From contig NZ_CP109137.1 of the NCBI RefSeq assembly GCF_035918095.1, positions 3,908,001 through 3,972,000 of the forward strand: DNA of 64,000 nucleotides, read 5' to 3'. The translations under genes and the position numbers were made by a program. Below the pieces are notes generated by a model. The model was not told the DNA's origin and did not search any database. It saw only the letters and a list, made by a program, of their open reading frames with translations. The DNA is from Streptomyces sp. NBC_01750 (lineage in GTDB: Bacteria; Actinomycetota; Actinomycetes; Streptomycetales; Streptomycetaceae). This document shows, in pieces, positions 1 to 64,000 of this stretch (positions are counted from its first letter, which is position 1; the number at the start of each line of letters is the position of its first letter).

Positions 1-1
1 C

Positions 2-1396
2 CGCGCGTACCAGAAACTGCGCGCCACGCTCGTCGCCGCCGAGCGCACCCGGTTGCGCCTCGACGAATACCGCCCCCGCGTCATGTCCTCGTTCGTACGC
101 AACCGGCTCGTCGACGAGGTGTACCTGCCCCTCATCGGTGACAACCTCGCCAAGCAGCTCGGAGCGGCCGGAAACGGCAAGCGGACCGACAGCAGCGGTC
201 TGCTGCTGCTCGTCTCGCCGCCCGGCTACGGCAAGACGACGCTCATGGAGTACGTCGCCGACCGCCTCGGCCTGCTTCTGGTGAAGGTCGACGGACCGGC
301 CCTCGGCCGCACCACCACCTCCCTGGATCCGGCGGAGGCGCCGGACGCCACAGCCCGCCAGGAGGTCGAGAAGATCAACTTCGCGCTGGCGGCAGGCAAC
401 AACGTCCTGCTGTACCTGGACGACATCCAGCACACCTCACCGGAGCTGCTGCAGAAGTTCATCCCGCTGTGCGACGCCACCCGCACCCTGGGCGGCCACG
501 ACCTGCGCGGCAAGCGCTTTGCGGTCTGCATGGCCGGCAACCCCTACACCGAGTCCGGGCAGCGCTTCCGCATCCCAGACATGCTCGCCAACCGCGCCGA
601 TGTCTGGAACCTCGGCGACGTCCTGACCGGGAAGGAGGACGTCTTCGCGTTGAGCTTCATCGAGAACGCCCTCACCTCCAACCCGGTCCTCGCTCCTCTC
701 GCCGGACGGGACCGCGCCGACCTCGACGTGCTCGTCCGTCTGGCGGCCGAAGACCCCACTGTCCGCCGCGACCTGCTCGCGCACCCGTACGCACCCGCCG
801 AGCTCGACCGGATCCTCGCCGTACTGCGGCATCTGCTCACCGCCCGCGAGACGGTCCTCGCGGTCAACGGGGCGTACATGGCCTCCGCCGCCCAGTCCGA
901 CGCCACTCGCACCGAACCGCCTTTCCAGCTCCAGGGCTCGTACCGCAACCTGAACAAGATTGCCCAGCGCATCGTGCCCGTCATGAACGCCTCGGAACTC
1001 GCAGCCGTCATCGACGACCACTACAAGGGCGAGGCCCAGACCCTCACTGCGGGCGCCGAGGCCAACCTCCTCAAGCTCGCCGAACTGCGCTCCACCCTGA
1101 CCGATAAGCAGGCCGCCCGCTGGGCCGAGATCAAGTCCCCCTATGCACGCCGACAGGCGCTGGGCGGCCCCGAGGAGGACCCCCTCACGCGGGCCGTGGC
1201 CGCCCTCGGCCTGCTCGCCGACCGGGTGGCCGCGGTGGAATCCGCGATCGTCCGGGCTGCCGATCCCCGCCATTTGCTCAGCGCTCCTCACGCCACGGGA
1301 CACGAGGCGAATCCCAAAGGATCACGTGACCGGCAGGACGGGGAAAGGTCAGGTTCGGGGCCTGGGGCCGCACGTACGCTTCCGGTCGATCGGTAG
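2..1396 (+). CDS. AAA+ ATPase, C-terminal part (5' end outside window)
   Basis: The reading frame is open from the left edge, so the start lies upstream. The visible part has a Walker A (PPGYGKTT) and a Walker B (LLYLDDIQ), with a sensor-like AGNPYTESG about 65 residues later, as in MoxR/AAA_3-type ATPases. From memory it resembles the C-terminal module of very large actinobacterial proteins annotated as DNA repair ATPase; that name is an inference. The last 35-45 residues (rich in G, R, S, P) look unrelated to the domain and run into an IS3 scar, so the natural C-terminus may have been lost. The family and active-site motifs are clear. The cellular role is not visible here. Confidence 0.75.
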   Translation, partial: RAYQKLRATLVAAERTRLRLDEYRPRVMSSFVRNRLVDEVYLPLIGDNLAKQLGAAGNGKRTDSSGLLLLVSPPGYGKTTLMEYVADRLGLLLVKVDGPALGRTTTSLDPAEAPDATARQEVEKINFALAAGNNVLLYLDDIQHTSPELLQKFIPLCDATRTLGGHDLRGKRFAVCMAGNPYTESGQRFRIPDMLANRADVWNLGDVLTGKEDVFALSFIENALTSNPVLAPLAGRDRADLDVLVRLAAEDPTVRRDLLAHPYAPAELDRILAVLRHLLTARETVLAVNGAYMASAAQSDATRTEPPFQLQGSYRNLNKIAQRIVPVMNASELAAVIDDHYKGEAQTLTAGAEANLLKLAELRSTLTDKQAARWAEIKSPYARRQALGGPEEDPLTRAVAALGLLADRVAAVESAIVRAADPRHLLSAPHATGHEANPKGSRDRQDGERSGSGPGAARTLPVDR

Positions 1397-1400
1397 GCTG

Positions 1401-1578
1401 CGCCGCCCGGCTGGGCCAGGCGGTGGTGTCGAGCAATTCGCGTTTGATGGTGGCGAAGAAGGCCACAGCCCGCACAGCGATCTTCGACTTCATCGAAAGC
1501 TGGTACAACTTGCACCGTCTCCACAGCAGCCTCGGCTACGTCAGTCCCGCCGACTACGAGGCCGCTCTCGCGGCCTGA
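1401..1578 (+). mobile_element. IS3-family transposase 3' remnant with an internal inversion
   Basis: On the plus strand 1453-1578 encodes the last part of an IS3 OrfB integrase domain (ARTAIFDFIESWYN, then HSSLGYVSPADYE and a stop). The piece that should precede it (FFATIKRELLDTTAWPSRAA) is present at about 1401-1466 but on the minus strand. Flipping that segment in place restores one continuous transposase C-terminus. Nothing upstream of the flipped piece resembles IS3, so only the extreme 3' end of the element remains. It cannot encode an active transposase. Confidence 0.8.
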
Positions 1579-1776
1579 ACACCACACCGATGGTGTCCGT
1601 CAAAGCGGAACAAGCGCACTCCGCTGAACGCACCACGAGGCGACAGCCCACCCCATCATGAGGGCGGCTCGACCGGGAGCCCTCGCACGCAAGCATCATT
1701 CCCTCGCGCCGATGGATGTTCCTGCTGTACCGAAGCCTCCTTGCTACAACCTCAACGGTCGGGCGGTAGCGAGGCG

Positions 1777-2202
1777 TCAGCGCCGGAGATCTGAAGTAAG
1801 TGTGATCCATCCGTCCGGGATCCAGCCTTCGAGGTAGCCCTCCACAAATTCCACAAGCTCCGAAGTGCCGAGCGAGGGCAGCCTCAGGACGGCCTGACGC
1901 CATGGCATCCACAACCACGATGCGGAGCAGGAACGTTCAGCGTGCGCCGTGAACAGGCGCTTGCGATGCGCGGCCGCTCCGTGGGGATAGACATCCAGCC
2001 GTGCCACAACCCCACCGAAGCGCAGTGCTGCCGCCCCGTCCACGAGGCGGCACACCGCTTCGCGGTAGGACTCCTGTGGTGCGCAGGCGGCCGTCGGAAG
2101 ACTCAAGGAGTCCCGAGCGTGCCGAACGAGGCCGATCCTCTGGCGACCGTCGAAGCACAGCAGGTGGACCTCACGCCGTGCGCTCGGTGCATACATGCCC
2201 AT
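1777..2202 (-). CDS. Nudix-hydrolase-like protein with degenerate Nudix box
   Basis: A 141-residue protein. An N-terminal strand pattern (LLCFDGRQRIGLVRH) is followed by a region positioned like a Nudix box (APQESYREAVCRLVDG), and the C-terminus ends GYLEGWIPDGWITL. The canonical GX5EX7REUXEEXGU pattern is incomplete: the paired acidic residues that hold the metal are missing, so pyrophosphatase activity is doubtful. It lies 69 bp downstream of, and on the same strand as, an XRE-type regulator, suggesting co-transcription. There is no obvious Shine-Dalgarno site; the sequence before the ATG is pyrimidine-rich. The family call rests on pattern only. Confidence 0.45.
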   Translation of the reverse strand: MGMYAPSARREVHLLCFDGRQRIGLVRHARDSLSLPTAACAPQESYREAVCRLVDGAAALRFGGVVARLDVYPHGAAAHRKRLFTAHAERSCSASWLWMPWRQAVLRLPSLGTSELVEFVEGYLEGWIPDGWITLTSDLRR

Positions 2203-2271
2203 AAGAAAAAGAATGCGGCACAGCGCTCAGGATGCACGCCGGGCGGGCTGAACAGCGGACGAAGCAGCGAC

Positions 2272-2619
2272 TCAGGGCTTTGGCGGACTCGGCGGCAGAG
2301 CCGCCGGCCCGGGCCAGAGCTGAAAGCCGAAAGCCGCCTCGAGGCGGGCCAGCGTGCCCAGGTCCGGCATGACCTTGCCGTTGAGAACCCGGCTGACCGT
2401 CGAGTGGGTAAGGCCTGTCGCCTCGGCAAGGCTACGCAACGTATGCCCGGTGGACGCCATGGCTCGCTCCAGGTTCCTGGAGAGGGACTGGCCGTAGTAG
2501 GCGCTGACCGGCGCACCAGGAGCCAGGACAGCATGGGGCCAAGTGCCGTCTGCGACGTAGTCGCATGGCTGCTTGTCATTGCTGCTCCGGGGCATGCCGA
2601 GATCATCCCACGCACCCAT
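2272..2619 (-). CDS. XRE-family HTH transcriptional regulator
   Basis: A 115-residue DNA-binding protein. The helix-turn-helix is at about residues 54-95 (TLRSLAEATGLTHSTVSRVL then a short PDLGTLARLEAAF helix), matching the lambda-repressor/Cro fold. The N-terminal 45 residues are unassigned and the tail is proline-rich. A GGAAGGG site lies about 9 nt before the ATG, and a second in-frame ATG occurs at residue 9. A perfect inverted repeat sits 22 bp upstream of the start and could be its own operator. The Nudix-like gene follows on the same strand. Confidence 0.75.
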   Translation of the reverse strand: MGAWDDLGMPRSSNDKQPCDYVADGTWPHAVLAPGAPVSAYYGQSLSRNLERAMASTGHTLRSLAEATGLTHSTVSRVLNGKVMPDLGTLARLEAAFGFQLWPGPAALPPSPPKP

Positions 2620-2640
2620 GGGCCCGACCCTTCCCCGTAG

Positions 2641-2660
2641 GGAATCCCTTCAGGGATTCC
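2641..2660. promoter_or_regulatory. Perfect 8-bp inverted repeat upstream of XRE gene
   Basis: GGAATCCC and GGGATTCC are separated by 4 nt, directly upstream of the XRE regulator's ribosome site. The position fits an autoregulatory operator or an RNA hairpin in the leader. No binding data can be inferred from sequence alone. Confidence 0.4.
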
Positions 2661-3123
2661 AATCGAGTGTTGCAAGTACGGAACAGCATAGAGCTTCAGG
2701 GCCGACCGCCCGGGTGTTTTGCGGCCATCGCGCCCCGTCGGATGTCATGGATGGGGGCGAGGCCCGACACAGCACCCGGGGAACCAACACGACAGCCAGG
2801 AGGGCCGACCGGGGAGCCGGTCGGGCGCATCTGGATCCGGCAGGCGCTCGGCGCCCTCGGATGAGGTCACCCGAGGCGAGCCAGCTTCCCTGATGCGCGC
2901 ATTGGCCGCACGCCCTGCCTAGGCTGCTCTGGGGCGAAGTAGCCTTCGACTGACGCACCCCCGAGGAACGCCAACCCAGAGCCCTCAACTGGGGTTTGAC
3001 CATTGTGATTTGACACGTCACCAGGTGCGAGCGAGAAGAAGTGCTTCGAGTGTCGCCATTCCCCTGCGGTGCGAGCTTCGGATCGCTAGCTTGTGCGTGG
3101 ATCACTCAGGAGGGAGGCGAAGC
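2661..3123. other. Intergenic stretch, no gene recognised
   Basis: About 460 bp between the divergent XRE gene and the coiled-coil gene at 3124. Reading frames here look like chance high-GC ORFs with no recognisable domain. It should hold the promoters for both genes. A strong ribosome site (AGGAGGG, 3108-3114) at its right end sets the downstream start. Confidence 0.5.
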
Positions 3124-3693
3124 GTGCACACGAGGGCAAGCAATGCAGAGGACCCCTTCGTCACCCATCTGCGCCAGATCGAGGCCACCGAGCGAGACAA
3201 GTGGGTCTCCGCCGACGAGGCGTGCACCAAGGCTGCGTATTACGTGAACGAACTGCGCCAGCGCCTCGTCGAGGCCGAGCGGGAGCTCGCGGCCGCGGAA
3301 CAGGAGCACACAGTGGCCGCGGAGCGGCTCGCGGTGGTGCGCGAGATCATCGCCGATGCCGAGCGACTTCTCACTCAGCCTGACCGCGACACCACAGGCG
3401 GGACTGAAGCCGAACAGCCGGACCAGCCCAAACCGCGGGCCAGCAGTCCGGGCCGCTCGACACATGACACTGGCCCAGCAGTTGCACCCACGGTGAGGGC
3501 GCTCGTTCTTGAAGCCCTTGCCGACGGGAAGGCGACCCAGCTCTCCTCGATCAGAGCTCACGTCCAGCGCGGCCGCCCTCAAACACCGCCCAATTCGGTC
3601 CGCTCGACGATCAGAACGTTGTGCGACCGCGGACAGGTTGCACTCCTCGGCCGCGCGACCTATCGACTGGTGCCATTGGAGGCGCATACGTAG
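3124..3693 (+). CDS. Coiled-coil protein with C-terminal winged-helix-like domain
   Basis: GTG start chosen because AGGAGGG lies 9 nt upstream; 189 residues. Residues about 35-85 are a long amphipathic helix (LVEAERELAAAEQE then AERLAVVREIIADAERLL), predicted coiled coil. A charged proline/glutamine linker follows. The last 65 residues (VRALVLEALADGK, then SSIRAHV, then SVRSTIRTLCDRGQVALLG) have the helix-turn-helix-wing pattern of a small DNA-binding domain. I do not recognise the family. A hairpin terminator follows, so it is probably transcribed alone. A role as a dimeric DNA-binding regulator is an inference. Confidence 0.65.
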   Translation: MHTRASNAEDPFVTHLRQIEATERDKWVSADEACTKAAYYVNELRQRLVEAERELAAAEQEHTVAAERLAVVREIIADAERLLTQPDRDTTGGTEAEQPDQPKPRASSPGRSTHDTGPAVAPTVRALVLEALADGKATQLSSIRAHVQRGRPQTPPNSVRSTIRTLCDRGQVALLGRATYRLVPLEAHT

Positions 3694-3721
3694 CGGCCGC
3701 ACTTCATCACGCGGACGAAGA

Positions 3722-3755
3722 GGCGCCGCCAGGGGGGCTAGACCCTGGCGGCGCC
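3722..3755 (+). terminator. Intrinsic-type hairpin after the coiled-coil gene
   Basis: GGCGCCGCCAGGG pairs with CCCTGGCGGCGCC across an 8-nt loop, 28 bp after the stop codon at 3693. There is no U-tract, as is common in Streptomyces. Confidence 0.7.
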
Positions 3756-3867
3756 GATGACACGTCAGCTGAGGGCCCATCATGACTTTCTGTGCAAGAA
3801 TGCACCAATCTGTGCGGCTTCGAGCATTCGCTCACGACCCTTCCCGCACTCTCCTGCGGGCGGACCG

Positions 3868-4551
3868 ATGAGCGGCGGGACGTCCAACGGGTCGACCCGT
3901 GCCAGGATCCTGCCGACCGAGGCGATGGAGCCCCGCCGACAGCTTGAACTGCTGGACGTCACCGCACGCCTGCAGCACAAGGAACGGGACGGCGCCCCTA
4001 TCGGCGCAGTGAGCGCGGCCATGGGAATCAGCGAGAAGACCATCGCCGGAGCGCACGGCTTTCTGAGGCAGAACGGGCTCCTTGAGCCGGGCTGCCAGAT
4101 GTTCGCTCTCACCCCCGCCGGCCAACGGCTGGCGGAGCTGCGGTCTGCGGACTCAGCCCGGGCCCGGCTCCACCTTGGCGAGCTGTGGTCGCCCACGTGG
4201 TTCACCACGGCCGCCATCCGGCTGCTCGAGCACGGTCCACAGGAAGCCGCCGTGCTGGCCCAGCACTTGGCCCGTGGATTGAGCAAGCGGATCGAGCGTG
4301 GGCTCCATCTGGTGCACTGGCTGGAGTACGCCCTGGTCATCCGCAAGGGCGAAGACGGGCAGATGGAACTGGCGAGGGAGGCAGCCCGCGCCCCGGCTCC
4401 CCCGCTCCTGGGCTCCAGCGAGGCAATCACGGCGCTTCCGCGCGAGCGCTTCCTCGCGGTCATGGACGGCTACCGGACGATCATCGCCGCTCTGGCCTCG
4501 GCGCCTGAGCCTGCCAACAGCCCTCCCGACAGCCCGCCGCGCACCCAGTAA
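3868..4551 (+). CDS. Protein with two winged-helix-like segments
   Basis: ATG at 3868 is the likeliest start (227 residues); the frame is open further upstream but without domain-like sequence. Residues about 25-90 (GAVSAAMGISEKTIAGAHGF, then LLEPGCQMFALTPAGQRLAEL) match a MarR/PadR-like winged helix with its wing. Residues about 100-165 (TTAAIRLLEHGPQEAAVLAQ, then ALVIRKGEDGQMELA) look like a second copy. This suggests a DNA-binding protein working as an internally duplicated unit. The tail is Pro/Ser-rich. It lies about 200 bp upstream of the recombinase-like/transposase-like pair on the same strand, so it may regulate or assist that module. The family is not recognised. Confidence 0.6.
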   Translation: MSGGTSNGSTRARILPTEAMEPRRQLELLDVTARLQHKERDGAPIGAVSAAMGISEKTIAGAHGFLRQNGLLEPGCQMFALTPAGQRLAELRSADSARARLHLGELWSPTWFTTAAIRLLEHGPQEAAVLAQHLARGLSKRIERGLHLVHWLEYALVIRKGEDGQMELAREAARAPAPPLLGSSEAITALPRERFLAVMDGYRTIIAALASAPEPANSPPDSPPRTQ

Positions 4552-4754
4552 GCGGGCTACGCCCCGTCGACGGCAGCCCGGACGGGCTTCGCCGCGCCCC
4601 CGCTCACCCATTCGCACACTCCATGTTGCCGCGGAGATCAACCATGCTCAATGTGTTGCATGTATGGAACGCATTAGATCGTTCGCCTCACCCTGTGCCG
4701 GATCGGGGCGGAGCAATCGGTCTGCCCGGTACCGCCCATCGGAGGACGCTCATC

Positions 4755-5693
4755 GTGGGAACTGACCTCTCCCTCACGCACGGCATCGACCGTGTACTCC
4801 AGGTCTGGCAGGAAATGGCCGCTCATGACGAAATGTCGGGCCAGACCTTCGACAAGTTCGGCCTGCTGCTCCGGCGACTCGGCCGGTACGCCACCGTGCG
4901 AGGCACGCTGTTGATCAGCGACGTCCGGCCCGGGCTGGTCGAGGACTTCGTCAACGCCAAGGGCCACAGCCGCCACGGTCACGTCTCCGATGCCGCCGTA
5001 GCCACGCGGCTGCTGCGGCGCAGCGTCGTACGGGCTGCCTTCCGCACCTTGCGCGAGCTCGGCCTGAGCGACCAGGACCCGACCGGGGACATCGTTCTCC
5101 CCGCTCGTACCCATGAGGGCGTCCGCGCCCTGACCGAGGACGAAATCGTGGACCTGCGCCACCACGCCTCCTTCACCACCCGCCCCACCCGGCATGCCGC
5201 AGCCGCCGCGCTGGCCCTCGCAGGCGGGCACAGCGGCGAGATCGGCCACACCGTCGTCGCGGACCTCGACATGGCCTACAGCAGGGTGTGGATACACGGC
5301 TCCAGCAAGTACGAGCCACGGTGGTGCCGACTGGATGCCTGGGGGCGTCACGTACTGGCCGAACGCGCCCGGCACGTCAGCGCCCAGCACCCCGAGCCCT
5401 CAACGGCGCGCCTCGCAGTCTCGAGCCGTCCCACTTCCGACGCAGCCCTTCAAGCCCGCGCCTGCGTCGCCCTCGGGGACCTCCTTCGCCGCGCAGGGCT
5501 CGGCGATGAGCCCGACGTCAAACCCGCCTCCATCACCGCCACCGCCGCCATCGCCGCATTCGAGGCGACCGGCCGCATCGAGGAGGCGGCCCGCAGCATC
5601 GGCCTTCGCTCCCTCGACCGCGCCGCCGCCATCATCGGCTTCGACTGGCGCTGCGATCCCGCCTACACCGACGGAGTACCGCCCCGTGCCTGA
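4755..5693 (+). CDS. Tyrosine-recombinase-like protein lacking catalytic residues
   Basis: GTG at 4755 is preferred because GGAGG lies 9 nt upstream (312 residues); an ATG at 4644 is in frame. Residues about 20-70 look like the N-terminal SAM-like core-binding domain of integrases (TFDKFGLLLRRLGRYATVRG). ALTEDEIVDLR begins the catalytic-domain fold. The expected first arginine is replaced (GGHSGEIGHT). The beta-hairpin lysine region is recognisable (SSKYEPRWCRL), but the HxxR box and the nucleophile tyrosine are absent (SITATAAIAAFEATG, then RAAAIIGFDW). It should bind DNA but not cut it. Its stop overlaps the next gene's start by 8 nt, implying translational coupling. Confidence 0.6.
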   Translation: MGTDLSLTHGIDRVLQVWQEMAAHDEMSGQTFDKFGLLLRRLGRYATVRGTLLISDVRPGLVEDFVNAKGHSRHGHVSDAAVATRLLRRSVVRAAFRTLRELGLSDQDPTGDIVLPARTHEGVRALTEDEIVDLRHHASFTTRPTRHAAAAALALAGGHSGEIGHTVVADLDMAYSRVWIHGSSKYEPRWCRLDAWGRHVLAERARHVSAQHPEPSTARLAVSSRPTSDAALQARACVALGDLLRRAGLGDEPDVKPASITATAAIAAFEATGRIEEAARSIGLRSLDRAAAIIGFDWRCDPAYTDGVPPRA

Positions 5694-6876
5694 CGACATC
5701 TTCGGTGACCCGCTGCCCGAGCAGGGCAGGCCCAACCGCCTGAACGCACCGTCACGCCACCAGTTCCAGGACGCCGTGGACAAGCTGCTGGTCCCGAGCA
5801 GCGACGCACTCGAAGAAGCATTCCGCAGCTACGCCGCCAGACAGGCACTGGAACAGGGGCTCTTCCCGTCCGGCGTTCCCAAGGTCTGGAGCCGCCCGGA
5901 GCGCCGACAGCTCCTCGTGGGCGACGCCACCGTCCCACGGGCGATCTCGAAAGCAAGGAAGAGTGCAACCGTCGACGAGAGCACGGGCGTGCTCCGCAAC
6001 CCCCGCGTGGACCCCGCCGCCCGCGTCTACTACGAGAACGGCGAGAAGGCCAAACGGGAGGTCCGCGGCACCAAGTGGTTCTTCGCCTCGGGCCGGTCCG
6101 ATGGCTACTGGACCCGCCTCATCCTCTCCTTCGCCTACGTCGCCGGCGGCGAGTACGAGGACGAAGCAGCGGTGGCCGAACGCCAGTTCACCATGCTCAA
6201 GGACGTCCTGCCGGACTGTATGGGCGTCGTCTACGACGGCGCCTTGCGCGGTATCCACCGCGACGCCCTGGCTCGCCGGGGAATGCTGGCCATCAACAAG
6301 CAGCACGGCTCGGTGACTCCCGTGTTCTACGAACACATCAAGCTCTGCCGGAGCGGCCACGAGCTCTGGTGCAACGAAGGACGCATCGCCGAAAGCATCT
6401 CCCTCGACGACGGCACCCGCATCCTTGCGCCAGTCCCGATCACCAAGCTGGAGCCCCGCCTCGGTATCACCAAGAGCCGCTGGTACCACGTCCTGCGCAT
6501 CGCCTGCCGTCACGGAGACCACACACACCGCGTCCCCGTCGGCATCACTACCACCCCTGCGGATCGCGCTTTGCGTCAAGCCGGCAGCGGCAAACGCCCC
6601 AAGAGCGACCGTGAGCGCGGATTCCATCGCGCCGAACTACTCCAGCAGATCCCCCAGTCCACACTCGCACACCAGCTCGTCTACCCCTACCGCGCGGACT
6701 CCGAGTCCGTACACGCCCAGTTCGACCAGAGTCTCTGGAACCGCCGCATGGTCGCCTATGGGATGGAACGGCAGAAGGTGTTCGTCCTCGGCTTCTCCCT
6801 CGCCCAGAACGCGACGAGCCACCAGATCCACCTGGAAGGGCGGAGCAACGCCCAGACCGTGTCTGGGCTGGCCTGA
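5686..6876 (+). CDS. DDE-transposase-like protein (RNase H-like fold), unknown family
   Basis: GTG start at 5686 overlaps the upstream stop codon; 396 residues. A possible catalytic triad is visible. LLVGDATVP is near residue 78, GVVYDGALRG near 183, and RADSESVHAQFDQSLWNRR near 345, spaced like the D, D and E of IS4/ISL3-type transposases. The last segment resembles the RW-x-IE-x-F box helix. Conserved cysteine/histidine pairs (KLCRSGHELWC; IACRHGDHTH) between the second D and the E may bind metal or mark an insertion domain. No flanking terminal inverted repeats were identified. Coupling to the dead tyrosine-recombinase-like gene suggests one complex. The assignment is from motif spacing alone. 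Confidence 0.55.
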   Translation: MPDDIFGDPLPEQGRPNRLNAPSRHQFQDAVDKLLVPSSDALEEAFRSYAARQALEQGLFPSGVPKVWSRPERRQLLVGDATVPRAISKARKSATVDESTGVLRNPRVDPAARVYYENGEKAKREVRGTKWFFASGRSDGYWTRLILSFAYVAGGEYEDEAAVAERQFTMLKDVLPDCMGVVYDGALRGIHRDALARRGMLAINKQHGSVTPVFYEHIKLCRSGHELWCNEGRIAESISLDDGTRILAPVPITKLEPRLGITKSRWYHVLRIACRHGDHTHRVPVGITTTPADRALRQAGSGKRPKSDRERGFHRAELLQQIPQSTLAHQLVYPYRADSESVHAQFDQSLWNRRMVAYGMERQKVFVLGFSLAQNATSHQIHLEGRSNAQTVSGLA

Positions 6877-6896
6877 ACCTGATCCGCCCATGTCCA

Positions 6897-6934
6897 CACG
6901 ACGGCTGCGGCCCGTAAGGGGCCCAGCCGTCGTG
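6897..6934. terminator. Bidirectional hairpin between convergent genes
   Basis: CACGACGGCTG pairs perfectly with CAGCCGTCGTG, 20 bp after the stop of the DDE-like gene and 35 bp from the end of the convergent small gene. Confidence 0.75.
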
Positions 6935-6969
6935 TTCGTCGAGCCTGAAAGGCTGCAGGACGGGCGTCG

Positions 6970-7317
6970 TCAGTTCACCAGGGACAGCGCTCGCCGTGGT
7001 TCACGCTCGGTCTGCTCGCCGCCGCCCTCGACCATGGTGATGGTCAGGCCGAAGAGCATCTTGTTCATCTCGTCCACGGTCAGGCCGAGCTCGCCGGCCA
7101 CAGCGGCGGGCCGCACGCCGTTTGCCCTGAGCCCCTGGAAGACCTTGGTCAGCACCTGCGAGATCTCGCGCTTCTTCATGCCGTGCGGCTCGTCCTTCCG
7201 GTAGCCGCGCTTGTCGCGGCGGTCTTCCCGCCCAGGTGCGGCAGGCGCTGCCGCGTCACAGTCCGGGCAGTTGTGACGCTCTACCGCCAGTGCAACCTGA
7301 TCGGGCGTCAAATCCAT
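6970..7317 (-). CDS. Small protein with HTH-like C-terminus and Cys pair
   Basis: A 115-residue ORF starting MDLTPDQVAL; the open frame further upstream looks non-coding. It has a CPDC motif near residue 18, a basic middle segment, and a C-terminal helical stretch (GVRPAAVAGELGLTVDEMNK then MLFGLTITMVEGG). That stretch resembles the helix-turn-helix tail found in actinobacterial XRE or ImmA/IrrE-associated proteins. It may be a truncated member of that group. No function can be assigned. Confidence 0.5.
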   Translation of the reverse strand: MDLTPDQVALAVERHNCPDCDAAAPAAPGREDRRDKRGYRKDEPHGMKKREISQVLTKVFQGLRANGVRPAAVAGELGLTVDEMNKMLFGLTITMVEGGGEQTEREPRRALSLVN

Positions 7318-7421
7318 GGCTGAAGTCTCACAGAACCCCGTCGCACAACATGTCGGTTCCGAGAGGACTTTTGCGAGCGGCGACTTGCCGGAACCTCGGT
7401 TCCAGTTGGCGCTTGTGCGCG

Positions 7422-7595
7422 CTACATACGGGAGGCGGCGAAGCCGATGAGGACGACCGCAGTGACCACGATGCCGGTCAGCCCGACCCAGCCACCCAGC
7501 AGTGCGCACGCCGCTACGACGGCGAAGGCGCCCAGCATGAGTGCGGTGAACGCCCACGCCGACAATCCACGGTCATCACTGTCTTCCGCGTACAT
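7422..7595 (-). CDS. Small two-helix membrane protein
   Basis: A 57-residue ORF (MYAEDSDDRG start) with two hydrophobic segments (residues about 13-33, WAFTALMLGAFAVVAACALL, and about 37-54) joined by a short Gly-rich turn. The N-terminus is acidic and probably cytoplasmic. It lies between the small HTH-tail gene and the cst-type locus. There is no recognised family. Confidence 0.5.
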   Translation of the reverse strand: MYAEDSDDRGLSAWAFTALMLGAFAVVAACALLGGWVGLTGIVVTAVVLIGFAASRM

Positions 7596-7751
7596 CTTCG
7601 TTTTCCTGGTCACCGTGCGCACGGTATCGAGTCTGGCTGGTGGGTCTCGCGTCGGGGAAGCCTCATGGGGGATGCGCCGCAGTGCCATGGTAAGTGCAGG
7701 TACGCGGACGGCCCGGCTCGTGGTGGCGGCCGGGTCGTTCGGGGTGGTGCG

Positions 7752-8081
<330 letters not shown>

Positions 8082-8654
8082 TCAGTGGTTGCGGAGGGCG
8101 GCGAGGGTGGCGGCGAGGTCGCCCTGGTGGGGGCGGTTGTGAGGAAGTTTGGCGAGGAGGGCGGCCATGCCGCAAGTGTTGGTGAGGGCGGAGAAGACCA
8201 GGCCGCCGGCGGTGCCCGCTGAGGCGAGGCGGAAGGCGGGGCGCAGGCGACCGAGGGCGAGGCCGGCCAGGACGACGGCGCCGGCGGTGAGGCGGACCTG
8301 GCGTTCCATGCTCCACGCGGTACGCCGGGCGCCGTCGGGGTGGTGGAGGGCATTGCCGTCCGCTGCCCAGGCTCCGGTGCCGCCGGTGAGGGTGGCGGTG
8401 GTGATGCCGTTGTCGGCAAGGGTTTTGCAGGCGTTCTCGGAGCGGGCGCCGGAGGCGCAGGCGACGAGGATGTCTCCGCGCTGGGCTGCGTGGCGGATGT
8501 CGGGGAGGGCCCGGTCGAGGTGGTCGAGGGGGATGTTGAGGGCGCCGGGGAGGTGGCCGGTGGCGTACTCGCCGGGGGTGCGGACGTCCAGGACGATCAG
8601 TTCATGCAGGCGGGTGCGGGCCTGGTCGGTGTCGAGGGCGCGGGGGGTGGTCAT
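8082..8654 (-). CDS. Rhodanese with C-terminal DUF2892 membrane domain (YgaP-like)
   Basis: A 190-residue protein. Residues 1-105 form a rhodanese domain: VLDVRTPGEYATGHLPGA, and an active-site loop with the persulfide-carrying cysteine, ACASGARS. The C-terminal 75 residues (ERQVRLTAGAVVLAGLALG, then SALTNTCGMA) match the two-helix DUF2892 domain of YgaP-type proteins. It probably handles sulfane sulfur at the inner face of the membrane. An operator box lies 53 bp upstream, so it likely has its own CstR-controlled promoter. Confidence 0.85.
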   Translation of the reverse strand: MTTPRALDTDQARTRLHELIVLDVRTPGEYATGHLPGALNIPLDHLDRALPDIRHAAQRGDILVACASGARSENACKTLADNGITTATLTGGTGAWAADGNALHHPDGARRTAWSMERQVRLTAGAVVLAGLALGRLRPAFRLASAGTAGGLVFSALTNTCGMAALLAKLPHNRPHQGDLAATLAALRNH

Positions 8655-8706
8655 GAGGCGGTGTTCCGTCCTTGTTGTCGGCGGTGCCCGGTTATGGACA
8701 CCAAGT

Positions 8707-8720
8707 TACCCCGGGGGGTA
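8707..8720. promoter_or_regulatory. CsoR/CstR-type operator box 2
   Basis: TACCCCGGGGGGTA in the gap between the exporter gene and the rhodanese-DUF2892 gene, placed to control the latter. Confidence 0.75.
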
Positions 8721-8770
8721 TTGGCGGGAGGGTGGCGGCGGAGCGCCGTTGCGGGTCACGGGCGGGAAGG

Positions 8771-9517
8771 TCAGTGGACGGCGTCGGTGAGCATGAGGGC
8801 GGCGACGGCCAGGAGCACGATCGCGAAGATCCGCTGGAGGGCTTGGCCGGAGACTTTGGAGGCGAGGCGTTTGCCGTCCCAGGCTCCGAGGATCGCGGCG
8901 CCGGTGAAGGGGGCGATGACCGCCCAGTGCAGGGGCGTGCTGGTGCCGGCGCGAGCGGCGAGCGCGGCGAGGGAGTTGACGGTGATAACCAGGAGGCTGG
9001 TGCCGACCGCGGCGCGCATACGCAGTCCGAGGACGGAGACGAGGGCGGGGACGGCGAGGAAGCCGCCGCCGACGCCGAGGAAGCCGGTGACCGCGCCCAG
9101 TCCGGCGCCCGCACCGGCGGCCCGCGCCGGTCTGACGGGCCTGGGCTGCTGGTCGGGGTCGGGGGGCTTGAGCATCCTGAGGGCGGCGAGGGCCGCTATC
9201 GCGGCGAACGCGGCGGTCAGCACCGCCTCGGGCAGGCGGGCGGCGAGGGTGGCCGCGGCGATTGCGGGCACCATCCCGGCGGCCGCGAACAGCGCGCCGG
9301 TCTTCCAGCGGACGTTGCCGGAGGTGGCGTGGGTGTAGAGGGTGGTCGCGGAGGTGGCGGTGACGATGATCAGCGAGGCGGTGGCGGCGGCGGCCGGGGT
9401 GAAGCCGAGGAGGTAGATCAGGGCGGGAACGGCCAGGACGCTGCCGCCGCCGCCGAGCGCCCCGAGGGCCAGGCCGATGACGGCTCCGGCGATGAGGGCG
9501 AGGAGGAGGACACTCAC
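8771..9517 (-). CDS. tauE: TauE/SafE-family sulfite/organosulfur exporter
   Basis: A 248-residue polytopic membrane protein. The GTG start overlaps the upstream rhodanese stop codon (GTGA), showing translational coupling. The two-fold family repeat is visible: GALGGGGSVLAVPALIYLLG near the N-terminus and GFLGVGGGFLAVPALVSVLG in the second half. There are about 7-8 hydrophobic segments. In cst loci this family exports sulfite or thiosulfate formed from persulfide oxidation. The substrate is inferred from neighbours. Confidence 0.88.
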   Translation of the reverse strand: MSVLLLALIAGAVIGLALGALGGGGSVLAVPALIYLLGFTPAAAATASLIIVTATSATTLYTHATSGNVRWKTGALFAAAGMVPAIAAATLAARLPEAVLTAAFAAIAALAALRMLKPPDPDQQPRPVRPARAAGAGAGLGAVTGFLGVGGGFLAVPALVSVLGLRMRAAVGTSLLVITVNSLAALAARAGTSTPLHWAVIAPFTGAAILGAWDGKRLASKVSGQALQRIFAIVLLAVAALMLTDAVH

Positions 9518-9873
9518 GCTATCCGGCCGCTGCTTCCTCGTTCGTCGACGACCGGCAGCCCGGACGACGCCCAGGCGTGCATACCGCCCTTGACGTCGAC
9601 GGCCTCGGCTCCGCGCCCGGCCAGGAGTTTGGCGGCCTGCTGGGAGCGGTGCCCGGAGCGGCAGATCACCACCAGCGGCCGGCCCTCGGCCGTGGCGGGC
9701 AGGCCGGAGCCGGTGACCAGCCGGGAGAGCGGGACGTGGACGGCGCCGGGGGCGTGGCCGGTGTTCCACTCGACCTGCTCGCGGACGTCGAGGAGGACGG
9801 CGTCGCCGTCGGTGGTGCGCCGACGGGCCTGGTCGGGGGTGACGCGGGCGATGCCGCGGCGGAAGAGGAACAT
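9514..9873 (-). CDS. Single-domain rhodanese
   Basis: ATG at 9873 chosen (GGAAGG 7 nt upstream; 119 residues). It is a compact rhodanese domain with VLLDVREQVEWNTGHAPGA and the active-site loop VICRSGHRS, whose cysteine would carry the persulfide. It lies 48 bp downstream of the CstB-like gene and overlaps the exporter gene by 4 nt, in the same operon. It probably moves sulfane sulfur between low-molecular thiols and the dioxygenase. Confidence 0.88.
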   Translation of the reverse strand: MFLFRRGIARVTPDQARRRTTDGDAVLLDVREQVEWNTGHAPGAVHVPLSRLVTGSGLPATAEGRPLVVICRSGHRSQQAAKLLAGRGAEAVDVKGGMHAWASSGLPVVDERGSSGRIA

Positions 9874-9921
9874 CCGCGTTCCTTCCAATTCTCGGGTGGC
9901 AGAGGGCAAGGGGGCAGCAGT

Positions 9922-11289
9922 TCAGCTGCCGGTGCAGGTGGTGAGGGGCAGGCCGGCGTCGGTTGCGGCGTCGAAGGAGTCGTCGACGGCGACGACGTCG
10001 CGGCCCGCAGCGTCCAGCAGGGAGGCGGCGATACCCGCGCGCATCCCGCCCGCGCAGTGCACCCACACCGTCCCGGCCGGTACGTCGGCCAAGCGGCGGT
10101 GGAGATGGTGGATCGGGATGTGCACGGAGCCTTCGATCCAGCCCGTGGCGCGTTCGGAGTCCCGGCGCACATCGAGGACCACGTCAGGGCTGGGGTCCTG
10201 GGCGGCGAGGTCGGCGAAGGTGGCGCGGGGGAAGGAGCGCGGGGTGTGGCCGTCGGGTATCCAGTCGCGGACGGTGCCAGTGGCGGCGGCGGCTGGGCGG
10301 TCGATGCCGACGCGGACCAGTTCGCGCTGGGCGGCGGCGAGCTGGGCGGCTGACTGGGCGAGGAGGGTGACGGGCTTGCCCCAGGGGATCATCCAGGCGA
10401 GGTAGGTGGCGATCTTCCCCTCCGCCTCGAAGTTGAACGATCCCGCGACGTGGCCCTCGGCAAACGCGATCCGGTTGCGCAGGTCCACCACCCACTCCCC
10501 GGCGGCCAGGCGTTCGGCGATGTCGGCGGCGTCGGCCAGCGGGGGTGCGGTCAGGTCCACCGGCGCGGGGCCGTCGGAGTTGGCCGGGCCCATGTGGGCG
10601 TAGTAGGCGGGCACGTCCTCCAGGCCGGCCAGCAGGGCGGCGACGAAGGAGTCGACGTCCTTGACCAGGGCGTCGTTGGTCGTCTTCTCCTTGCCGATGG
10701 TGGTGGCGTCGCCCTCGGACTGGGAGGAGGAGCAGAAGCTCCCGAACCCGTGGGTGGGCAGCACCGGCGTCTCGTCGGGGAGTTCGGCGGCGAGCCGGCG
10801 GGCGGAGGCGTGCTGGGCGCGGGCCAGCTGGTCGGTCAGCCGCGGCTCGACCAGGTCAGGGCGGCCGACCGAGCCGATCAGCAGCGACCCGCCGGTGAAC
10901 ACCGCGGCCACCGTCCCCTGCTCTTGCAGCACGTAGGAGGTGTGGTGCGGGGTGTGTCCGGGGGTGGCCATCGCCCGCAGGGTGATCCCCCCGTCCACGC
11001 TCACCGTGTCACCGTCGGCGACCGGTGTGCGGGCGAAGCCGACCCGGGCGGCGGCGGGCACGCGGTAGGCGGCGCCGGTAATGCGGGCCAGGTCCAGGCC
11101 GCCGGTGACGTAGTCGTTGTGGATATGGGTCTCCACCACGTGCGATATCCGCACCCCCCGCGCGGCGGCCGCCTCCAGAACCCGGTCGACGTCGCGGGGC
11201 GGGTCCACCGCCACCGCGGTGTGCGCGCCGCCTGCCAGGTAGCTGCGGTTTCCGAGGCCCTCGGTCTCGATGGCGTCGATGAAGAACAC
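9922..11289 (-). CDS. cstB: CstB-like persulfide dioxygenase/rhodanese fusion
   Basis: GTG start with AAAGGAG upstream; 455 residues. Residues 1-240 are a metallo-beta-lactamase domain of the ETHE1/persulfide dioxygenase type (ETHIHNDYVTGG, ATPGHTPHH, IGSVGRPDL, LPTHGFGSFC). A first rhodanese-like domain (about 260-355) lacks the catalytic cysteine (TLLAQSAAQ). The second (about 365-455) has it (WVHCAGGMRAG). This MBL, inactive-rhodanese, active-rhodanese order is that of CstB, which oxidises persulfides and releases thiosulfate. It heads the leftward operon with rhodanese and exporter. Two operator boxes lie 26-73 bp upstream. Confidence 0.9.
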   Translation of the reverse strand: MFFIDAIETEGLGNRSYLAGGAHTAVAVDPPRDVDRVLEAAAARGVRISHVVETHIHNDYVTGGLDLARITGAAYRVPAAARVGFARTPVADGDTVSVDGGITLRAMATPGHTPHHTSYVLQEQGTVAAVFTGGSLLIGSVGRPDLVEPRLTDQLARAQHASARRLAAELPDETPVLPTHGFGSFCSSSQSEGDATTIGKEKTTNDALVKDVDSFVAALLAGLEDVPAYYAHMGPANSDGPAPVDLTAPPLADAADIAERLAAGEWVVDLRNRIAFAEGHVAGSFNFEAEGKIATYLAWMIPWGKPVTLLAQSAAQLAAAQRELVRVGIDRPAAAATGTVRDWIPDGHTPRSFPRATFADLAAQDPSPDVVLDVRRDSERATGWIEGSVHIPIHHLHRRLADVPAGTVWVHCAGGMRAGIAASLLDAAGRDVVAVDDSFDAATDAGLPLTTCTGS

Positions 11290-11314
11290 GCGGTTGCTCC
11301 TTTCGGCTGAGATT

Positions 11315-11328
11315 TACCCCCGGGGGTA
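11315..11328. promoter_or_regulatory. CsoR/CstR-type operator box 3
   Basis: TACCCCCGGGGGTA, a perfect palindrome 26 bp upstream of the cstB-like start, in the divergent promoter region. Confidence 0.8.
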
Positions 11329-11348
11329 TATTTGGAGCCTAGCACGGG

Positions 11349-11362
11349 TACCCCTGGGGGTA
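11349..11362. promoter_or_regulatory. CsoR/CstR-type operator box 4
   Basis: TACCCCTGGGGGTA, 34 bp (about three helical turns) from box 3. Together they could serve both the leftward cstB-like operon and the rightward DUF302 gene. Confidence 0.8.
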
Positions 11363-11441
11363 TTTTCGAGAGCGTAGAGAACCCGCTCACACAGGGCGGC
11401 TACCCGCCGCCCGCCCACGCACCCCGGAAAGGGATGACCCC

Positions 11442-11727
11442 ATGCGCTACGACCGGACCGTCAACCTCGATGCCGACTTCGCCACCACCGTCGCCGCCAT
11501 CCGCGAGGCCCTCGCCGCACAGGGCTTCGGCATCCTCACCGAGATCGATCTCACCTCACCCTGAAGGCCAAGCCCGGCGACGACATGGAGAACTACCTGA
11601 TCCTCGGCCCTGCAACCCACCGCTCGCCCGCCAGGCCCTGGACGCCGACCGCACCATCGGCCTCCTGCCCTGCAACGTCGTAGTCCGCACCGACGGCGAG
11701 CACACCGTCGTCACCGATCCATTGCAG
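11442..11727 (+). pseudogene. DUF302-domain gene with two frameshifts
   Basis: It begins with an ATG behind GGAAAGGG and encodes a normal DUF302 start (TTVAAIREALAAQGFGILTE). The frame is lost at about 11560 and ends in a stop. The rest is readable in other frames: GDDMENYLILG, then after a second shift at about 11615, PPLARQALDADRTIGLLPCN and VVVRTDGEHTVVTDP. DUF302 proteins often accompany CsoR/CstR loci. It is divergently placed behind the operator pair. Either it is a recent pseudogene or the assembly has two indels here. Confidence 0.75.
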
Positions 11728-12067
11728 GGGCGCTGGCGCCCGCACGCCGAACCGCTGGGACAGAACGGACACCCGGGTGGGCCGAGCAGCCGGCCAGTGG
11801 GACCGGCCCGCCGCACGCCCTAACAGCCCCGTCGCAGGTCAGCGGCCTTCTGCAACCTCCATGGAACCGCTGTGGCTTATGGGGGCGCATCCGCGGAGCA
11901 CGATCCGCTAGGCTGTCCGCGGTCGGTCGGCTACTCGGCACGTGCGGGAGAAAATGTCCACTCGGACATCCCACCCACCGCGCGGGGGCGCGAGCTGACC
12001 AGGGCGTTTGACTTGCCGGGATGGCGAACCCCACTGGGGTTTCCTCCACGGTTTCCATCAAGCCCCC
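11728..12067. other. Intergenic stretch before the tRNA gene
   Basis: About 340 bp without a convincing gene; it should hold the tRNA promoter. The reading frames that cross it are artefacts of the tRNA and its surroundings. Confidence 0.5.
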
Positions 12068-12140
12068 GCCTCCGTAGCTCAGGGGATAGAGCACCGCTCT
12101 CCTAAAGCGGGTGTCGCAGGTTCGAATCCTGCCGGGGGCA
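12068..12140 (+). tRNA. tRNA-Arg (anticodon CCT)
   Basis: A full 73-nt cloverleaf. The acceptor stem GCCTCCG pairs with CGGGGGC (one T-G pair). The D-stem is GCTC/GAGC. The anticodon stem is CCGCT/AGCGG with loop CTCCTAA (anticodon CCT), and the T-arm is GCAGG-TTCGAAT-CCTGC. CCA is not encoded. Its 3' 34 nt plus one flanking base are repeated exactly at 32996-33030, marking it as an integration site. Confidence 0.95.
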
Positions 12141-12141
12141 C
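12107..12141 (+). repeat. attL-like direct repeat (tRNA-Arg 3' end)
   Basis: A 35-nt sequence covering the 3' half of the anticodon stem through the discriminator base. It is identical to 32996-33030. It is the tRNA-proximal end of a 20.9-kb island. Confidence 0.85.
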
Positions 12142-12147
12142 AGAACA

Positions 12148-12188
12148 AAGGGCCAGCTCAGGAGGGGTTTCCTCCCAGGCTGGCCCTT
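12148..12188 (+). terminator. Hairpin terminator after tRNA-Arg
   Basis: AAGGGCCAGC pairs with GCTGGCCCTT around a second small GGAGG/CCTCC hairpin, 7 nt after the tRNA. A diverged copy lies in the same position after the second att copy. Confidence 0.75.
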
Positions 12189-12442
12189 CGCTTTGTTCGA
12201 CGCCGTGCCACTCGCGTGCCACTAGTGCCGCTTAGCCAGTCAGCCCTGCACCACAACCGCACCAAATCGAGCGAGGAACAGCGGGAACAGCGGCGAATAA
12301 CGGTGAAGGCAGGCATCACCGCCAAGGGCCCTTGGTGTCTCCCGTTGGCGGAGCCGGGTAGCCGGCGTCACTGGCGCGGACGTCTCCTGTCCATCTCGCC
12401 AAGTAGCCTGCGCCTAGTGTGCTTTCCAGCGCTGGAGGTTCC

Positions 12443-12634
12443 ATGGACGCGACCACTCTCACCAGTCCTGCACGGCTGTGGTCGGCGCGAGAGGTCTTGG
12501 TGCGGCCCTGCCCCGTACCCTCAGCGGCCGGAGTTTACGGGTGGCATTTCAAGGTGGCGCCATACCCGGAGTTGGCCCCCGGACGACTGCTCTACGCTCC
12601 GCCAAGCGGCTCCGGCTCCGCGTGGAGCGCTTGA
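12443..12634 (+). pseudogene. Truncated GIY-YIG nuclease-like N-terminus
   Basis: ATG at 12443. The first 50 residues (TSPARLWSAREVLVRPCPVP, then AAGVYGWHF, then GRLLYA) match the start of actinobacterial GIY-YIG-family proteins, where P-x-x-GVYGWHF and LLYVGIA are the usual blocks. The sequence departs after LLYA and stops 15 residues later, before the catalytic arginine and glutamate. It is a fragment at the island's left end. Confidence 0.5.
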
Positions 12635-12639
12635 TACAC

Positions 12640-12725
12640 CAGCCCGCGTGACGGCGGGCAACCGCGCGGCCCACGCCAGGACCTCGGCCAGGTGCTCGAC
12701 CGGCAGCACCCAGGTCGCAGCCTCG
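12640..12725 (-). pseudogene. Possible YCII-related domain fragment
   Basis: A minus-strand reading WVLPVEHLAEVLAWAARLPA resembles the helix of YCII-related proteins (the E-A-x-x-W-A-A-R-x-P block). No start, stop or remaining domain is present. It is a short relic at best. Confidence 0.3.
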
Positions 12726-12731
12726 GTACGC

Positions 12732-14024
12732 CTACTGCCGGACGCTCTCTCCGCCGGTGAGGGTCGTGTCCGTGTCGCCGACGATCGTGAGCCGCACCGT
12801 GACCTTCGGCCCGCCCGTGTCCGACGAGGTCTCGGTCCACACGGCGATCCCCTCACCGGACGCGTCGCCCGCCATCGCGGTCAGCTCCTCGAGTTTCGCG
12901 ATTTCCAGGCGCGCCACGGTGCGGGTGGGCGCGGGGTTGGGCGCGGGCGAGCCGGGTTCGGCGCCGGGATCATTCGGGCCGGGGCTCGTAGAACCGCTGC
13001 CGTCCGGCTTCGTGGTGCCCGGATTCGGCGTACTCGGCTCGGACGTACCGGGCGTACTCGGTGACGGGCTGGGGTTCGGCCCGTCGCTGTCGTCGCTGCG
13101 GCCGGTCGGCAGGACACTCGTGCCGTCCGGGACCGCGTAGGTGCCCTTGCGGTAGTACCCGAGCCACTTCAGGACCGTGTTCAGGTAGGCCTGCGAGTGG
13201 TTGTAGCTGAGGATCGCCGCGTGCAACTGCGGGGTGCCCGACAGGTCGCGGTCGCCCGCGCACAGGTAGCGGCCGGCGGCGAGCGCCGCGTCGTAGATGT
13301 TGTTGGGGTCCTTCTTGCCGTCGCCGTTGCCGTCAGATCCCCAGCTCTCCCAGGTCGAGGGGATGAACTGCATGGGGCCTACGGCGCGGTCGTGCACCGT
13401 GTCGCCGTCGTACGCGCCGCCGTCGGTGTCGGTGATCTTCGCGAAGCCGTTGCCGTTGAGGACGGGCCCGAGGATGGGCGACAGCGTGGTGCCGTTCGCG
13501 TCCACGCGTCCGCCGCGGGCCTGCCCGGACTCCACCTTGCCGATGGCCGCGAGCAGTTGCCAGGTGAGGTCGCAGCCGGGCTTGGACTCGGCAAGGGCGG
13601 CCTGTGCCTTCTGGTACGCGTGCAGGACGGTGACGGGTATGCCGGCTTCGGGCTCACCGGTGTTGGCGTCACCGTCACCGTCGCCCACGCTGGGCGTCTC
13701 GGTGGGGCTGTCGAGGGGCGGCAGATCCGTGTAGTAAGGGGAGTCGCCGGTCGCGCCGGTGTCGGTGTCGGCCGCGGGAGTGTCCGTGCGCTGCCGACCG
13801 CTGTCGGTCAGGCCGGGGGCCTGGGACGCGGTCAGCGCCGCGACCGCGGCCGCCGTCAGGGCGGCGGTTGCCGTCCCCTTGCGCAGCCTCCTGCCGAAGC
13901 GCGCCGCCGTTGCGAGAACCCCTCCCGTCGACGATCGTGCGGGGCCGTCCGCGCTCCCCAGCGCGTCGGCCAGCGTGACACTACGACAACTGCGCGTGGA
14001 TACTTGTTCGTGCCTGATTCTCAC
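12732..14024 (-). CDS. Membrane-anchored/secreted lytic transglycosylase
   Basis: GTG start with GGAGG 9 nt upstream; 430 residues. An N-terminal hydrophobic segment (about residues 50-70) follows a basic stretch, so it is exported. The middle holds a lysozyme-like lytic transglycosylase domain. The catalytic glutamate is in AIGKVESGQARGG; AVGPMQFIPSTWESWG and YNHSQAYL are the further family blocks. DGNGDGKKDPNN looks like a Ca-binding loop. A Ser/Pro/Gly-rich linker leads to a C-terminal beta-rich segment of unknown role. It would cleave peptidoglycan glycan strands. It is separated from the upstream HTH gene by 230 bp. Confidence 0.85.
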   Translation of the reverse strand: MRIRHEQVSTRSCRSVTLADALGSADGPARSSTGGVLATAARFGRRLRKGTATAALTAAAVAALTASQAPGLTDSGRQRTDTPAADTDTGATGDSPYYTDLPPLDSPTETPSVGDGDGDANTGEPEAGIPVTVLHAYQKAQAALAESKPGCDLTWQLLAAIGKVESGQARGGRVDANGTTLSPILGPVLNGNGFAKITDTDGGAYDGDTVHDRAVGPMQFIPSTWESWGSDGNGDGKKDPNNIYDAALAAGRYLCAGDRDLSGTPQLHAAILSYNHSQAYLNTVLKWLGYYRKGTYAVPDGTSVLPTGRSDDSDGPNPSPSPSTPGTSEPSTPNPGTTKPDGSGSTSPGPNDPGAEPGSPAPNPAPTRTVARLEIAKLEELTAMAGDASGEGIAVWTETSSDTGGPKVTVRLTIVGDTDTTLTGGESVRQ

Positions 14025-14254
14025 CGGTTGTCAACCTCCGATTTCAGTGGTCGGTCAGGTCCGGGCCACCCGCATCGGCCCGATCGGCGCGTCCCGCACA
14101 GTGGGCGGCGTTGATCGCGTCACGGTTACGGGACTGCGATCCGAGCGGCAGGACCGGGGCGGTGCGGTGCGATCAGTAGTGGGACGTCAGCCGGCAGACG
14201 GCGGCCGGCAACGCGGCAGCCGTCCAGGCACTGCCCAGAGCTGCGGCCTCCCCG

Positions 14255-15136
14255 TCACAGTGCTACGGTCGTCCTCTCGGTGTGTGTGCTGATCCACAGG
14301 TCCAGCAGCTCCGTCCGGCGGGTGGGTTCCCAGCCGGGCACGATGACGACCGGGCCGCAGCGCCGACTGAGCAGGCGGGCGTAGAACTCCCGTATCTCCG
14401 CGCCGTCGTACGGGTCCCGGGCCGGCGTGAAGAGCACGGCCCCGCGGCTCGTGACCGCGAAGAGGACGTCGGAGTGCAGGAACACACCGAAATCGGGGTC
14501 CTCCGGGAGGCCGCAGACGCACCAGCGCACGCGGGCATGATCGGTCCACAGCGTCTCGGTCGCCGGGCTCCTCTGCGCCTCGGCCGTCCCGGCGCCCGTC
14601 CTCATGGCCCCCGTCGTCGCGCGCAGCCCGTGCGCCACGGCGGCGCGGCGGGGGAGCATGCGGATCGGCTGCGATCCGGCCGGACGGAATCCCCACCGGG
14701 TCAGGTAGTTGCGGATGGTCGTGGTGGCCAGTGCAACGCCGAACTCCCGGTGGGCCAGCTCCGCGAGGGACTGCCAGGTCCACAGCACGTCCCGCAGCCC
14801 CACCTTGTCGGGCGTCGTCGTCGTCATGGTCCGGAGCATCCAGAGCTGCCGTGCGGACGAGAGCGCCAGCTGATCGCCCGGCCTTCGGCCGCGTCTGCGC
14901 GGGCGCAGCGCGTCGGAGCCCTCCAGCCGGTAGGCCCGGACCCAGGCCCCCACGGTCTGCCGGGAGACCCCGTACAGCCGCGCGACCTCCGTGCGCGGCA
15001 CACCCGACTCCACGGCCGCGACGGCACACCGCCGCAGATCCTCAAGCCCGTCGGCCGACAGTTTGCGAGCGTCGCGTATGTTTGACAGGATGTCGCGATC
15101 CTCCTTCGTCCGGGCCGCCGCGCGGCGGCCCTTCAC
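14255..15136 (-). CDS. HTH protein derived from an IS630-type transposase
   Basis: A 293-residue protein. Residues about 25-75 are a homeodomain-like HTH (RTEVARLYGVSRQTVGAWVR). Residues 85-160 form the winged-helix part typical of IS630 transposases (TTIRNYLTRWGFRPAG). The remaining 110 residues follow the DDE_3 fold order, ending CGPVVIVPGW, but lack the catalytic acidic residues expected in IS630 (the D-E-S-x-F and W-D-x-x-P-x-H blocks). Its GTG start overlaps the CopC-CopD stop codon by 4 nt, so it is translated with the copper genes. This looks like a domesticated transposase used as a regulator; that role is an inference. Confidence 0.65.
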   Translation of the reverse strand: MKGRRAAARTKEDRDILSNIRDARKLSADGLEDLRRCAVAAVESGVPRTEVARLYGVSRQTVGAWVRAYRLEGSDALRPRRRGRRPGDQLALSSARQLWMLRTMTTTTPDKVGLRDVLWTWQSLAELAHREFGVALATTTIRNYLTRWGFRPAGSQPIRMLPRRAAVAHGLRATTGAMRTGAGTAEAQRSPATETLWTDHARVRWCVCGLPEDPDFGVFLHSDVLFAVTSRGAVLFTPARDPYDGAEIREFYARLLSRRCGPVVIVPGWEPTRRTELLDLWISTHTERTTVAL

Positions 15137-17004
15137 CGGATATCAACCGGAATGCGTACGACGTCCTGGTCGATGTCGGACGTGCGTACGGTCAGCGCCA
15201 GCTCCCACCGCCCGGGCAGGGGCAGCGAGAAGGCGCTCGAGATGTGGTGGCCGGGTTCCGCGTACGTCAGGGGAACGCGGATCGGCCCCACCGAGGGCTT
15301 GCGCAGGCTGAACTCCGCCCGTACCTCGGGCACGTCTCTCGGCCTTCCCCGGGTGTCGAAAACCGCGAGGTGGACTTCGTTCACCCCTCTCGCCGCGGGG
15401 CTGACCACCACGGCGACCACACCCTTTCCGCTCCGCCCTTCGCTGTCGAAGGCGACCGCCCGACTGAACGGCACGGCGGTCCGGGGTCCGGCGGGCGCCG
15501 CTCCCGCCGCGGGCCGCCGGTCCTGCCGGTGCGCCGACGTCCCGCCGCCGGCGGTCGCCGGATCGGTGTTCGCCAGGACGGTCGAGACCGCGAGCAGGAC
15601 GGCGGCGATCAGTGTCTCCGCCGTCACCAGCCTTTTGAAGCGCCGGATTTGGCCGCCGTCCGGCCCCGGCCGACCCGGCCTGCGCCGGCCCTGGGCCACC
15701 AACGGTGCCGGGCCGTAGTGGCGCCGCACCCACGCACGGCCCCCGGCGCCCAGCCCGACGAGCACCGCGACCAGGCACAACTTGGCGAGCAGGACGCGTC
15801 CGTACAGCGTGCCCGGCAGTGCCTGCGCACTGCCCAGCTGCCGCCATGCCTGGAAGAGACCGGTGGTCAGGAGCAGGACGACGCATATCCCCGCGACGCG
15901 CGAGAACCGGGTGACGGTGGGCTCCAGAACCGGGGTGTCGGGGGCGTCCCGCGACCGCAGCAGCACCGTGCCCAGGACGACGAGTCCGCCTGTCCAGACC
16001 GCCATGGCGACGAGATGGACCGCGTCGGCCGGCACGGCGAGCGCGGCCAGTGGGCCCGCTGCGCTGTGGCCCGCGAGGCTCCATGTCAGGGCGAGCGCGC
16101 AGCCCACGCCGAGCACGGCGACGGTGTTCCGCCTCCGGCCGTGCCGTCCGGGGCCGGAGGAGGGCCCCGCCCCGGACGCTCGCTCCGCCCGGTCGCCCGG
16201 GGCCGGACTGTCGGCGGTCACGCGCCGGGGGGCGAGGACCAGTCCGGCCGCGACGAGAGCGAGCAGCACGGCACGCAGCACGAGCATCAAGCCCATGCGG
16301 CTGCCCAGCGTCGCGGCGATGAGGGAGCCGTCCAGGGCGGAGAACAGGGAGGTGCCCGCCGCGTACGGCCCGTAGAGGAGCAGCGAGAGCACCGTCGCCG
16401 CCATGAGGGCGGACCAGCCGGTCCACACCAGCCCGTGGACGGGGCGCCGCCGGAACCCGGCGGGCCAGCAGGCCGCGACGAAGAAGGCGGTCCCCACAAG
16501 AACGGCGAAGCCCACGAAGGAGACCCATCGCGCCGCGTCGTGCAGGGCGACGGCCGCGGTCACCGCGCCGTCTTCCGTGCCCGCGGACGCGGGCGAGCTC
16601 CCGTCCGTCGGCCGGCCGACGCTGAAGGAGAACGTGCCCTGCACGGGATGGGAGTCGGCCGAAACCGTGTGCCAGACGATGGTGTAGGTGCCCTTGGCCG
16701 ACAGGGTCCGCAGCCTGACGGCGACCTTCTCGGCCCTGCCCCCGGGATGCTCCGGCCGGCCCGTCGCGACGGTGTCGCCGTCCGGCGCGATCACGCCGAC
16801 TCGGGTCAGGCCGAGGCTCACGGGTTCGGTGAACGTCAGTGACACCCGTGTCGGCGGGGTGCCGAGCACCTGCCGGTCGGCCGGTGCCGTCGACGCCACG
16901 GAGGCGTGGGCTCGGGCCGGGGTGGAGCCGACGACCACAGCCAGCGCTGCCAGCAGGAGTGCGACGCATGCGTACACGGACGTGTGGAGCGTTGCTCGGT
17001 GCAT
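15133..17004 (-). CDS. copCD: CopC-CopD fusion copper resistance/import protein with YtkA-like tail
   Basis: A 623-residue protein. A signal peptide (residues 1-32, cut after ARA) is followed by a CopC domain (about 33-130): the N-terminal HASV histidine and the WHTVSADSHPVQGTFSFSV block provide the copper ligands. About eight transmembrane segments (140-470) make the CopD domain. The last 120 residues form an exported beta-sandwich like FixH/YtkA. It handles copper at and across the membrane. It lies 75 bp downstream of ycnI and is coupled to the HTH gene, in one leftward operon with the laccase. Confidence 0.9.
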   Translation of the reverse strand: MHRATLHTSVYACVALLLAALAVVVGSTPARAHASVASTAPADRQVLGTPPTRVSLTFTEPVSLGLTRVGVIAPDGDTVATGRPEHPGGRAEKVAVRLRTLSAKGTYTIVWHTVSADSHPVQGTFSFSVGRPTDGSSPASAGTEDGAVTAAVALHDAARWVSFVGFAVLVGTAFFVAACWPAGFRRRPVHGLVWTGWSALMAATVLSLLLYGPYAAGTSLFSALDGSLIAATLGSRMGLMLVLRAVLLALVAAGLVLAPRRVTADSPAPGDRAERASGAGPSSGPGRHGRRRNTVAVLGVGCALALTWSLAGHSAAGPLAALAVPADAVHLVAMAVWTGGLVVLGTVLLRSRDAPDTPVLEPTVTRFSRVAGICVVLLLTTGLFQAWRQLGSAQALPGTLYGRVLLAKLCLVAVLVGLGAGGRAWVRRHYGPAPLVAQGRRRPGRPGPDGGQIRRFKRLVTAETLIAAVLLAVSTVLANTDPATAGGGTSAHRQDRRPAAGAAPAGPRTAVPFSRAVAFDSEGRSGKGVVAVVVSPAARGVNEVHLAVFDTRGRPRDVPEVRAEFSLRKPSVGPIRVPLTYAEPGHHISSAFSLPLPGRWELALTVRTSDIDQDVVRIPVDIR

Positions 17005-17079
17005 CGTGATCTCTCTCGTCGGAGGCGGTGGGGACGCCGACGGCCTGGGGGAACGGGGCCGTCGGCGCCCCCGGCTCTC

Positions 17080-17835
17080 TCAGACCGCGATCTCTTCCTG
17101 CCTCTCCGCCTGGGCGGACGGCCTCGCGGTGGTCCGCCGCCGCCCGGCCGCCGCCCAGCCGAGGGCGGCGAGGCCGACGGCCAGCCCGCTGCCGCCGAGC
17201 AGCCGCGACACCGTGTCGGTGGCGGGCGCCCGGTCCGGCTCGTCCGGGTTCCTGGCCGCGGCCGGTGCCGCCGCCGCGACCGGTGCGGTGCTCTTCAGTG
17301 CGAGCACCGGTGCGGGGTGCTCGGGCTCGGCCGCGCCCTTCTCCGGGACGTCGATCCAGCGCACCACCTCGCCGTCCGAGTAGGTCTGCACCGCCTTGAA
17401 GACCAGCTCGGGGGCGTCCTCGGGAAGCGGCCCCAGGGACAGGGGGAACTCCTGGAACTCCCCTGGCCGGATCGTGCCGCCCTCCCACAGGACGGACGTG
17501 ACCGCCTCGGTAATCTCGTGGTCACCGTCCACGATCGGCTGCTTCAGCCGCTCCTTCTTCACCGTCGCCTTCCAGCCGGGAACGGGCTGGACCGACACAT
17601 GCCCCAGGGGGTGCTCGGCCGGGAAGGCTATCTCCACACGCACGGTGGAGTCGCCATCCCGCTCGTTCGGCACCCGGAAGGCGGCCTTGGTGAAACCGCC
17701 GGGCTCGGCCGTCCCCGGATTGACGGAGACGTGGGCGAAGGCACCGGGCGCGGCGAGGAAAACGGCGGCGGCTCCGGCGACGGCCGCGGCCGACAGGCGG
17801 CGGCCGGACGGATGCCCGGGAGCGCGGGAAATCAT
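17080..17835 (-). CDS. ycnI: YcnI-family (DUF1775) copper-binding membrane protein
   Basis: A 251-residue protein. The signal peptide ends at AFA, giving a mature N-terminal histidine (HVSVNPGTAEPGG), the copper ligand of this family. The DUF1775 domain (about 35-170) includes VPNERDGDS and GEFQEFPLSLGPLP. A linker and a C-terminal transmembrane helix (about 213-232) with a basic tail anchor it. YcnI proteins bind Cu(II) outside the cell and usually sit next to CopC/CopD genes, as here. Confidence 0.9.
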   Translation of the reverse strand: MISRAPGHPSGRRLSAAAVAGAAAVFLAAPGAFAHVSVNPGTAEPGGFTKAAFRVPNERDGDSTVRVEIAFPAEHPLGHVSVQPVPGWKATVKKERLKQPIVDGDHEITEAVTSVLWEGGTIRPGEFQEFPLSLGPLPEDAPELVFKAVQTYSDGEVVRWIDVPEKGAAEPEHPAPVLALKSTAPVAAAAPAAARNPDEPDRAPATDTVSRLLGGSGLAVGLAALGWAAAGRRRTTARPSAQAERQEEIAV

Positions 17836-17902
17836 GGGAATCGGTTCCTTTCAGCAGGGGGACGGGGACGCGGGGAGGGGGGAGGACGGCGGACCGCTGT
17901 GC

Positions 17903-18943
17903 TCAGTCGATGAGGGGCAGGTCCGGTACGGAGACGACCGCCGGGTCGACCTGGAAGATGGAGACGAGTCCCGCCATGCCCTCGTGGGTCTCCGAGTGCG
18001 AGAAGATGTGGCAGTGGATCATCCACTTGCCCGTCCTGGTGGGTGTCCAGACGATGTCGTAGGTCTGTCCCACGCCGACGTTCAGCGTGTCCATCTCCTG
18101 CGGGACGGGCAGCGGCCGGCCGTCCTGCGCCACCACCGTGAAGTGGCCGCTGTGCAGGTGGATCGGGTGGATCATCTCCGGGCCGGTGCCTACCAGACGG
18201 ATACGGACCTTCTCGCCCACACGGGCGCTGAGGCGCTCGGTCGCCGGGAAGCTCTTGCCGTTGAACACGAAGCCCAGCGCGCCGTCGCCGATCATGATGC
18301 GGTAGTCACGGTCGGCCCGGATGTCGCCGGTACTCGGCACGACCTCCAGGGATCCGTAGAGTCCCTTGCCTTCCTGCTCGCCATGCATGTGCGAGTGGTA
18401 CCAGTGGGTTCCCGGGCTGATCGCCTTCCACTCGTAGGTGTAGCTCTCGCCGGGCTCGATCTCGGGCTGTGTGAGGCCGGGTACGCCGTCCTGACTGTTG
18501 GGCAGGTCCATGCCGTGCCAGTGCACGGATGTCGGCTCGGGCAGATCGTTCTCGACGACGATGCGGACCGGGTCGCCCTCGTTCACGCGGATCACCGGGC
18601 CGGGGACGATGCCGTTGAAGGCGTATGCCTCGCGGACCTTGCCCGGCGCGGTCTCCCAGGAGACGGGCGCCGCGTGGAGTTTGAAGACCTTGACCCCGTC
18701 GACGACCTCGTAGGGCGCCAGTTGGGTGCCGTCCCCGAGGTCCTTGGCCTCGCCGGGCGCCCCGACCGCGGACGGGTTCGGCCGGTGCGGAGCCTCGGGA
18801 GCCAACTGCTTCATGAGGACGGGGGCGAAGGAGGTCAGGCCGATGACGGCGAAGAACGCGGCGCTCGACGCCAGGACGTGGGAGAGGCGGAACGTGCGGC
18901 GGGGTCCGGCCGGTGGAGGGTACGCGGGGTCGGGAGATTCCAT
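17903..18943 (-). CDS. Two-domain (small laccase-type) multicopper oxidase
   Basis: A 346-residue protein. The N-terminus carries a twin-arginine-like RRTFRL before a hydrophobic helix (residues 15-45), so Tat export or anchoring is likely. All four copper-binding blocks are present: SVHWHG, HWYHSHMHGE, HPIHLHSGHF and IHCHIFSHSETHEGM. Two cupredoxin domains rather than three match the trimeric small laccases of Streptomyces. It would oxidise phenols or Cu(I) at the cell surface. It is the first gene of the leftward copper operon, 67 bp before ycnI, with a strong terminator upstream that isolates it from the propeller gene. Confidence 0.92.
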   Translation of the reverse strand: MESPDPAYPPPAGPRRTFRLSHVLASSAAFFAVIGLTSFAPVLMKQLAPEAPHRPNPSAVGAPGEAKDLGDGTQLAPYEVVDGVKVFKLHAAPVSWETAPGKVREAYAFNGIVPGPVIRVNEGDPVRIVVENDLPEPTSVHWHGMDLPNSQDGVPGLTQPEIEPGESYTYEWKAISPGTHWYHSHMHGEQEGKGLYGSLEVVPSTGDIRADRDYRIMIGDGALGFVFNGKSFPATERLSARVGEKVRIRLVGTGPEMIHPIHLHSGHFTVVAQDGRPLPVPQEMDTLNVGVGQTYDIVWTPTRTGKWMIHCHIFSHSETHEGMAGLVSIFQVDPAVVSVPDLPLID

Positions 18944-18987
18944 GGAAGTGTGTCCTTCTCATGCGCTCATGAGGGCTGTGAGGAGAA

Positions 18988-19018
18988 CCGGGGGGGCCGC
19001 CCGCGGGCGGCCCCCCGG
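18988..19018 (-). terminator. Strong hairpin after the cupredoxin/propeller gene
   Basis: CCGGGGGGGCCGCCCG and CGGGCGGCCCCCCGG form an almost uninterrupted GC hairpin 13 bp after the leftward gene's stop codon. Confidence 0.8.
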
Positions 19019-19031
19019 CCGTGGTGGATCG

Positions 19032-21803
19032 CTACGAGCACTTGCTCTCGTAGTCGATCGGGTTGCGCTGACGGCAGGTCAGCTGGTCGTTGACCGCGTT
19101 GCTGGGCACGCGCTGAGCCCAGCCGTTGTAGACCAGCGGGACCGCGAGGACACCCTGACCACCCATGCCGGCATAGCCGGTGATCTTGTCGTCCATCTTG
19201 GTGTTGTCGTCACCGGTCAGGAGCATCCGGCCGACGACCTTGGCGTCCGAGATGTTGCCGTCGTTGTTCGGGTCGACGTCGACGACGGACATGGCGTTCG
19301 AGAACTTGCTCGAGACGTAGCCGTAGTAGCCTCCGCCCTTCTTGGCGCCGAAGTTGATGCCGTGGCACCCGGCGTCACAAGGGAGGTACTTCACGATCTT
19401 GTCCGTCTTGGGGTCGATCACCGTGATGTTCGACGTCAGGGTGTTCGCCACCAGGAGGGCACTGCCGTCCGGGGCGACCGGCAGCTGGATCGGCAGACCA
19501 CCGAAGTCACCCGTGGCACCCTTGACCGGGTCGTAGTCGCCCCACAGGTCGATCTCCTTGTAGTGGGTCTTCGTGCCGCCGTCGACGCACGCGTCCTCCT
19601 TGAGGGAAATACACGAGACGGAACCACCGAGGAAGTTGGCCTCGTACGCCTTGGCGCCGTCCGGCGTCATGCCGGTCGCGATCGGCAGCTCGCCGGTCTT
19701 CTCCTTGCGGATGCCGCCGGTCGGAATGTCCACGACGGTCGAGTCGTAGGTGTTCACGTTCGGCGTGACCATGTGCTTGGCGTCGCCGCTCATCCAGTGG
19801 GCGTGCGGGTGGGCGATCTTCTCACCCGTGCCCTGGACGGGAATACGCCGGTCGACACCAGTGCCGCCCGGCGCCAGCTCCATGACCGCGCCACCGCCGT
19901 TGAGGGCGACATGCAGCTGATCAGTGTCCGTCCTGGTCATGACGTGGGACGGGTCGGGGCCGACCTTGATCTGCCGGACGAACTCACCGGTCTTGCGGTC
20001 GAAGACGTCCAGCTTGTCGTTGAACCACTCGGTTTGGTAGATGTACTTTTCGTCGCGGTCCGTCCACATGTTGTGTGGGTTGTTCATGTTGATCTGGGGC
20101 AGCGCGACCTTGCGCTCGACGGTCCAGTTGGAGGCGTCGATCTTGGTGGCCGCACCCGGCTTGGACTTGCCCTCGAACTTCTCGAACTGGGTGTCCACCC
20201 AGACCTCACCGACGCCCGGAACGCTGGGCTTCTGGTTCGCGGCGGGGAGGGTCTTCGGCGTGTGGAACTTGTTCTTCAGGTACGCGTCCAGGCTGGGGAC
20301 GAGCTCCTGCTTGCCGTCGCTGGTGTTCATCAGGATCGGCGCCGGCGGGTAGGACGGGTTCCACTGCGTGGCCTTGGTGTCGCTGTACCGCTGCCAGTTG
20401 GCCGGAACCGTGATGTTGAAGAACTTCTGCACCAGCTCGGCGATGATGTCGGCGTTGGACGGCACGTTCAGCGAGCGGCTGTTGACGCGCAGCTTCTTGC
20501 CGAAGTCCAGACCCGGGGTGAGGGGGTCGTCGACGACGGTCGCACCGAGCATGAACGGGTGCACCTTGCACGCGAAGGCGTACAGGCCCGGCTTGGTCAG
20601 CTGGACGCTGGTCTTGCCGACGAAGGCGCCGCCCTGGTCGAAGGGGAAGCCCTTCGCTCCGTCCGGCCAGATGAGGCCGGTGACGGTGTGCGCCGAGGCG
20701 GCGGCGGGAGCCGAGATGTCGAAGTTCGCCGTCACCGGGAGCTCGACGTCGTTGGTCTCGGCGTACTTCTGGATGTCCGCCAGAAGCGGGAGCAGCTCGG
20801 CGCCGACCGGCAGGTCGTCCAGCGTGGTCGGCGCGTTCGCCGGCTTGTCCTTCATCTCGTCGGACAGCTGGTCGAGCAGCGTGGCCGCCTTCTTGGCGCG
20901 GGGGTCGCCATCGGGCAGGACCTTGCTGATGGCGTCCTTGGTCGAGTCCAGACCCAGCAGCTTCAGCGGGTCGACCCCGAGGTCGCCGATCAGCGGTGCG
21001 TCCGAGCCGGTGTAGTCGAACCCGTCGAGGCCGGGCAGGTCGCCGTTGAGCGCACCGAGGGCGTCGCCACCGAGCAGGCCGCCGTCGCCGGTCGCCTCAC
21101 CTATCAGGGGGAGGCCGTCGAGGTTCAGCCCCGGAAGGCTGGACGTGGTGGTGCTGAGCGGTACGCGCGGCATCTCGGCCACCGCAAGGGCACGACCGCC
21201 GAACAGGTTGGTGTTCGTGTCGAACCACGCGTTCTGGTTGTCGGTGAGGTGGAAGGAGACGGGCAGGGGCCCGACGCCGACCGGGCCACCGCCCGAACCG
21301 TCACCGCCCGTACCGCCCGAGGGCGCCGGAGAGCTGGTGCCCGGGGAAGTCGGCGTCGGCGTCGGGCTGGAGCTGCCGGTGGAGGTCGGCGTCGGCGTCG
21401 GCGAGGGCGATGACGAACCGCCGACGACCACAGTGCCGGCCATGTCCGGGTGGAACCTGCAGTGGTAGTTGAAGGTCCCAGCCGACGTGAAGGTGAAGGA
21501 GTAGTTCGCCCCCGGACCGAGGTCGGGTGAGTTCAGCGGTCCCCCGGTCACGCTGTGGGTGACGCTGTCGTCATTCGACCAGGCCACGGAGTCACCGACC
21601 GCTACGTTGATGCTGGCCGGGTTGTACTGCAGATTCTTGATCGAGACCGAGTGCGTCGCCGCGGAGGCCACGGGAGCGGCCATGGCCAAGGCGAACCCGC
21701 TCAAGGCGAGCGCCGTGGCGCCCGCCAGGGCACGCGTCGTCCAGGGCCGGCGTTGTCGCCACCCCCTGGACGAGCGCATGCGTGGCACATTGAGAATGCG
21801 CAT
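19032..21803 (-). CDS. Secreted double-cupredoxin/YVTN beta-propeller protein
   Basis: ATG at 21803 chosen (AGAAGGG 6 nt upstream); 923 residues. A long signal peptide ends near VASAA. Cupredoxin 1 (about 35-125) has a type-1 copper set: DSVTHSV plus YHCRFHPDM. A Ser/Thr/Pro-Gly linker follows, then a helical segment. Cupredoxin 2 (about 360-435) repeats the set: ASAHTV plus FACKVHPFML. The last 450 residues are a YVTN/WD-like propeller (NNPHNMWTDRDEKYIYQTEW, PDPSHVMTRT). CDAGCHG is a possible extra metal or disulfide site. It probably acts outside the cell in copper-dependent electron transfer. It stands alone, upstream of the copper operon on the same strand. Confidence 0.8.
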   Translation of the reverse strand: MRILNVPRMRSSRGWRQRRPWTTRALAGATALALSGFALAMAAPVASAATHSVSIKNLQYNPASINVAVGDSVAWSNDDSVTHSVTGGPLNSPDLGPGANYSFTFTSAGTFNYHCRFHPDMAGTVVVGGSSSPSPTPTPTSTGSSSPTPTPTSPGTSSPAPSGGTGGDGSGGGPVGVGPLPVSFHLTDNQNAWFDTNTNLFGGRALAVAEMPRVPLSTTTSSLPGLNLDGLPLIGEATGDGGLLGGDALGALNGDLPGLDGFDYTGSDAPLIGDLGVDPLKLLGLDSTKDAISKVLPDGDPRAKKAATLLDQLSDEMKDKPANAPTTLDDLPVGAELLPLLADIQKYAETNDVELPVTANFDISAPAAASAHTVTGLIWPDGAKGFPFDQGGAFVGKTSVQLTKPGLYAFACKVHPFMLGATVVDDPLTPGLDFGKKLRVNSRSLNVPSNADIIAELVQKFFNITVPANWQRYSDTKATQWNPSYPPAPILMNTSDGKQELVPSLDAYLKNKFHTPKTLPAANQKPSVPGVGEVWVDTQFEKFEGKSKPGAATKIDASNWTVERKVALPQINMNNPHNMWTDRDEKYIYQTEWFNDKLDVFDRKTGEFVRQIKVGPDPSHVMTRTDTDQLHVALNGGGAVMELAPGGTGVDRRIPVQGTGEKIAHPHAHWMSGDAKHMVTPNVNTYDSTVVDIPTGGIRKEKTGELPIATGMTPDGAKAYEANFLGGSVSCISLKEDACVDGGTKTHYKEIDLWGDYDPVKGATGDFGGLPIQLPVAPDGSALLVANTLTSNITVIDPKTDKIVKYLPCDAGCHGINFGAKKGGGYYGYVSSKFSNAMSVVDVDPNNDGNISDAKVVGRMLLTGDDNTKMDDKITGYAGMGGQGVLAVPLVYNGWAQRVPSNAVNDQLTCRQRNPIDYESKCS

Positions 21804-22464
21804 CTTAACCCTTCTCTCACTTAGAGCTGAGTGCATCGGCAGGCACCACCACAAAGGCTTCACAGTCACCACTGGAAATGCGTGGAGAAACGACCCGACG
21901 AGACCCGAGAATCGCATCCGATTCCACCCCGCAGCGGCAACTCGAACTTCGCCTTCACGGCGTGTAGCGAACATTTACTGAGCCTTTATGTCCCACTTAT
22001 CTCTGCATTGTTAACCAAAGATTAATAGAGGTTCACTCGGGCTCCAGGGGCACGTGAAGACGAACATTGAGGCGTAATTACAACGCCAACGAAAACAAAA
22101 GGCAGACACCTCGGCGAGCGACCGAAGAGCGAAAGCGAGGCGTTCCAAAAGGTCAGGGCGGGCGCGGTGATCACGCGAAAGTGTCAGGTATTTGCCTTCC
22201 AAGCCCGCGGCATCAGGGTCACGTTCTCCGGGAAGCATGGAAGGACCGCACCGAGCCCAGCAGAACCGGCTACGGATGGGATCACACACAGGGCCGCCAG
22301 CCTTATTCAGGATTAATTCCGTGAACCCTGGCCAAGGGAGCCGACCGAATGCCACCATGACAGCGCGAACGCAGGGGCCGTCGGCACCCCGGGGCCGAGC
22401 ACGGCCCTGCGCGATTCACCGGACTCGGCCGCGCCCAACCGGCCCCACAGGACAGAAAGCGAGA
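21804..22464. other. Long intergenic region of lower GC
   Basis: About 660 bp between the divergent propeller and MmpS-like genes. The part 21800-22100 is visibly richer in A/T than its surroundings and should contain the propeller gene's promoter and leader. No ORF here has a recognisable domain. Confidence 0.5.
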
Positions 22465-22926
22465 ATGCCTATGCCTCCCGCACGAGACGGTTACCGCACC
22501 AGGTGGTTCCTCTGGTCGCTGGGCGCCCTGCTGCTCGCCACTGCCGGCGGCATCGTCATCGTGGCCTCCGGCGGCTTTGAAGATCCAAGCACTGCGGAGC
22601 ACGCGCGGCAGGCTCTCCAGCCCACACGGCACACGGTCATCTACCAGGTCACGAGCCCCGGCTCGACGTCAGCACTGATCACTTACCGGGCGGACGGCGT
22701 CAACAACGACAAGAGCGTGGACAACGCCAAGCTCCCGTGGAAGAAGGAGGTCGTCATCACGGCCGGACCCGGGGCTGCCGTGGCCCAGGTGATGGCGGCG
22801 GGCGGGAAGGCCGGGTCGGTCTCCTGCTCCATTCGCGTCGACGGCCGGATCGTCGACAGGCAGACCGCCAACGGCCAGTTCACCGATGTGTCCTGCTCAA
22901 GTGTCGTGCAGCCCGGCGCAGGGTGA
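22465..22926 (+). CDS. MmpS-like membrane protein
   Basis: About 153 residues; ATGs at 22465 and 22471 are both possible. A single transmembrane helix (about residues 13-36, WFLWSLGALLLATAGGIVIV) precedes an exported beta-rich domain. That domain has the family's order: YQVTSPGSTSALITY, then WKKEVVI, then AGSVSCSIRVDGRIV. MmpS proteins accompany MmpL/RND lipid exporters in actinobacteria; no partner is present here. Confidence 0.7.
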   Translation: MPMPPARDGYRTRWFLWSLGALLLATAGGIVIVASGGFEDPSTAEHARQALQPTRHTVIYQVTSPGSTSALITYRADGVNNDKSVDNAKLPWKKEVVITAGPGAAVAQVMAAGGKAGSVSCSIRVDGRIVDRQTANGQFTDVSCSSVVQPGAG

Positions 22927-23110
22927 CGGTGAGCGGATGCCGGGGCGCCCCACGCTTCGACACCCGCCGGCGCCCCGGGGCTGGACCGTCAGGACAGACA
23001 AGGAAAAAGGGAAAAGGAAAACGACAGCCAGAGTCCAGCTCATTATCCGAACGGAAGTCGGCTCTTCGGCCAAGGCGTTCTCCGGCATTATTAGCCGCCT
23101 GCCGAAGAGA

Positions 23111-24326
23111 TCAGGTCGAGCACGTACGTCCCACCGGGATACTGGCCGTAGCGATGGAACTGGTTTCAGGCATCTTGTCGTGGCTCCGGTGGATCCAGCG
23201 CGAACCGTTCTGGTAGATGTCGCACTGATCGGCGTGGCCGTTATCGGTAACCGGATTGCGGTATGGGCTGTCGACGTTGGGGTCGATCACCGCGCGGGCG
23301 CTCTGGTCGTTCCGCAGCAGCCGGACGGAGAAATCCGCTCCAGTGCCGGTGCACCGGGAACCGTACGCAGAAATTGCCGCTGATCTTCTTGTGGCGCGAG
23401 GTCGGACTGATGCCCTTCGGTGTGAACGTGCAGGGGTTTGGCTGCAGGTAGTGGTGTGCCGCGGCCTCGGCCCGGTAATTTCCGGTTTCGTACACCATCC
23501 CCAGGCCGTCGCCGTGAAACCGGTTTTCGGAGCCGTCGCCGCTTTCACGCCCGATTCCATCGTCGGTGGCGACGGTGTACGGGCCCGGAATGCAGGCCTC
23601 GGGCGTGGTGCGGGACATGGTCAGCGTGCGGATGCCGAGGGGCGGAGTGGCGCCCGGTGCGGCGCCGCCCGGCGTTTCTTCGACGTCGGGGGCGGCCGGG
23701 GTGACCTCGCCCCCGTAGCGGTACCGGGTCATAGTGCGCGGTGCGCCCCCGGCTACGGGAAGACTGCGATCGGCGTCGATCTCGTACGCTCCCCGGTGTC
23801 CGAGCACAGCACGGGTGCGGGCATCGATCTCGAGACGTTCTATCTTGAGACGTTCTATCTCGAGACGTTCGATGTCACGGGACAGGGCTTCGGCGCGTCC
23901 GCTCGGGCCGCGGTCGATCGTGACGGTCCATCGGCCGGCATGCCAGGTGCCACCGGCGACGGTCGTGGGAAGGTGTTCGTCGTCCACGGCCGCGCGTGCC
24001 GCGGCGATCGCGTCTTCGGCGCTGACGGGGCAGGACGCCGCATCGGCTGTTCCCCGAGCGGCGGACAGGCGGACGACGGCACCGGTGCGGCGGTCCACCT
24101 CCGCGGTGACTGCGCGGGCACCGGCCTTGCCCGCTTCGACGGCCCGCCGGCGGGGCAGCCGCAGCGCGTCACCGTCCAGGTGGCTGACGGCCTCCCGGCC
24201 GACGAGCCGCCGGTCGGCGAGGAAACCGGAGACGTTGTCCCGGACGAAGCGCTGCGCGGCCTCGCGTGCCTGGTCGGCGGAGGGCACGTGGTCGCGGCTG
24301 CCGGTTCCGCTCCTGCATCGAGTCAC
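23111..24326 (-). pseudogene. PepSY-like protein gene with frameshift
   Basis: It starts at a GTG behind GAGGAG. The first 320 residues show two segments with the PepSY pattern (AREAAQRFV ... AEVDRRTGAVVRL, and SAEDAIAAARAAV ... IDARTRAVLG). The frame breaks at about 23365. The natural C-terminus continues in the neighbouring frame (GSRCTGTGADFSVRLLRND to IATASIPVG), ending at 23111. A one-base indel explains it. No signal peptide is seen. Internal 15-bp repeats encode an E-R-L-E-I/K-I motif. Lone frameshift: decayed gene or assembly error. Confidence 0.55.
23829..23877. repeat. 15-bp tandem repeat inside the PepSY-like gene
   Basis: Three consecutive copies of GAGACGTTCTATCTT-like units, encoding a charged helical repeat (IERLE/IERLK/IERLE) on the minus strand. 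Confidence 0.75.
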
Positions 24327-24490
24327 GCGTAACTCGCCTCCTCACAGAGCCGCCTCGGCGGCAGTGGCGTGGATACGTCACCTGCTCTACGGGGACGAGC
24401 GGGCCGTGAGTCGCACGAGAGGAGAAACTTTTCGAGAGAGTGCGCGGACGCTGTGACCTCGGCGCCGAGGCGGCGGCCGAGTTCCCGTCG

Positions 24491-25549
24491 TCAGCGGACC
24501 GACAGCGGCGTGGCAAGCGCCCGGCCCGGCTCGATCGAGCCGATCGGACGAAGTGGGTCGAGCGGCGGAACCGACAGCCGGGATGGGACTACGGCGGAGA
24601 CGTCCGGCGCCGTCGGCAGAGCCGGTTCGGGCGCCTCCGGCAGCGCGGGCAAGGCGGGAAGGGCGGGCAAGGCGGGAAGAACAGTGCCCTGCAGGTTCGA
24701 CAGGGCCGAGGACGCCGACGACAGAGGGCCCACGGCCGTCGGCGGGACCGGACCGTCCCCGAGCCCGACGGGAAGATCAGACGAGGCCGTCTCGGACGCC
24801 TTCGGTTCTCTGCGCCCCGGCGGGAGGCCCGGAGCCGTAGGGAGATGCGTTACGTACGGACGGAGCCGCGAAGGCGCAGTCTCCTCCGTCTCCGCTTCGG
24901 AAGATGTGCTCAGGGCCAGTCCCGCCACCGTCAGGGTCACCGCCACTGACGCCAGCGCGGCTGTCTGCGCGCCTTCCCTCAGCACTCGCGGCCGCCAGCG
25001 CCACACCCAGACGGCGAGAACCAGTGTCGCCGCCAGTACGGCGCGGAGCGCCCTGCGGGCCCTGGCCAGAAGCGACCGGACCGCCTGGTAGCTGAGTCCG
25101 GTTCGCTGCGAAATCTGTTCGAGGTCCAAGCCCTGCGCCCTCAGGCTCAGCACCTCCGCCTGGCGTATCGGAAGGTCCGCGCTGCGGCCGGCAAGCCACT
25201 TCGCCTCCGCCTGGTCGCACACCGCCTCCTCCACCGTGGCGGGTCCGGCCGCGGTGCGCGCCGAACGGGTGTGCACCTCGGCCTCGCGGTTGATCTGCCG
25301 GTACCGGTCGACGCACAGCCGTATCGTCACCGATGTCAGCCAAGCGCCCAGCCGGGCGTCGTCCAGGTTGGCGCTTTCTGCCGCACGGACCATGGCTTCG
25401 TGCACCGCGTCCTCGGCGTCATCCACATTCATGGACCGCCGTCGCGCCACCTTCAGCAAGGACTCACGGTGGCTCAGCACCCGCTGCCAGCGATCGGCGG
25501 GATGCCCGTCCGCCGAACCTCGCTCCGCAGGCTCATCGTGTCCGCTCAC
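24491..25549 (-). CDS. ECF-like sigma factor with transmembrane/proline-rich extension
   Basis: A 352-residue protein with GTG start. Sigma region 2 is at about 30-90 (MNVDDAEDAVHEAMVRAAE, then LTSVTIRLCVDRYRQ). Region 4 is at about 125-165 (LPIRQAEVLSLRAQGLDLEQ, then GLSYQAVRSLLARARRALR). It continues into two hydrophobic segments (about 170-185 and 198-213) and a 135-residue Pro/Ala/Leu-rich tail (PALPALPALPALPEAPEPAL), which would lie outside. This suggests a membrane-tethered sigma factor. Its start overlaps the XRE gene's end by 17 nt, so the two are coupled. Confidence 0.75.
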   Translation of the reverse strand: MSGHDEPAERGSADGHPADRWQRVLSHRESLLKVARRRSMNVDDAEDAVHEAMVRAAESANLDDARLGAWLTSVTIRLCVDRYRQINREAEVHTRSARTAAGPATVEEAVCDQAEAKWLAGRSADLPIRQAEVLSLRAQGLDLEQISQRTGLSYQAVRSLLARARRALRAVLAATLVLAVWVWRWRPRVLREGAQTAALASVAVTLTVAGLALSTSSEAETEETAPSRLRPYVTHLPTAPGLPPGRREPKASETASSDLPVGLGDGPVPPTAVGPLSSASSALSNLQGTVLPALPALPALPALPEAPEPALPTAPDVSAVVPSRLSVPPLDPLRPIGSIEPGRALATPLSVR

Positions 25550-25982
25550 TGTGGCCTCTCACGCCGCCGAGATCACCTGTCGACCACCGCTCACGAACCA
25601 GCACAGCGCGAGGCCCGTGCGTGGGGGCTCCTGTCGAAGACGCCGCAACGAACGGGGTCAACCCAGCGCCTCGGCGCGGCTCCTGGCCCTCTGCGTCGGA
25701 CTGCGCGCCCGCGGGGTGGCCGAGGTCCGCGACATCGCCGCAGGCGAACAGTTGGGCACGCGCAGTGTCGTTGAGCTGCAGCCCGTCGGCGAGCAGTTCG
25801 GCGACCGTGCGCGACGGCCGGCACAGTCCGGCTTCCACATCGAGCAGGTAGGAAGCGGACAGGCCGAGCGGCCGTGCGGCTTCGCGTAACCGCCAACCGC
25901 GCCGGAGCCTGGCCGCGTTCAGCATCGGGCCGAGTCCAACGGCCGGTATACGGCCGGGCTGTACCGCGAGAACATCTCCCAT
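25533..25982 (-). CDS. XRE-family regulator paired with the sigma factor
   Basis: ATG at 25982 (149 residues). The HTH occupies about 20-85 (GPMLNAARLRRGWRLREAAR, then LSASYLLDVEAGLCRPSR). The C-terminal half is of low complexity. It overlaps the sigma factor gene immediately downstream. XRE proteins of this form commonly precede membrane-tethered ECF-like sigma genes in Streptomyces and may act as their regulator; the direction of control is not visible. Confidence 0.7.
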   Translation of the reverse strand: MGDVLAVQPGRIPAVGLGPMLNAARLRRGWRLREAARPLGLSASYLLDVEAGLCRPSRTVAELLADGLQLNDTARAQLFACGDVADLGHPAGAQSDAEGQEPRRGAGLTPFVAASSTGAPTHGPRAVLVRERWSTGDLGGVRGHSERTR

Positions 25983-26439
25983 CGACAACCACCCCAAGTC
26001 AGAGGCTATGCCGCCGTCTCGCCGTCCCGATGTCTACGGCGTTTCCTGAGCATTACAGGCCCGGCAGCGGCCTGTGGCGTGTGTGACAGCAGACAACAGC
26101 GCCCACGGCGGATCGGAGACCGGTCAGCGGATCCGTGCATCCCGCGGCCTCGAAGGGCTTTTGCGCCTTGAGCCCGTGGGAGTCGTCGACCTCCTTGTTG
26201 GGACTGTTCGACGTCGGCTGCGCGTGCGTCAGCCGAAAGTGGCGCGGATGTCGGCGTGCGCGTCGTTGAACGTCGCCGTGTTGACGCGCTCGGCACCTGT
26301 GTACGCGGACCATGTGTCTCACGTCTTCTGACCGAGGTCGCGGTAGGTGGTGTGCAGCGCTTCGCGCTGGTGGTCCATCCACCGGGTCGCCAGGTGCTTT
26401 CGGGCATCACCCAGCTGACCGTCCCAGTTGGCGCCGGAC
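25983..26439. other. Gene-free stretch at edge of IS-scarred region
   Basis: About 450 bp with no recognisable coding domain on either strand. It separates the XRE/sigma pair (whose promoter should be here) from IS remnants. Confidence 0.45.
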
Positions 26440-26745
26440 GGACTCGCGGCTGCCTCGTCCCTCGGTGCACCTGGCCCACGACGGCATCGCGGCCTCCATC
26501 GGCTCGGTCGGCGACGCATACCGACAACGCCCTGATGGAATCCACGATCGGCCTCTACAAGACCGAGCTGATCAAGCCGCAACGGCCCTGGAAGACCCTG
26601 GCCGAGATCGAGTTAGCCACCGCCGAATGGATCGACTGGTACAACTCCCGCCGCCTGCACGGTGAGACAGGCCACGTCACACCCGCCGAATACGAAGCCA
26701 GCTACTACAAGACAACCCAGAAACCGCAGGTCACAACCACGATCT
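26440..26745 (+). pseudogene. IS3-family transposase C-terminal remnant (frameshifted)
   Basis: Plus-strand sequence encodes HLAHDGIAASIGSVGDAY. After a one-base insertion at about 26520 it continues with DNALMESTIGLYKTELIKP, then EWIDWYNSRRLHGETGHVTP and AEYEASYY, the end of an IS3 OrfB integrase core. The catalytic N-terminal part is missing. It is a different IS3 lineage from the one at 1.4 kb. Confidence 0.8.
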
Positions 26746-27255
26746 GGAGTCTCCGACGGACCCGGGCGGTTCAGGGTGATACGTGGACAAAGTCACACAT
26801 TTACAGGCATCGCACGCGTGAGCGATGCGTGAGCGGACGGCGCGAGACGAGCCGTCACACGCTGGCCTTCCGGCTACGCGGTGCGGCAGGCCTGATCTCC
26901 GAGGGGCGTTTTTGCCTTGCATGGGAACGAATGGGAACGCGCCGTCAGGCAGCGTCCTCCGCGGGAACGCTTGGCGTCTCCCCCGGTTTCGTCCTCGGCC
27001 TTCCCACAGTCGGCGCAGGGGCTGGGAGCCTCCCGCCCCGAAATCTGGGGCTGGCACGCACCCTCAGCAGCCGCGTCGACCACCCTGACCGAGGCGCCTG
27101 CTGGCTCAGGCTGCTCTCCGCACCACAGGACACAGCAGCGTAAAGAACCCTGGGACAACCGACAGGCAGCCGCACTGTTCGACGGACGCATTCACCAGCC
27201 CCAGCTCTACGACACCACGCGGTCAAGGAACGACGGCTACGCGTATCGGGCTGAG
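26746..27255. other. Gene-free stretch between two IS remnants
   Basis: About 500 bp with no supported gene. Plus-strand frames here run open into the LAL gene but lack any family resemblance. Confidence 0.45.
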
Positions 27256-27732
27256 CTACACGAGTACGTCGCCGAGCCCGCCTTCTCCGCCGGTCCTGTC
27301 CTGCGCACAGATCCTGATCCCCCGGCCAGGTGGTGGAAGCCGCTGCTCGGTCAGCCGCACCCGGTACAGCTTGGCGATCAGATCCCGTACCCCGGCGCGG
27401 GTCCGCAGCTGCCCGGCCAGCCCCAGATCACAGGGGCAGTGATCCAGCACGGCCTGCCGGACCGCCTGCTGCTCGACCGCATCGAGAACCTGATGTTCGC
27501 CACCCGGCGCCTCCGCGGCTGGGCCACGAGTGCGTCCGCCTGCCAGCCACTTGGTCCACCAGTTGTCCACGGCCTTGAGCGAGACCGGGAACACCGCGGC
27601 GACATCCACGCGCGTCCTGCCCGCCGCCGACTCAGCCACCGCGCGCAGCCGAATGGCCTCTTGCGCCGACGGCGACAACTGTCGTGCGTCCCCCACCAGT
27701 TCACTCACGGAGGGATCAACGACCCAGAACAC
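27256..27732 (-). pseudogene. IS630-family transposase N-terminal remnant
   Basis: Minus-strand sequence matches the HTH part of IS630 transposases: ARQLSPSAQEAIRLRAVAES, then VSLKAVDNWWTKWLAGG, and AVRQAVLDHCPCDLGLAG with RDLIAKLYRVRLTE. Between these a segment reads correctly only in another frame (ADALVAQPRRRRV), so two compensating indels are present. The DDE domain is absent. Confidence 0.8.
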
Positions 27733-27780
27733 CGTTTCGTATCAATATACTTAAGCGGCTCGGTGATCTGGAGGGTGGTC

Positions 27781-30561
27781 ATGATAAGCAAGCCTGGTGT
27801 TTTCTTCGTCGGACGACAATCCGAGCTCGATGAACTCAATCGGTGCGCACTACAGGCGCAACAAGGGAGACCTTGGCTCGTTTGGGTCCGTGGTGTATCT
27901 GGCGCAGGGAAGACAACGCTTCTCCGCCATTGGCTACGCAATGACGAGGCGCAAGTATTCAGGGTTCTGACGGCACGATGCGCCTCATCCGAGCAGGAAT
28001 TTCCATATGGTCTCGTCGAGCAGTTGCTGCGAAAGGTACCGTCATCCCTTTTGCAGGGATCTTTTCTTGAGCACGGCACCGTCCCCGAGAACGCTGCCCC
28101 CTTCCGTGTCGGCGCGCAGCTGTTGGAAGTGCTGGGGCTTCTTCAATCGCAAGGTCCAGTTGCCATAGTCGCAGATGACATACAGTGGGCGGATCGTAAC
28201 TCCAAAGAGGCGCTCGGGTTTGTGTTGCGCCGACTGGAGGCCGACACAGTCATCACGATCCTCTTGATCCGAGGGGCCAGCGAAGAAGGAATCGAGGGTT
28301 CTCGGGACCCCTTGATCGAGGAAGGGGTTGACAGGGTATGTCATGTGCCGCTTTCCGGATTCTCTATCGAAGAGGTTTCACGTCTCGCCGAGCATTCACT
28401 TGACCAGGTAGATCCGCATACTGTAGAGAACCTTGTAAATCTCACTCGCGGGAACCCACTCTACGTCCAGATGCTAATCCGAGAACTTGAGCGCACGTCT
28501 GTAGTTTCACGCCCAGAGAATGCCGAATTTTCCCCGTCCCTTGCTTCCGTCATAAGCCATCAATTGGCGAATATCCCACTGGCATCGCGTCGCCTTGCTG
28601 AAGCTCTCGCTGTTCTGAACGGTCGCATTCCCATACTGAAGGCGGCAGCAGTCGCAGGAGTTTCCGAACCATCTATCGCCATGGGGCCCCTGCTAGCGGA
28701 AGGGCTCGTCGAATGGATTCGGGGAGACCCCGCAGCACCCGTCGCAATCCGACACGAACTGCAAAAATCGGCAATCTACGCATGCCTGTCACCGGTCCGG
28801 CGAAAAGAGCTTCACGTCAAGGCGGCAGCAGTTCTTCCCCGTGACGCTTCCTGGGAACACCGAGTAGCTGCAGCGGACTCTGTGAACGGCGCACTCAGTC
28901 ATGAGCTGGAAGAGGCGGCCAACGAGCAGCTTCGTCTCGGCAACGTCAACCGCGCAGCGACTCTGTGGCTATGGGCGGCAGATGTGGCAAGCACCTGTAC
29001 AGAGCACGAACGCTTGCTTCAGTTGGCCGCGGCACACTTGCTTTGGATCGACGAATTCTCACGGGTAAAACCACTGCTGGTCGACATACAAGCCTGCACT
29101 CCGTCTCCCATGCGTGACCTAATATTGGGTGCGTACGCGGAGAGCCGGGGGCATTTGAACGAGGCTGCGCCTCTGCTAACCAACGCATTGGATGCCGAAG
29201 ATGGATCGACCGCCCCTGAGCGGGTCAAAATCGCCGGCATGGCTGCCAGCTGGCTTGGTCTTCTCGAACTGCTTCGCGGAAACGGACCGGCAGCCGTGAA
29301 GGCATTCGAGCGTGTTCCGTCCATCAATGATGTCAACTCGGCGATTACATACCGGGCGAAATCTCATTTGGCCTTTGCTCATGCGTTCATTCATGGACCT
29401 CGGGCGGGGCTAAATAGCCTGACCGAATTCCTTGAGTCAGGTGACGACGCCCATCATTTCCTGCCCTTCCCTCTGATGTTCCGAGGGCTCTTGCATTCTT
29501 TCGCAGGAGAATTGAACGCGGGCATCCGTGACGTCTCCCAGGCACTTGGCATGTCGCGTCTGAGTGGACGACCGACGATGGACGAGTTCGGATTCGTATG
29601 TCTTTCTTCCGCTCAGTTTTTGCTCGGGAAGTGGGACGAATCCTCAGTAAGTGCGAGAAACGCGTTGATCATTTCCTCCACACGTGAAAAGCCGTGGGCT
29701 GCAGCCATGGGACATGCGGCCCTGTCACTCACCTTTAGCGGTCGCGGTGATTTTGCGCAGGCTCAGGAACATCTCGATATCGCACAGGCCGAACTCAGCA
29801 ATTTTGCACCCAGCTGGGCAGTCCCTTTCACCTGCCTTGGGAATGCAGTGCTCGCTCACGCGCAATCGGACACCATACGGCTATTGTCAATCCTTGAGCC
29901 GCTCACCCATCCCCCTCTGTCGGGTCCTGCTTCACACTTCCAAGCATGGTGGCGCGCGCTCTACACGGAAGCTCTTATAGAGAACGGTCGCTCATCTGAA
30001 GCAGAAACAGAACTAAGGAATGTGCAAGAACTTGCACGAACAGCACCCTATCTAAGGCTTCCAGCCGTATGGCTTCACGGTAAGTATTTGGAGTCCCGTG
30101 GCGACAAATACGGGGCCATGAAGATTTATCAGTCGGCAGTCACCCGAGCGAGGGACCCCGATGACTCATTGGTCTACATGTCCCTCATCCAGCGCTCCCT
30201 AGGAGGCTTCCTTAAATCCATAGGCCGTGTTTCAGACGGCCTCATGTGGATCGGGCGCGCAGAGGGCACGCTAAGTACGCTGGGCGCCAGGCCGTACATC
30301 GCGAGCGCCTCACAGATACACGAATCGAATCTGCTAGCCGACCTCACGCCGCGAGAACGGGATATAGCTCACCTCGTTGGCCGCGGAATGACCAACCGGG
30401 AAGTCGGAGCAGAACTCTTCGTAAGCGCGAAAACGGTGGAGTATCACCTGGGGCACATCTTTGCAAAACATAATATAACTAGTCGGCGGCAACTACGTGA
30501 TCTGATCCTCGGTCCACCGCATGTATTCCGATCTTCGACTTCGGGTGGTCCTGTGTCGTGA
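27781..30561 (+). CDS. LAL-type LuxR-family transcriptional regulator
   Basis: ATG at 27781 chosen (GGAGGG 5 nt upstream); 926 residues. FVGRQSELDELNR leads to Walker A (GVSGAGKTTLLRH, about 35-47) and Walker B (VAIVADDIQWADR). A long TPR-like helical middle follows. The C-terminus is a LuxR HTH (about 860-915: LTPRERDIAHLVGRGMTNRE, VSAKTVEYHLGHIFAKHNI). This is the MalT/LAL architecture: a ligand- and ATP-controlled activator, often of specialised metabolism. GC content and codon use are clearly lower than in neighbours (many A/T third positions), and IS remnants lie on both sides, so it was probably acquired separately. No obvious target operon adjoins it. Confidence 0.88.
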   Translation: MISKPGVFFVGRQSELDELNRCALQAQQGRPWLVWVRGVSGAGKTTLLRHWLRNDEAQVFRVLTARCASSEQEFPYGLVEQLLRKVPSSLLQGSFLEHGTVPENAAPFRVGAQLLEVLGLLQSQGPVAIVADDIQWADRNSKEALGFVLRRLEADTVITILLIRGASEEGIEGSRDPLIEEGVDRVCHVPLSGFSIEEVSRLAEHSLDQVDPHTVENLVNLTRGNPLYVQMLIRELERTSVVSRPENAEFSPSLASVISHQLANIPLASRRLAEALAVLNGRIPILKAAAVAGVSEPSIAMGPLLAEGLVEWIRGDPAAPVAIRHELQKSAIYACLSPVRRKELHVKAAAVLPRDASWEHRVAAADSVNGALSHELEEAANEQLRLGNVNRAATLWLWAADVASTCTEHERLLQLAAAHLLWIDEFSRVKPLLVDIQACTPSPMRDLILGAYAESRGHLNEAAPLLTNALDAEDGSTAPERVKIAGMAASWLGLLELLRGNGPAAVKAFERVPSINDVNSAITYRAKSHLAFAHAFIHGPRAGLNSLTEFLESGDDAHHFLPFPLMFRGLLHSFAGELNAGIRDVSQALGMSRLSGRPTMDEFGFVCLSSAQFLLGKWDESSVSARNALIISSTREKPWAAAMGHAALSLTFSGRGDFAQAQEHLDIAQAELSNFAPSWAVPFTCLGNAVLAHAQSDTIRLLSILEPLTHPPLSGPASHFQAWWRALYTEALIENGRSSEAETELRNVQELARTAPYLRLPAVWLHGKYLESRGDKYGAMKIYQSAVTRARDPDDSLVYMSLIQRSLGGFLKSIGRVSDGLMWIGRAEGTLSTLGARPYIASASQIHESNLLADLTPRERDIAHLVGRGMTNREVGAELFVSAKTVEYHLGHIFAKHNITSRRQLRDLILGPPHVFRSSTSGGPVS

Positions 30562-30620
30562 TGCTTCGGTGCCTGGGCAGCGGTCAGGGCGTCGTCGTTC
30601 TGGCGGTTTTTCTACCTTGA

Positions 30621-30770
30621 TCACGTGATGCCCAGGGTGGGCAGCGGGCGAGTGGCTTCGCGGGCGGCATAGCGGAGTGCGGCGGCGATGTTGGTGCGGT
30701 CGGCGAGGCGGAGGGCACCGTTGGCCAGGTTGCGCAGGTGGCCGTACCCGCCGCTCGTTCGCCGTCGTGC
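30621..30770 (-). pseudogene. ISAs1-like transposase C-terminal remnant
   Basis: The minus strand encodes GHLRNLANGALRLADRTNIA followed by AALRYAAREATRPLPTLGIT and a stop, resembling the C-terminus of ISAs1-type transposases (R-N-L-A-x-G-x-L-R-L, N-I-A-A-A-L-R). The catalytic part is missing. It faces the LAL gene's 3' end. Confidence 0.6.
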
Positions 30771-31979
30771 CGCGCGATGTGCGGCAAATATCCTCGCGGC
30801 AACCCTGTCTCGCGCCCAGGTCCTGCGTGCAGATGCTGCCCGAGCTGGTAGGCAGCGGAAAATGCGATCACCAAGGCCAATTTTTGGGTACTGGTGGAAT
30901 AACGGCGCGCAGCCCGGCGGCGTCCGCGACGGCCTCCGCACGACGCCTGCGCGGAACCCAGAGCCGATCCAAGGGGGGACGGCCAAGGGGAAGCAATAAC
31001 GGCCGACATACCATAAATGCGTCCGCGATCAGAGGATCCCGAACAAGGACCCAGAATCGGCGGCAATCATTCCAGTGGCGGCGGGTCCCCCTGGAAGGCG
31101 TGGGGCGCGTCGGTCGGATCTATCGCGGCAATCGGGACGCTTCAGCACGTGACCAGGAATCCCGCGTTACATTCTGGACGACCAAAGAGCCGAACGGCGG
31201 GGACTGGCTTCACCTGGAAGAACCGATCACCAGACCCTGCGACTCGCGTGGTTCTGATGTTCAGCATTTCACCGACATGAAGAAGCGGGGACAGCCGCAA
31301 TATCTCGTCACCCCAAATCGTACTGCCCTGGCTAGCCCCTTGCTCTGAGGATATTTTCGAACCCGAGATGATCGAGTTTTCTGGAGTAGTTCCACGCAGG
31401 GCAGCCTTCGGCCTGCCTCACGCCCTATTCTTCGACAGTGACGGAAAGGAATGGCATCGCCCGCTTCCTGGCCGGCGGCGCTGTCCGATGCCCCGGCGCG
31501 TCCCGCCTGTCCGGGCAGTGATGCCCGGGGGCGCAGGCCCTCACGTCGTACTCCGGCACGGAGCGCATCGGTGGGGGCCGGGTGCTGATCAGGGACCTCG
31601 ATCCTGCGGAGCCGGGCCAGGCCCTGACCGCCGAGTACTTCGCCCGGTTCTCGCAGTCACTCGAGTGCCCGGTGCTGCCGGGAGGTTCCTCGACGCGGCG
31701 GCCGCTGACACCAACCTCCGTGGACAGAACACCTAGTCCGCCGGCGTGTGCGACTAGGGAGAACCCCCGATGTGCCCGCTACGCGGAACGCCTAGAAAGG
31801 AAGGCGAGGAATCGGGAACCGCTACCTGACTCAAGGTTTGATCACCCTCGGCCGCAGCGGTGAAGCCTGCGGACAGCACGGCAGCCCGCTTCCTCCCCGA
31901 ACTCCCGACGGTGCACCGCGCTGTCGAATCCTGCCGCACGGCGGGGGGACCGTCCTCCAACGCATGACGGAGCATTCCG
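30771..31979. other. Degenerate 1.2-kb region
   Basis: No intact gene is supported. One plus-strand piece at about 31560-31730 may be a decayed gene: it reads GTERIGGGRVLIRDLDPAEP with ALTAEYFARFSQSLECPVLP. A frame change at about 31682 is then needed to reach FLDAAAADTNLRGQNT and a stop. I do not recognise the family. The rest looks like relic DNA between IS remnants and the DUF6069-like gene. Confidence 0.4.
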
Positions 31980-32400
31980 ATGACCACCCCACCCGCCCGC
32001 CCGGCCGCCCCGGACCTGCGCCGCACCGCACACGCGGATCGGCGGTGCTGTTCTGGCCACCACCCTGCTGTGGACCGCTGCCCACACCCTGGGCGTCGAA
32101 CTCCGCATCGGGCCCGGAGGCGGATGGCCGAGCCAGGCCGTCGGCCTGCCCCGCGTCGCCGGCAGCACGCTCGTCGCATCCCTGCTCGCCGCAGCGACGC
32201 GAAAGGGACTGGACCTTTTGACCGACACCGATCGGGCCTCGACCCTCTGGATCCGACTGGCCGTCACCGTGTTGCTGGTGTCACTGGCGCCACTGACGTT
32301 CGTTCGGGCGTCCGGCGGCGCCAGGGCCACGCCGGCGCTGATGCACCTGGCCGTCGCCGCCGTACTCATTCCGCTCCTGGCCCCCAGAAACACCGATTGA
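31980..32400 (+). pseudogene. DUF6069-like membrane protein gene with frameshift
   Basis: ATG at 31980. The first 17 codons are in one frame; after about 32030 the protein continues in another (TRIGGAVLATTLLWTAAHTL, then WPSQAVGLPRVAGSTLVASL, and MHLAVAAVLIPLLAP). Joined, it makes about 140 residues with four hydrophobic segments, the size and layout of small DUF6069-type proteins. One extra base explains the break. Pseudogene or sequencing indel. Confidence 0.6.
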
Positions 32401-32539
32401 CCCAGGACATGGCAACAAGCCGAAGACAACCAATCGGTCCACTGACTGGCCGCGCTACCAGCCCGAAGAACCGGATGCGGAGCCCTGGGGCATTCGCTCC
32501 ACGTCACGTCTACCAGGTCCACCGAATCGAGGTTCCGTC

Positions 32540-32800
32540 ATGTCTGGTGTCCGTCTGATCTGGGCTCTGGTCCCCGTGTCGCTGCTGGTGATCTCCGCGG
32601 TGGGTACCTGGTGGGTGCTGCGCCAGGAGCGTCGCCGGCCGTCGTCGTACCCCCGCCGTGGGGTGCCCGTGCATCTGGGTGGTGAGCCGTCGCTGGAGGA
32701 GTGGCGGCAGATGTCCACGGAGGCGCAGGGCGCGTACAACGCGGCGGTGCTGGACGCTGCCGAGTCCGCGGGGGCGACCGCGGCTCGGTTGGTGGATTGA
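32540..32800 (+). CDS. Small single-helix membrane protein
   Basis: An 86-residue protein with GAGG 8 nt before the ATG. One N-terminal transmembrane helix (residues 5-27, LIWALVPVSLLVISAVGTWW) is followed by a basic stretch and an acidic helix (EEWRQMSTEAQGAYNAAVLD). There is no recognised family. It is the last gene before the right att copy. Confidence 0.55.
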   Translation: MSGVRLIWALVPVSLLVISAVGTWWVLRQERRRPSSYPRRGVPVHLGGEPSLEEWRQMSTEAQGAYNAAVLDAAESAGATAARLVD

Positions 32801-32995
32801 GTTCACGCCTTACCTCGCCTTCCCGCCGGAGACAAGGATCAACGCCCGGCTGCGGAAGGCCACCCGCAACCGGGCGGGCACCTCCCCTCCGACGTGAGCG
32901 CACAGTGGCGGACCTGGACGGGCGTGGGCAGTTGTCCGTTGCAGCGCTGAGTGACCAAGTCCCACGCTGTTGAACGGGCAGGGCGAACTCCTGTG

Positions 32996-33030
32996 GCGGG
33001 TGTCGCAGGTTCGAATCCTGCCGGGGGCAC
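32996..33030 (+). repeat. attR-like direct repeat (copy of tRNA-Arg 3' end)
   Basis: 35 nt identical to 12107-12141. The 5' half of the tRNA is absent here, so this is an att scar and not a gene. It defines the right end of the 20.9-kb island. Confidence 0.85.
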
Positions 33031-33037
33031 ACAATGG

Positions 33038-33076
33038 AGGGCCAGTTCGGAGGCTTGATCCTCTCGAACTGGCCCT
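33038..33076 (+). terminator. Hairpin next to the att copy
   Basis: AGGGCCAGTTCG pairs with CGAACTGGCCCT, followed by TT. It occupies the same position, and is clearly related in sequence, to the hairpin after the intact tRNA-Arg. Confidence 0.75.
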
Positions 33077-33110
33077 TTCGCATGATCGCGACCGTGCCAC
33101 GCGCGTGCCA

Positions 33111-33674
33111 CTAGCGCGCCACGCGGTAGCGGAGGTAGACGACTCTTGAGCTGAAGGTGCGGGTCTCGACGAGTTCGAGATCCACCCGGCGCTCGCGCTG
33201 GGGAAAGAACGGAATGCCACCGCCAACCAGCACCGGGTAGACCATGGCCTGGTACTCGTCGATCAGACCCAACGCGGCCGCCTCGGCGGCGAGAGTCGCG
33301 CCGCCGATCGCGATGTCGCCCTCCCCCGGCTCGGCTCGCAACCGCTCGATCTCCTCCGCCAGGCCGCCGGAGGCCAGGCGGGCATTGCCCTGCACCGTCG
33401 ACAGCGTGGTGGAGAACACCACCTTTGGGAGCGGCTTCCAGAGCGCGGTCCACTCGCGATCTGAGTCGTCGAGCGTTGGATCCTGGTCGGCGGTCTCCCA
33501 GTACAGCATCGTCTCGTACAGCCGTCGTCCCAACAGGTGGGTGCCGACCTGTCGAATCTCGTCGATCCAGAAGCGAAAGACCTCCTCGTCGGGGGCCGTC
33601 CAATCGAAGCCGCCGTCCGGCCCGACGATGTAGCCGTCAAGTGAGACGCCCATCGAATAGGTCACGCTGCGCAT
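33111..33674 (-). CDS. RibD C-terminal/dihydrofolate-reductase-family protein
   Basis: 187 residues. The family blocks are present: YSMGVSLDGYIVGPDGGFDW at the start, GTHLLGRRLYETM, VVFSTTL, a GDIAIGGATLAAEA nucleotide-binding turn, and YPVLVGGGIPFF. The fold binds NADPH; members of this stand-alone group are of unknown substrate. The stop lies 80 bp from the att copy. It may be cargo of the second insertion. Confidence 0.85.
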   Translation of the reverse strand: MRSVTYSMGVSLDGYIVGPDGGFDWTAPDEEVFRFWIDEIRQVGTHLLGRRLYETMLYWETADQDPTLDDSDREWTALWKPLPKVVFSTTLSTVQGNARLASGGLAEEIERLRAEPGEGDIAIGGATLAAEAAALGLIDEYQAMVYPVLVGGGIPFFPQRERRVDLELVETRTFSSRVVYLRYRVAR

Positions 33675-33752
33675 CAGAAGTCCTCCTCGGTAACGGGTTC
33701 GACAGTACGACCGCCGGACGCCGCAGGACTCATCACGGCTCGCGGGATCCCC

Positions 33753-34236
33753 TCAAATCTCCCCGCCCCACGCGAAGATCATCACGAAGGACGGCGATCT
33801 TTCAAAAAACACGGCCCAGGTCTCCGCGCCGCCCTGTCGTTGGCGGATCATCGAACCCAGCCGATCGGCAATGGCACGGTCCCGGTCGGCGGTCATGTGC
33901 TGATGGATCAGGGCTGCCCGCGCGGTGCTGTGGCCCATGCGCGTCATCAGCTCACGAGTGCCGGCTCCGGCAGCGGCCAATGTGTCCCCGTGTGCCTCAG
34001 ATCGTGACAGTGGATCTCAGCGCTGATGCCCGCCTTCGTGCGCGTCTTGGTCCAGTCGTCTCGGAAGTTGCTGCGGCGGAGCCGGCCACCCTGAGGCCCG
34101 AGGAATACGTGGCCATCCCGTCCGGCGGCGGCGTAGTGCTCGAGGTGTTCGGTCACCTCAGGCACGATCTCGTCCGGGAACGCGACGGGACGGACGCCGG
34201 CCGCAGACTTCGGAGCCTTGTCGAAGAACTTGCCGT
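33753..34236 (-). pseudogene. Tyrosine integrase remnant (frameshifted, catalytic Tyr lost)
   Basis: Reading leftward, KSAAGVRPVAFPDEIVPEVT and GGRLRRSNFRDDWTK lead to the HxxR box (CHDLRHTG). The frame then shifts by one base and continues with AGAGTRELMTRMGHSTARAA and LIHQH, where intact relatives have LIYQH. The nucleophile tyrosine is therefore histidine. The first catalytic arginine and the whole N-terminus are missing. This is the C-terminal half of an actinobacterial tRNA-targeting integrase, 0.7 kb from the att copy. Confidence 0.85.
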
Positions 34237-34263
34237 CTGACCTACTACCGGAGGAAATGATCC

Positions 34264-34725
34264 TTATGCTGTTCCGTTCGCCGCAGGTCCAGAGATTGGA
34301 GTTCGCGGATCATCGATGTCAACTGTAATCTCGACACCCGAGGTTGAGCTAAAGGTAGCGACATTGTTGGACAGCTGGATCCGATCAAATGGATTGGATT
34401 CCATGAAGAAAATCGCCCAAATTAGCGCACGATCAACAGCCAAACGTGCGATGAACCCCTCTGACCCGTACGAACCCTCGCCGCCCCACAGTAGCCCCTT
34501 TCTCCCCAGGTCTACTGCGGCAAGCCCATCAACCGAAGATGTCCAAGACGGATCGCTTTCCAGCATCTCATCCAGGTCGAAGGGGGCGAGCACCGTAAAA
34601 TCCCTCGGCGCGTCGGGGCCGAGGGCGACATCATACGAGTACCCGTCGGCGAAGTGCAGTGCGTCTCTGATGGGAAGCTCAAAGTCTTCCCATAGGCGTG
34701 CGATCACGGTCATTTCTTCTTGCAT
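34264..34725 (-). CDS. Hypothetical acidic protein (immunity-protein-like)
   Basis: A 153-residue acidic protein; ATG at 34725 or 34713. It has no membrane segment. It alternates strand-like segments (YSYDVALGPDAPRDFTVLAP, IWAIFFMESNPFDRIQLSNN). GC is lower than in neighbours. The composition, size and location beside an RHS fragment suggest an orphan immunity protein of a polymorphic toxin system, but the family is not recognised and the gene faces the RHS fragment rather than following it. Confidence 0.45.
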   Translation of the reverse strand: MQEEMTVIARLWEDFELPIRDALHFADGYSYDVALGPDAPRDFTVLAPFDLDEMLESDPSWTSSVDGLAAVDLGRKGLLWGGEGSYGSEGFIARLAVDRALIWAIFFMESNPFDRIQLSNNVATFSSTSGVEITVDIDDPRTPISGPAANGTA

Positions 34726-34933
34726 CTTCCGTTGCGTACGTGCTGCGGCCTCCTGGAGTCCCGTCGGGGGACTGGCTCGCCCAGTTCATTTCTGTTCCGC
34801 GCGGAATTCATGCGCCTTCTGAATTGTTCCGCCCATGTTCGTCCAGTTGTCGAATCGGGGCGAACCGCGTTCGGATCGACTCGCTCGATGATTTACCGGC
34901 CTCCCCACTTCGCGCGCTGCATCAAGCCTTCGG

Positions 34934-35165
34934 TTGTCGTATGACACCAGTTGGCCGTCTGTCGATGACCACCGGGGCCGTGTCCTGCGCGGCATCGGCC
35001 CGGACGGCATCCTGTCGGGCGACTGCACTACGACACGGCCGCCCACACCACCCGCTACACCGACTCACAGGGCAACACCACCACCGCCGCCTACGTCTGC
35101 AACGAGGCGTACAAGATCATCGCGCAGATCGACCCGCTGGGGAACACCACCCGCACGGAATGGGA
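34934..35165 (+). pseudogene. RHS-repeat protein fragment
   Basis: The plus strand encodes DDHRGRVLRGIGPDGILSG, then after a one-base shift at about 35022 YDTAAHTTRYTDSQGNTTTA and AQIDPLGNTTRTEWD. These are typical YD/RHS repeats of secreted toxins and wall proteins. No start, signal or toxin tip is present. It is a relic of a larger gene. Confidence 0.75.
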
Positions 35166-35461
35166 CGTGCCACGCACATGCCACAAATACACGGCGTCAA
35201 TCGGCCATATGGCACTGCATGGACCTTCGGGGGAGAATGTGGACTCTGGGGCTATAGCAACGAGATCGCCGGGGCTGCAGGTCTGCACGAAGGATTGGCC
35301 CAGAGTCCGGGACGGCTGCCACGACTGGGCGGCACACGGCTTTCGGACGAATGTGCCGCGCCGATCGGGCAATGGCCGTCCGCGCCGCGCACATCCGGCG
35401 CCCCATGGGGTGCATACCTGACCCGATGGGGTGGAGACCCCCCTGACGAACGGGGCGTGCT
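35166..35461. other. Spacer between RHS fragment and dacB
   Basis: About 300 bp without a supported gene. It marks the transition from relic DNA to conserved chromosomal genes and should contain the dacB promoter. Confidence 0.45.
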
Positions 35462-37081
35462 GTGGTGCGAGGAGAGAATCCAGGGTCCTTTCGGCGTCGC
35501 ATTGTCGCCGGATGCTGCGCCCTGCTGCTCGGAGCCCTGGCTTCGAGCACGGCAGCCACGGCGGCACCGCCGTCCGACGACGGCAGTTCCGACCCGCTCG
35601 ACCCGCGGATTACGGAGATCATGCGGAAGCCGGACTACCCAAACGCCCAGTGGGGCCTGCTCCAGCGCGACCCGGACAGCGGGCGCGTGGTCCACAGCCG
35701 GTTCGCCGAGCAGTTCTTCATACCCGGGTCCACGGCCAAGCTGTTCAGCGTGTCCGGGACATGGAAGACCCTCGGCGGCGACCACCGCTTCAGGACGCCG
35801 GTCTACGCGGTCGGCGAGCGGCGCGGGAGCGTCCTGGAGGGCAATCTCGACCTGGTCGCCCAGGGCGACCTCACCATGGGCGGCAGAACCCGCCCCGACG
35901 GCACGGTCGCCTATACCGACCTCGACCACACGTACGCCAACAGCTTCCCCGGCGCCACGCTCACCCCGGAGAACCCACTCGCCGGGATCGACCTGATCGC
36001 GCAACAGGTACGGCGCTCCGGCATCACCCGGGTCAACGGGAATGTGATCGTCGACGACCGGCTCTTCCTGCCCGAGCCCGTCTTCGACCCCACCCCGACC
36101 CCGCTGATCATCAACGACAATCTCATCGACCTGCTCACCACTCCCGGCGACCGCCCCGGCGCGCCCGCGCAGCTGGACTGGCGGCCGAAAGTCGCGCCGT
36201 ACCGCGTCACGTCGACAGTGAAGACCGTCGCAGCGGGGGAGCCGACCAACGTCGAGGTGACAACCTCCGACAACGGCACCCGGATCCAGCTGTCCGGCAC
36301 CATCGCGGCCGACGCCGAACCCGCGCTGAAGGTGTCCGACATCGCCGACCCGGCGGCCTTCGGACGCACCGCGCTGATCGAGGCGCTCGAACGAGCCGGG
36401 GTGGAGGTCACCGCCAACCCGACGGGACCCAACCCGGCCGGCCGGCTCCCCGGCTCATACGAGGGCCGGCCGCGCGTGGGCACGTACACATCCCCGCCCT
36501 ACGCCCAGTACGCCAAGCTCATCTTCAAGGTCAGCCACAACCTTGGCGCCAACCTCGGCATGTGCCTGATGGCCGTCACGACAGGCAGCCAGAACTGCAT
36601 GGACGGCTTCCCGGTCCTGGCCGACTTCCTGGACCGCGCGGGCGTCGACCGCAAGCAGGTGCAGCTCGCGGACGGCCGGGGCGGCAATCCCGTCGACCGG
36701 GCCACGCCGACGGCCCTGGTGCAGATGCTGACGTACTGGCAGCGCACCCCCGAGGCGGAGCGTTTCCGGGATTCGCTTCCCATCCTCGGCGTCGACGGCC
36801 TGCTGGCCGACAACTGCCGCGACTGCCCCGCGCGCGGAAAGGTGTTCGCCAAGACCGGCGCCGCCGTCGGGCTGGACGCGCTCAACAACCGCCTGGGCGT
36901 CGGCGCCATCACGCTCGCCGGCTACCTGGACAAGGGCAACGGCCGCTTCGACGTCTTCTACGCCGGCGTCAACGGCGCCTCCACCCCGACGACCGACGTC
37001 AACGGCGTACTGGACATTGCCAACGACGTCGCCATGATCTCCGCGTATCTGCAGGAGGCGGCGGCGCGGCGGGAAGACTGA
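35462..37081 (+). CDS. dacB: D-alanyl-D-alanine carboxypeptidase/endopeptidase, PBP4 (S13) type
   Basis: GTG start; 539 residues with a signal peptide (cut near ATAA). The three penicillin-binding motifs are visible: SxxK in IPGSTAKLF (about residue 90), SxN in VSHNLGANLG, and KTG in VFAKTGAAVG. The large insert between SxxK and SxN (GNLDLVAQGDLTMGG onward) is the hallmark of the S13/PBP4 family. It trims or cleaves peptidoglycan cross-links outside the membrane. A cysteine pair (NCRDCPARG) just before KTG may form a disulfide. It is apparently monocistronic. Confidence 0.93.
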   Translation: MVRGENPGSFRRRIVAGCCALLLGALASSTAATAAPPSDDGSSDPLDPRITEIMRKPDYPNAQWGLLQRDPDSGRVVHSRFAEQFFIPGSTAKLFSVSGTWKTLGGDHRFRTPVYAVGERRGSVLEGNLDLVAQGDLTMGGRTRPDGTVAYTDLDHTYANSFPGATLTPENPLAGIDLIAQQVRRSGITRVNGNVIVDDRLFLPEPVFDPTPTPLIINDNLIDLLTTPGDRPGAPAQLDWRPKVAPYRVTSTVKTVAAGEPTNVEVTTSDNGTRIQLSGTIAADAEPALKVSDIADPAAFGRTALIEALERAGVEVTANPTGPNPAGRLPGSYEGRPRVGTYTSPPYAQYAKLIFKVSHNLGANLGMCLMAVTTGSQNCMDGFPVLADFLDRAGVDRKQVQLADGRGGNPVDRATPTALVQMLTYWQRTPEAERFRDSLPILGVDGLLADNCRDCPARGKVFAKTGAAVGLDALNNRLGVGAITLAGYLDKGNGRFDVFYAGVNGASTPTTDVNGVLDIANDVAMISAYLQEAAARRED

Positions 37082-37300
37082 GGCGGGAAGACTGAAGAGG
37101 ACTGAGACGCGGCCGGTCGAGGGCATCCGCACGCCGTGCTCGCCGACGACGTCAGCCAAGCAGGTCCTGGCAGCGCCGGGGCCGTGGATCCGGAGGCGCT
37201 GTATCCGCAGCCGGCAGGCCGCCCGGCACTGATCCGCTGGCGGTCGGTTCCGAATCGATTGCCGCGCTCTGACGCGCTCTGAGGATCTCCTCCCTCCTAC

Positions 37301-38062
37301 TCAGTGGGAGATGAGCTGCTGGCCACCGTCAATGTCGTACGTTCCGCCGGTGAGCGCGTCGTTGCACATGATGTGCACGGCCAGAGCGGCAACGTCAGCC
37401 GGGCCGACGACCCGTCGGATGGGAAGCGTGGCGCGCAGCTCCGCGCGCCGGGCATCGAGCTGATCGCCCAGGAGCGAGGCCGACAGGGGCGTGTCGACGA
37501 ATCCCGCAGCGATGAGGTTCACCCGGACCGGCGCCAGTTCGAGCGCCAGGTTGGCGGTGAGGGCGGGCAGAGCCGCGGTGAGGGCGGACACGACGGAGAG
37601 GCCGACACCGGGGCGCCGACCACCGGTGCCGCCGATGAACAGCAGCGTGCCGCCGGCTCGGACCTTGTCACGGCTGTAGAGGGCGACCGCGAGTGTCATG
37701 GCAAGGCGCTCGCCGAACTGGCCGCGGGCGGCCGCGAGATCCATGTCCTCCAGGGGCATGTAGGCGGGGCCGCCGGCGGTGACCATCACGTGGTCGACCG
37801 GCCCGGGCAGATCCTGGAAGAACTGCTTGAGGCGTTCGGTGTCGGTGGCGTCGAACCCCGCTGTGCTCACAGGATCGAGCTCCTGGGCAGCTTGTTGCAG
37901 CCGTTCGGGGTTGCGGCCGACCAGGACCAGCCGGCCGCCGCCTGCGCGTACCTGGCGGGCGGTCTCCAGTCCGATACCCGCACTCCCGCCGATCACCACG
38001 ACAGTCTGGTCGGCGAGGCCGGGCGGGTGGTGGGGGCCGGGAACGCTGGATGCGCCAGTCAT
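37301..38062 (-). CDS. SDR-family oxidoreductase with altered catalytic motif
   Basis: 253 residues. The Rossmann dinucleotide motif is intact (VVIGGSAGIGLETARQV), as are the NADP-type VGRNPERL and the C-terminal GGTYDIDGGQQL. The catalytic YxxxK is not present where expected: the helix reads SVVSALTAALPALTANLALE. The protein may bind cofactor without standard SDR chemistry, or use other residues. It is divergent from the decarboxylase gene, with a 190-bp gap. Confidence 0.8.
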   Translation of the reverse strand: MTGASSVPGPHHPPGLADQTVVVIGGSAGIGLETARQVRAGGGRLVLVGRNPERLQQAAQELDPVSTAGFDATDTERLKQFFQDLPGPVDHVMVTAGGPAYMPLEDMDLAAARGQFGERLAMTLAVALYSRDKVRAGGTLLFIGGTGGRRPGVGLSVVSALTAALPALTANLALELAPVRVNLIAAGFVDTPLSASLLGDQLDARRAELRATLPIRRVVGPADVAALAVHIMCNDALTGGTYDIDGGQQLISH

Positions 38063-38253
38063 GGCGAAGCGCCGCCGAGGACGGTCACGTCACAGTCGTA
38101 GCCGGGTTTGCTGACTGTCATCCGTAGCTCCGGGTATCAGCCTGCTTCTATCGTCGCGCTTCATTCCTTCCGCTGCAGGGTGGTCACCGGCGTGGGAGCG
38201 ACCGTGTGAGTCGTGGCTTGCGCGGCGGGGGCGGCTGTCTCATAGTCCAAGGT

Positions 38254-39621
38254 ATGGACGCGCGCGAGACGGCGCTCCGACAGGCATACGCCCATGCCGT
38301 CCGCTGGCTGGCGAGCCTGTCCGATCGGCGGGTTCCCGCCCGCGCTTCGGTCGACGAGATCGTGAGCGCGCTCGGTGTCGAACTGCCCGACGGTCCGAGC
38401 GCTCCCGCCGACGTCGTCGACCTGCTGGTCACGGCCTGCGAGCCGGGCCTCACCGCGTTTCCCAGTGGCCGCTTCTACGGGTTTGTCGTCGGAGGCACTG
38501 AACCGGCCGCGCTGGCCACAGACTGGCTGGTCAGCGCCTGGGACCAGAACTGCGTGATGCGCGCCGTCTCGCCCGCGTACACGGCGGCGGAAGACATCGC
38601 AGGCGCGTGGTTGCTCGATCTGCTCGGCCTGCCGGGCGACAGCGCCGTCGGCTTCACCACAGGCGCCACGATGGCGAACTTCACCTGCCTCGCCGCCGGG
38701 CGCGACGCGGTGCTGCGCCGCGCCGGCTGGAACGTCGCCCGCGACGGACTCGCAGGTGGGCCGGCTGTACACGTCATCGTCGGCGAGGACCGCCACATGG
38801 CCATTGACCTGGCGCTGCGTTACCTGGGGCTCGGCAGACCCGAACTGGTGAAGGCGGACGACCAGGGACGCATCGAGCCCGAAGCCCTGCGGCACACCCT
38901 GGCGGCCGGCGGGCAGAGCCCCACGATCGTGATCCTCCAGGCCGGAGACATCCACTCCGGCGCCTTCGATCCCTTCGTCGAGACGATCCGTGCCGCTCGC
39001 GAGGCAGATGCATGGGTGCACATCGACGGCGCCTTCGGACTGTGGGCGGCCGCCTCCCCGAATTACGCGCACTTGACGGCGGGTTACACATACGCCGACT
39101 CCTGGGCGACGGATGCCCACAAGACCTTGAACGTCCCCTACGACTGCGGACTCGCCATCGTGCGCGACCCGTTCGCGGTCCGGGCAGCGATGGGCCTGCG
39201 CGGCGACTACCTCATCCAGGCCGAACACGGCGACCCCGTCGACAAGGTCCCCGAGCTCTCCCGGCGCGGCAGAGCCTTCACTGTGTGGGCCGCGCTCAGG
39301 TCCCTCGGCCGGTCAGGTGTGGCCGACCTCGTCGATCGGCTGTGCCGACACGCCTCCGCGTTCGCCGCCGGCATCGCCGGGATCGACGGTGCGACAGTCC
39401 TCAACGAAGTGGTATTCACCCAGGTCTGCGCCGAGTTCGGCAACGACGAACACACGGAACAGGTACTCACCCGGCTGCTCGACGACGGCACGACGTGGAT
39501 CAGCGGCTCCACCTGGCACGGCCGTCGCGTCATGCGGATCTCGGTGAGCAACTGGTCGACGACCGACGACGACGTGGCGCGCGCGCTCGACGCGATCCGG
39601 CGCGCATCCGCCAGCGCCTGA
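38254..39621 (+). CDS. PLP-dependent group II amino-acid decarboxylase
   Basis: ATG at 38254; 455 residues. It is a fold-type I PLP enzyme: VGFTTGATMANFTCLAAGRD binds the cofactor phosphate, HIDGAFGLWA stacks and contacts the ring nitrogen, and ATDAHKTLNVPYDCG holds the Schiff-base lysine. Full length matches the pyridoxal-dependent decarboxylase family (glutamate/aromatic-amino-acid type). The substrate cannot be told from sequence. It is a cytoplasmic, probably homodimeric enzyme. Confidence 0.88.
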   Translation: MDARETALRQAYAHAVRWLASLSDRRVPARASVDEIVSALGVELPDGPSAPADVVDLLVTACEPGLTAFPSGRFYGFVVGGTEPAALATDWLVSAWDQNCVMRAVSPAYTAAEDIAGAWLLDLLGLPGDSAVGFTTGATMANFTCLAAGRDAVLRRAGWNVARDGLAGGPAVHVIVGEDRHMAIDLALRYLGLGRPELVKADDQGRIEPEALRHTLAAGGQSPTIVILQAGDIHSGAFDPFVETIRAAREADAWVHIDGAFGLWAAASPNYAHLTAGYTYADSWATDAHKTLNVPYDCGLAIVRDPFAVRAAMGLRGDYLIQAEHGDPVDKVPELSRRGRAFTVWAALRSLGRSGVADLVDRLCRHASAFAAGIAGIDGATVLNEVVFTQVCAEFGNDEHTEQVLTRLLDDGTTWISGSTWHGRRVMRISVSNWSTTDDDVARALDAIRRASASA

Positions 39622-40105
39622 TACGGAAGCCTCCATCCCGAGTCGGCCGCCCGAATCGACCAGGGAGCACGAGCCCGGCCGGGCGTCCTCCGCCGGGCAC
39701 TCCGGCCGAGCGCCGCGAACGTGGCCCGCGGCACGAGCGGATAGGCGGGATGCCCGCACCAAAGGTGCCGGCCCCTGACTGTCATTGGCGTCCACAGCGG
39801 AGGTGCCGGCCGAGAGGGACAGGCCGGTCCGCTCGGTGAGCAAGTGGCGCCCGGCCGATTGCCCAATCCGGTGAAGAGGGCCCATTCGGAGGACCTGTTT
39901 CACCTTATCGGCTGCCATGGAAAAGCCTGCCTAATCCTATCGGCTGCCCCGACGGGCCAGGCCCATCCCAGGCTTGTAATGTCACGCCACAAGCGCTGCA
40001 CCGAATCACCGAACAGATACTCAGCAGACCCTGCTGTGGGTGAAATCGGGTCCGGACACACTGCGGTGTCCACGCCGGCGGAACGGAAAACAGAAAGGGA
40101 AAGAG
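39622..40105. other. Intergenic stretch, no gene recognised
   Basis: About 480 bp. A short direct repeat (TATCGGCTGCC, near 39908 and 39937) is the only structure noted. It presumably holds the promoter of the beta-lactamase-fold gene. Confidence 0.45.
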
Positions 40106-41161
40106 TTGCGGTTCAGCAAGATGACTTCAAAGGTAACTTCAGGAACGGTTTCCGTCACGGTCTCCGCTGCCGTCGCGATATCCGCCTCGCCCTTTACCCC
40201 CGCCCCGGCTCCGGGCCCCGCCCCCGCGGCAGCCCCCGCAGCAGCCATACACAATGAGATACGGATACCCCATGTGGCCCGGAAGATCACGTCTCAGCGG
40301 CTCAGGGGCAGATTGATCAAGATCAAGGGCGGGCCGATTGAATGCGCGTCCGAAGACCCTGAACTGGCAAGTTCCCTGACTCGAGACATAGCGAAGTCGC
40401 TGAAGAATCGCGACAGTCGAGCCTCGATGGTGCTGTACGACCGAACCACCCGTACCTCCTGTACGTACAGGGCGGACAAGCACTACGACTCCGCGAGCAT
40501 AGTAAAGCCGATAATACTGGGGGCTCTGCTCCTGGCCAGACGCACCCACTTGTCCGAGGATGAGCAGGACCTGGCCAGGGAGATGATCGTGCACTCGGAC
40601 AACGACGCGACGTACACCCTGTGGGACAGCCTTGGGCCCGAAAAGATCCAGAAATTCCTGGACAAGGCCGGAATGAAGAACACCACCCTTGACGAAGCAG
40701 GATTCATGGGCCTGACTCAGGTCACGGCGAGGGACCAGGCCAAACTGCTCGAGCTGCTCACCGGTAACGACAACTCGGTCCTTGACGCCGAAGAGCGCAG
40801 CTACATCCTGGACCTTATGCACGACGTACAGAAGGATCAGCGGTGGGGAACGCCCGCCGGGGCCCCATCGGACGCTGCCGTCCAGGTCAAGAACGGATGG
40901 CTGCAGCGTTCCGAGAGCGGGCTGAAGAACCCCTGGGACCGCGGAGACTGGAAAGTCAACAGCATGAGTGCGTTCACCAACCACGCCTACGACTATGGCC
41001 TCGTGGTCCTCACCGAGAACAACCGGGTGCCTGAAAGCGAGTCACCGGATGTGGGGTGGGACTACGGAATGGCCACGATCGAGGGCGTGGCGAAGGCCGT
41101 CCACCACAACCTGTACCCGGACCAGACTCCCGTGGCCGCCGGCAGCCCCGGCCGCACGTGA
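40106..41161 (+). CDS. Secreted class A beta-lactamase-fold serine hydrolase
   Basis: A TTG at 40106 is preferred, since AAAGGGA lies 5 nt upstream; an ATG at 40121 is possible. About 351 residues with a signal peptide and an Ala/Pro-rich start. SxxK is at SASIVKPI, an SDN loop at HSDNDAT. The expected KTG is KNG (VKNGWLQ), with the strand context conserved. An omega-loop glutamate is not evident. It is therefore likely a D,D-peptidase-like or penicillin-binding relative rather than a true beta-lactamase. Its stop is 7 bp from the end of the convergent FGE-like gene. Confidence 0.8.
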   Translation: MRFSKMTSKVTSGTVSVTVSAAVAISASPFTPAPAPGPAPAAAPAAAIHNEIRIPHVARKITSQRLRGRLIKIKGGPIECASEDPELASSLTRDIAKSLKNRDSRASMVLYDRTTRTSCTYRADKHYDSASIVKPIILGALLLARRTHLSEDEQDLAREMIVHSDNDATYTLWDSLGPEKIQKFLDKAGMKNTTLDEAGFMGLTQVTARDQAKLLELLTGNDNSVLDAEERSYILDLMHDVQKDQRWGTPAGAPSDAAVQVKNGWLQRSESGLKNPWDRGDWKVNSMSAFTNHAYDYGLVVLTENNRVPESESPDVGWDYGMATIEGVAKAVHHNLYPDQTPVAAGSPGRT

Positions 41162-41168
41162 ACCTCGC

Positions 41169-42473
41169 TCAGGACGTGCCGGACGCGAGGTCGCCGATCA
41201 CTCCGATCCGGAAGCCCAACCACGGATAGGTGTGGTTGTAGAACACGTTGTCCTGCGGCTGCAGTCCGACCGCCGAGAGCCACAGCTGGAAGGCTTCCGC
41301 GTTGGAGATCCCGCCGTGCAATCGCCGCCAGACCCGCCCGGAATCCCGTCCGGACGGGGCATCTGTGATCGTGTCGGTCCACTCGACCGCGTTGCCGCCC
41401 TGGTCGAGAGTGCCCCATGGTGAGGTGGTCCTCGCCTGGCCGACCGTGCTGAGGCTGCCCTGGTAGATCTCGGGGTAGGTGATGGGGTCCAGGCCGATGG
41501 GGTTGACGGTGGAACAGGCCTCGGGCAGTACCGGCGCCGGGCACCAGCTCGGTGCGGGCAGTCCGGTGTCGTGGTACGAGGCCAGTGGCTGGGTCGCCGC
41601 GTTGGTGACATCGCCGGTGGTGGGGTTGAGGACGGTGGGGCTGGGGGCACTGTCGTCGCCGTCGCCGAAGACTCCTGCGTTGGTCGGGTACTTCCAGTAG
41701 GAGTAGGTGCCGCCGCCCGGATCGTAGTAGGCCGCCTTGATCCACTCGTTCTGGCTCGGCACGACGAAGCCGGCATCACGGGTTCGGGTCGCATCCGGCC
41801 GGGCAAGGTCGTACATCCCTCGCTCGGTCCTGGCCGACAGTTCGACCTGGTAAGTGACGTAGCTGAAGCCGCCGTTGCTGCCGGACCGCTTGGAGATCAG
41901 TCGACCGTTGTCGAGCGAGTTGACGAAGCGCGCCGCCTCCAGGAAGTTCGCGAAGCCGTACGGTTTGTGCGCCCACTCCGGAGAGGCCACCGAGTAGTGC
42001 CTGCCGTCGGCGGCGTCGGCGGTGAGGTTGATCTGGCCATACTTCGGCCACGCCGACGAGCTCTCGGTGTCCTCATAGAGACCAAGGCGATTGCGCCCAC
42101 CGGGATCGACCGTGTTCAGGAACGCCACCCACTGCTCGACAGTGACTTCGAGCTGCCCGATCTCGTAGGGGTAGCCGACGCCGCCGACCATCAGACACCC
42201 GGTCGAGGTCGCGGGGGCTTCGGCGCAGGAGCGGTATACGGCGTCCTTGAACGGGATGATTCCCACCGAACGATTGCCGGGAGCGCCGACCTTGGCGGTG
42301 GTCACGGTGATGACCGCGCCCCCGCGGGATGTGACGCTCCCTCGGGAGGGCGGGTCGACCGCAGCGGCACTGGAGCCGGCCGTCGCGGACAGAGCGAGCA
42401 GCGCCGACACCCCACACGTCGCTGCGACGGCCCGGCCCAGGCGAGTGCGGCTGAAAGCGAAGTACATGGGCAT
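41169..42473 (-). CDS. Secreted FGE-sulfatase-domain (SUMF1/PvdO-like) protein
   Basis: ATG at 42473 behind AAAAGGG (434 residues). The signal peptide ends near SSAAA. The FGE-fold blocks are present: YEIGQLEVTVEQWVAFLNTV, FVVPSQNEWIKAAYYDP, TLDQGGNAVEWTDT and the terminal WLGFRIGV. The paired cysteines that bind copper in true formylglycine-generating enzymes are not seen at the usual C-terminal position, so a different role (structural or ligand-binding) is likely. The protein would act outside the cell. Confidence 0.8.
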   Translation of the reverse strand: MPMYFAFSRTRLGRAVAATCGVSALLALSATAGSSAAAVDPPSRGSVTSRGGAVITVTTAKVGAPGNRSVGIIPFKDAVYRSCAEAPATSTGCLMVGGVGYPYEIGQLEVTVEQWVAFLNTVDPGGRNRLGLYEDTESSSAWPKYGQINLTADAADGRHYSVASPEWAHKPYGFANFLEAARFVNSLDNGRLISKRSGSNGGFSYVTYQVELSARTERGMYDLARPDATRTRDAGFVVPSQNEWIKAAYYDPGGGTYSYWKYPTNAGVFGDGDDSAPSPTVLNPTTGDVTNAATQPLASYHDTGLPAPSWCPAPVLPEACSTVNPIGLDPITYPEIYQGSLSTVGQARTTSPWGTLDQGGNAVEWTDTITDAPSGRDSGRVWRRLHGGISNAEAFQLWLSAVGLQPQDNVFYNHTYPWLGFRIGVIGDLASGTS

Positions 42474-42817
42474 ACCCTTTTCGGCCATGCCAGCCCGCCC
42501 CTCGGCCGGGAACAGCCCGGAGCGGCCCGGTGATCACAACAACGATTGACGCCACCGTAGCTCCGCCCGCCACTCTCCGCTTCCTCATGATCACAGAATG
42601 ACCCCGGACGGGTGCACCGCCCCTTCCCCCGGGGCCACGAGCGCACCACCTCCCGTCCGCGAGTGCGCCGACCTCCGCGACCGGCGTCCGCGACCGGCAT
42701 CCGCGACCGGCGTCCGCGACCGGCATCCGCGACCGCACGACCGGCGTCTGGAGAATGGGCCTACGAGGTACTGCGTTCAGGGCTCCCAGACCCCGGTTCA
42801 GGCCTAGGGTCGGCCGC
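42474..42817. other. Intergenic region with 13-bp tandem repeats
   Basis: About 340 bp between divergent genes. The only clear structure is a run of 13-bp tandem repeats at 42676-42740. The promoters of both genes should be here. Confidence 0.55.
42676..42740. repeat. 13-bp tandem repeat, about five copies
   Basis: Alternating CGCGACCGGCGTC and CGCGACCGGCATC units, with the last copy partly changed. The alternation suggests a duplicated 26-bp unit. Intergenic; possible slippage locus or multi-site binding region. Confidence 0.8.
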
Positions 42818-43102
42818 ATGAGTCAGTACGCCACAGCGATTCAGGACGCAGCACAGGAACAGAACCACTTCGGCCCGAGCGGTCACGACATACGTCAGCC
42901 CGTCCGCGTGCACGCCGTTCACTGGCCCGATCCGGGCGGCACCGGCTGGGAAGAGGCCAGGACGATGTGCGGCCGGCCCGCGGTCGGCATGGAGAAGGCC
43001 GTGCACACGGCTCCCGATCCCACCGTCTGGCACGCACCCAGATGGGATCGGCTGAAATGCGGCATCTGCGACGAAGCCGTGCGGGCGGCCGCGCACAGCT
43101 GA
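42818..43102 (+). CDS. Small protein with cysteine pairs
   Basis: ATG at 42818; 94 residues. TMCGRPAVG and KCGICDEA carry three cysteines that with nearby histidines (HAVHWPD) could bind a metal. Several tryptophans occur. It is similar in character to small conserved actinobacterial proteins of unknown function. No further call is possible. Confidence 0.55.
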   Translation: MSQYATAIQDAAQEQNHFGPSGHDIRQPVRVHAVHWPDPGGTGWEEARTMCGRPAVGMEKAVHTAPDPTVWHAPRWDRLKCGICDEAVRAAAHS

Positions 43103-43137
43103 CGCCGACGAGTGCGACTGCGGGCCCGACTCGTCCG

Positions 43138-44100
43138 TCAGGCCCGGCAGTCCGCTCTCATCTGGGCCGCCGCATGGTGCGCGCCCTCGATTTCGCCGCT
43201 GCCCCAGTCCTTGCCGCGGTCCACGAGCTGCACCGTGAGCTGCTGGTTGCGGACCGGGATCTTCTCCACGATCAGGCCGCTGCCCCTCAGTGACGTCTGG
43301 TCGATCTCGAAGGACTTGATCGCACTGTCCCGGTCGTCAGGATCGGCCAGCACCGTGTACGTCGTGGGTTCGCCCCCCACATCGCGGTCGCGCTCGCTCT
43401 CGGGGATGAGGACGGACACCGAGCAGGTCGTGTATCCACTGCCCACGTACCAGGACCAGGTCGCCGTGCCCCCGCTGTCCTTGGTCGAACTGCCCGACAT
43501 GGGGACTGCGGTGAAGCTGCCGTCGCAACCGTCGCCCTTGTGGCCGCCGGTGAATACCGTGTACCAGCCGTCGTCGCCGTCGCTGAAGCGGCCGCGCTCC
43601 TGATAGCTGCCGCCGCCGGTGCAACCGGGCCCCGCCCAGGCGGAGTACGCAGGGCGGCGGACGTTCTGCGGGGGCTTCGGCTTCTTCTCGCCGCGGGAAC
43701 CGCCGGGGCTCGGCGACGGCGAACCCGTTGCCGACTCGGAGGGAGCGCCGGGCAGCGCCGTGGGGACGATGCGCTGCGGGGCGCCGCCGAGGCCGTCGCG
43801 ACCGAAGTCGGAGTCACCGCCGGGCACGTCCGCCGCCGCCCCGGCCGGTTCCGAGTCACCCCCGTACAGCGAGACCGCCGCGACCACCAGGGCGAATGCC
43901 GTCAGCACAGCTGCGCCGACCAGCAGGATCCTTCCGGTTCGGGAGAGGAGGGAGAAACGTCCTGCCAGCGTCTCGCGCGCCACAAACGTCCCACTCGGGG
44001 CCTGGCCTCTCGAACCAGCCACTCCGCCTCCTGCGCACTCGGGGCATCTCATCCCGCGCAGCGAACCTCTGCTGTCGCCACCGCATCGTTCGCAACCCAC
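43138..44100 (-). CDS. Zinc-ribbon/transmembrane protein with exported domain
   Basis: 320 residues. The N-terminus has two CxxC pairs (CERCGG, RCPEC), a predicted zinc ribbon in the cytoplasm. One transmembrane helix (about 57-78, ILLVGAAVLTAFALVVAAVS) precedes a Ser/Pro/Gly linker. The exported 190-residue domain has four or five cysteines (GPGCTGG, KGDGCDGSF, YTTCSV, ADCRA), consistent with disulfides. Such proteins are sometimes labelled adhesin in Streptomyces. The layout suggests a surface sensor or envelope protein. Confidence 0.65.
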   Translation of the reverse strand: MGCERCGGDSRGSLRGMRCPECAGGGVAGSRGQAPSGTFVARETLAGRFSLLSRTGRILLVGAAVLTAFALVVAAVSLYGGDSEPAGAAADVPGGDSDFGRDGLGGAPQRIVPTALPGAPSESATGSPSPSPGGSRGEKKPKPPQNVRRPAYSAWAGPGCTGGGSYQERGRFSDGDDGWYTVFTGGHKGDGCDGSFTAVPMSGSSTKDSGGTATWSWYVGSGYTTCSVSVLIPESERDRDVGGEPTTYTVLADPDDRDSAIKSFEIDQTSLRGSGLIVEKIPVRNQQLTVQLVDRGKDWGSGEIEGAHHAAAQMRADCRA

Positions 44101-44198
44101 GTCACACCTGACCCACTAGGCCAACCGCTCGGTATGTCAAGGGTGTCCACTATGCATCAGCGGACCGGGGCGAGATAGGTGTTAACGGCGGTAAGGGG

Positions 44199-46100
44199 TC
44201 AGCGGAGTTCGTCGGGACAGGCGGTACCGCGCGGTAGTTGGTACGGAGCCGCCAGGCGGTACAAACCGGGCGCCGGCGCCAGCAGTTCGGTCCACTCGTC
44301 GCCGTCCACGTCCTTCCCCGCCTTCAGCAGACAGCCGTTGGGATTGACGAAAGTCTTGGGCCCGTCCGCACGCGCCTTCGACTCTTCCGTCTCCTGCGGG
44401 CCCTCCACCTTCTTGCCCTGCTCGTCGACGATGCTCAGCCACGGCGAGTACGGGACCCGGATCAGCACCCGGCCCGCCGTCCTCACCTGGATCGTGAGCT
44501 CACCCGCGCCCGCGTGTTGCACGGTGGCCGGCGGGTCGGCCAGCGGCATCGGGTTCTTCACCGCGAACAGCTGCCAGTTCTCGTCGCCCCAGAGCCGCGT
44601 CAGATACGACTGGCCCGCACGCACCAGCTCAGCCTCCTGCTTCGCGCCGCTGGAGTCCGGCATCCCCTTCGGCAGCACCACATAGTGGACCGCCCAGCGG
44701 TCCAGCCAGGCCCGGTAACCGGCCGAGGTCAGCGTCTTGTCGTCGTCGTAGAAGAGCGGATTGCGCTTCATGTCCGCCTGCCGGTTCCAGCCGCGGGCCA
44801 GATTGACGTACGGAGCGAGAGCGGACGCCTCCCGGTGGCTGCTGGCCGGCACGACCTCGACCCGGCCACGCTCCGCGCTGAGCCCCTGGAGCCGGTTGAC
44901 CAGCGGCGCGAGCTCACGGTTCCAGGACGCCGTCGGGGCCGTACGCACCATGTCGTCGACGCCTTTGAAGCCGATCCAGAAGTTCAGGCCCAGAAAGGCG
45001 ATCACGAGCGCGTACCACTTGCGGGAGCTCGGCACGTTGTACGGCAGCGCGGCGAGCAGCACCACACCCGCGAAGAGCATCGGGAGCCGGGACACGTTCG
45101 ACCCGATCTGAGAATCGATCACCCAGGTCAGCAGGGTACCGAGGCTGTAGACGGCCGCGCCGGTACGGACCGTGCGCCACTCCTTCGGCACGAGGACGAG
45201 GACGAGGACTCCGAAGAGGAACGGCAACGAGGTCGACCAGAACGACATCGGCTGCGTACCGGAGAAGGGGAACAGCCAGGCGGAGAGCGCCACGACCACG
45301 ACCGGGGCGAGGCCGAGGGCGTACGCACCGGGGCGGCGCTTGTTCAGGAACAGCGCCGCCGCGACGACGCCGAGGAAGAGCCCGGCGACCGGGCTCGACG
45401 CGGTGGCAAGCCCGGCGACCGGGGCTGCGACCGCCGCCTTCGCCCAGCGTTTGTGACGCCAGCGGTGCGGCCAGCAGAAGACCGCGGCGACCGCGCCGAG
45501 CGCGAACGTCATGCCGAGACCAAAGGTCACCCGTCCCGAGAGCGCGTTGCAGAGAAACGCGAAGACCCCGGCGAGCGAGCAGGCCACTGGATTGCGCACC
45601 GCGCGGACGCGGACCAGGATCAGCGCGGTCAGGGCGGCCGAGACGGTACCGGCGATCATCATCGTCGAGCGGACACCGACCAGCGACATCAGATACGGCG
45701 AGACGACGCTGTACGAGACCGGATGCATTCCGCCGTACCAGGCGAGGTTGTACGCGGAGTCCGGGTGCCGTCCGACGAACTCGGCCCAGGCATCCTGGGC
45801 CGCGATGTCGCCGCCGCTGTTCGCCAGGAAGAAGAACCAGAGCAGATGGGCGAGCGCGGCGAGCGCCGTCGCGAGGAGCACCGGATGACGCGTGAGCCGG
45901 TCGCGGAGATCGGCCATGGGGCCGGGGTCGGCGGCGGATTCCGGGCCGAGGCCGGATCCGGAATCGGCGTGAGGGGGCAGCGGCGGGCGTATTCGCAGCC
46001 CCGTGCCGGGGCTGCTGCCGTCCGCCTGTGTCGGCTCAGCGGTGGTCACTGCGGCTCTCCCCGTCTTCCCCGGCTTTGCCGTTGTACCCCGGCCTGCCAA
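44199..46100 (-). CDS. Large polytopic membrane protein (GT-C-like)
   Basis: 633 residues. About 10-12 transmembrane segments span residues 75-400, followed by a 230-residue exported C-terminal part. An acidic/aromatic extracytoplasmic loop after the first helix (SGGDIAAQDAWAEF) and WYGGMHPVSYSV resemble GT-C glycosyltransferases and YfhO-like proteins, which use lipid-linked sugars. It is often annotated as an integral membrane or MFS protein. The glycosyltransferase idea is an inference from topology. It lies 190 bp downstream of the dacA-type gene on the same strand. Confidence 0.7.
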   Translation of the reverse strand: MAGRGTTAKPGKTGRAAVTTAEPTQADGSSPGTGLRIRPPLPPHADSGSGLGPESAADPGPMADLRDRLTRHPVLLATALAALAHLLWFFFLANSGGDIAAQDAWAEFVGRHPDSAYNLAWYGGMHPVSYSVVSPYLMSLVGVRSTMMIAGTVSAALTALILVRVRAVRNPVACSLAGVFAFLCNALSGRVTFGLGMTFALGAVAAVFCWPHRWRHKRWAKAAVAAPVAGLATASSPVAGLFLGVVAAALFLNKRRPGAYALGLAPVVVVALSAWLFPFSGTQPMSFWSTSLPFLFGVLVLVLVPKEWRTVRTGAAVYSLGTLLTWVIDSQIGSNVSRLPMLFAGVVLLAALPYNVPSSRKWYALVIAFLGLNFWIGFKGVDDMVRTAPTASWNRELAPLVNRLQGLSAERGRVEVVPASSHREASALAPYVNLARGWNRQADMKRNPLFYDDDKTLTSAGYRAWLDRWAVHYVVLPKGMPDSSGAKQEAELVRAGQSYLTRLWGDENWQLFAVKNPMPLADPPATVQHAGAGELTIQVRTAGRVLIRVPYSPWLSIVDEQGKKVEGPQETEESKARADGPKTFVNPNGCLLKAGKDVDGDEWTELLAPAPGLYRLAAPYQLPRGTACPDELR

Positions 46101-46286
46101 CCTCCGACGTGCTCCATGCCGACGTTCAGTGCTGACGTCCGCGCTGACGCCCGTCCTGACTTCCGGGCCGGCGTCCGTACTGAGGTTCCATGCTCAAGGA
46201 CGCTGTCCCGGCGCCCCGAAGTTGCCCCGGGACGCTAGCACGCGGGCGCCCCGGTAACCCGGGACGCCCGCGCGGCCGGCACAGCG

Positions 46287-49103
46287 CTAGCCGAGGCGCG
46301 TCAGCTTGTCGCCCAAACCAGGCTCCATCAGGTCCTGCTGGAGCGCGACCGGTGCGGTGACCTTGCCGGTACCGGTGCCGACCGAGACCTGACCGACGAC
46401 CGCGCCCGCCTTCGCGGAGTGCGGGAGCGTCTTGCCACTGTCGCTGAGCGCGATCTCGACCTTGAGGCCGCCCCAGCCGACCGCCTTGAGGTCCTTGGTG
46501 GCGATGACGGCCGTCCGGCCGCCGAGGCCGTTGTCGACGTAACCGACGACGTCGCCCTTCTTGACGACGGTGGCGGAGGTGACGCCGGCCTGGGCAGCCT
46601 GAATCACCTTGATGCTGTAGTCGATCGCGAGGTCGAGCTTGTCGTTGAGGATGGCGGCCTTCTGGGCGCCCATCGTGATGCCGACGATGCGACGCACCTT
46701 GCCGTCGACCTCGACATTGGCGGACCAGAGGAGATTCCCGCCGGCCGGGGTGGACGAACCGGTCTTGATGCCGCCCACGCCGTCCAGCAGCAGAGCCTTG
46801 TCGTTGTTGTTCCTGATGTTCCCGTCGATGCCGGGGATCGTGGTCATCGTCGTATTGACGATGTCCCGGAACACATCGTTCTGCATGACCGCCTTGGCCA
46901 GCTTGAGCTGGTCCTGCGGAGTGGACACGGTGGTGGCCTTCAGGCCGCTGGGGTCCGTGTAGGTGCTGTTGGTCATGCCGAGGTCCTTGGCGGCGTCGTT
47001 CATCTTCTTGACGAACTCTGCCTCGGACTTCGAGTCCCAGCGGGCCAGCAGGCGCGCGGCGTTGTTGCCGGACGGGATCATGAGCAGCTGAAGCATCTGC
47101 TTCTCGGTGAACTGCTGCCCCATCGAGATCTGCGCGGTCGACTCGTCGTCGTTCTTCGACTCGTCCTCCGCCTGCTGATCGACGGTGATCTTCTGGCCGA
47201 CCTCCTTGCCGGAGATCGGGTGGTCCCTGAGGATCACGTACGCGGTCATCGTCTTCGCGACGCTCGCGATCGGAGCCGGCTGCTGCGCGCCGTACGTACC
47301 GATGCTGCCGACGCCCTCGACCTCCACGGCGCCCTGGCCCTCATCCGGCCACGGCAGGCTGAGCGGGCCGCCCTTGAAGGTGAACGTCGGCTCGGCGGAG
47401 AGCGCGAGCGACGGGTTCGGGAGCGGGCGTACAGCCTGTACGACCGCAAAGACGACCAGGAGCAGCAGAACCAGCGGCGTCCAGATCTTGATCCGCCGGA
47501 AGACCGTACGGACCGGGGTCTGCGGCGGGGGCGGGGTGTTCGTCAGCTCGGCGAGCAGATCGAGCGGCGGCAGCGGCGGCATGGGCTGCTGCTTGGTCCG
47601 CTCGGCCTCGGTGAGCGAGGCGGGTGCGGACGGGGTGGCTGCGGCCGGCGCGGCTGCCTGCGACTTGACCTCGGCGGGATTCCGTACGTCGTCGGCCCGC
47701 AGGGGCACGAAGGTGCTGGAGCGCGGGACATCGGCTTTGGGCTCGGGCTTGGAGGGCTCGGCCTTGGGCTCGGGCTTGGACCTGGGCGCCGGGGGCACCT
47801 TGAGCGCGGTGGTGGGCTGATCGACGGAGGGCCGCCGGGGCGCCTTGAAAACGGCGGTAGGCTGATCGACCGCGCGCTTGGGGGCGGCCTCTCCCGCGGC
47901 TGCGTCGCTCTTTGCATCCGCAGATTCCTTGCCCTTGGCGGGCGCTGTCCGGGCAGCGTCGTCGATACGGGTGCCGGTGCCCGACGGAGTCGACTCGGCG
48001 GACTCGCTCGAACCGTCCTCGTCGGCGTCCTGCCCCGCCGCCTCGGCTTCGCCGGCAGGTGCGGGAACGGCCGCCGGCTTCGCGGCCTCTGAGCCCGGGC
48101 CTTCGGCGTCCGCAGCGTCCAGCTCCGCCGTCGCGTCCAAACCGGGCCCGTCGCCGGAGTTCTCCTCGTCGTCCCGGCCCGACGGCGCCGAAGCGGCAGC
48201 GTCGTCGGACGACGCGGGTTGCGATGTCGGCTCGGCGTCCTCGGAGACCGAGCCCCCGACACCTCCGGACTCCGGCTCCGCGGACGTACCCGAACCCGAT
48301 TCGCCGTCCGGGGTCTGCCCGGCGTCCTGATCCGACGGCACCGACGCCGCAGCCTCGTGGGCAGGCTCAGGCTCAGGCGCGGACCCCGGTTCCGCGGACT
48401 CGGACGTGTCGCCGTCCCGCGACTCCGACTCCGACTCCGCGTCCGCGGCTCCACCGTCGGCCTCGGAAGCCGGCCCTTCGGCGACCGCAGGCTCCGTCCC
48501 GGCGGACGCGCCCGGACCCGTTTCGTCGCCCGAAGGCCCCTCGTCGTCCTGACCCGACGACCCCGAGACGTCGGCCTCGTCCTCCTCCGGAGACTCGGCC
48601 TCGCCGGCGGCCGCGGACTTCCGCTCCGCAGAAACGCCGGAACCCGCACGGTCGCCTGAGAGCCCCTCAGGCGCATTGCCCGGCCCCCGAGCCGGAACCT
48701 CCGCCTCCGCGGCCTCAGAGGGGGCCTCCGTGGCCGCCGGCGCACCCTCGTCGTCCGCGCTCGCCACCCACGCCGCCACCGCGGCACGCAGCCTCGCGTC
48801 GTTCTCCACCGAGCCCGACTCCGTGCCCGGCTCTCCGCTCGTCGGCGCGGACGGCTCGGCCGGCGTCCTGAAGATCGCCGTCGGCTGGTCCGTGCCCGGC
48901 TCCCCGCTCGCCGGCGCGGACGGCTCGGCCGGCGTCCTGAAGATCGCCGTCGGCTGGTCCGCCCCGGAAGCCGCAGCCCCCGGGGAGGCCTGGCGGAACA
49001 CGGTAAGCCGCGGGTCACGTTCACCCGAAGTCGTCTCCCCCGACGACTTCCTCTGCTCCGACTTGTCGGGGGACTCGCCCGCCACCGTGCCTCCATGAGT
49101 CAT
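46287..49103 (-). CDS. dacA: D-alanyl-D-alanine carboxypeptidase (S11) with long acidic cytoplasmic extension
   Basis: Up to 938 residues. A GTG at 49085 with GGAGG 4 nt before it is a strong alternative start. The first 540 residues are acidic, rich in A, E, S, D, P, T, with repeats DQPTAIFRTPAEPSAP (twice) and related DQPTAVFKAP and DQPTTALKVP. One transmembrane helix (about 545-565) leads to the exported catalytic domain: SxxK in IASVAKTMTAY, SxN in IPSGNNAARLL, KTG in GGIKTGSSTPAGG. It removes the terminal D-Ala from peptidoglycan stems. The cytoplasmic part may be a docking or phosphorylation region. Confidence 0.92.
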   Translation of the reverse strand: MTHGGTVAGESPDKSEQRKSSGETTSGERDPRLTVFRQASPGAAASGADQPTAIFRTPAEPSAPASGEPGTDQPTAIFRTPAEPSAPTSGEPGTESGSVENDARLRAAVAAWVASADDEGAPAATEAPSEAAEAEVPARGPGNAPEGLSGDRAGSGVSAERKSAAAGEAESPEEDEADVSGSSGQDDEGPSGDETGPGASAGTEPAVAEGPASEADGGAADAESESESRDGDTSESAEPGSAPEPEPAHEAAASVPSDQDAGQTPDGESGSGTSAEPESGGVGGSVSEDAEPTSQPASSDDAAASAPSGRDDEENSGDGPGLDATAELDAADAEGPGSEAAKPAAVPAPAGEAEAAGQDADEDGSSESAESTPSGTGTRIDDAARTAPAKGKESADAKSDAAAGEAAPKRAVDQPTAVFKAPRRPSVDQPTTALKVPPAPRSKPEPKAEPSKPEPKADVPRSSTFVPLRADDVRNPAEVKSQAAAPAAATPSAPASLTEAERTKQQPMPPLPPLDLLAELTNTPPPPQTPVRTVFRRIKIWTPLVLLLLVVFAVVQAVRPLPNPSLALSAEPTFTFKGGPLSLPWPDEGQGAVEVEGVGSIGTYGAQQPAPIASVAKTMTAYVILRDHPISGKEVGQKITVDQQAEDESKNDDESTAQISMGQQFTEKQMLQLLMIPSGNNAARLLARWDSKSEAEFVKKMNDAAKDLGMTNSTYTDPSGLKATTVSTPQDQLKLAKAVMQNDVFRDIVNTTMTTIPGIDGNIRNNNDKALLLDGVGGIKTGSSTPAGGNLLWSANVEVDGKVRRIVGITMGAQKAAILNDKLDLAIDYSIKVIQAAQAGVTSATVVKKGDVVGYVDNGLGGRTAVIATKDLKAVGWGGLKVEIALSDSGKTLPHSAKAGAVVGQVSVGTGTGKVTAPVALQQDLMEPGLGDKLTRLG

Positions 49104-49314
49104 GCGTCATGCGCCATGCGTACGTCGTGTCGGGCGCCGTGAGGCGACAGCCCGTGTTGTCCGAACCATCTACCAGTGTCCTGTCTGAGAGGACAGCCCC
49201 CGCGCAAAGACGAGAACGACATACCTGCCGGTTCCCGTACGAAGTACCCAGGCGCTCTCGACAGACCAATGTGAGAGGGGTCACCCTGTCATTCATCCAC
49301 GCGGGGAGGCATGG

Positions 49315-50043
49315 ATGGGCAGGAGCCGCAGAACACTTCCGGAAGAGCTTCTGCTGCTCGCTCTGGACCCGACCACGGGTACCACAGCGCAGCCGCAGTC
49401 GCTCGACCTCGGCCTGGCCGGAGCCCAGCTAGTAGAGCTGGCTCTGGCAGGACGGATAGCCCCAGACGGGGATCGTATCGCCGTGGTGATGCCACGGCCG
49501 ACAGGAGATCCGACTTTGGACTCCGCACTGGAGTTGCTGCGCCGACGCGGCAGTCCGGTGCGGGCGGTCCACTGGATTGGCGGACCCCGACTGGGGCTCC
49601 GCCAGATTTACCTCTCGCATCTGGAGCGGTGCGGCATGGTGCATGCCGTGGCGGGCCAGATGTGCGGAGTGCTGCCGACGACTCGCTACCAAGCGACGGA
49701 GACGGCGATCAGCCGGGACATCAGGGCCCGGCTGGACAGTGCGATCCGCACCGGTGTACCGCCGGACCCGCGGACCGCGGCGCTCGCTGCGCTGGCCCAC
49801 GCGGTCGGACTCGGCAAGCACCTGTACCCCGGGAACGAAGGGCGTTCCTCGAGGTCCCGTCTGCGGGATCTCATCAGGCACGACCCCATGGGCGGACTCG
49901 TGGCGCACGCCGTGATGGACGTCCAGAACGGTGTGGCCGCTCAGCCTCGCCGCAACCCCGCCGCCCCGGGCGGCAGTCGCCAGCCGGCGGCCGTATCGAT
50001 GCAACCGCACCGCGGGAGCATGGACCGCGTCGCCGCGCACTAA
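49315..50043 (+). CDS. GPP34-family phosphoprotein
   Basis: ATG at 49315 (GGGGAGG 6 nt upstream) preferred to ATG 49311; 242 residues. It starts with LPEELLLLALD, the opening block of the GOLPH3/GPP34 fold, followed by the all-helical domain (LGLAGAQLVELALAGRIAPD, then a C-terminal AALAALAHAVGLGKHLYPG). In eukaryotes the fold binds phosphoinositides. The actinobacterial members are of unknown function and numerous in Streptomyces. A basic, Pro/Gln-rich tail follows. Confidence 0.88.
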   Translation: MGRSRRTLPEELLLLALDPTTGTTAQPQSLDLGLAGAQLVELALAGRIAPDGDRIAVVMPRPTGDPTLDSALELLRRRGSPVRAVHWIGGPRLGLRQIYLSHLERCGMVHAVAGQMCGVLPTTRYQATETAISRDIRARLDSAIRTGVPPDPRTAALAALAHAVGLGKHLYPGNEGRSSRSRLRDLIRHDPMGGLVAHAVMDVQNGVAAQPRRNPAAPGGSRQPAAVSMQPHRGSMDRVAAH

Positions 50044-50121
50044 CCGCACCACAAGCCGCACCGTACACAGGCACAGCCGCCGCATCGACGTCCCCAAGAC
50101 CCGGTCCGGGAGCCGCACAAG

Positions 50122-50155
50122 ACGCGCGGGGCAGCGAAAACGCTGCCCCGCGCGT
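50122..50155 (+). terminator. Hairpin terminator after the GPP34 gene
   Basis: ACGCGCGGGGCAGCG and CGCTGCCCCGCGCGT form a perfect 15-bp stem with an AAAA loop, 79 bp after the stop codon. Confidence 0.85.
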
Positions 50156-50252
50156 TCGCGCGTGTAGCCATTTGCCAGCGCAGCCGCGACCATTGGTGGC
50201 AATCTGCTGAGCGGTAGATACGCACAGCTACGCAGCCGGAGGTGCAGTTTCC

Positions 50253-51110
50253 GTGGCGTCCAACGTCAACCCCACCGTCAGGCGACGCCGTTTGGGACAG
50301 GAGCTGCGCCGGCTCCGGGAACTCAAGGGCATGACGGCTGAAGAGGTGGCGGAGCGCCTGCTCGTCTCCCAGTCGAAGATCAGCCGCCTGGAGAACGGCC
50401 GCCGTTCGATCAGCCAGCGCGATGTCCGCGATCTGTGCGGCGTGTACGAGGTCGAGGACCACCGGATCGTCGACTCGCTGATGCAGATGGCCAAGGACTC
50501 CCGCCAGCAGGGCTGGTGGCACGCCTTCGGCGACATCCCGTACAGCGTCTACATCGGCCTGGAGACCGACGCGGCGAGCCTGCGGGTCTACGAGCCCCAG
50601 GTCGTCCCGGGGCTTCTGCAGACCCGGCAGTATGCCGAGGCCCTGATCGCCGGAGCCCTGCCCGAGAGCGGGACCACCGATATCGAGAAGCGGGTCAGCG
50701 TCCGGCTGCGCCGCCAGGAGAGGATCAACGAGGCCGAGCATCCGCTGCGCCTGTGGGTGGTGGTCGACGAGGCCGCGCTGCGCCGTCTCGTCGGCGACAA
50801 GCAGCTGATGCGCGAGCAGCTCGAGTATCTGGTGGAGCTGTCCCAGCTGCCGCATGTCACCGTGCAGGTGCTGCCCTTCGAGATGGGCGCCCATCCTGGC
50901 ATCAACGGCCAGTACGCGATCCTCGAGTTCCCCGACGCCTCCGACTCGAGCGTCGTCTATATCGAGGGCGTGACCAGCGACTTGTATCTGGAGAAGGCCA
51001 ACGACGTACAGAAGTACAGCGTCATGTACGAGCATCTGCGCGCGCAGGCCCTGAATGTGGATCAGACCCGGCAGTTCATCGCGGACATCGCCAAGGACTA
51101 CGCCCGCTGA
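50253..51110 (+). CDS. XRE regulator with DUF5753 domain (Scr1/WhiJ-like)
   Basis: GTG start; 285 residues. The HTH is at about 12-65 (LGQELRRLRELKGMTAEEVA, then VSQSKISRLENGRRSISQRD). The rest is a DUF5753 domain (YEPQVVPGLLQTRQYAEALI, then RRQERINEAEHPLRLWVVVD and LPHVTVQVLPFEMGAH). In Streptomyces these regulators pair with a small DUF397 protein that modulates them, as WhiJ-type systems do in development. The DUF397 gene follows 203 bp downstream. Confidence 0.92.
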   Translation: MASNVNPTVRRRRLGQELRRLRELKGMTAEEVAERLLVSQSKISRLENGRRSISQRDVRDLCGVYEVEDHRIVDSLMQMAKDSRQQGWWHAFGDIPYSVYIGLETDAASLRVYEPQVVPGLLQTRQYAEALIAGALPESGTTDIEKRVSVRLRRQERINEAEHPLRLWVVVDEAALRRLVGDKQLMREQLEYLVELSQLPHVTVQVLPFEMGAHPGINGQYAILEFPDASDSSVVYIEGVTSDLYLEKANDVQKYSVMYEHLRAQALNVDQTRQFIADIAKDYAR

Positions 51111-51313
51111 GCTTCCTGAACGGCTTCGCGAGGCGCTTCGGCGGCGAGGGGGACCGTACGGTACACCCCGCCACCTCGCGGCGGAAGAGTCCCATGGGAT
51201 ATGCCATCCGGTCGAGTGAATGGCCGCCTCGCACGCCCACCGTGGCGAGTAGCGTCGATCACGCCAGCAAGAACGTTGGCGCGAATCACACCACTTGCTG
51301 AAGCGGAGCAAAC

Positions 51314-51526
51314 ATGGGAATCACTCAGGGCGCCACGGAGACCTGGACGAAGTCCTCGTACTCCACGGGAAACGGCGCATGCGTAGAGGTCAAGTCCCCC
51401 GTTGTGCAGGCGATTGCCGTGCGGGACTCCAAGGTGCCCGCCGGCCCGACGATCACCTTCGTCCCCGAATCCTGGACCGCGTTCGTGAACGAAGTGGGCC
51501 AGGGCGCGTTCAATCTCGGCCGATAG
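51314..51526 (+). CDS. DUF397 partner protein
   Basis: 70 residues, full length for the family: WTKSSYSTGNGACVEVK, then AIAVRDSKVP and a closing WTAFVNEVGQGAF. It sits directly downstream of the DUF5753-type XRE regulator, the usual arrangement. Known pairs act as regulator plus small effector, and some have been proposed to behave like toxin/antitoxin systems. Confidence 0.92.
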   Translation: MGITQGATETWTKSSYSTGNGACVEVKSPVVQAIAVRDSKVPAGPTITFVPESWTAFVNEVGQGAFNLGR

Positions 51527-51676
51527 CCGCGCCGAGGCGCACGCCGAGCAGGACAACACACCACAAAGCACTACAGACATGAGCCCTCTCGACTGGTCCG
51601 CCGTCCCGGCCGAGGGGGCTCGGCCATGCGCCACGGCGCGATTGCCCCACCGCGCGATTGCCTCAGCCCGGCTGCC

Positions 51677-52561
51677 TCAGCGCAGTTGATCGACATAGCG
51701 GTCGGTACCCGGGACCGTCGGTATGAACGGCGCCACCAACTCCACACGCCCCAGTCCCGATTCGGCGACCGCCGCGTCGAGACCGGCGAACGCCGACTCC
51801 CAGCGCTCCCTCGGGTCCTCCTCGAGGAACCACAGCAGCGTCAGCCGGGTGTCCACGCCCTCCACCTGCTTCACATAGGTCATCCGGTCGCCCGGCAGCG
51901 GCGTCGGCCGGAAGACGGTCACCATCGCCGCGGGAGAGCCCGCCAGCCGCTTCGGCAGATGCCTGGCACGCAGCCACTCCAGCAGCTCCACCCGCCGCTC
52001 GGGCCCGTCCGCGTCGATCACCTCGACCACCAGTCCGGCGTACGGGTGGTCCAGCGCGTGATAGTCGCGCGGCCCCGCCGCCCCGTCCCGGTAGACGGTC
52101 GCCTCATGGTCCTGGAAGGCCGTGAAGACATGCGTACGGTCCTGATGGACCCGCCCGTCGCGGTTCAGCCGCTTGTTGATGCCCACGGTCCACTTCATAT
52201 GGTCCGCGTAGCGGCCGTCGGTGATCCAGTACGTGGAGATGTAGCAGCCCGCGGTGACCGGCTGGGCCACCGCCGATTTCTCCGGGTAGCGCAGCCGCTG
52301 GAGCTCCCTGGTGGCGACCCAGCGCCGGCCGGCGTACATCCAGGGCATCGCCATCGCGCCCGCGTAGTAGTGGTCGTCCTCGTACCAGCGGTTGTACGCG
52401 TACTCATGGCCGGGATGCGGTTCGACCATGGTGATCAGGGCGTGGCCGGGACGTACCCCGTACGGGCCGACGCCCGCCAGTTCCGCGTACACCTCGCTGC
52501 GCGTGCCTTCGTCGCGCGTGCCTTCGTCGCGCGTGATTTCGCCGCGCGTGTCTTCGCTCAC
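51677..52561 (-). CDS. Conserved protein with EthD/dimeric alpha-beta-barrel character
   Basis: 294 residues; GTG start with GGGGAG about 8 nt upstream. An N-terminal repetitive stretch (EITRDEGTRDEGTRSE) comes from 15-bp DNA repeats. The body has HALITMVEPHPGHEYAYNRW, then YEDDHYYAGAM, with a second similar half (AAMVTVFRPTPLPGDR). This is reminiscent of duplicated dimeric alpha-beta-barrel (EthD/NIPSNAP-like) domains. It is divergent from an SDR gene by 83 bp, so the two may share a catabolic function. The family call is tentative. Confidence 0.5.
   Translation of the reverse strand: MSEDTRGEITRDEGTRDEGTRSEVYAELAGVGPYGVRPGHALITMVEPHPGHEYAYNRWYEDDHYYAGAMAMPWMYAGRRWVATRELQRLRYPEKSAVAQPVTAGCYISTYWITDGRYADHMKWTVGINKRLNRDGRVHQDRTHVFTAFQDHEATVYRDGAAGPRDYHALDHPYAGLVVEVIDADGPERRVELLEWLRARHLPKRLAGSPAAMVTVFRPTPLPGDRMTYVKQVEGVDTRLTLLWFLEEDPRERWESAFAGLDAAVAESGLGRVELVAPFIPTVPGTDRYVDQLR
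52497..52556. repeat. 15-bp tandem repeats in the 5' end of the EthD-like gene
   Basis: Four units of the TCGCGCGTGCCTTCG type, the last two changed, encode a T-R-D-E-G-like repeat near the protein's N-terminus. A GTG lies at the gene start just upstream, so slippage would alter only the N-terminal tail. Confidence 0.7.
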
Positions 52562-52644
52562 GATGTCCGCTCCCCTTCCTTCCGCCGACGCAGGGACCTA
52601 CTCTGACGCCCCGTCAGGAGAACTGCCATAGCCGGGAGGCCTTG

Positions 52645-53427
52645 ATGTTGCTCAAGGGGAAGACCGTCATCGTCTCCGGGGTCGGCGCCGGTCTCGGCCA
52701 TCAGATCGCCGCGACCGTCGTACGGGACGGAGGCAATGCGGTCCTCGGCGCACGCACCGGGGCGAACCTCGTGAAGTCGGCCGAGGAGATCGATCCCGGC
52801 GGCACGCACACCGCGTACCGCGCCACCGACATCACCGACGAGGCGCAGTGCGACACGCTCGCGGCCCTCGCCGTCGAGCGCTTCGGGCGGATCGACGCGG
52901 TCGTCCATGTCGCCGCCTGGGACAGCTGCTTCGGCGGCCTGGCGGACGCGGACTTCGAGACCTGGCACGGAGTCATCGACGTGAACCTGCTGGGCACACT
53001 GCGGATGACCCGCGCCTGCCTGCCGGCACTGAAGGAGCGCGGCGGCTCGGTCGTCATCATCGGTACGCAGTCGTCGGTGGCGGCGCCCACACAGGTGTGG
53101 CAAGCGGCGTACGCGGCGTCCAAGGGTGCTCTCACTTCGGCGATGTACTCGATGGCGCGCGAGCTGGGCCCGGACCGGATCCGCGTGAACACGGTGCTGC
53201 CGGGCTGGATGTGGGGGCCGCCGGTGCAGGCATACGTCCAGTTCACGGCACACACCGAAGGGGTGCCGGAGCCCGAGGTGCTCGGGCGGCTCACCGAGCG
53301 GATGGCGCTGCCCGAACTGGCCACGGACAGGGACGTGGCGGAGGCCGCGGCCTTCCTCGCCTCGGACCGGGCCAGGGCGATCACGGGCCAGTCGCTTCTG
53401 GTCAACGCGGGTGAGCTGATGCGCTGA
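52645..53427 (+). CDS. SDR-family NAD(P)-dependent oxidoreductase
   Basis: ATG at 52645 chosen (GGAGG 5 nt upstream); 260 residues. It is a classical SDR: VIVSGVGAGLGHQIAATVV binds the dinucleotide, NLLGTLRMT has the structural Asn, SSVAAPTQVWQAAYAASKGA holds the catalytic Ser and YxxxK, and PGWMWGPP follows. It is complete and likely active. Substrate unknown. A hairpin terminator closes the unit. Confidence 0.9.
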   Translation: MLLKGKTVIVSGVGAGLGHQIAATVVRDGGNAVLGARTGANLVKSAEEIDPGGTHTAYRATDITDEAQCDTLAALAVERFGRIDAVVHVAAWDSCFGGLADADFETWHGVIDVNLLGTLRMTRACLPALKERGGSVVIIGTQSSVAAPTQVWQAAYAASKGALTSAMYSMARELGPDRIRVNTVLPGWMWGPPVQAYVQFTAHTEGVPEPEVLGRLTERMALPELATDRDVAEAAAFLASDRARAITGQSLLVNAGELMR

Positions 53428-53483
53428 CGCCGCGGCAGCGGCCGTCGGCGCTCAACCCCCTTTCCCTCCGGTGCCCTTCGACC

Positions 53484-53517
53484 GGCCGCACGGACAGATC
53501 ACCGCCGTGCGGCCTTT
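53484..53517 (+). terminator. Hairpin terminator with short T run
   Basis: GGCCGCACGG pairs with CCGTGCGGCC, then TTT, 56 bp after the SDR stop codon. Confidence 0.75.
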
Positions 53518-53666
53518 CTGCACCCATCCGCCCGAGTCATGGATATGAACAGAAGTCATTAACTCGAACAATTTTACTTGCCCTTGACTCATCGGGTCGT
53601 TGTCGTGGGCGCGCTCATGGACAGACCATGAACGGCGTTCACAAGGCGGACCCCAGGAGGGGGCAC

Positions 53667-55256
53667 ATGAACAGTCTCGACTGGACCGTGCTCATCGGCT
53701 ACTTCGGTGTGATGGTCGCGATCGGACTCTGGTCGCACAAGCGCGTTGACAATGTCAGCGACTTCTTCACCGCCGGCGGCAGGATGCCGTGGTGGCTCTC
53801 GGGCATCTCGCACCACATGTCCGGCTACAGCGCGGTGATGTTCACCGGCTATGCGGGCATCGCCTACAAGTACGGTGTCACGTCCTTCGTGACCTGGTCC
53901 CTCCCGATCGCCATCGGTATCTCCATCGGCGCCAAACTCTTCGCACCGCGCCTGAACCGGCTGCGTTCGAAGCTCCATGTCGCCTCGCCGCTCGAATATC
54001 TGAAGAACCGGTACAACCTGAAGACGCAGCAGGCCCTGGCCTGGTCCGGGCTGCTGCTGAAGATCGTGGACGTCGGCGCCAAGTGGGCCGCCATCGCCAC
54101 CCTGCTCTCCGTCTTCACCGGTATCTCGCTCAACCAGGGCATCCTGATCACCGGCATCATCACCGGCATCTACTGCACGATCGGCGGACTGTGGGCCGAC
54201 GCGCTGACCGAGCTGGGGCAGTTCATCATCCAGCTGCTGGCCGGTCTCGCGATGCTCATCGCGGTCCTGGGCAAGCTCGACGGCTTCAGCACACTGTGGA
54301 CCGTCTGGGACAAGCCCGAGCTGCAGGGGCACGCCGACGCGACCGCCGGACCGTACACGGTCACGTTCCTGCTGGCGTTCCTCTTCATCAAGACCTTCGA
54401 GTACAACGGCGGCATGTGGAACCAGGCGCAGCGCTACATGGCGACCGCCAACGCCCGCGAGGCCACCCGCTCGGCGCGGCTCTCCGCCATCCTGTGGTTC
54501 GTCTGGCCGCTGGTGCTCTTCTTCCCGATGTGGTGCGCGCCGCTGCTCATCGAGGCGAAGAAGCCGGACGCCTCCGACTCGTACGCGCTGATGACCGAGC
54601 AGCTGCTGCCGCACGGTCTGCTGGGCCTGGTCATCGTCGGCTTCTTCTCCCACACCATGGCGATGTGCTCCTCCGACGCCAACGCCATCGCCGCGGTCTT
54701 CACCCGGGACATCGCACCGGTGCTCTCCAAGAAGGCCAGGAGCTGGTCGGAGCGGGCAGGGCTGATCGCGGCGCGGCTGTCGACGATCTCCTTCCTGGCA
54801 CTGTCGATGGCCATCGCGACCCAGGTCAACTCGCCCACGTTCAAGGACATCATCACCATCGTGATCAAGTGGGTGGCGGGGCTGATGGGCCCGATCGCGA
54901 TTCCGTTCATGCTGGGCCTGCTGCGTCCGTTCCGTAAGTCCGGACCGACCGCGGCGCTCACCAGCTGGGCGGCCGGCCTGATCGCCTTCTTCTTCCTCAA
55001 CTACGAGATCGACGGCACGGCCAGGACCGATGTGGCCCTGCAGTACCAGGTCTCCGTACCGCTCGCGATCTCGCTGGTGCTCTACATCGCGATCGGCTTC
55101 CTCAAGCCGGAGGACACCCCCGAGCGGGACGCGGTCATCGCCCGGATCAACACGGACGACGACGGTCCGGACGCGGCGCTCGCCGACGCGACCGTGCCGG
55201 CGCCGGCCGAGCCCGCCGACGCGAAGGTGCTGGGCCGCGAGGGCGCGGACGGCTGA
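53667..55256 (+). CDS. Sodium:solute symporter (SSS family)
   Basis: ATG at 53667 chosen (GGAGG 6 nt upstream); 529 residues with about 13-14 transmembrane segments. SSS features include DFFTAGGRMPWWLSGISHHM near the start, GGLWADALTELGQF in the middle and SSDANAIAAVFTRDI. The C-terminal tail is acidic. It imports a small solute (sugar, inositol or similar) with sodium; the substrate is not determined by the sequence. Confidence 0.92.
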   Translation: MNSLDWTVLIGYFGVMVAIGLWSHKRVDNVSDFFTAGGRMPWWLSGISHHMSGYSAVMFTGYAGIAYKYGVTSFVTWSLPIAIGISIGAKLFAPRLNRLRSKLHVASPLEYLKNRYNLKTQQALAWSGLLLKIVDVGAKWAAIATLLSVFTGISLNQGILITGIITGIYCTIGGLWADALTELGQFIIQLLAGLAMLIAVLGKLDGFSTLWTVWDKPELQGHADATAGPYTVTFLLAFLFIKTFEYNGGMWNQAQRYMATANAREATRSARLSAILWFVWPLVLFFPMWCAPLLIEAKKPDASDSYALMTEQLLPHGLLGLVIVGFFSHTMAMCSSDANAIAAVFTRDIAPVLSKKARSWSERAGLIAARLSTISFLALSMAIATQVNSPTFKDIITIVIKWVAGLMGPIAIPFMLGLLRPFRKSGPTAALTSWAAGLIAFFFLNYEIDGTARTDVALQYQVSVPLAISLVLYIAIGFLKPEDTPERDAVIARINTDDDGPDAALADATVPAPAEPADAKVLGREGADG

Positions 55257-55273
55257 CCTACACCAGGTACGCC

Positions 55274-55313
55274 GGTGGGCCCGGCTCCCATGAGGGGGTG
55301 AGCCGGGGCCACC
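55274..55313. terminator. Hairpin between convergent symporter and ADP-ribosylglycohydrolase-like genes
   Basis: GGTGGGCCCGGCTC pairs with GAGCCGGGGCCACC (one mismatch), positioned to stop both transcripts. Confidence 0.75.
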
Positions 55314-55326
55314 CGCCTAGCGAGGA

Positions 55327-56442
55327 TCAGGTTCGCGGGTAGCGGGCCAGCCAGCCGGGTGCGGTCACGGTGGGGCCGTGCAGGGCCGGGCCCTGCGTCA
55401 TCTCCATCGCGAAGTCGTCGGCGAGCTCCAGGATGGTGGAGCGGCCCTCCAGCTCGGAGAGCCAGGCGGGCGGCAGCGCGGTCTCGCCGTGCAGCGCGCC
55501 GAGCAGTGAGCCGGTCAGCGCGCCGGTGGTCTCCGAAGGACCGTCGTGGTTCACGGCCAGGCGCAGGCCGTGCCGGATGTCCTCGCCGACAAGCGCGCAG
55601 TAGACGGCGATGGCCAGGGCGTCCTCGGCATTGTGCCCCTCGCCGATGGAGGCGATCCTGGCCGGACTCGGTATGCCCTGGCGTACGGCGCCGAGCGCGT
55701 GCTTGAGGCCGTCCGTGACGGGCTGGTGGCCGGGACGTGAGGCCAGCTGGGCCAGGGCGCGCTGCACGGAGCCGTCGAGGGTCTCGCCGCGGGCCAGACC
55801 GTGCACGATGACGGCGAGCGCGCCGGCGGAGAGATACGCGGTCGGATGGCCGTGGGTCTGGGCCGCGCACTCCACGGCCAGCTGGCACACCAGCTGCGGC
55901 TCCCAGCCGACGAGCAGCCCGAACGGCGCGGAGCGCACCAGTGCGCCGGCGTCGCGCGCGGAGGGGTTCTTGGGTACCTCGAGGGTGCCCATGTTCTCGT
56001 CGCCGAGCCCGGTGAGACAGGCCGTCGCGGGTTCGCGGCGGGTGTAGAGCCACTCCTCGCGGGCGAGCCAGCCATTGTCCTTGCGGCGCTCGTCGGGGCC
56101 CCAGTCGCGCTGGGTGGCCGCCCATCTCAGATACGCGCGGTGCACATCGGTGGGCGGGTGCCAGGCGCCGGTGTCGCGACGCACCTGGGCGCGTATCAGC
56201 CCGTCCACGGTGAAGAGAGTCAGCTGGGTGGCGGAGGTGACGGCACCGCGGCGGCCGTGGGCGGGCACGAAGTCGCTGACGGCCTCCGGGCCGTGGGCCT
56301 CGCGCATCTCCTCGATGGTGAGCGCGGAGACTGCCGCGCCGAGCGCGTCGCCGATGGCGCCGCCGAGCAGGGCCCCGCGCACCCGCGCACGGAAATCCTG
56401 CTGCTCGGCACGGCCCCAGACGGCTGTGGCTGCTGCGCTCAC
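55327..56442 (-). CDS. ADP-ribosylglycohydrolase-family protein, metal site degenerate
   Basis: GTG at 56442 chosen (GGGGAGG 8 nt upstream); 371 residues. The fold is clear: GALLGGAIGDALGAAVSALT at the start, EGHNAEDALAIAVYCALV, and NHDGPSETTGALTGSLLGAL near the end. Yet the metal-binding residues of the ARH family are changed. The early DDT motif is TSATQLTLF, and the late GDSDxTG motif is GPSETTG. Hydrolase activity is therefore doubtful; it may bind ADP-ribose or act otherwise. Confidence 0.85.
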   Translation of the reverse strand: MSAAATAVWGRAEQQDFRARVRGALLGGAIGDALGAAVSALTIEEMREAHGPEAVSDFVPAHGRRGAVTSATQLTLFTVDGLIRAQVRRDTGAWHPPTDVHRAYLRWAATQRDWGPDERRKDNGWLAREEWLYTRREPATACLTGLGDENMGTLEVPKNPSARDAGALVRSAPFGLLVGWEPQLVCQLAVECAAQTHGHPTAYLSAGALAVIVHGLARGETLDGSVQRALAQLASRPGHQPVTDGLKHALGAVRQGIPSPARIASIGEGHNAEDALAIAVYCALVGEDIRHGLRLAVNHDGPSETTGALTGSLLGALHGETALPPAWLSELEGRSTILELADDFAMEMTQGPALHGPTVTAPGWLARYPRT

Positions 56443-56625
56443 CGCGCGTCCTCCCCGGACTCCCGAACCTCGAACGTATGCCTGGCGCAGCACTGTAATC
56501 GACCGGGAACGATCGCTTCGGACGCCCGATCGGGATCGAGCCGGTATGTGGACAGAAGGGCTTCTGGTCTGTTTTGACCCCTTGGTCGGTGGGCGTCACC
56601 GCATCGACCGGTGGATGTCACCGCA

Positions 56626-59600
56626 TCAGTCGGTGGGTGTCACCGCATCCTGCGTCCCGATGAGGCCGCGCAGCGGCGGCTCGAGCCCGGCGGTGTCCCC
56701 GCCCAGCTCCCGGTACCGCTCGAGATCGGCGAGGGCCTGCTGCGGCCTTCCGGTGACCAACTCCACCGCCGCCCGGCGCGGGTATGCCCAGCTGTACGCG
56801 GGGTCGAGCGCGATCGCCCGGTCCAGCTCCGTCCGCGCCTCCTCGTACCGCTCCAGGTCCTGGAGGGTCGCGCCGCGCTCGGCGGCGATCCATGCCTTGT
56901 CCGGCTGGAGTTCCGCCGCCCGCGCCAGGTCCGCCAGCGCCTGGTCGAACCGGCCGAGCCCGCGCAGTGCCTGGCCACGGCTTCCGATGACCCAGCCGTC
57001 GTCGGGAGTCAGCACGGCCGCGCGGTCGTAGTCGGCGATCGCCTCCTCGTACCGCGCCGCGCGCCGGTGTGCCTCCCCGCGCAGTGTGAGATGGACCGCG
57101 TGGTCCGGCGCGAGAAAGACCGCCCTGTCGAGGTCGGCGAGTTCACCGTCGAGATCTCCGAGCGCCCGCCGCACCCCGGCGCGTACCGACAGCGCGAAGG
57201 TCTCGTCGGGATCCAGCTCCAGCGCGCGGTCCAGGTCCGCCAGGGCCTTCTCGTAGCGGTGCAGCCGCTCGTGGGCCCGGCCCCGACCGACTTGGGCGTA
57301 GGCGTAGTCCGGGGCGATTGCGAGGGCCTGGTCGTAGTCCGCGACCGCCTCCTCGTACCGCGCCGCCAGCTGGTGCGCGTAGCCCCGCTGTGCCAGCGCC
57401 CACTCCTTGAACCGCGCGCTCGCGACCGCCCGGTCCAGGGCCGCGAACTCCCCTGCGCTGTCGCCGCGTTCCCGGTGGATCTCAGCCAGCCTGATCAGCG
57501 CCCACACATACTCCGGAGTCAGCTCCACCGCACGACCCAGGTCCGCCAGCGCCTCCTCGGTCCTGCCCAGCGCCTGTTTGGCCATGGCGCGGCTGCCCAG
57601 CGCCCAGGAGTAGGCCGGGTCGAGCGCGAACGCCCGGTCGAACTCCGCGACCGCCTCCTCGAACCGCCCGTCGTGCCGCAGGATCTCGCCGCGCTCGCCG
57701 ACGATCCACGGATTGTCCGGATCGAGTACCCCGGCCCGGTCGATGTCCGCGAGCGCTCCTTCGGAGTCCGCGAGCGCCCGCCGCACCTGCGCCCGCCGCA
57801 CCAGCGACCACACATGACCGGGCTTGATGCCGAGGGCCCGGTCCAGATCCGCCAGCGCCTCCTCGTTGCGCCCCGTCGCGTGCCTGGCCAGGGCGCGGCT
57901 GGAGAGCGACCAGGTGTCGTCGGGGTCGAGCGCGAGCGCCCGGTCGAACTCGGCGACGGCGTCCTCGGACCGCCCCATGAGGCGGTAGGTCTCGCCCCGC
58001 CCGTAGTACGCCCGCCGGCACTGCCCGTCCAGGGTGATCGCCTGCCGGTAGTCGCGGAGCGCCTCGTCGTAGCTGCCGGTGTTGCGGTGGTCCCGTGCCC
58101 GGATGACCAGGGCCGCCACCCGCCCCTCGTCGTCCGGTTCGCCCCGGTCCAGCAGCAGCCCCAGCACCGCCGTACTCAGGTGCTGTTCGTCCTCGAGCGC
58201 GGCCAGGCAGTCCCTGCCCCAGGTGCGCAGTACGTCGCTGTCGCCGTCGCCGCCCGCGTCCTCGACAGTCTGCGCCCAGCGGCGGGCCACCACCGTCCCC
58301 GCGTCGCAGGCGTCGATCCCGTCCCGCAGCACCACCGGCAGCGCCGTCCGCGGCTGCGCACACAGCAGGTGGTAGGTCTCCTCCAGCTTCAGCTCGCGCC
58401 AGGCGTCCTGCCGCCAGCGCTCGTCCGGCTCCAGCCCCTCCCCCGCGGCCGCCCGCCATCCGGCGAACGCCCGCGCCAGCCGGGTGTGGCCGGTGCGCCA
58501 GCGCTGAGGTGAGCTGTTGCGCTGAAGCCGCAGCATCGGCTCCCGTACGACGTCGTGGTACTGGGCCCGGCCGCCGCGGTCGCTCACGAACGGCATCTCG
58601 CGCAGCCAGCCGAAGAGTCCCGCCGCCGCCTCTTCGGATTCGACGTCGACGGCCGCCCGGAAGACGTCCTCGTTCAGGCGGCGCGGCAGTGCGCCCTCCA
58701 GCGCCGCGGACCTGCGGACCGGATCGCTCTCCCACTTCAGGAAACGTTCCACGGCGGTGGCGCTGGGGTCGTCCACGCGGCCGGGGCTTCCGGCGTGCTC
58801 GGCGAGGCCGGCAGCGAGCGTCGAGACCAGGACCGGCAGCCGTCCGGAGAGCATCAGCACCTCTCGTACGACCTTCTCGTCCTGTACGCCCTTGGCGGTG
58901 AGGAGCTGTCGGGCCTCGGACTCGGTGAAGGGTGCGAGCGGGAGTTCCGTCACGAAGTCGACGCAGTCGGCCCAGCAGTTGGGGTCGAGCGGCCGCTGCC
59001 CGGCTGTCGTGAAGACGACCTGGGCGGGCAGCGAGCCGTACCGGTCGGTGGTCATCAGATCGCGCAGCCAGGTGTCGAGGAACGGCCCGGTGCGTTCGTA
59101 CGTGTCGAAGAAGAGCGTGATCCACGGGACGTCGGCCGCCACCCGTTTCAGCTCGGTGACCAGGACGGGGGTGAGTGCCTTGAGCGGTTCGAGGACCAGC
59201 TGTACGTCCTCCTGCTTGCCGAAGCGCGCGCTGAGGGCGGCTCGTAAGTGATCTGCGCCCCGGGCCAGTTGGGCGGGATCGACGGCTCCGGCGAACGCGC
59301 CGACGCCCGGCACCGTGCCCAGCGCGACCAGGCCCGCCCGGGCCGACGCCATGCTGCCCGCGGAGGGCGGCTGCGGCTGACCGTCAGGCACCCCGGTGGA
59401 CAGGGCCTCCGCCTCGTAGCGCCGCTGGCGGTAGGTCGCGAGGAGCCGGTCCAGCGCCTTCAGCTCATGGCCCTGCTGGGCGAATTGGGTACTGATGGCA
59501 GCCAGCGCCTCCGGCACGCTGTTCACGGACTCGTCCATGGTCGCGGTGAGCGCGCGGCGCTCGCGCGCCGTCTCCACCAGTTCGCGCACGAGGGAGGACT

Positions 59601-59769
59601 TGCCGACGCCCGCGTTGCCGTGGATGTGGAAGATGAACCGGTGCCGGACGTCCAGCGGCGAGACGTCGAAGTTCTCCCGGAACAGCGCGATCTCACCGCG
59701 GCGTCCCACGAATCCCGCGCGCCTGCGGATCTTGATCAGCTCGTGCATCGACGGGCGTGCCGAACTCAT
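56626..59769 (-). CDS. NTPase/TPR-repeat protein (STAND-like)
   Basis: 1047 residues. A short N-terminus leads to FVGRRGEIALF and a Walker A (HGNAGVGKSSLVREL, about 50-64). Walker B is WITLFFDTYERTG (about 218). The helical region to about 560 includes a winged-helix-like part. From about 570 to the end are some 14 TPR repeats of very regular spacing (EEALADLDRALGIKPGH type). There is no signal or membrane helix. It should be a cytoplasmic signalling or scaffold protein whose repeats bind a partner; the ligand is unknown. Confidence 0.88.
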   Translation of the reverse strand: MSSARPSMHELIKIRRRAGFVGRRGEIALFRENFDVSPLDVRHRFIFHIHGNAGVGKSSLVRELVETARERRALTATMDESVNSVPEALAAISTQFAQQGHELKALDRLLATYRQRRYEAEALSTGVPDGQPQPPSAGSMASARAGLVALGTVPGVGAFAGAVDPAQLARGADHLRAALSARFGKQEDVQLVLEPLKALTPVLVTELKRVAADVPWITLFFDTYERTGPFLDTWLRDLMTTDRYGSLPAQVVFTTAGQRPLDPNCWADCVDFVTELPLAPFTESEARQLLTAKGVQDEKVVREVLMLSGRLPVLVSTLAAGLAEHAGSPGRVDDPSATAVERFLKWESDPVRRSAALEGALPRRLNEDVFRAAVDVESEEAAAGLFGWLREMPFVSDRGGRAQYHDVVREPMLRLQRNSSPQRWRTGHTRLARAFAGWRAAAGEGLEPDERWRQDAWRELKLEETYHLLCAQPRTALPVVLRDGIDACDAGTVVARRWAQTVEDAGGDGDSDVLRTWGRDCLAALEDEQHLSTAVLGLLLDRGEPDDEGRVAALVIRARDHRNTGSYDEALRDYRQAITLDGQCRRAYYGRGETYRLMGRSEDAVAEFDRALALDPDDTWSLSSRALARHATGRNEEALADLDRALGIKPGHVWSLVRRAQVRRALADSEGALADIDRAGVLDPDNPWIVGERGEILRHDGRFEEAVAEFDRAFALDPAYSWALGSRAMAKQALGRTEEALADLGRAVELTPEYVWALIRLAEIHRERGDSAGEFAALDRAVASARFKEWALAQRGYAHQLAARYEEAVADYDQALAIAPDYAYAQVGRGRAHERLHRYEKALADLDRALELDPDETFALSVRAGVRRALGDLDGELADLDRAVFLAPDHAVHLTLRGEAHRRAARYEEAIADYDRAAVLTPDDGWVIGSRGQALRGLGRFDQALADLARAAELQPDKAWIAAERGATLQDLERYEEARTELDRAIALDPAYSWAYPRRAAVELVTGRPQQALADLERYRELGGDTAGLEPPLRGLIGTQDAVTPTD

Positions 59770-59879
59770 GATCCCCCTCCGGTCGGTCCCCCTCCAAGGT
59801 CCGGGACCAGTCTGTCAGTCCATCGCACTCATTGCGGAGCGAAGTCCCCGGGCCGCCGGGAGCGCTTGGGGGGCCGGGA

Positions 59880-59957
59880 GCGCTCGGTCTCTTCGTCGCC
59901 ACGATCGGGATCCAGCTCATGCTCGGCGGGATCAAGACGTACTTCGGCCTTTCGTGA
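59880..59957 (+). pseudogene. MarC-family membrane protein C-terminal scrap
   Basis: The plus strand between two leftward genes reads ALGLFVATIGIQLMLGGIKT and YFGLS with a stop, like the last transmembrane helix of MarC-type proteins. Nothing upstream continues it. A relic or coincidence. Confidence 0.4.
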
Positions 59958-60018
59958 GACCGGCGCCGAGGCCGAGGCGACGCCTGCCGAGGCGGCGGAG
60001 GCGCACCGGCTGATGGCC

Positions 60019-62601
60019 CTAGTCGCCCAGTACCGGAAGCAGCTCGGGCAGATGCCCGTCGGATGCGGTGGCGGCGCGCATGCGCTCTTCGGGCACCTCG
60101 CCGTAGAGCGTCGTACGCGGCTTCGCCGGGCGGCCCGCCTCCTCCGCGATGGCGACCAGGTCCTTGACGGAGCGGTACGAGCCATAACTCGACCCCGCCA
60201 TCCGGGAGATGGTCTCCTCCATCAGTGTGCCGCCGAGGTCGTTCGCACCGGAGCGGAGCATCTCGGCCGCGCCCTCCTGCCCCAGCTTCACCCAGCTGGT
60301 CTGGATGTTGGTGATGTGGGGGTGGAGGAGGAGGCGGGCCATGGCGGTGACGGCGCGGTTGTCACGGATGGTCGGGCCCGGCCGGGCGATGCCCGCCAGA
60401 TAGACGGGCGCATTGGTGTGGATGAAGGGCAGTGTCACGAACTCCGTGAACCCGCCGGTCTCCTGCTGGATCCGGGCGAGGGTGCGGAGATGCCCGAGCC
60501 AGTGCCGGGGCTGGTCCACATGTCCGTACATCATCGTGGACGAGGACCGGATGCCCAGCTCATGCGCTGCGGAGACCACTTCGATCCAGGTGGCGGCGGG
60601 CAGCTTGCCCTTGGTCAGGATCCAGCGGACCTCGTCGTCGAGGATCTCGGCGGCGGTCCCGGGAATCGAGTCGAGGCCCGCCTCCTTGGCGGCGGAGAGC
60701 CATTCGCGGATGGAAAGACCCGTGCGCGTCGCACCGTTGACGACCTCCATCGGCGAGAAGGCGTGCACATGCATCCCGGGGACGCGCTCCTTCACGGCGC
60801 GCGCGATGTCGAAGTACGCCGTGCCCGGCAGATCGGGGTGGATGCCGCCCTGCATGCACACCTCGACCGCGCCGACCTCCCACGCCTGTTCAGCACGGTC
60901 GGCGACCTGGTCGAGGGAGAGGGTGTAGGCGTCGGCGTCCGTGCGACGCTGGGCGAAGGCACAGAAGCGGCAGCCGGTGTAGCAGACGTTGGTGAAGTTG
61001 ATGTTGCGGGTGACGATGTAGGTGACGTCGTCGCCGACCACGTCACGGCGCAACTCGTCCGCGATACGGGTGAGCGCGTCGAGCGCCGGTCCGTCCGCGT
61101 GCAGCAGCGCGAGCGCCTCGTCGTCGGTGAGCTTCGTCGGGTCGTCCGCGGCTTGCTTGAGGGCTTGCCGTACGTCGGTCTCGATCCGGGAGGGCACCAT
61201 GCCGGGGACGGCCGCCTCGCGCAGCGCCTCCCAGTCGCCGTAGACCTCGTCGAAGTCGTCGCGCCGGTCGGAGGTCCGGCCGGTGGTGTCGATGGTGCGG
61301 TGCAGATCGGTACGGCCGGCCGCGGTGAACCCTTCGTCGGGCTCCTGCCAGGGCAGCCCGGCCGGCGTGACGTCCTCACGGGCCAGCCCGGTCTCCGGAT
61401 CGGCGAGCGCGCGGACATGCGGCAGCAGTCGCGGGTCCAGCCAGGGCTCGCCGCGCTGGACGAACTCCGGGTACACACAGAGGCGTTCCTCGAGCCGGAA
61501 ACCCGCCGCCGCCGAACGCTCGGCCAGCTCGTCGATCTGCGGCCAGGGCCGCTCGGGGTTCACATGGTCGGGCGTCAGCGGCGAAACCCCGCCCCAGTCG
61601 TCGATGCCCGCGCCGATGAGCCGCGCGTACTCGCCCGCCACGAGGTTGGGCGGCGCCTGGAGGCAGGCGGAGGGCCCCATGATGTGCCGGGCGACGGCGA
61701 CGGTGGCGACCAGTTCGTCCAGCTCCGCGTCCGGCATGCCGCGCATGGCCGTGTCCGGCTTGGCGCGGAAGTTCTGCATGATCAGTTCCTGGATGCCGTG
61801 GTACGCACGGGCGACGCGCCGCAGCGCGAACAGCGAATCGGCACGCTCCTCGTACGTCTCGCCGATCCCGATCAGCAGCCCGCTGGTGAAGGGCACGGAA
61901 CTGCGCCCGGCATCCTCCAGCACCCGCAGCCGGACGGCGGGCTCCTTGTCCGGCGACCCGTGGTGCGGCCCGCCCGGCTCGCTCCACAGCCGGGTCGCCG
62001 TGGTCTCCAGCATCATGCCCATGCTCGGCGCGACGGGCTTCAGGCGCTGGAAGTCCGTCCAGGTCATGACGCCCGGGTTGAGATGCGGCAGCAGCCCGGT
62101 CTCCTCCAGGATGCGGATCGCCATGGCCCGTACGTACGCGATGGTGTCGTCGTACCCGTGCGCGTCGAGCCACTCGCGGGCCTCGGGCCAACGGTCCTCG
62201 GGCTTGTCCCCGAGCGTGATCAGCGCTTCCTTGCAGCCCAGTTCGGCACCGCGCCGGGCGATGTCCAGGACCTCGTCCGGCGACATGAACATCCCGTGGC
62301 CCGCGCGCCGCAGCTTGCCGGGGACGGTGACGAAGGTGCAGTAGTGGCACTTGTCGCGGCACAGCCGGGTGAGCGGAATGAAGACGCTCTTCGAGTACGT
62401 GATGACTCCGGCGCGGCCCGCGGCCTCGAGCCCGGCATCCCGCACCCGCGCGGCGGACGCACACAGGTCGTCGAGGTCGTCCCCACGCGCCTGCAGCAAC
62501 ACGGCGGCCTCGGCGGTGTCGAGAGCGACGCCGGTCCTGGCTCGCTTGAGGGCGCGGCGCATGGCGTTCTCGGTGGGGCGTACGGGCTGGTGATCCGTCA
62601 T
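60019..62601 (-). CDS. fbiC: Bifunctional FO synthase (CofG/CofH), coenzyme F420 biosynthesis
   Basis: ATG at 62601 chosen; 860 residues, the normal length of FbiC. Both halves are radical SAM enzymes. The CofG half has CRDKCHYC (about residue 80), and the CofH half has CYTGCRFC (about 545). Each CxxxCxxC holds a 4Fe-4S cluster. Together they join tyrosine and the flavin precursor 5-amino-6-ribitylamino-uracil to make FO, the F420 chromophore. Further blocks include [17 protein letters not shown] and [17 protein letters not shown]. Cytoplasmic; apparently a single gene. Confidence 0.96.
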
Positions 62602-62843
62602 GGCTCGAGCATACGAGCGCGGGGGAAGGGGAAGTAGCTGACCTCGGGCGGAGGGGCACGCCGGGGCAGCGGGATGCCCTGCGCGTACGACCCCAAGAAC
62701 CTGCGTGTACGACCCCAAGAAGGCGTACGGCGATTGGCCGACCGGCGTCCATCCTCCGGAGCTCCGTCCGGGCGGGGTACGGGACTGAGATCCGTCCGGC
62801 TCTCATCCGCGCGCTCAACCCGCATCACAGCATCAGACGCCAT

Positions 62844-63419
62844 TCAGTCGGCGTAGTCCTTCAGCTTCCGCGTCTCCAGAGTGATCCCGACCGGGTCGGG
62901 GAGTTCGACGACGGCGCCGAAGGGGCGCGTGGTGATGCTTAGGTACGAGCCAGCCTCGGGCTCGGCGTGGACGGTGACCGAGCACGCGTCGCGGTCGATG
63001 AGGAGGTAGATGGGGATACCGGCCTCCGCGTAGCCGCCGGGCTTCTCGACGCGGTCGCGCATGTCGGTGTCCGGGTCGCGCGAGGTGACCTCGACCGTCA
63101 TCAGGACACCACCCGGCTCGGCCCATTCGCCCTGCCCAACGAAGTTCTCCTCAGGAGCGAGGCATCCGTCCGGGCGGGCCCGCCCCTTGCGATAGGACTC
63201 GACCTTCAGGCCCTGCTCCGGGTACAGCGACAGCTCCGGGCGCTGCTGCATGCACTGCCTGATGAGCCACATGACGATCTCACCGTGATTGCCGTCCGGC
63301 ACGGGCTTGACCCGGACCTTCCCCTTGATGAACTCCAGCCTCACGAACTCGGGCGCACGGCCGGCAAGCTCCTCGAACTCCGTGACAGACATCTGGGGCT
63401 TGGCAGTCCTGGGGGTCAT
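62844..63419 (-). CDS. Uma2-family (PD-(D/E)XK fold) protein
   Basis: ATG at 63419 chosen (GGGGAGGAGG upstream); 191 residues. The DUF820/Uma2 pattern is present: RLEFIKGKVRVKPVPDGNHG, ARPDGCLAP (the metal Asp), VLMTVEVTSRDPDTDMRDR with the E-x-T/K of the nuclease core, and EAGIPIYLLIDRDA. Uma2 proteins are very abundant in Streptomyces and of unclear physiological role. Confidence 0.9.
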   Translation of the reverse strand: MTPRTAKPQMSVTEFEELAGRAPEFVRLEFIKGKVRVKPVPDGNHGEIVMWLIRQCMQQRPELSLYPEQGLKVESYRKGRARPDGCLAPEENFVGQGEWAEPGGVLMTVEVTSRDPDTDMRDRVEKPGGYAEAGIPIYLLIDRDACSVTVHAEPEAGSYLSITTRPFGAVVELPDPVGITLETRKLKDYAD

Positions 63420-63469
63420 GGCGTCGCCTCCTCCCCTCCATGGTGCCCTGACCGGCGCATCCTGCACGC

Positions 63470-64000
63470 TCATGCACGACTCCTCGGGGGCAGCCCGGCA
63501 GCGATGCGTGCGGCGTCGGCGTGCGCGGCCACGTCCGCCGGGCGCGGGCCGGGGCGGAAAGTGGCCGGGATGTCGTCCTCGTCCTCGCTCCGGCAGGCCT
63601 CGCACATGCCGTTGATGAGCGGCTCGTCCTCCTCGGTCGTGTCGCAGAACATGCAGACCATGACGCTGCGCAGCACGGTCTCGGGCTCGCGGGCGGGCTT
63701 GGGCGGCATCTTGTCCTCCAGTCGTCGTTTCGCGATCCCCGCCGGGTTGTGGATCGCGTCGGGCAGTCCGTCAGTGAGCGCACGGATCAGGTGCTTCACG
63801 CTCGCGCCGTACTCCAGCCAGGTCGTGGCAAGGGGTTCCAGCCGCTCGCAGTCGGCGGCGGAGAGGGTCATCCGGGGGTCGGTACGGCCGAGGGCGGCGA
63901 GGGTTCGGTAGGCGGTGGTGCGCTGCGGTGCGGACTCGGCGGCGGCCGGATCGGTAGCGGCCGACTCCGTGGTGGCCGACTCCGTGGTGGCCGGCGCATC
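63470..64000 (-). CDS. HTH/zinc-finger protein, partial (5' end outside window)
   Basis: The frame is open to the right edge, so the start lies beyond it. The visible 176 residues have an Ala/Thr/Glu/Ser linker, then LGRTDPRMTLSAADCERLEP and a domain (SVKHLIRALTDGLPDAIHNP, then AGIAKRRLEDKMPP). A C-terminal cysteine cluster follows (CMFCDTTEEDEP ... GMCEACRS), a likely zinc finger. It matches a common Streptomyces replication/HTH-like conserved family whose N-terminal HTH would be upstream. It lies 50 bp before the Uma2 gene on the same strand. Confidence 0.7.
   Translation of the reverse strand, partial: DAPATTESATTESAATDPAAAESAPQRTTAYRTLAALGRTDPRMTLSAADCERLEPLATTWLEYGASVKHLIRALTDGLPDAIHNPAGIAKRRLEDKMPPKPAREPETVLRSVMVCMFCDTTEEDEPLINGMCEACRSEDEDDIPATFRPGPRPADVAAHADAARIAAGLPPRSRA

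Follow-up and report, generated by a model that had tools for sequence, protein, structure and literature searches.

A Tn5-like transposase and a catalytically dead tyrosine recombinase as the probable core of large tRNA-associated transposons in actinobacteria

Two overlapping genes of Streptomyces sp. NBC_01750, referred to here as A and B, probably constitute the core of a large DNA transposon that is site-specific and not of the Tn7 kind, in which B would cut and join DNA and A would select a tRNA gene as the target. Among site-specific DDE transposons, the best-known ones belong to the Tn7-like group and have the ATPase TnsC placed between the target selector and the transposase (PMC10293859). 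A broader reading, which we favour with some reserve, is that A and B belong to a giant actinobacterial transposon family with a Tn5-type DDE transposase and no detected ATPase or TniQ, steered to tRNA genes by a dead integrase. This protein would be a second, independent dead-recombinase selector besides TnsF, with swappable specificity (Arg, Gly, and Lys), and the family would combine homing to chromosomal tRNA genes with hopping onto plasmids. If correct, a Tn5-type transposase and one dead integrase would offer a simpler route to a fixed, safe target, and the family would account for islands located 5' of tRNA-Arg(CCU) in about one-fifth of the Streptomyces genomes sampled (40/199, one of them doubtful). 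Such a two-protein, single-target system would also be potentially useful for placing tens of kilobases at a chosen safe site. In mycobacteria, the element ties tRNA islands to plasmids. Sequence comparison establishes the ends of the element, its 8-bp duplication, target, orientation, stacking, and movement, together with the conserved DDE triad of B and the inactivation of A. The analysis started from a window of 64,000 nucleotides (contig NZ_CP109137.1, positions 3,908,001 to 3,972,000), whose relevant features are collected in Table 1.

Table 1. Features of the element and its target within the window (window coordinates)
Feature	Coordinates	Strand	Basis or remark
Divergent Cro/C1-type HTH gene, 115 aa	2272..2619	-	HTH-sized genes upstream in ten other copies
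190-aa protein	3121..3693	+	weak similarity to same-place genes of other copies (E 3e-10, 0.009, 0.04)
Winged-helix-like protein, 227 aa, likely regulator or accessory factor	3868..4551	+	conserved ahead of A in Streptomyces
Gene A: protein of 312 aa with a catalytically dead tyrosine-recombinase fold; proposed selector of the tRNA target	4755..5693	+	open frame, fold, residue counts
Gene B: DDE transposase, Tn5-like fold, 396 aa	5686..6876	+	GTG start at 5686; fold, triad
Cargo between B and right end: CsoR-type repressor, rhodanese-YgaP protein, TauE/SafE exporter, rhodanese, metallo-beta-lactamase-fold rhodanese protein	7752..11289	-	
Right end with terminal inverted repeat and a second motif copy; inward reading GGGGGCTTGATGGAAACCGTGGAGGAAACCCC	12036..12067	-	
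8-bp target duplication, right copy (GCCTCCGT), identical to tRNA nt 1-8	12068..12075	+	
Target gene tRNA-Arg (anticodon CCT), intact	12068..12141	+	

The product of gene A retains the architecture of tyrosine recombinases without their active site. Its AlphaFold model (pLDDT 90.8) contains a core-binding domain and a catalytic-domain fold and returns 67 PDB matches at E<=1e-3, all 50 listed ones being tyrosine recombinases; a sequence search of the PDB with A gives weak matches only. No N-terminal extension precedes the first helical domain in the predicted structure. Among 73 relatives, the Arg I position is occupied by H, F, or N in 71 and by R in two, and the His of the HxxR box, Arg II, and the nucleophilic Tyr are each found in none. 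These data confirm that A has a tyrosine-recombinase fold whose catalytic residues are replaced family-wide. Position 296, which lies three residues past the nucleophile position, is Y in 28 and H in 37 of the 73 relatives and is not an invariant nucleophile.

Gene B begins within the last codons of A, with an overlap of 8 bp (GTGCCTGA). Close relatives of B are about 490 residues long, and the window protein is missing 95 N-terminal residues of these. The window B is therefore probably defective, having lost most of its N-terminal domain, which would leave the window copy immobile. The fold was taken from a natural relative, P0004, rather than from the shortened protein. A second structure aligner, used beside Foldseek, assigned this relative an RNase H-like fold whose closest match is the Tn5 transposase; Foldseek alone returned no PDB match at E<=1e-3, and a sequence search of the PDB with B found nothing. 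D175, D279, and E435 (P0004 numbering) are invariant in 51/51 relatives, and the triad is likewise invariant in a set of 20 that partly overlaps the 51 and includes distant members. Sequence similarity to known families is slight, as Pfam DDE_Tnp_1 is matched by a single relative out of 51 (E 0.0025). A profile link between B and the PF01609 proteins of the source genome was rejected, since hhalign against seven single proteins gave a probability of at most 6.2%. The signature of the IS4 superfamily is Y-(2)-R-(3)-E-(6)-K. The R and E of this signature are kept in all B proteins and the Y in 49/51, with the K replaced by D in 51/51 close relatives; the K occurs in 3/20 of the set with distant members, and two proteins (L157 and L159) carry the whole signature. 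B is very probably the transposase of the element and would act by Tn5-like chemistry in a cut-and-paste mode.

A and B behave as a unit. All 19 A loci detected at E<1e-30, in 16 of 199 Streptomyces genomes, are followed by B in the same orientation, within 500 bp in 18 cases and at 3.2 kb in G100. In a sample of 296 genomes of the class, strong A matches (80 bits or more) occur in 11, and B adjoins A in each of them; in 25 other genomes, A matches score no higher than 42 bits and resemble ordinary integrases. No strong A without B was found among the 199 Streptomyces and 296 class genomes. B without A is present in nine of the 199 Streptomyces genomes, all of them with partial B matches, and A stands in front of B in all six plasmid records that bear B, with only a quarter of A remaining in two. 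Two additional, weak A matches were seen in G001 and G138. Searches of Pfam, NCBIfam, PHROGs, and PADLOC yielded no model for A-B, apart from weak integrase matches. The initial annotation, made from the sequence alone, had described an integrase layout with Arg I, the HxxR box, and Tyr replaced, followed by an overlapping gene with D/D/E-like blocks, and had read the two as a possible two-subunit DNA-mobilising or DNA-processing device. The predicted folds, the residue counts, the GTG start of B, and the co-occurrence of A with B agree with this description. Unrelated folds, or relatives of each gene living apart from the other, would have spoken against the annotation; the folds came out as it had predicted, and A was always accompanied by B. 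A mobile element centred on the pair is further supported by the gene order, by the ends and the target duplications, and by the empty sites.

The boundaries of the element lie far outside the A-B module. In the source genome (G000), the element measures 33,419 bp, beginning about 21.4 kb before the window and ending at position 12067. At its left end (G000:C1:3886641), GCCTCCGT is followed by GGGGCTTGCGGCAAACC, and at its right end GGGGGCTTGATGGAAACC is followed by the GCCTCCGT of the tRNA, so that inverted repeats adjoin the 8-mer on both sides. The element is about ten times longer than the stretch 3868..6876 that the initial annotation had singled out; the terminal repeats that it had failed to see exist outside that stretch, and tRNA targeting had escaped it as well. 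An alternative delimitation, with the 3-7 kb stretch of the window as the whole element, was dropped once the ends had been located elsewhere.

The same ends recur across Streptomyces. Right ends reach the first 8 nt of tRNA-Arg(CCT) with 0-3 extra bases between, and the right-end pattern is present at this tRNA in 40/199 genomes, comprising 21/25 genomes in which B was matched and 19/174 in which it was not; it is also found in 15 of the 16 with a strong A (the exception is G113). The motifs in the 19 B-less genomes are probably remnants, and in ten of these that were checked, neither A nor B was found in the 1.7-13 kb of upstream sequence at hand. The motif of G011, one of the 40, may be a chance match, as this genome can also be aligned as an empty site. 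The left-end pattern was defined as the 8-mer GCCTYCGT followed by the terminal inverted repeat and CAGSTCA, a conserved extra block located 26 bp into left ends, with at most two mismatches. It occurs at 20 places in 17 genomes, against none for a reversed-pattern control. The pattern itself prescribed this 8-mer; at Y, its informative base, the left copy equals the host tRNA in 15/15 cases; the left 8-mer of G125 is mismatched at a different base. In total, 18 elements of 7,504-101,687 bp could be delimited in the 199 genomes, of which 15 end at tRNA-Arg(CCT) and three are stacked upstream of another element. Two copies in different genomes (L053 and L056) are 98% identical over 5.9 kb, each with tRNA-Arg(CCT) just 3' of B.

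A wider survey covered 59 B 3' ends, including decayed copies and a few orthologous or near-identical ones. A tRNA gene lies within 600 bp downstream in 27, always on the same strand (27/27), and these genes comprise 21 Arg-CCT, three Lys-TTT, two Gly-CCC, and one Arg-TCT. In actinomycetes beyond Streptomyces, related elements frequently end at tRNA genes for Arg, Gly, or Lys. The remaining 32 ends have no tRNA within this distance. Four of them run into the 8-mer and the left end of another element (L034, L046, L048, and L052), plasmids account for another four (L038-L041), cargo precedes a known tRNA end in five (the window copy, L032, L042, L043, and L161), and three are at contig ends with less than 400 bp of sequence left; the other 16, many of which are fragments, fit none of these groups. 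An earlier assignment of L042 and L043 as copies without a tRNA target was revised, as right ends lie 27.6 kb (G141) and 53.5 kb (G109) downstream of A-B.

Empty sites and plasmid copies provide evidence of movement. Of 60 relatives searched, at least five (G004, G013, G019, G028, and G029) contain the joined flanks of the G005 element as one contiguous stretch; for the G000 element, no relative with both flanks was found among the matches listed. On the Mycobacterium kansasii plasmid pMK12478, a copy of 44,136 bp has GTCCCACC on both sides, and in two sister plasmids of M. chimaera the site is unoccupied and GTCCCACC occurs once. These plasmids, two of eight records that match the right flank only (at 100%), represent exact empty sites for the pMK12478 copy. 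In G408, 41,526 bp of the pMK12478 element, running up to the contig end, are 99.99% identical and abut a presumably chromosomal tRNA-Arg(CCT). Near-identity of the plasmid-borne and tRNA-linked copies shows recent movement between the two kinds of site. The mycobacterial module also includes three extra genes.

The genes around A and B are less uniform. A profile search placed a winged-helix gene upstream of A in 23/29 Streptomyces loci and in 0/12 loci of other genera, which indicates that it is lineage-specific. The initial annotation had named it as a possible third part of the system. The two proteins encoded at 3121-3693 and 3868-4551 had been regarded as duplicates, a view that their best blastp E value of 6.4 contradicts. 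Ten other copies have HTH-sized genes (74-118 aa) upstream, matched to the window HTH gene by size and place only. The upstream HTH and winged-helix genes probably regulate the element. Cargo is large and varied, for example, sulfur-metabolism genes in the window copy and Dpd DNA-modification/restriction genes in G005.

In the mechanism that we propose, B would recognize the repeated motifs at both ends and perform cutting and joining, and A, its catalysis lost and its DNA-binding fold kept, would bind the tRNA gene. A would thereby bring the complex of B and the ends to the 5' border of the tRNA, such that the B-side end comes to rest against it. Insertion duplicates the initial 8 nt of the tRNA gene, leaving its sequence intact and the site reusable, and such reuse explains the stacked elements. 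Plasmid copies lie at other sequences, and plasmids would carry the element between cells.

The role of A has an alternative reading. Within the same transposon, B itself could read the tRNA border, and A could be a subunit that binds the ends or has an architectural or regulatory function, for example, in holding the ends together or controlling hairpin opening. We consider this unlikely, although several observations speak for it. Plasmid copies from mycobacteria and S. mirabilis lie away from tRNA genes and yet have A (partial in two records), left ends have the conserved CAGSTCA block, and the phylogeny of A does not match the target. The A of the Lys-targeting G270 is sister to that of the Arg-targeting G447 (100/99), whereas the A of G351, also Lys-targeting, falls in another clade with G332 (100/99). 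Specificity has therefore switched, and A is not sorted simply by target. Plasmid copies off tRNA genes and same-target A proteins that are not always closest are the strongest evidence against selection by A. Its best support comes from the TnsF precedent, an inactivated tyrosine recombinase experimentally shown to be a target selector (PMC10293859), and from part of the A/B identity pattern. Between Streptomyces and mycobacterial pairs that both target tRNA-Arg(CCT), A is 47-48% identical and B 29-35%, as if the target constrained A; compared with the Gly-targeting pair of G484, both proteins are 28-33% identical. The Arg-targeting A proteins of G447 and G275, at 24-31% identity to the other Arg-targeting A proteins compared, do not fit this pattern. 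Furthermore, G447 and G270 have similar right ends (24/29 bases) and different tRNAs, which argues against B alone reading the border. By analogy with TnsF of Tn6022, A would be the tRNA target selector.

Two further explanations would place the element in a known class. A Tn7-like element of the Tn6022 kind, with TnsC and TniQ overlooked, would share the combination of a DDE transposase, an inactivated tyrosine recombinase, and one fixed chromosomal site plus plasmids (PMC10293859), and an AAA domain is present inside the window element (83-1396). This explanation is very improbable. No TnsC or TniQ gene common to five delimited elements was found among the part of their genes that was scanned, and none is among the listed genes of the pMK12478 copy. 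An ordinary AICE/ICE-type tRNA island formed by tyrosine recombination, with A as a decayed integrase, B as a passenger IS, and the 8-bp repeat as an att core, is disfavoured to the point of being scarcely credible. In Streptomyces, integrases use tRNA genes as sites where islands accrete, one tRNA-Arg among them (PMC9513070), and the other side of the tRNA-Arg(CCT) of the window shows the trace of a conventional island, a tRNA 3' copy at window ~32995-33030. Against such an island stand the missing nucleophilic Tyr in all 73 A relatives counted, the inverted repeats that abut the 8-mer on both sides, the plasmid copy with an exact empty site and an 8-bp duplication unrelated to the tRNA 8-mer, and insertion at the 5' end of the tRNA rather than in its 3' half.

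The A-B transposon nevertheless invites comparison with islands, AICEs, and other elements. AICEs and tRNA islands normally integrate in the tRNA 3' half and have no terminal inverted repeats, whereas the A-B element has terminal inverted repeats, a constant target duplication, and empty sites, all traits of a site-specific tRNA transposon. For Streptomyces AICEs and tRNA islands, a tRNA target and accretion in one tRNA-Arg gene are shared features, and integrases and flanking direct repeats are the distinguishing ones (PMC9513070). B shares its fold with Tn5/IS50 and the IS4 superfamily, from which it is set apart by almost no sequence match to Pfam DDE_Tnp_1, by the change of the YREK K to D in most members, and by a tRNA target, elements of 7.5-102 kb, and the partner A. 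Tsy resembles the A-B element in having a TnsF-related protein and a defined target site; it differs in requiring the catalytic activity of its tyrosine recombinases, its authors detected no inverted repeats, and no DDE transposase is described for it (PMC10293859).

The closest parallel is Tn6022, a DDE transposon that is likewise paired with an inactivated tyrosine-recombinase protein. There, TnsF selects the conserved chromosomal site comM by acting through TniQ (Faure et al., 2023; PMC10293859), and TnsA, TnsB, TnsC, TniQ, and TnsF are all needed; target duplications are reported, and jumps to conjugative plasmids are suggested. Tn6022 is Tn7-like (TnsA, TnsB, TnsC, TniQ, and TnsE), in contrast to the lone Tn5-type transposase of the A-B element, and its target is comM rather than tRNA genes. 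TnsF, with N-terminal zinc fingers, two CB domains, and a partial catalytic domain, is also distinct from A, which has CB and CAT-like domains (PMC10293859). The literature searched, with subscription journals and preprints mostly outside its coverage, contained no description of the A-B pair, and TnsF/Tsy was the sole inactivated or recruited tyrosine-recombinase selector found in it. In its working, the A-B element would resemble a Tn7/TnsF homing transposon; its parts are different ones, and no membership in that family is implied.

A CAGSTCA block lies 26 bp inside all seven of the element left ends used for pattern building, the match being exact in six of them, including locus L034 (CAGGTCA), and the block is followed by repeats of an AAAACG-type motif. 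In the left flank of the 33.4-kb window element, upstream of the window, GCCTCCGT occurs three times in tandem with a spacing of 1-2 bp, and these copies are perhaps the footprints of former insertions that have since departed. On the opposite side of the target tRNA-Arg gene, the 3' part of that gene recurs. Such a copy is the signature that a conventional integrase-type island would leave, placed across the tRNA from the transposon.

The right-end motif also adjoins tRNA-Arg at ten Streptomyces sites (L162-L171), where neither the dead recombinase-fold protein (A) nor the DDE transposase (B) is encoded within the 1.7-13 kb fetched upstream. These sites may represent remnants, elements with a more distant A-B module, or elements mobilised in trans. 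In genome G153, a fragmentary B gene lies only about 2 kb inward of a left end; therefore, either the module is located near the left end in this copy or the copy has been rearranged.

Coordinates of features in and around the elements
Feature	Copy	Coordinates
CAGSTCA-bearing left end (example)	Window element	G000:C1:3886641-3886681
Triple GCCTCCGT	Window element, left flank	G000:C1:3886622-3886648
1660-aa protein	Window element	L062:16414 to window 1396
tRNA-Arg 3' copy	Region window 12100-33030	about window 32995-33030
Fragmentary B and nearby left end	G153	L060:6662 (G153:C38:88661)
Dpd-type cargo genes	G005 element	L078:13115-19016; L077:130-8187
Divergent operon	Mycobacterial copies	L038:7120-9812; L040:7155-9815; L041:5152-7818
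Recombinase pair and DUF6262 gene	S. mirabilis plasmid copy	L039:14321-18586

One protein of the window element is 1660 aa long, and its final 440 residues contain an AAA domain; the other four elements compared do not share it. Where Streptomyces copies have the winged-helix gene, mycobacterial copies carry a divergent operon comprising an HTH or small gene and three hypothetical genes. Members of the Dpd DNA-modification/restriction system, among them DpdE, DpdF, DpdH, and DpdJ-like proteins, belong to the cargo of the element in genome G005, and related genes are present in genome G075. The S. mirabilis plasmid copy is adjoined by two recombinase genes and one DUF6262 gene, an arrangement that resembles a Tn554-like trio.
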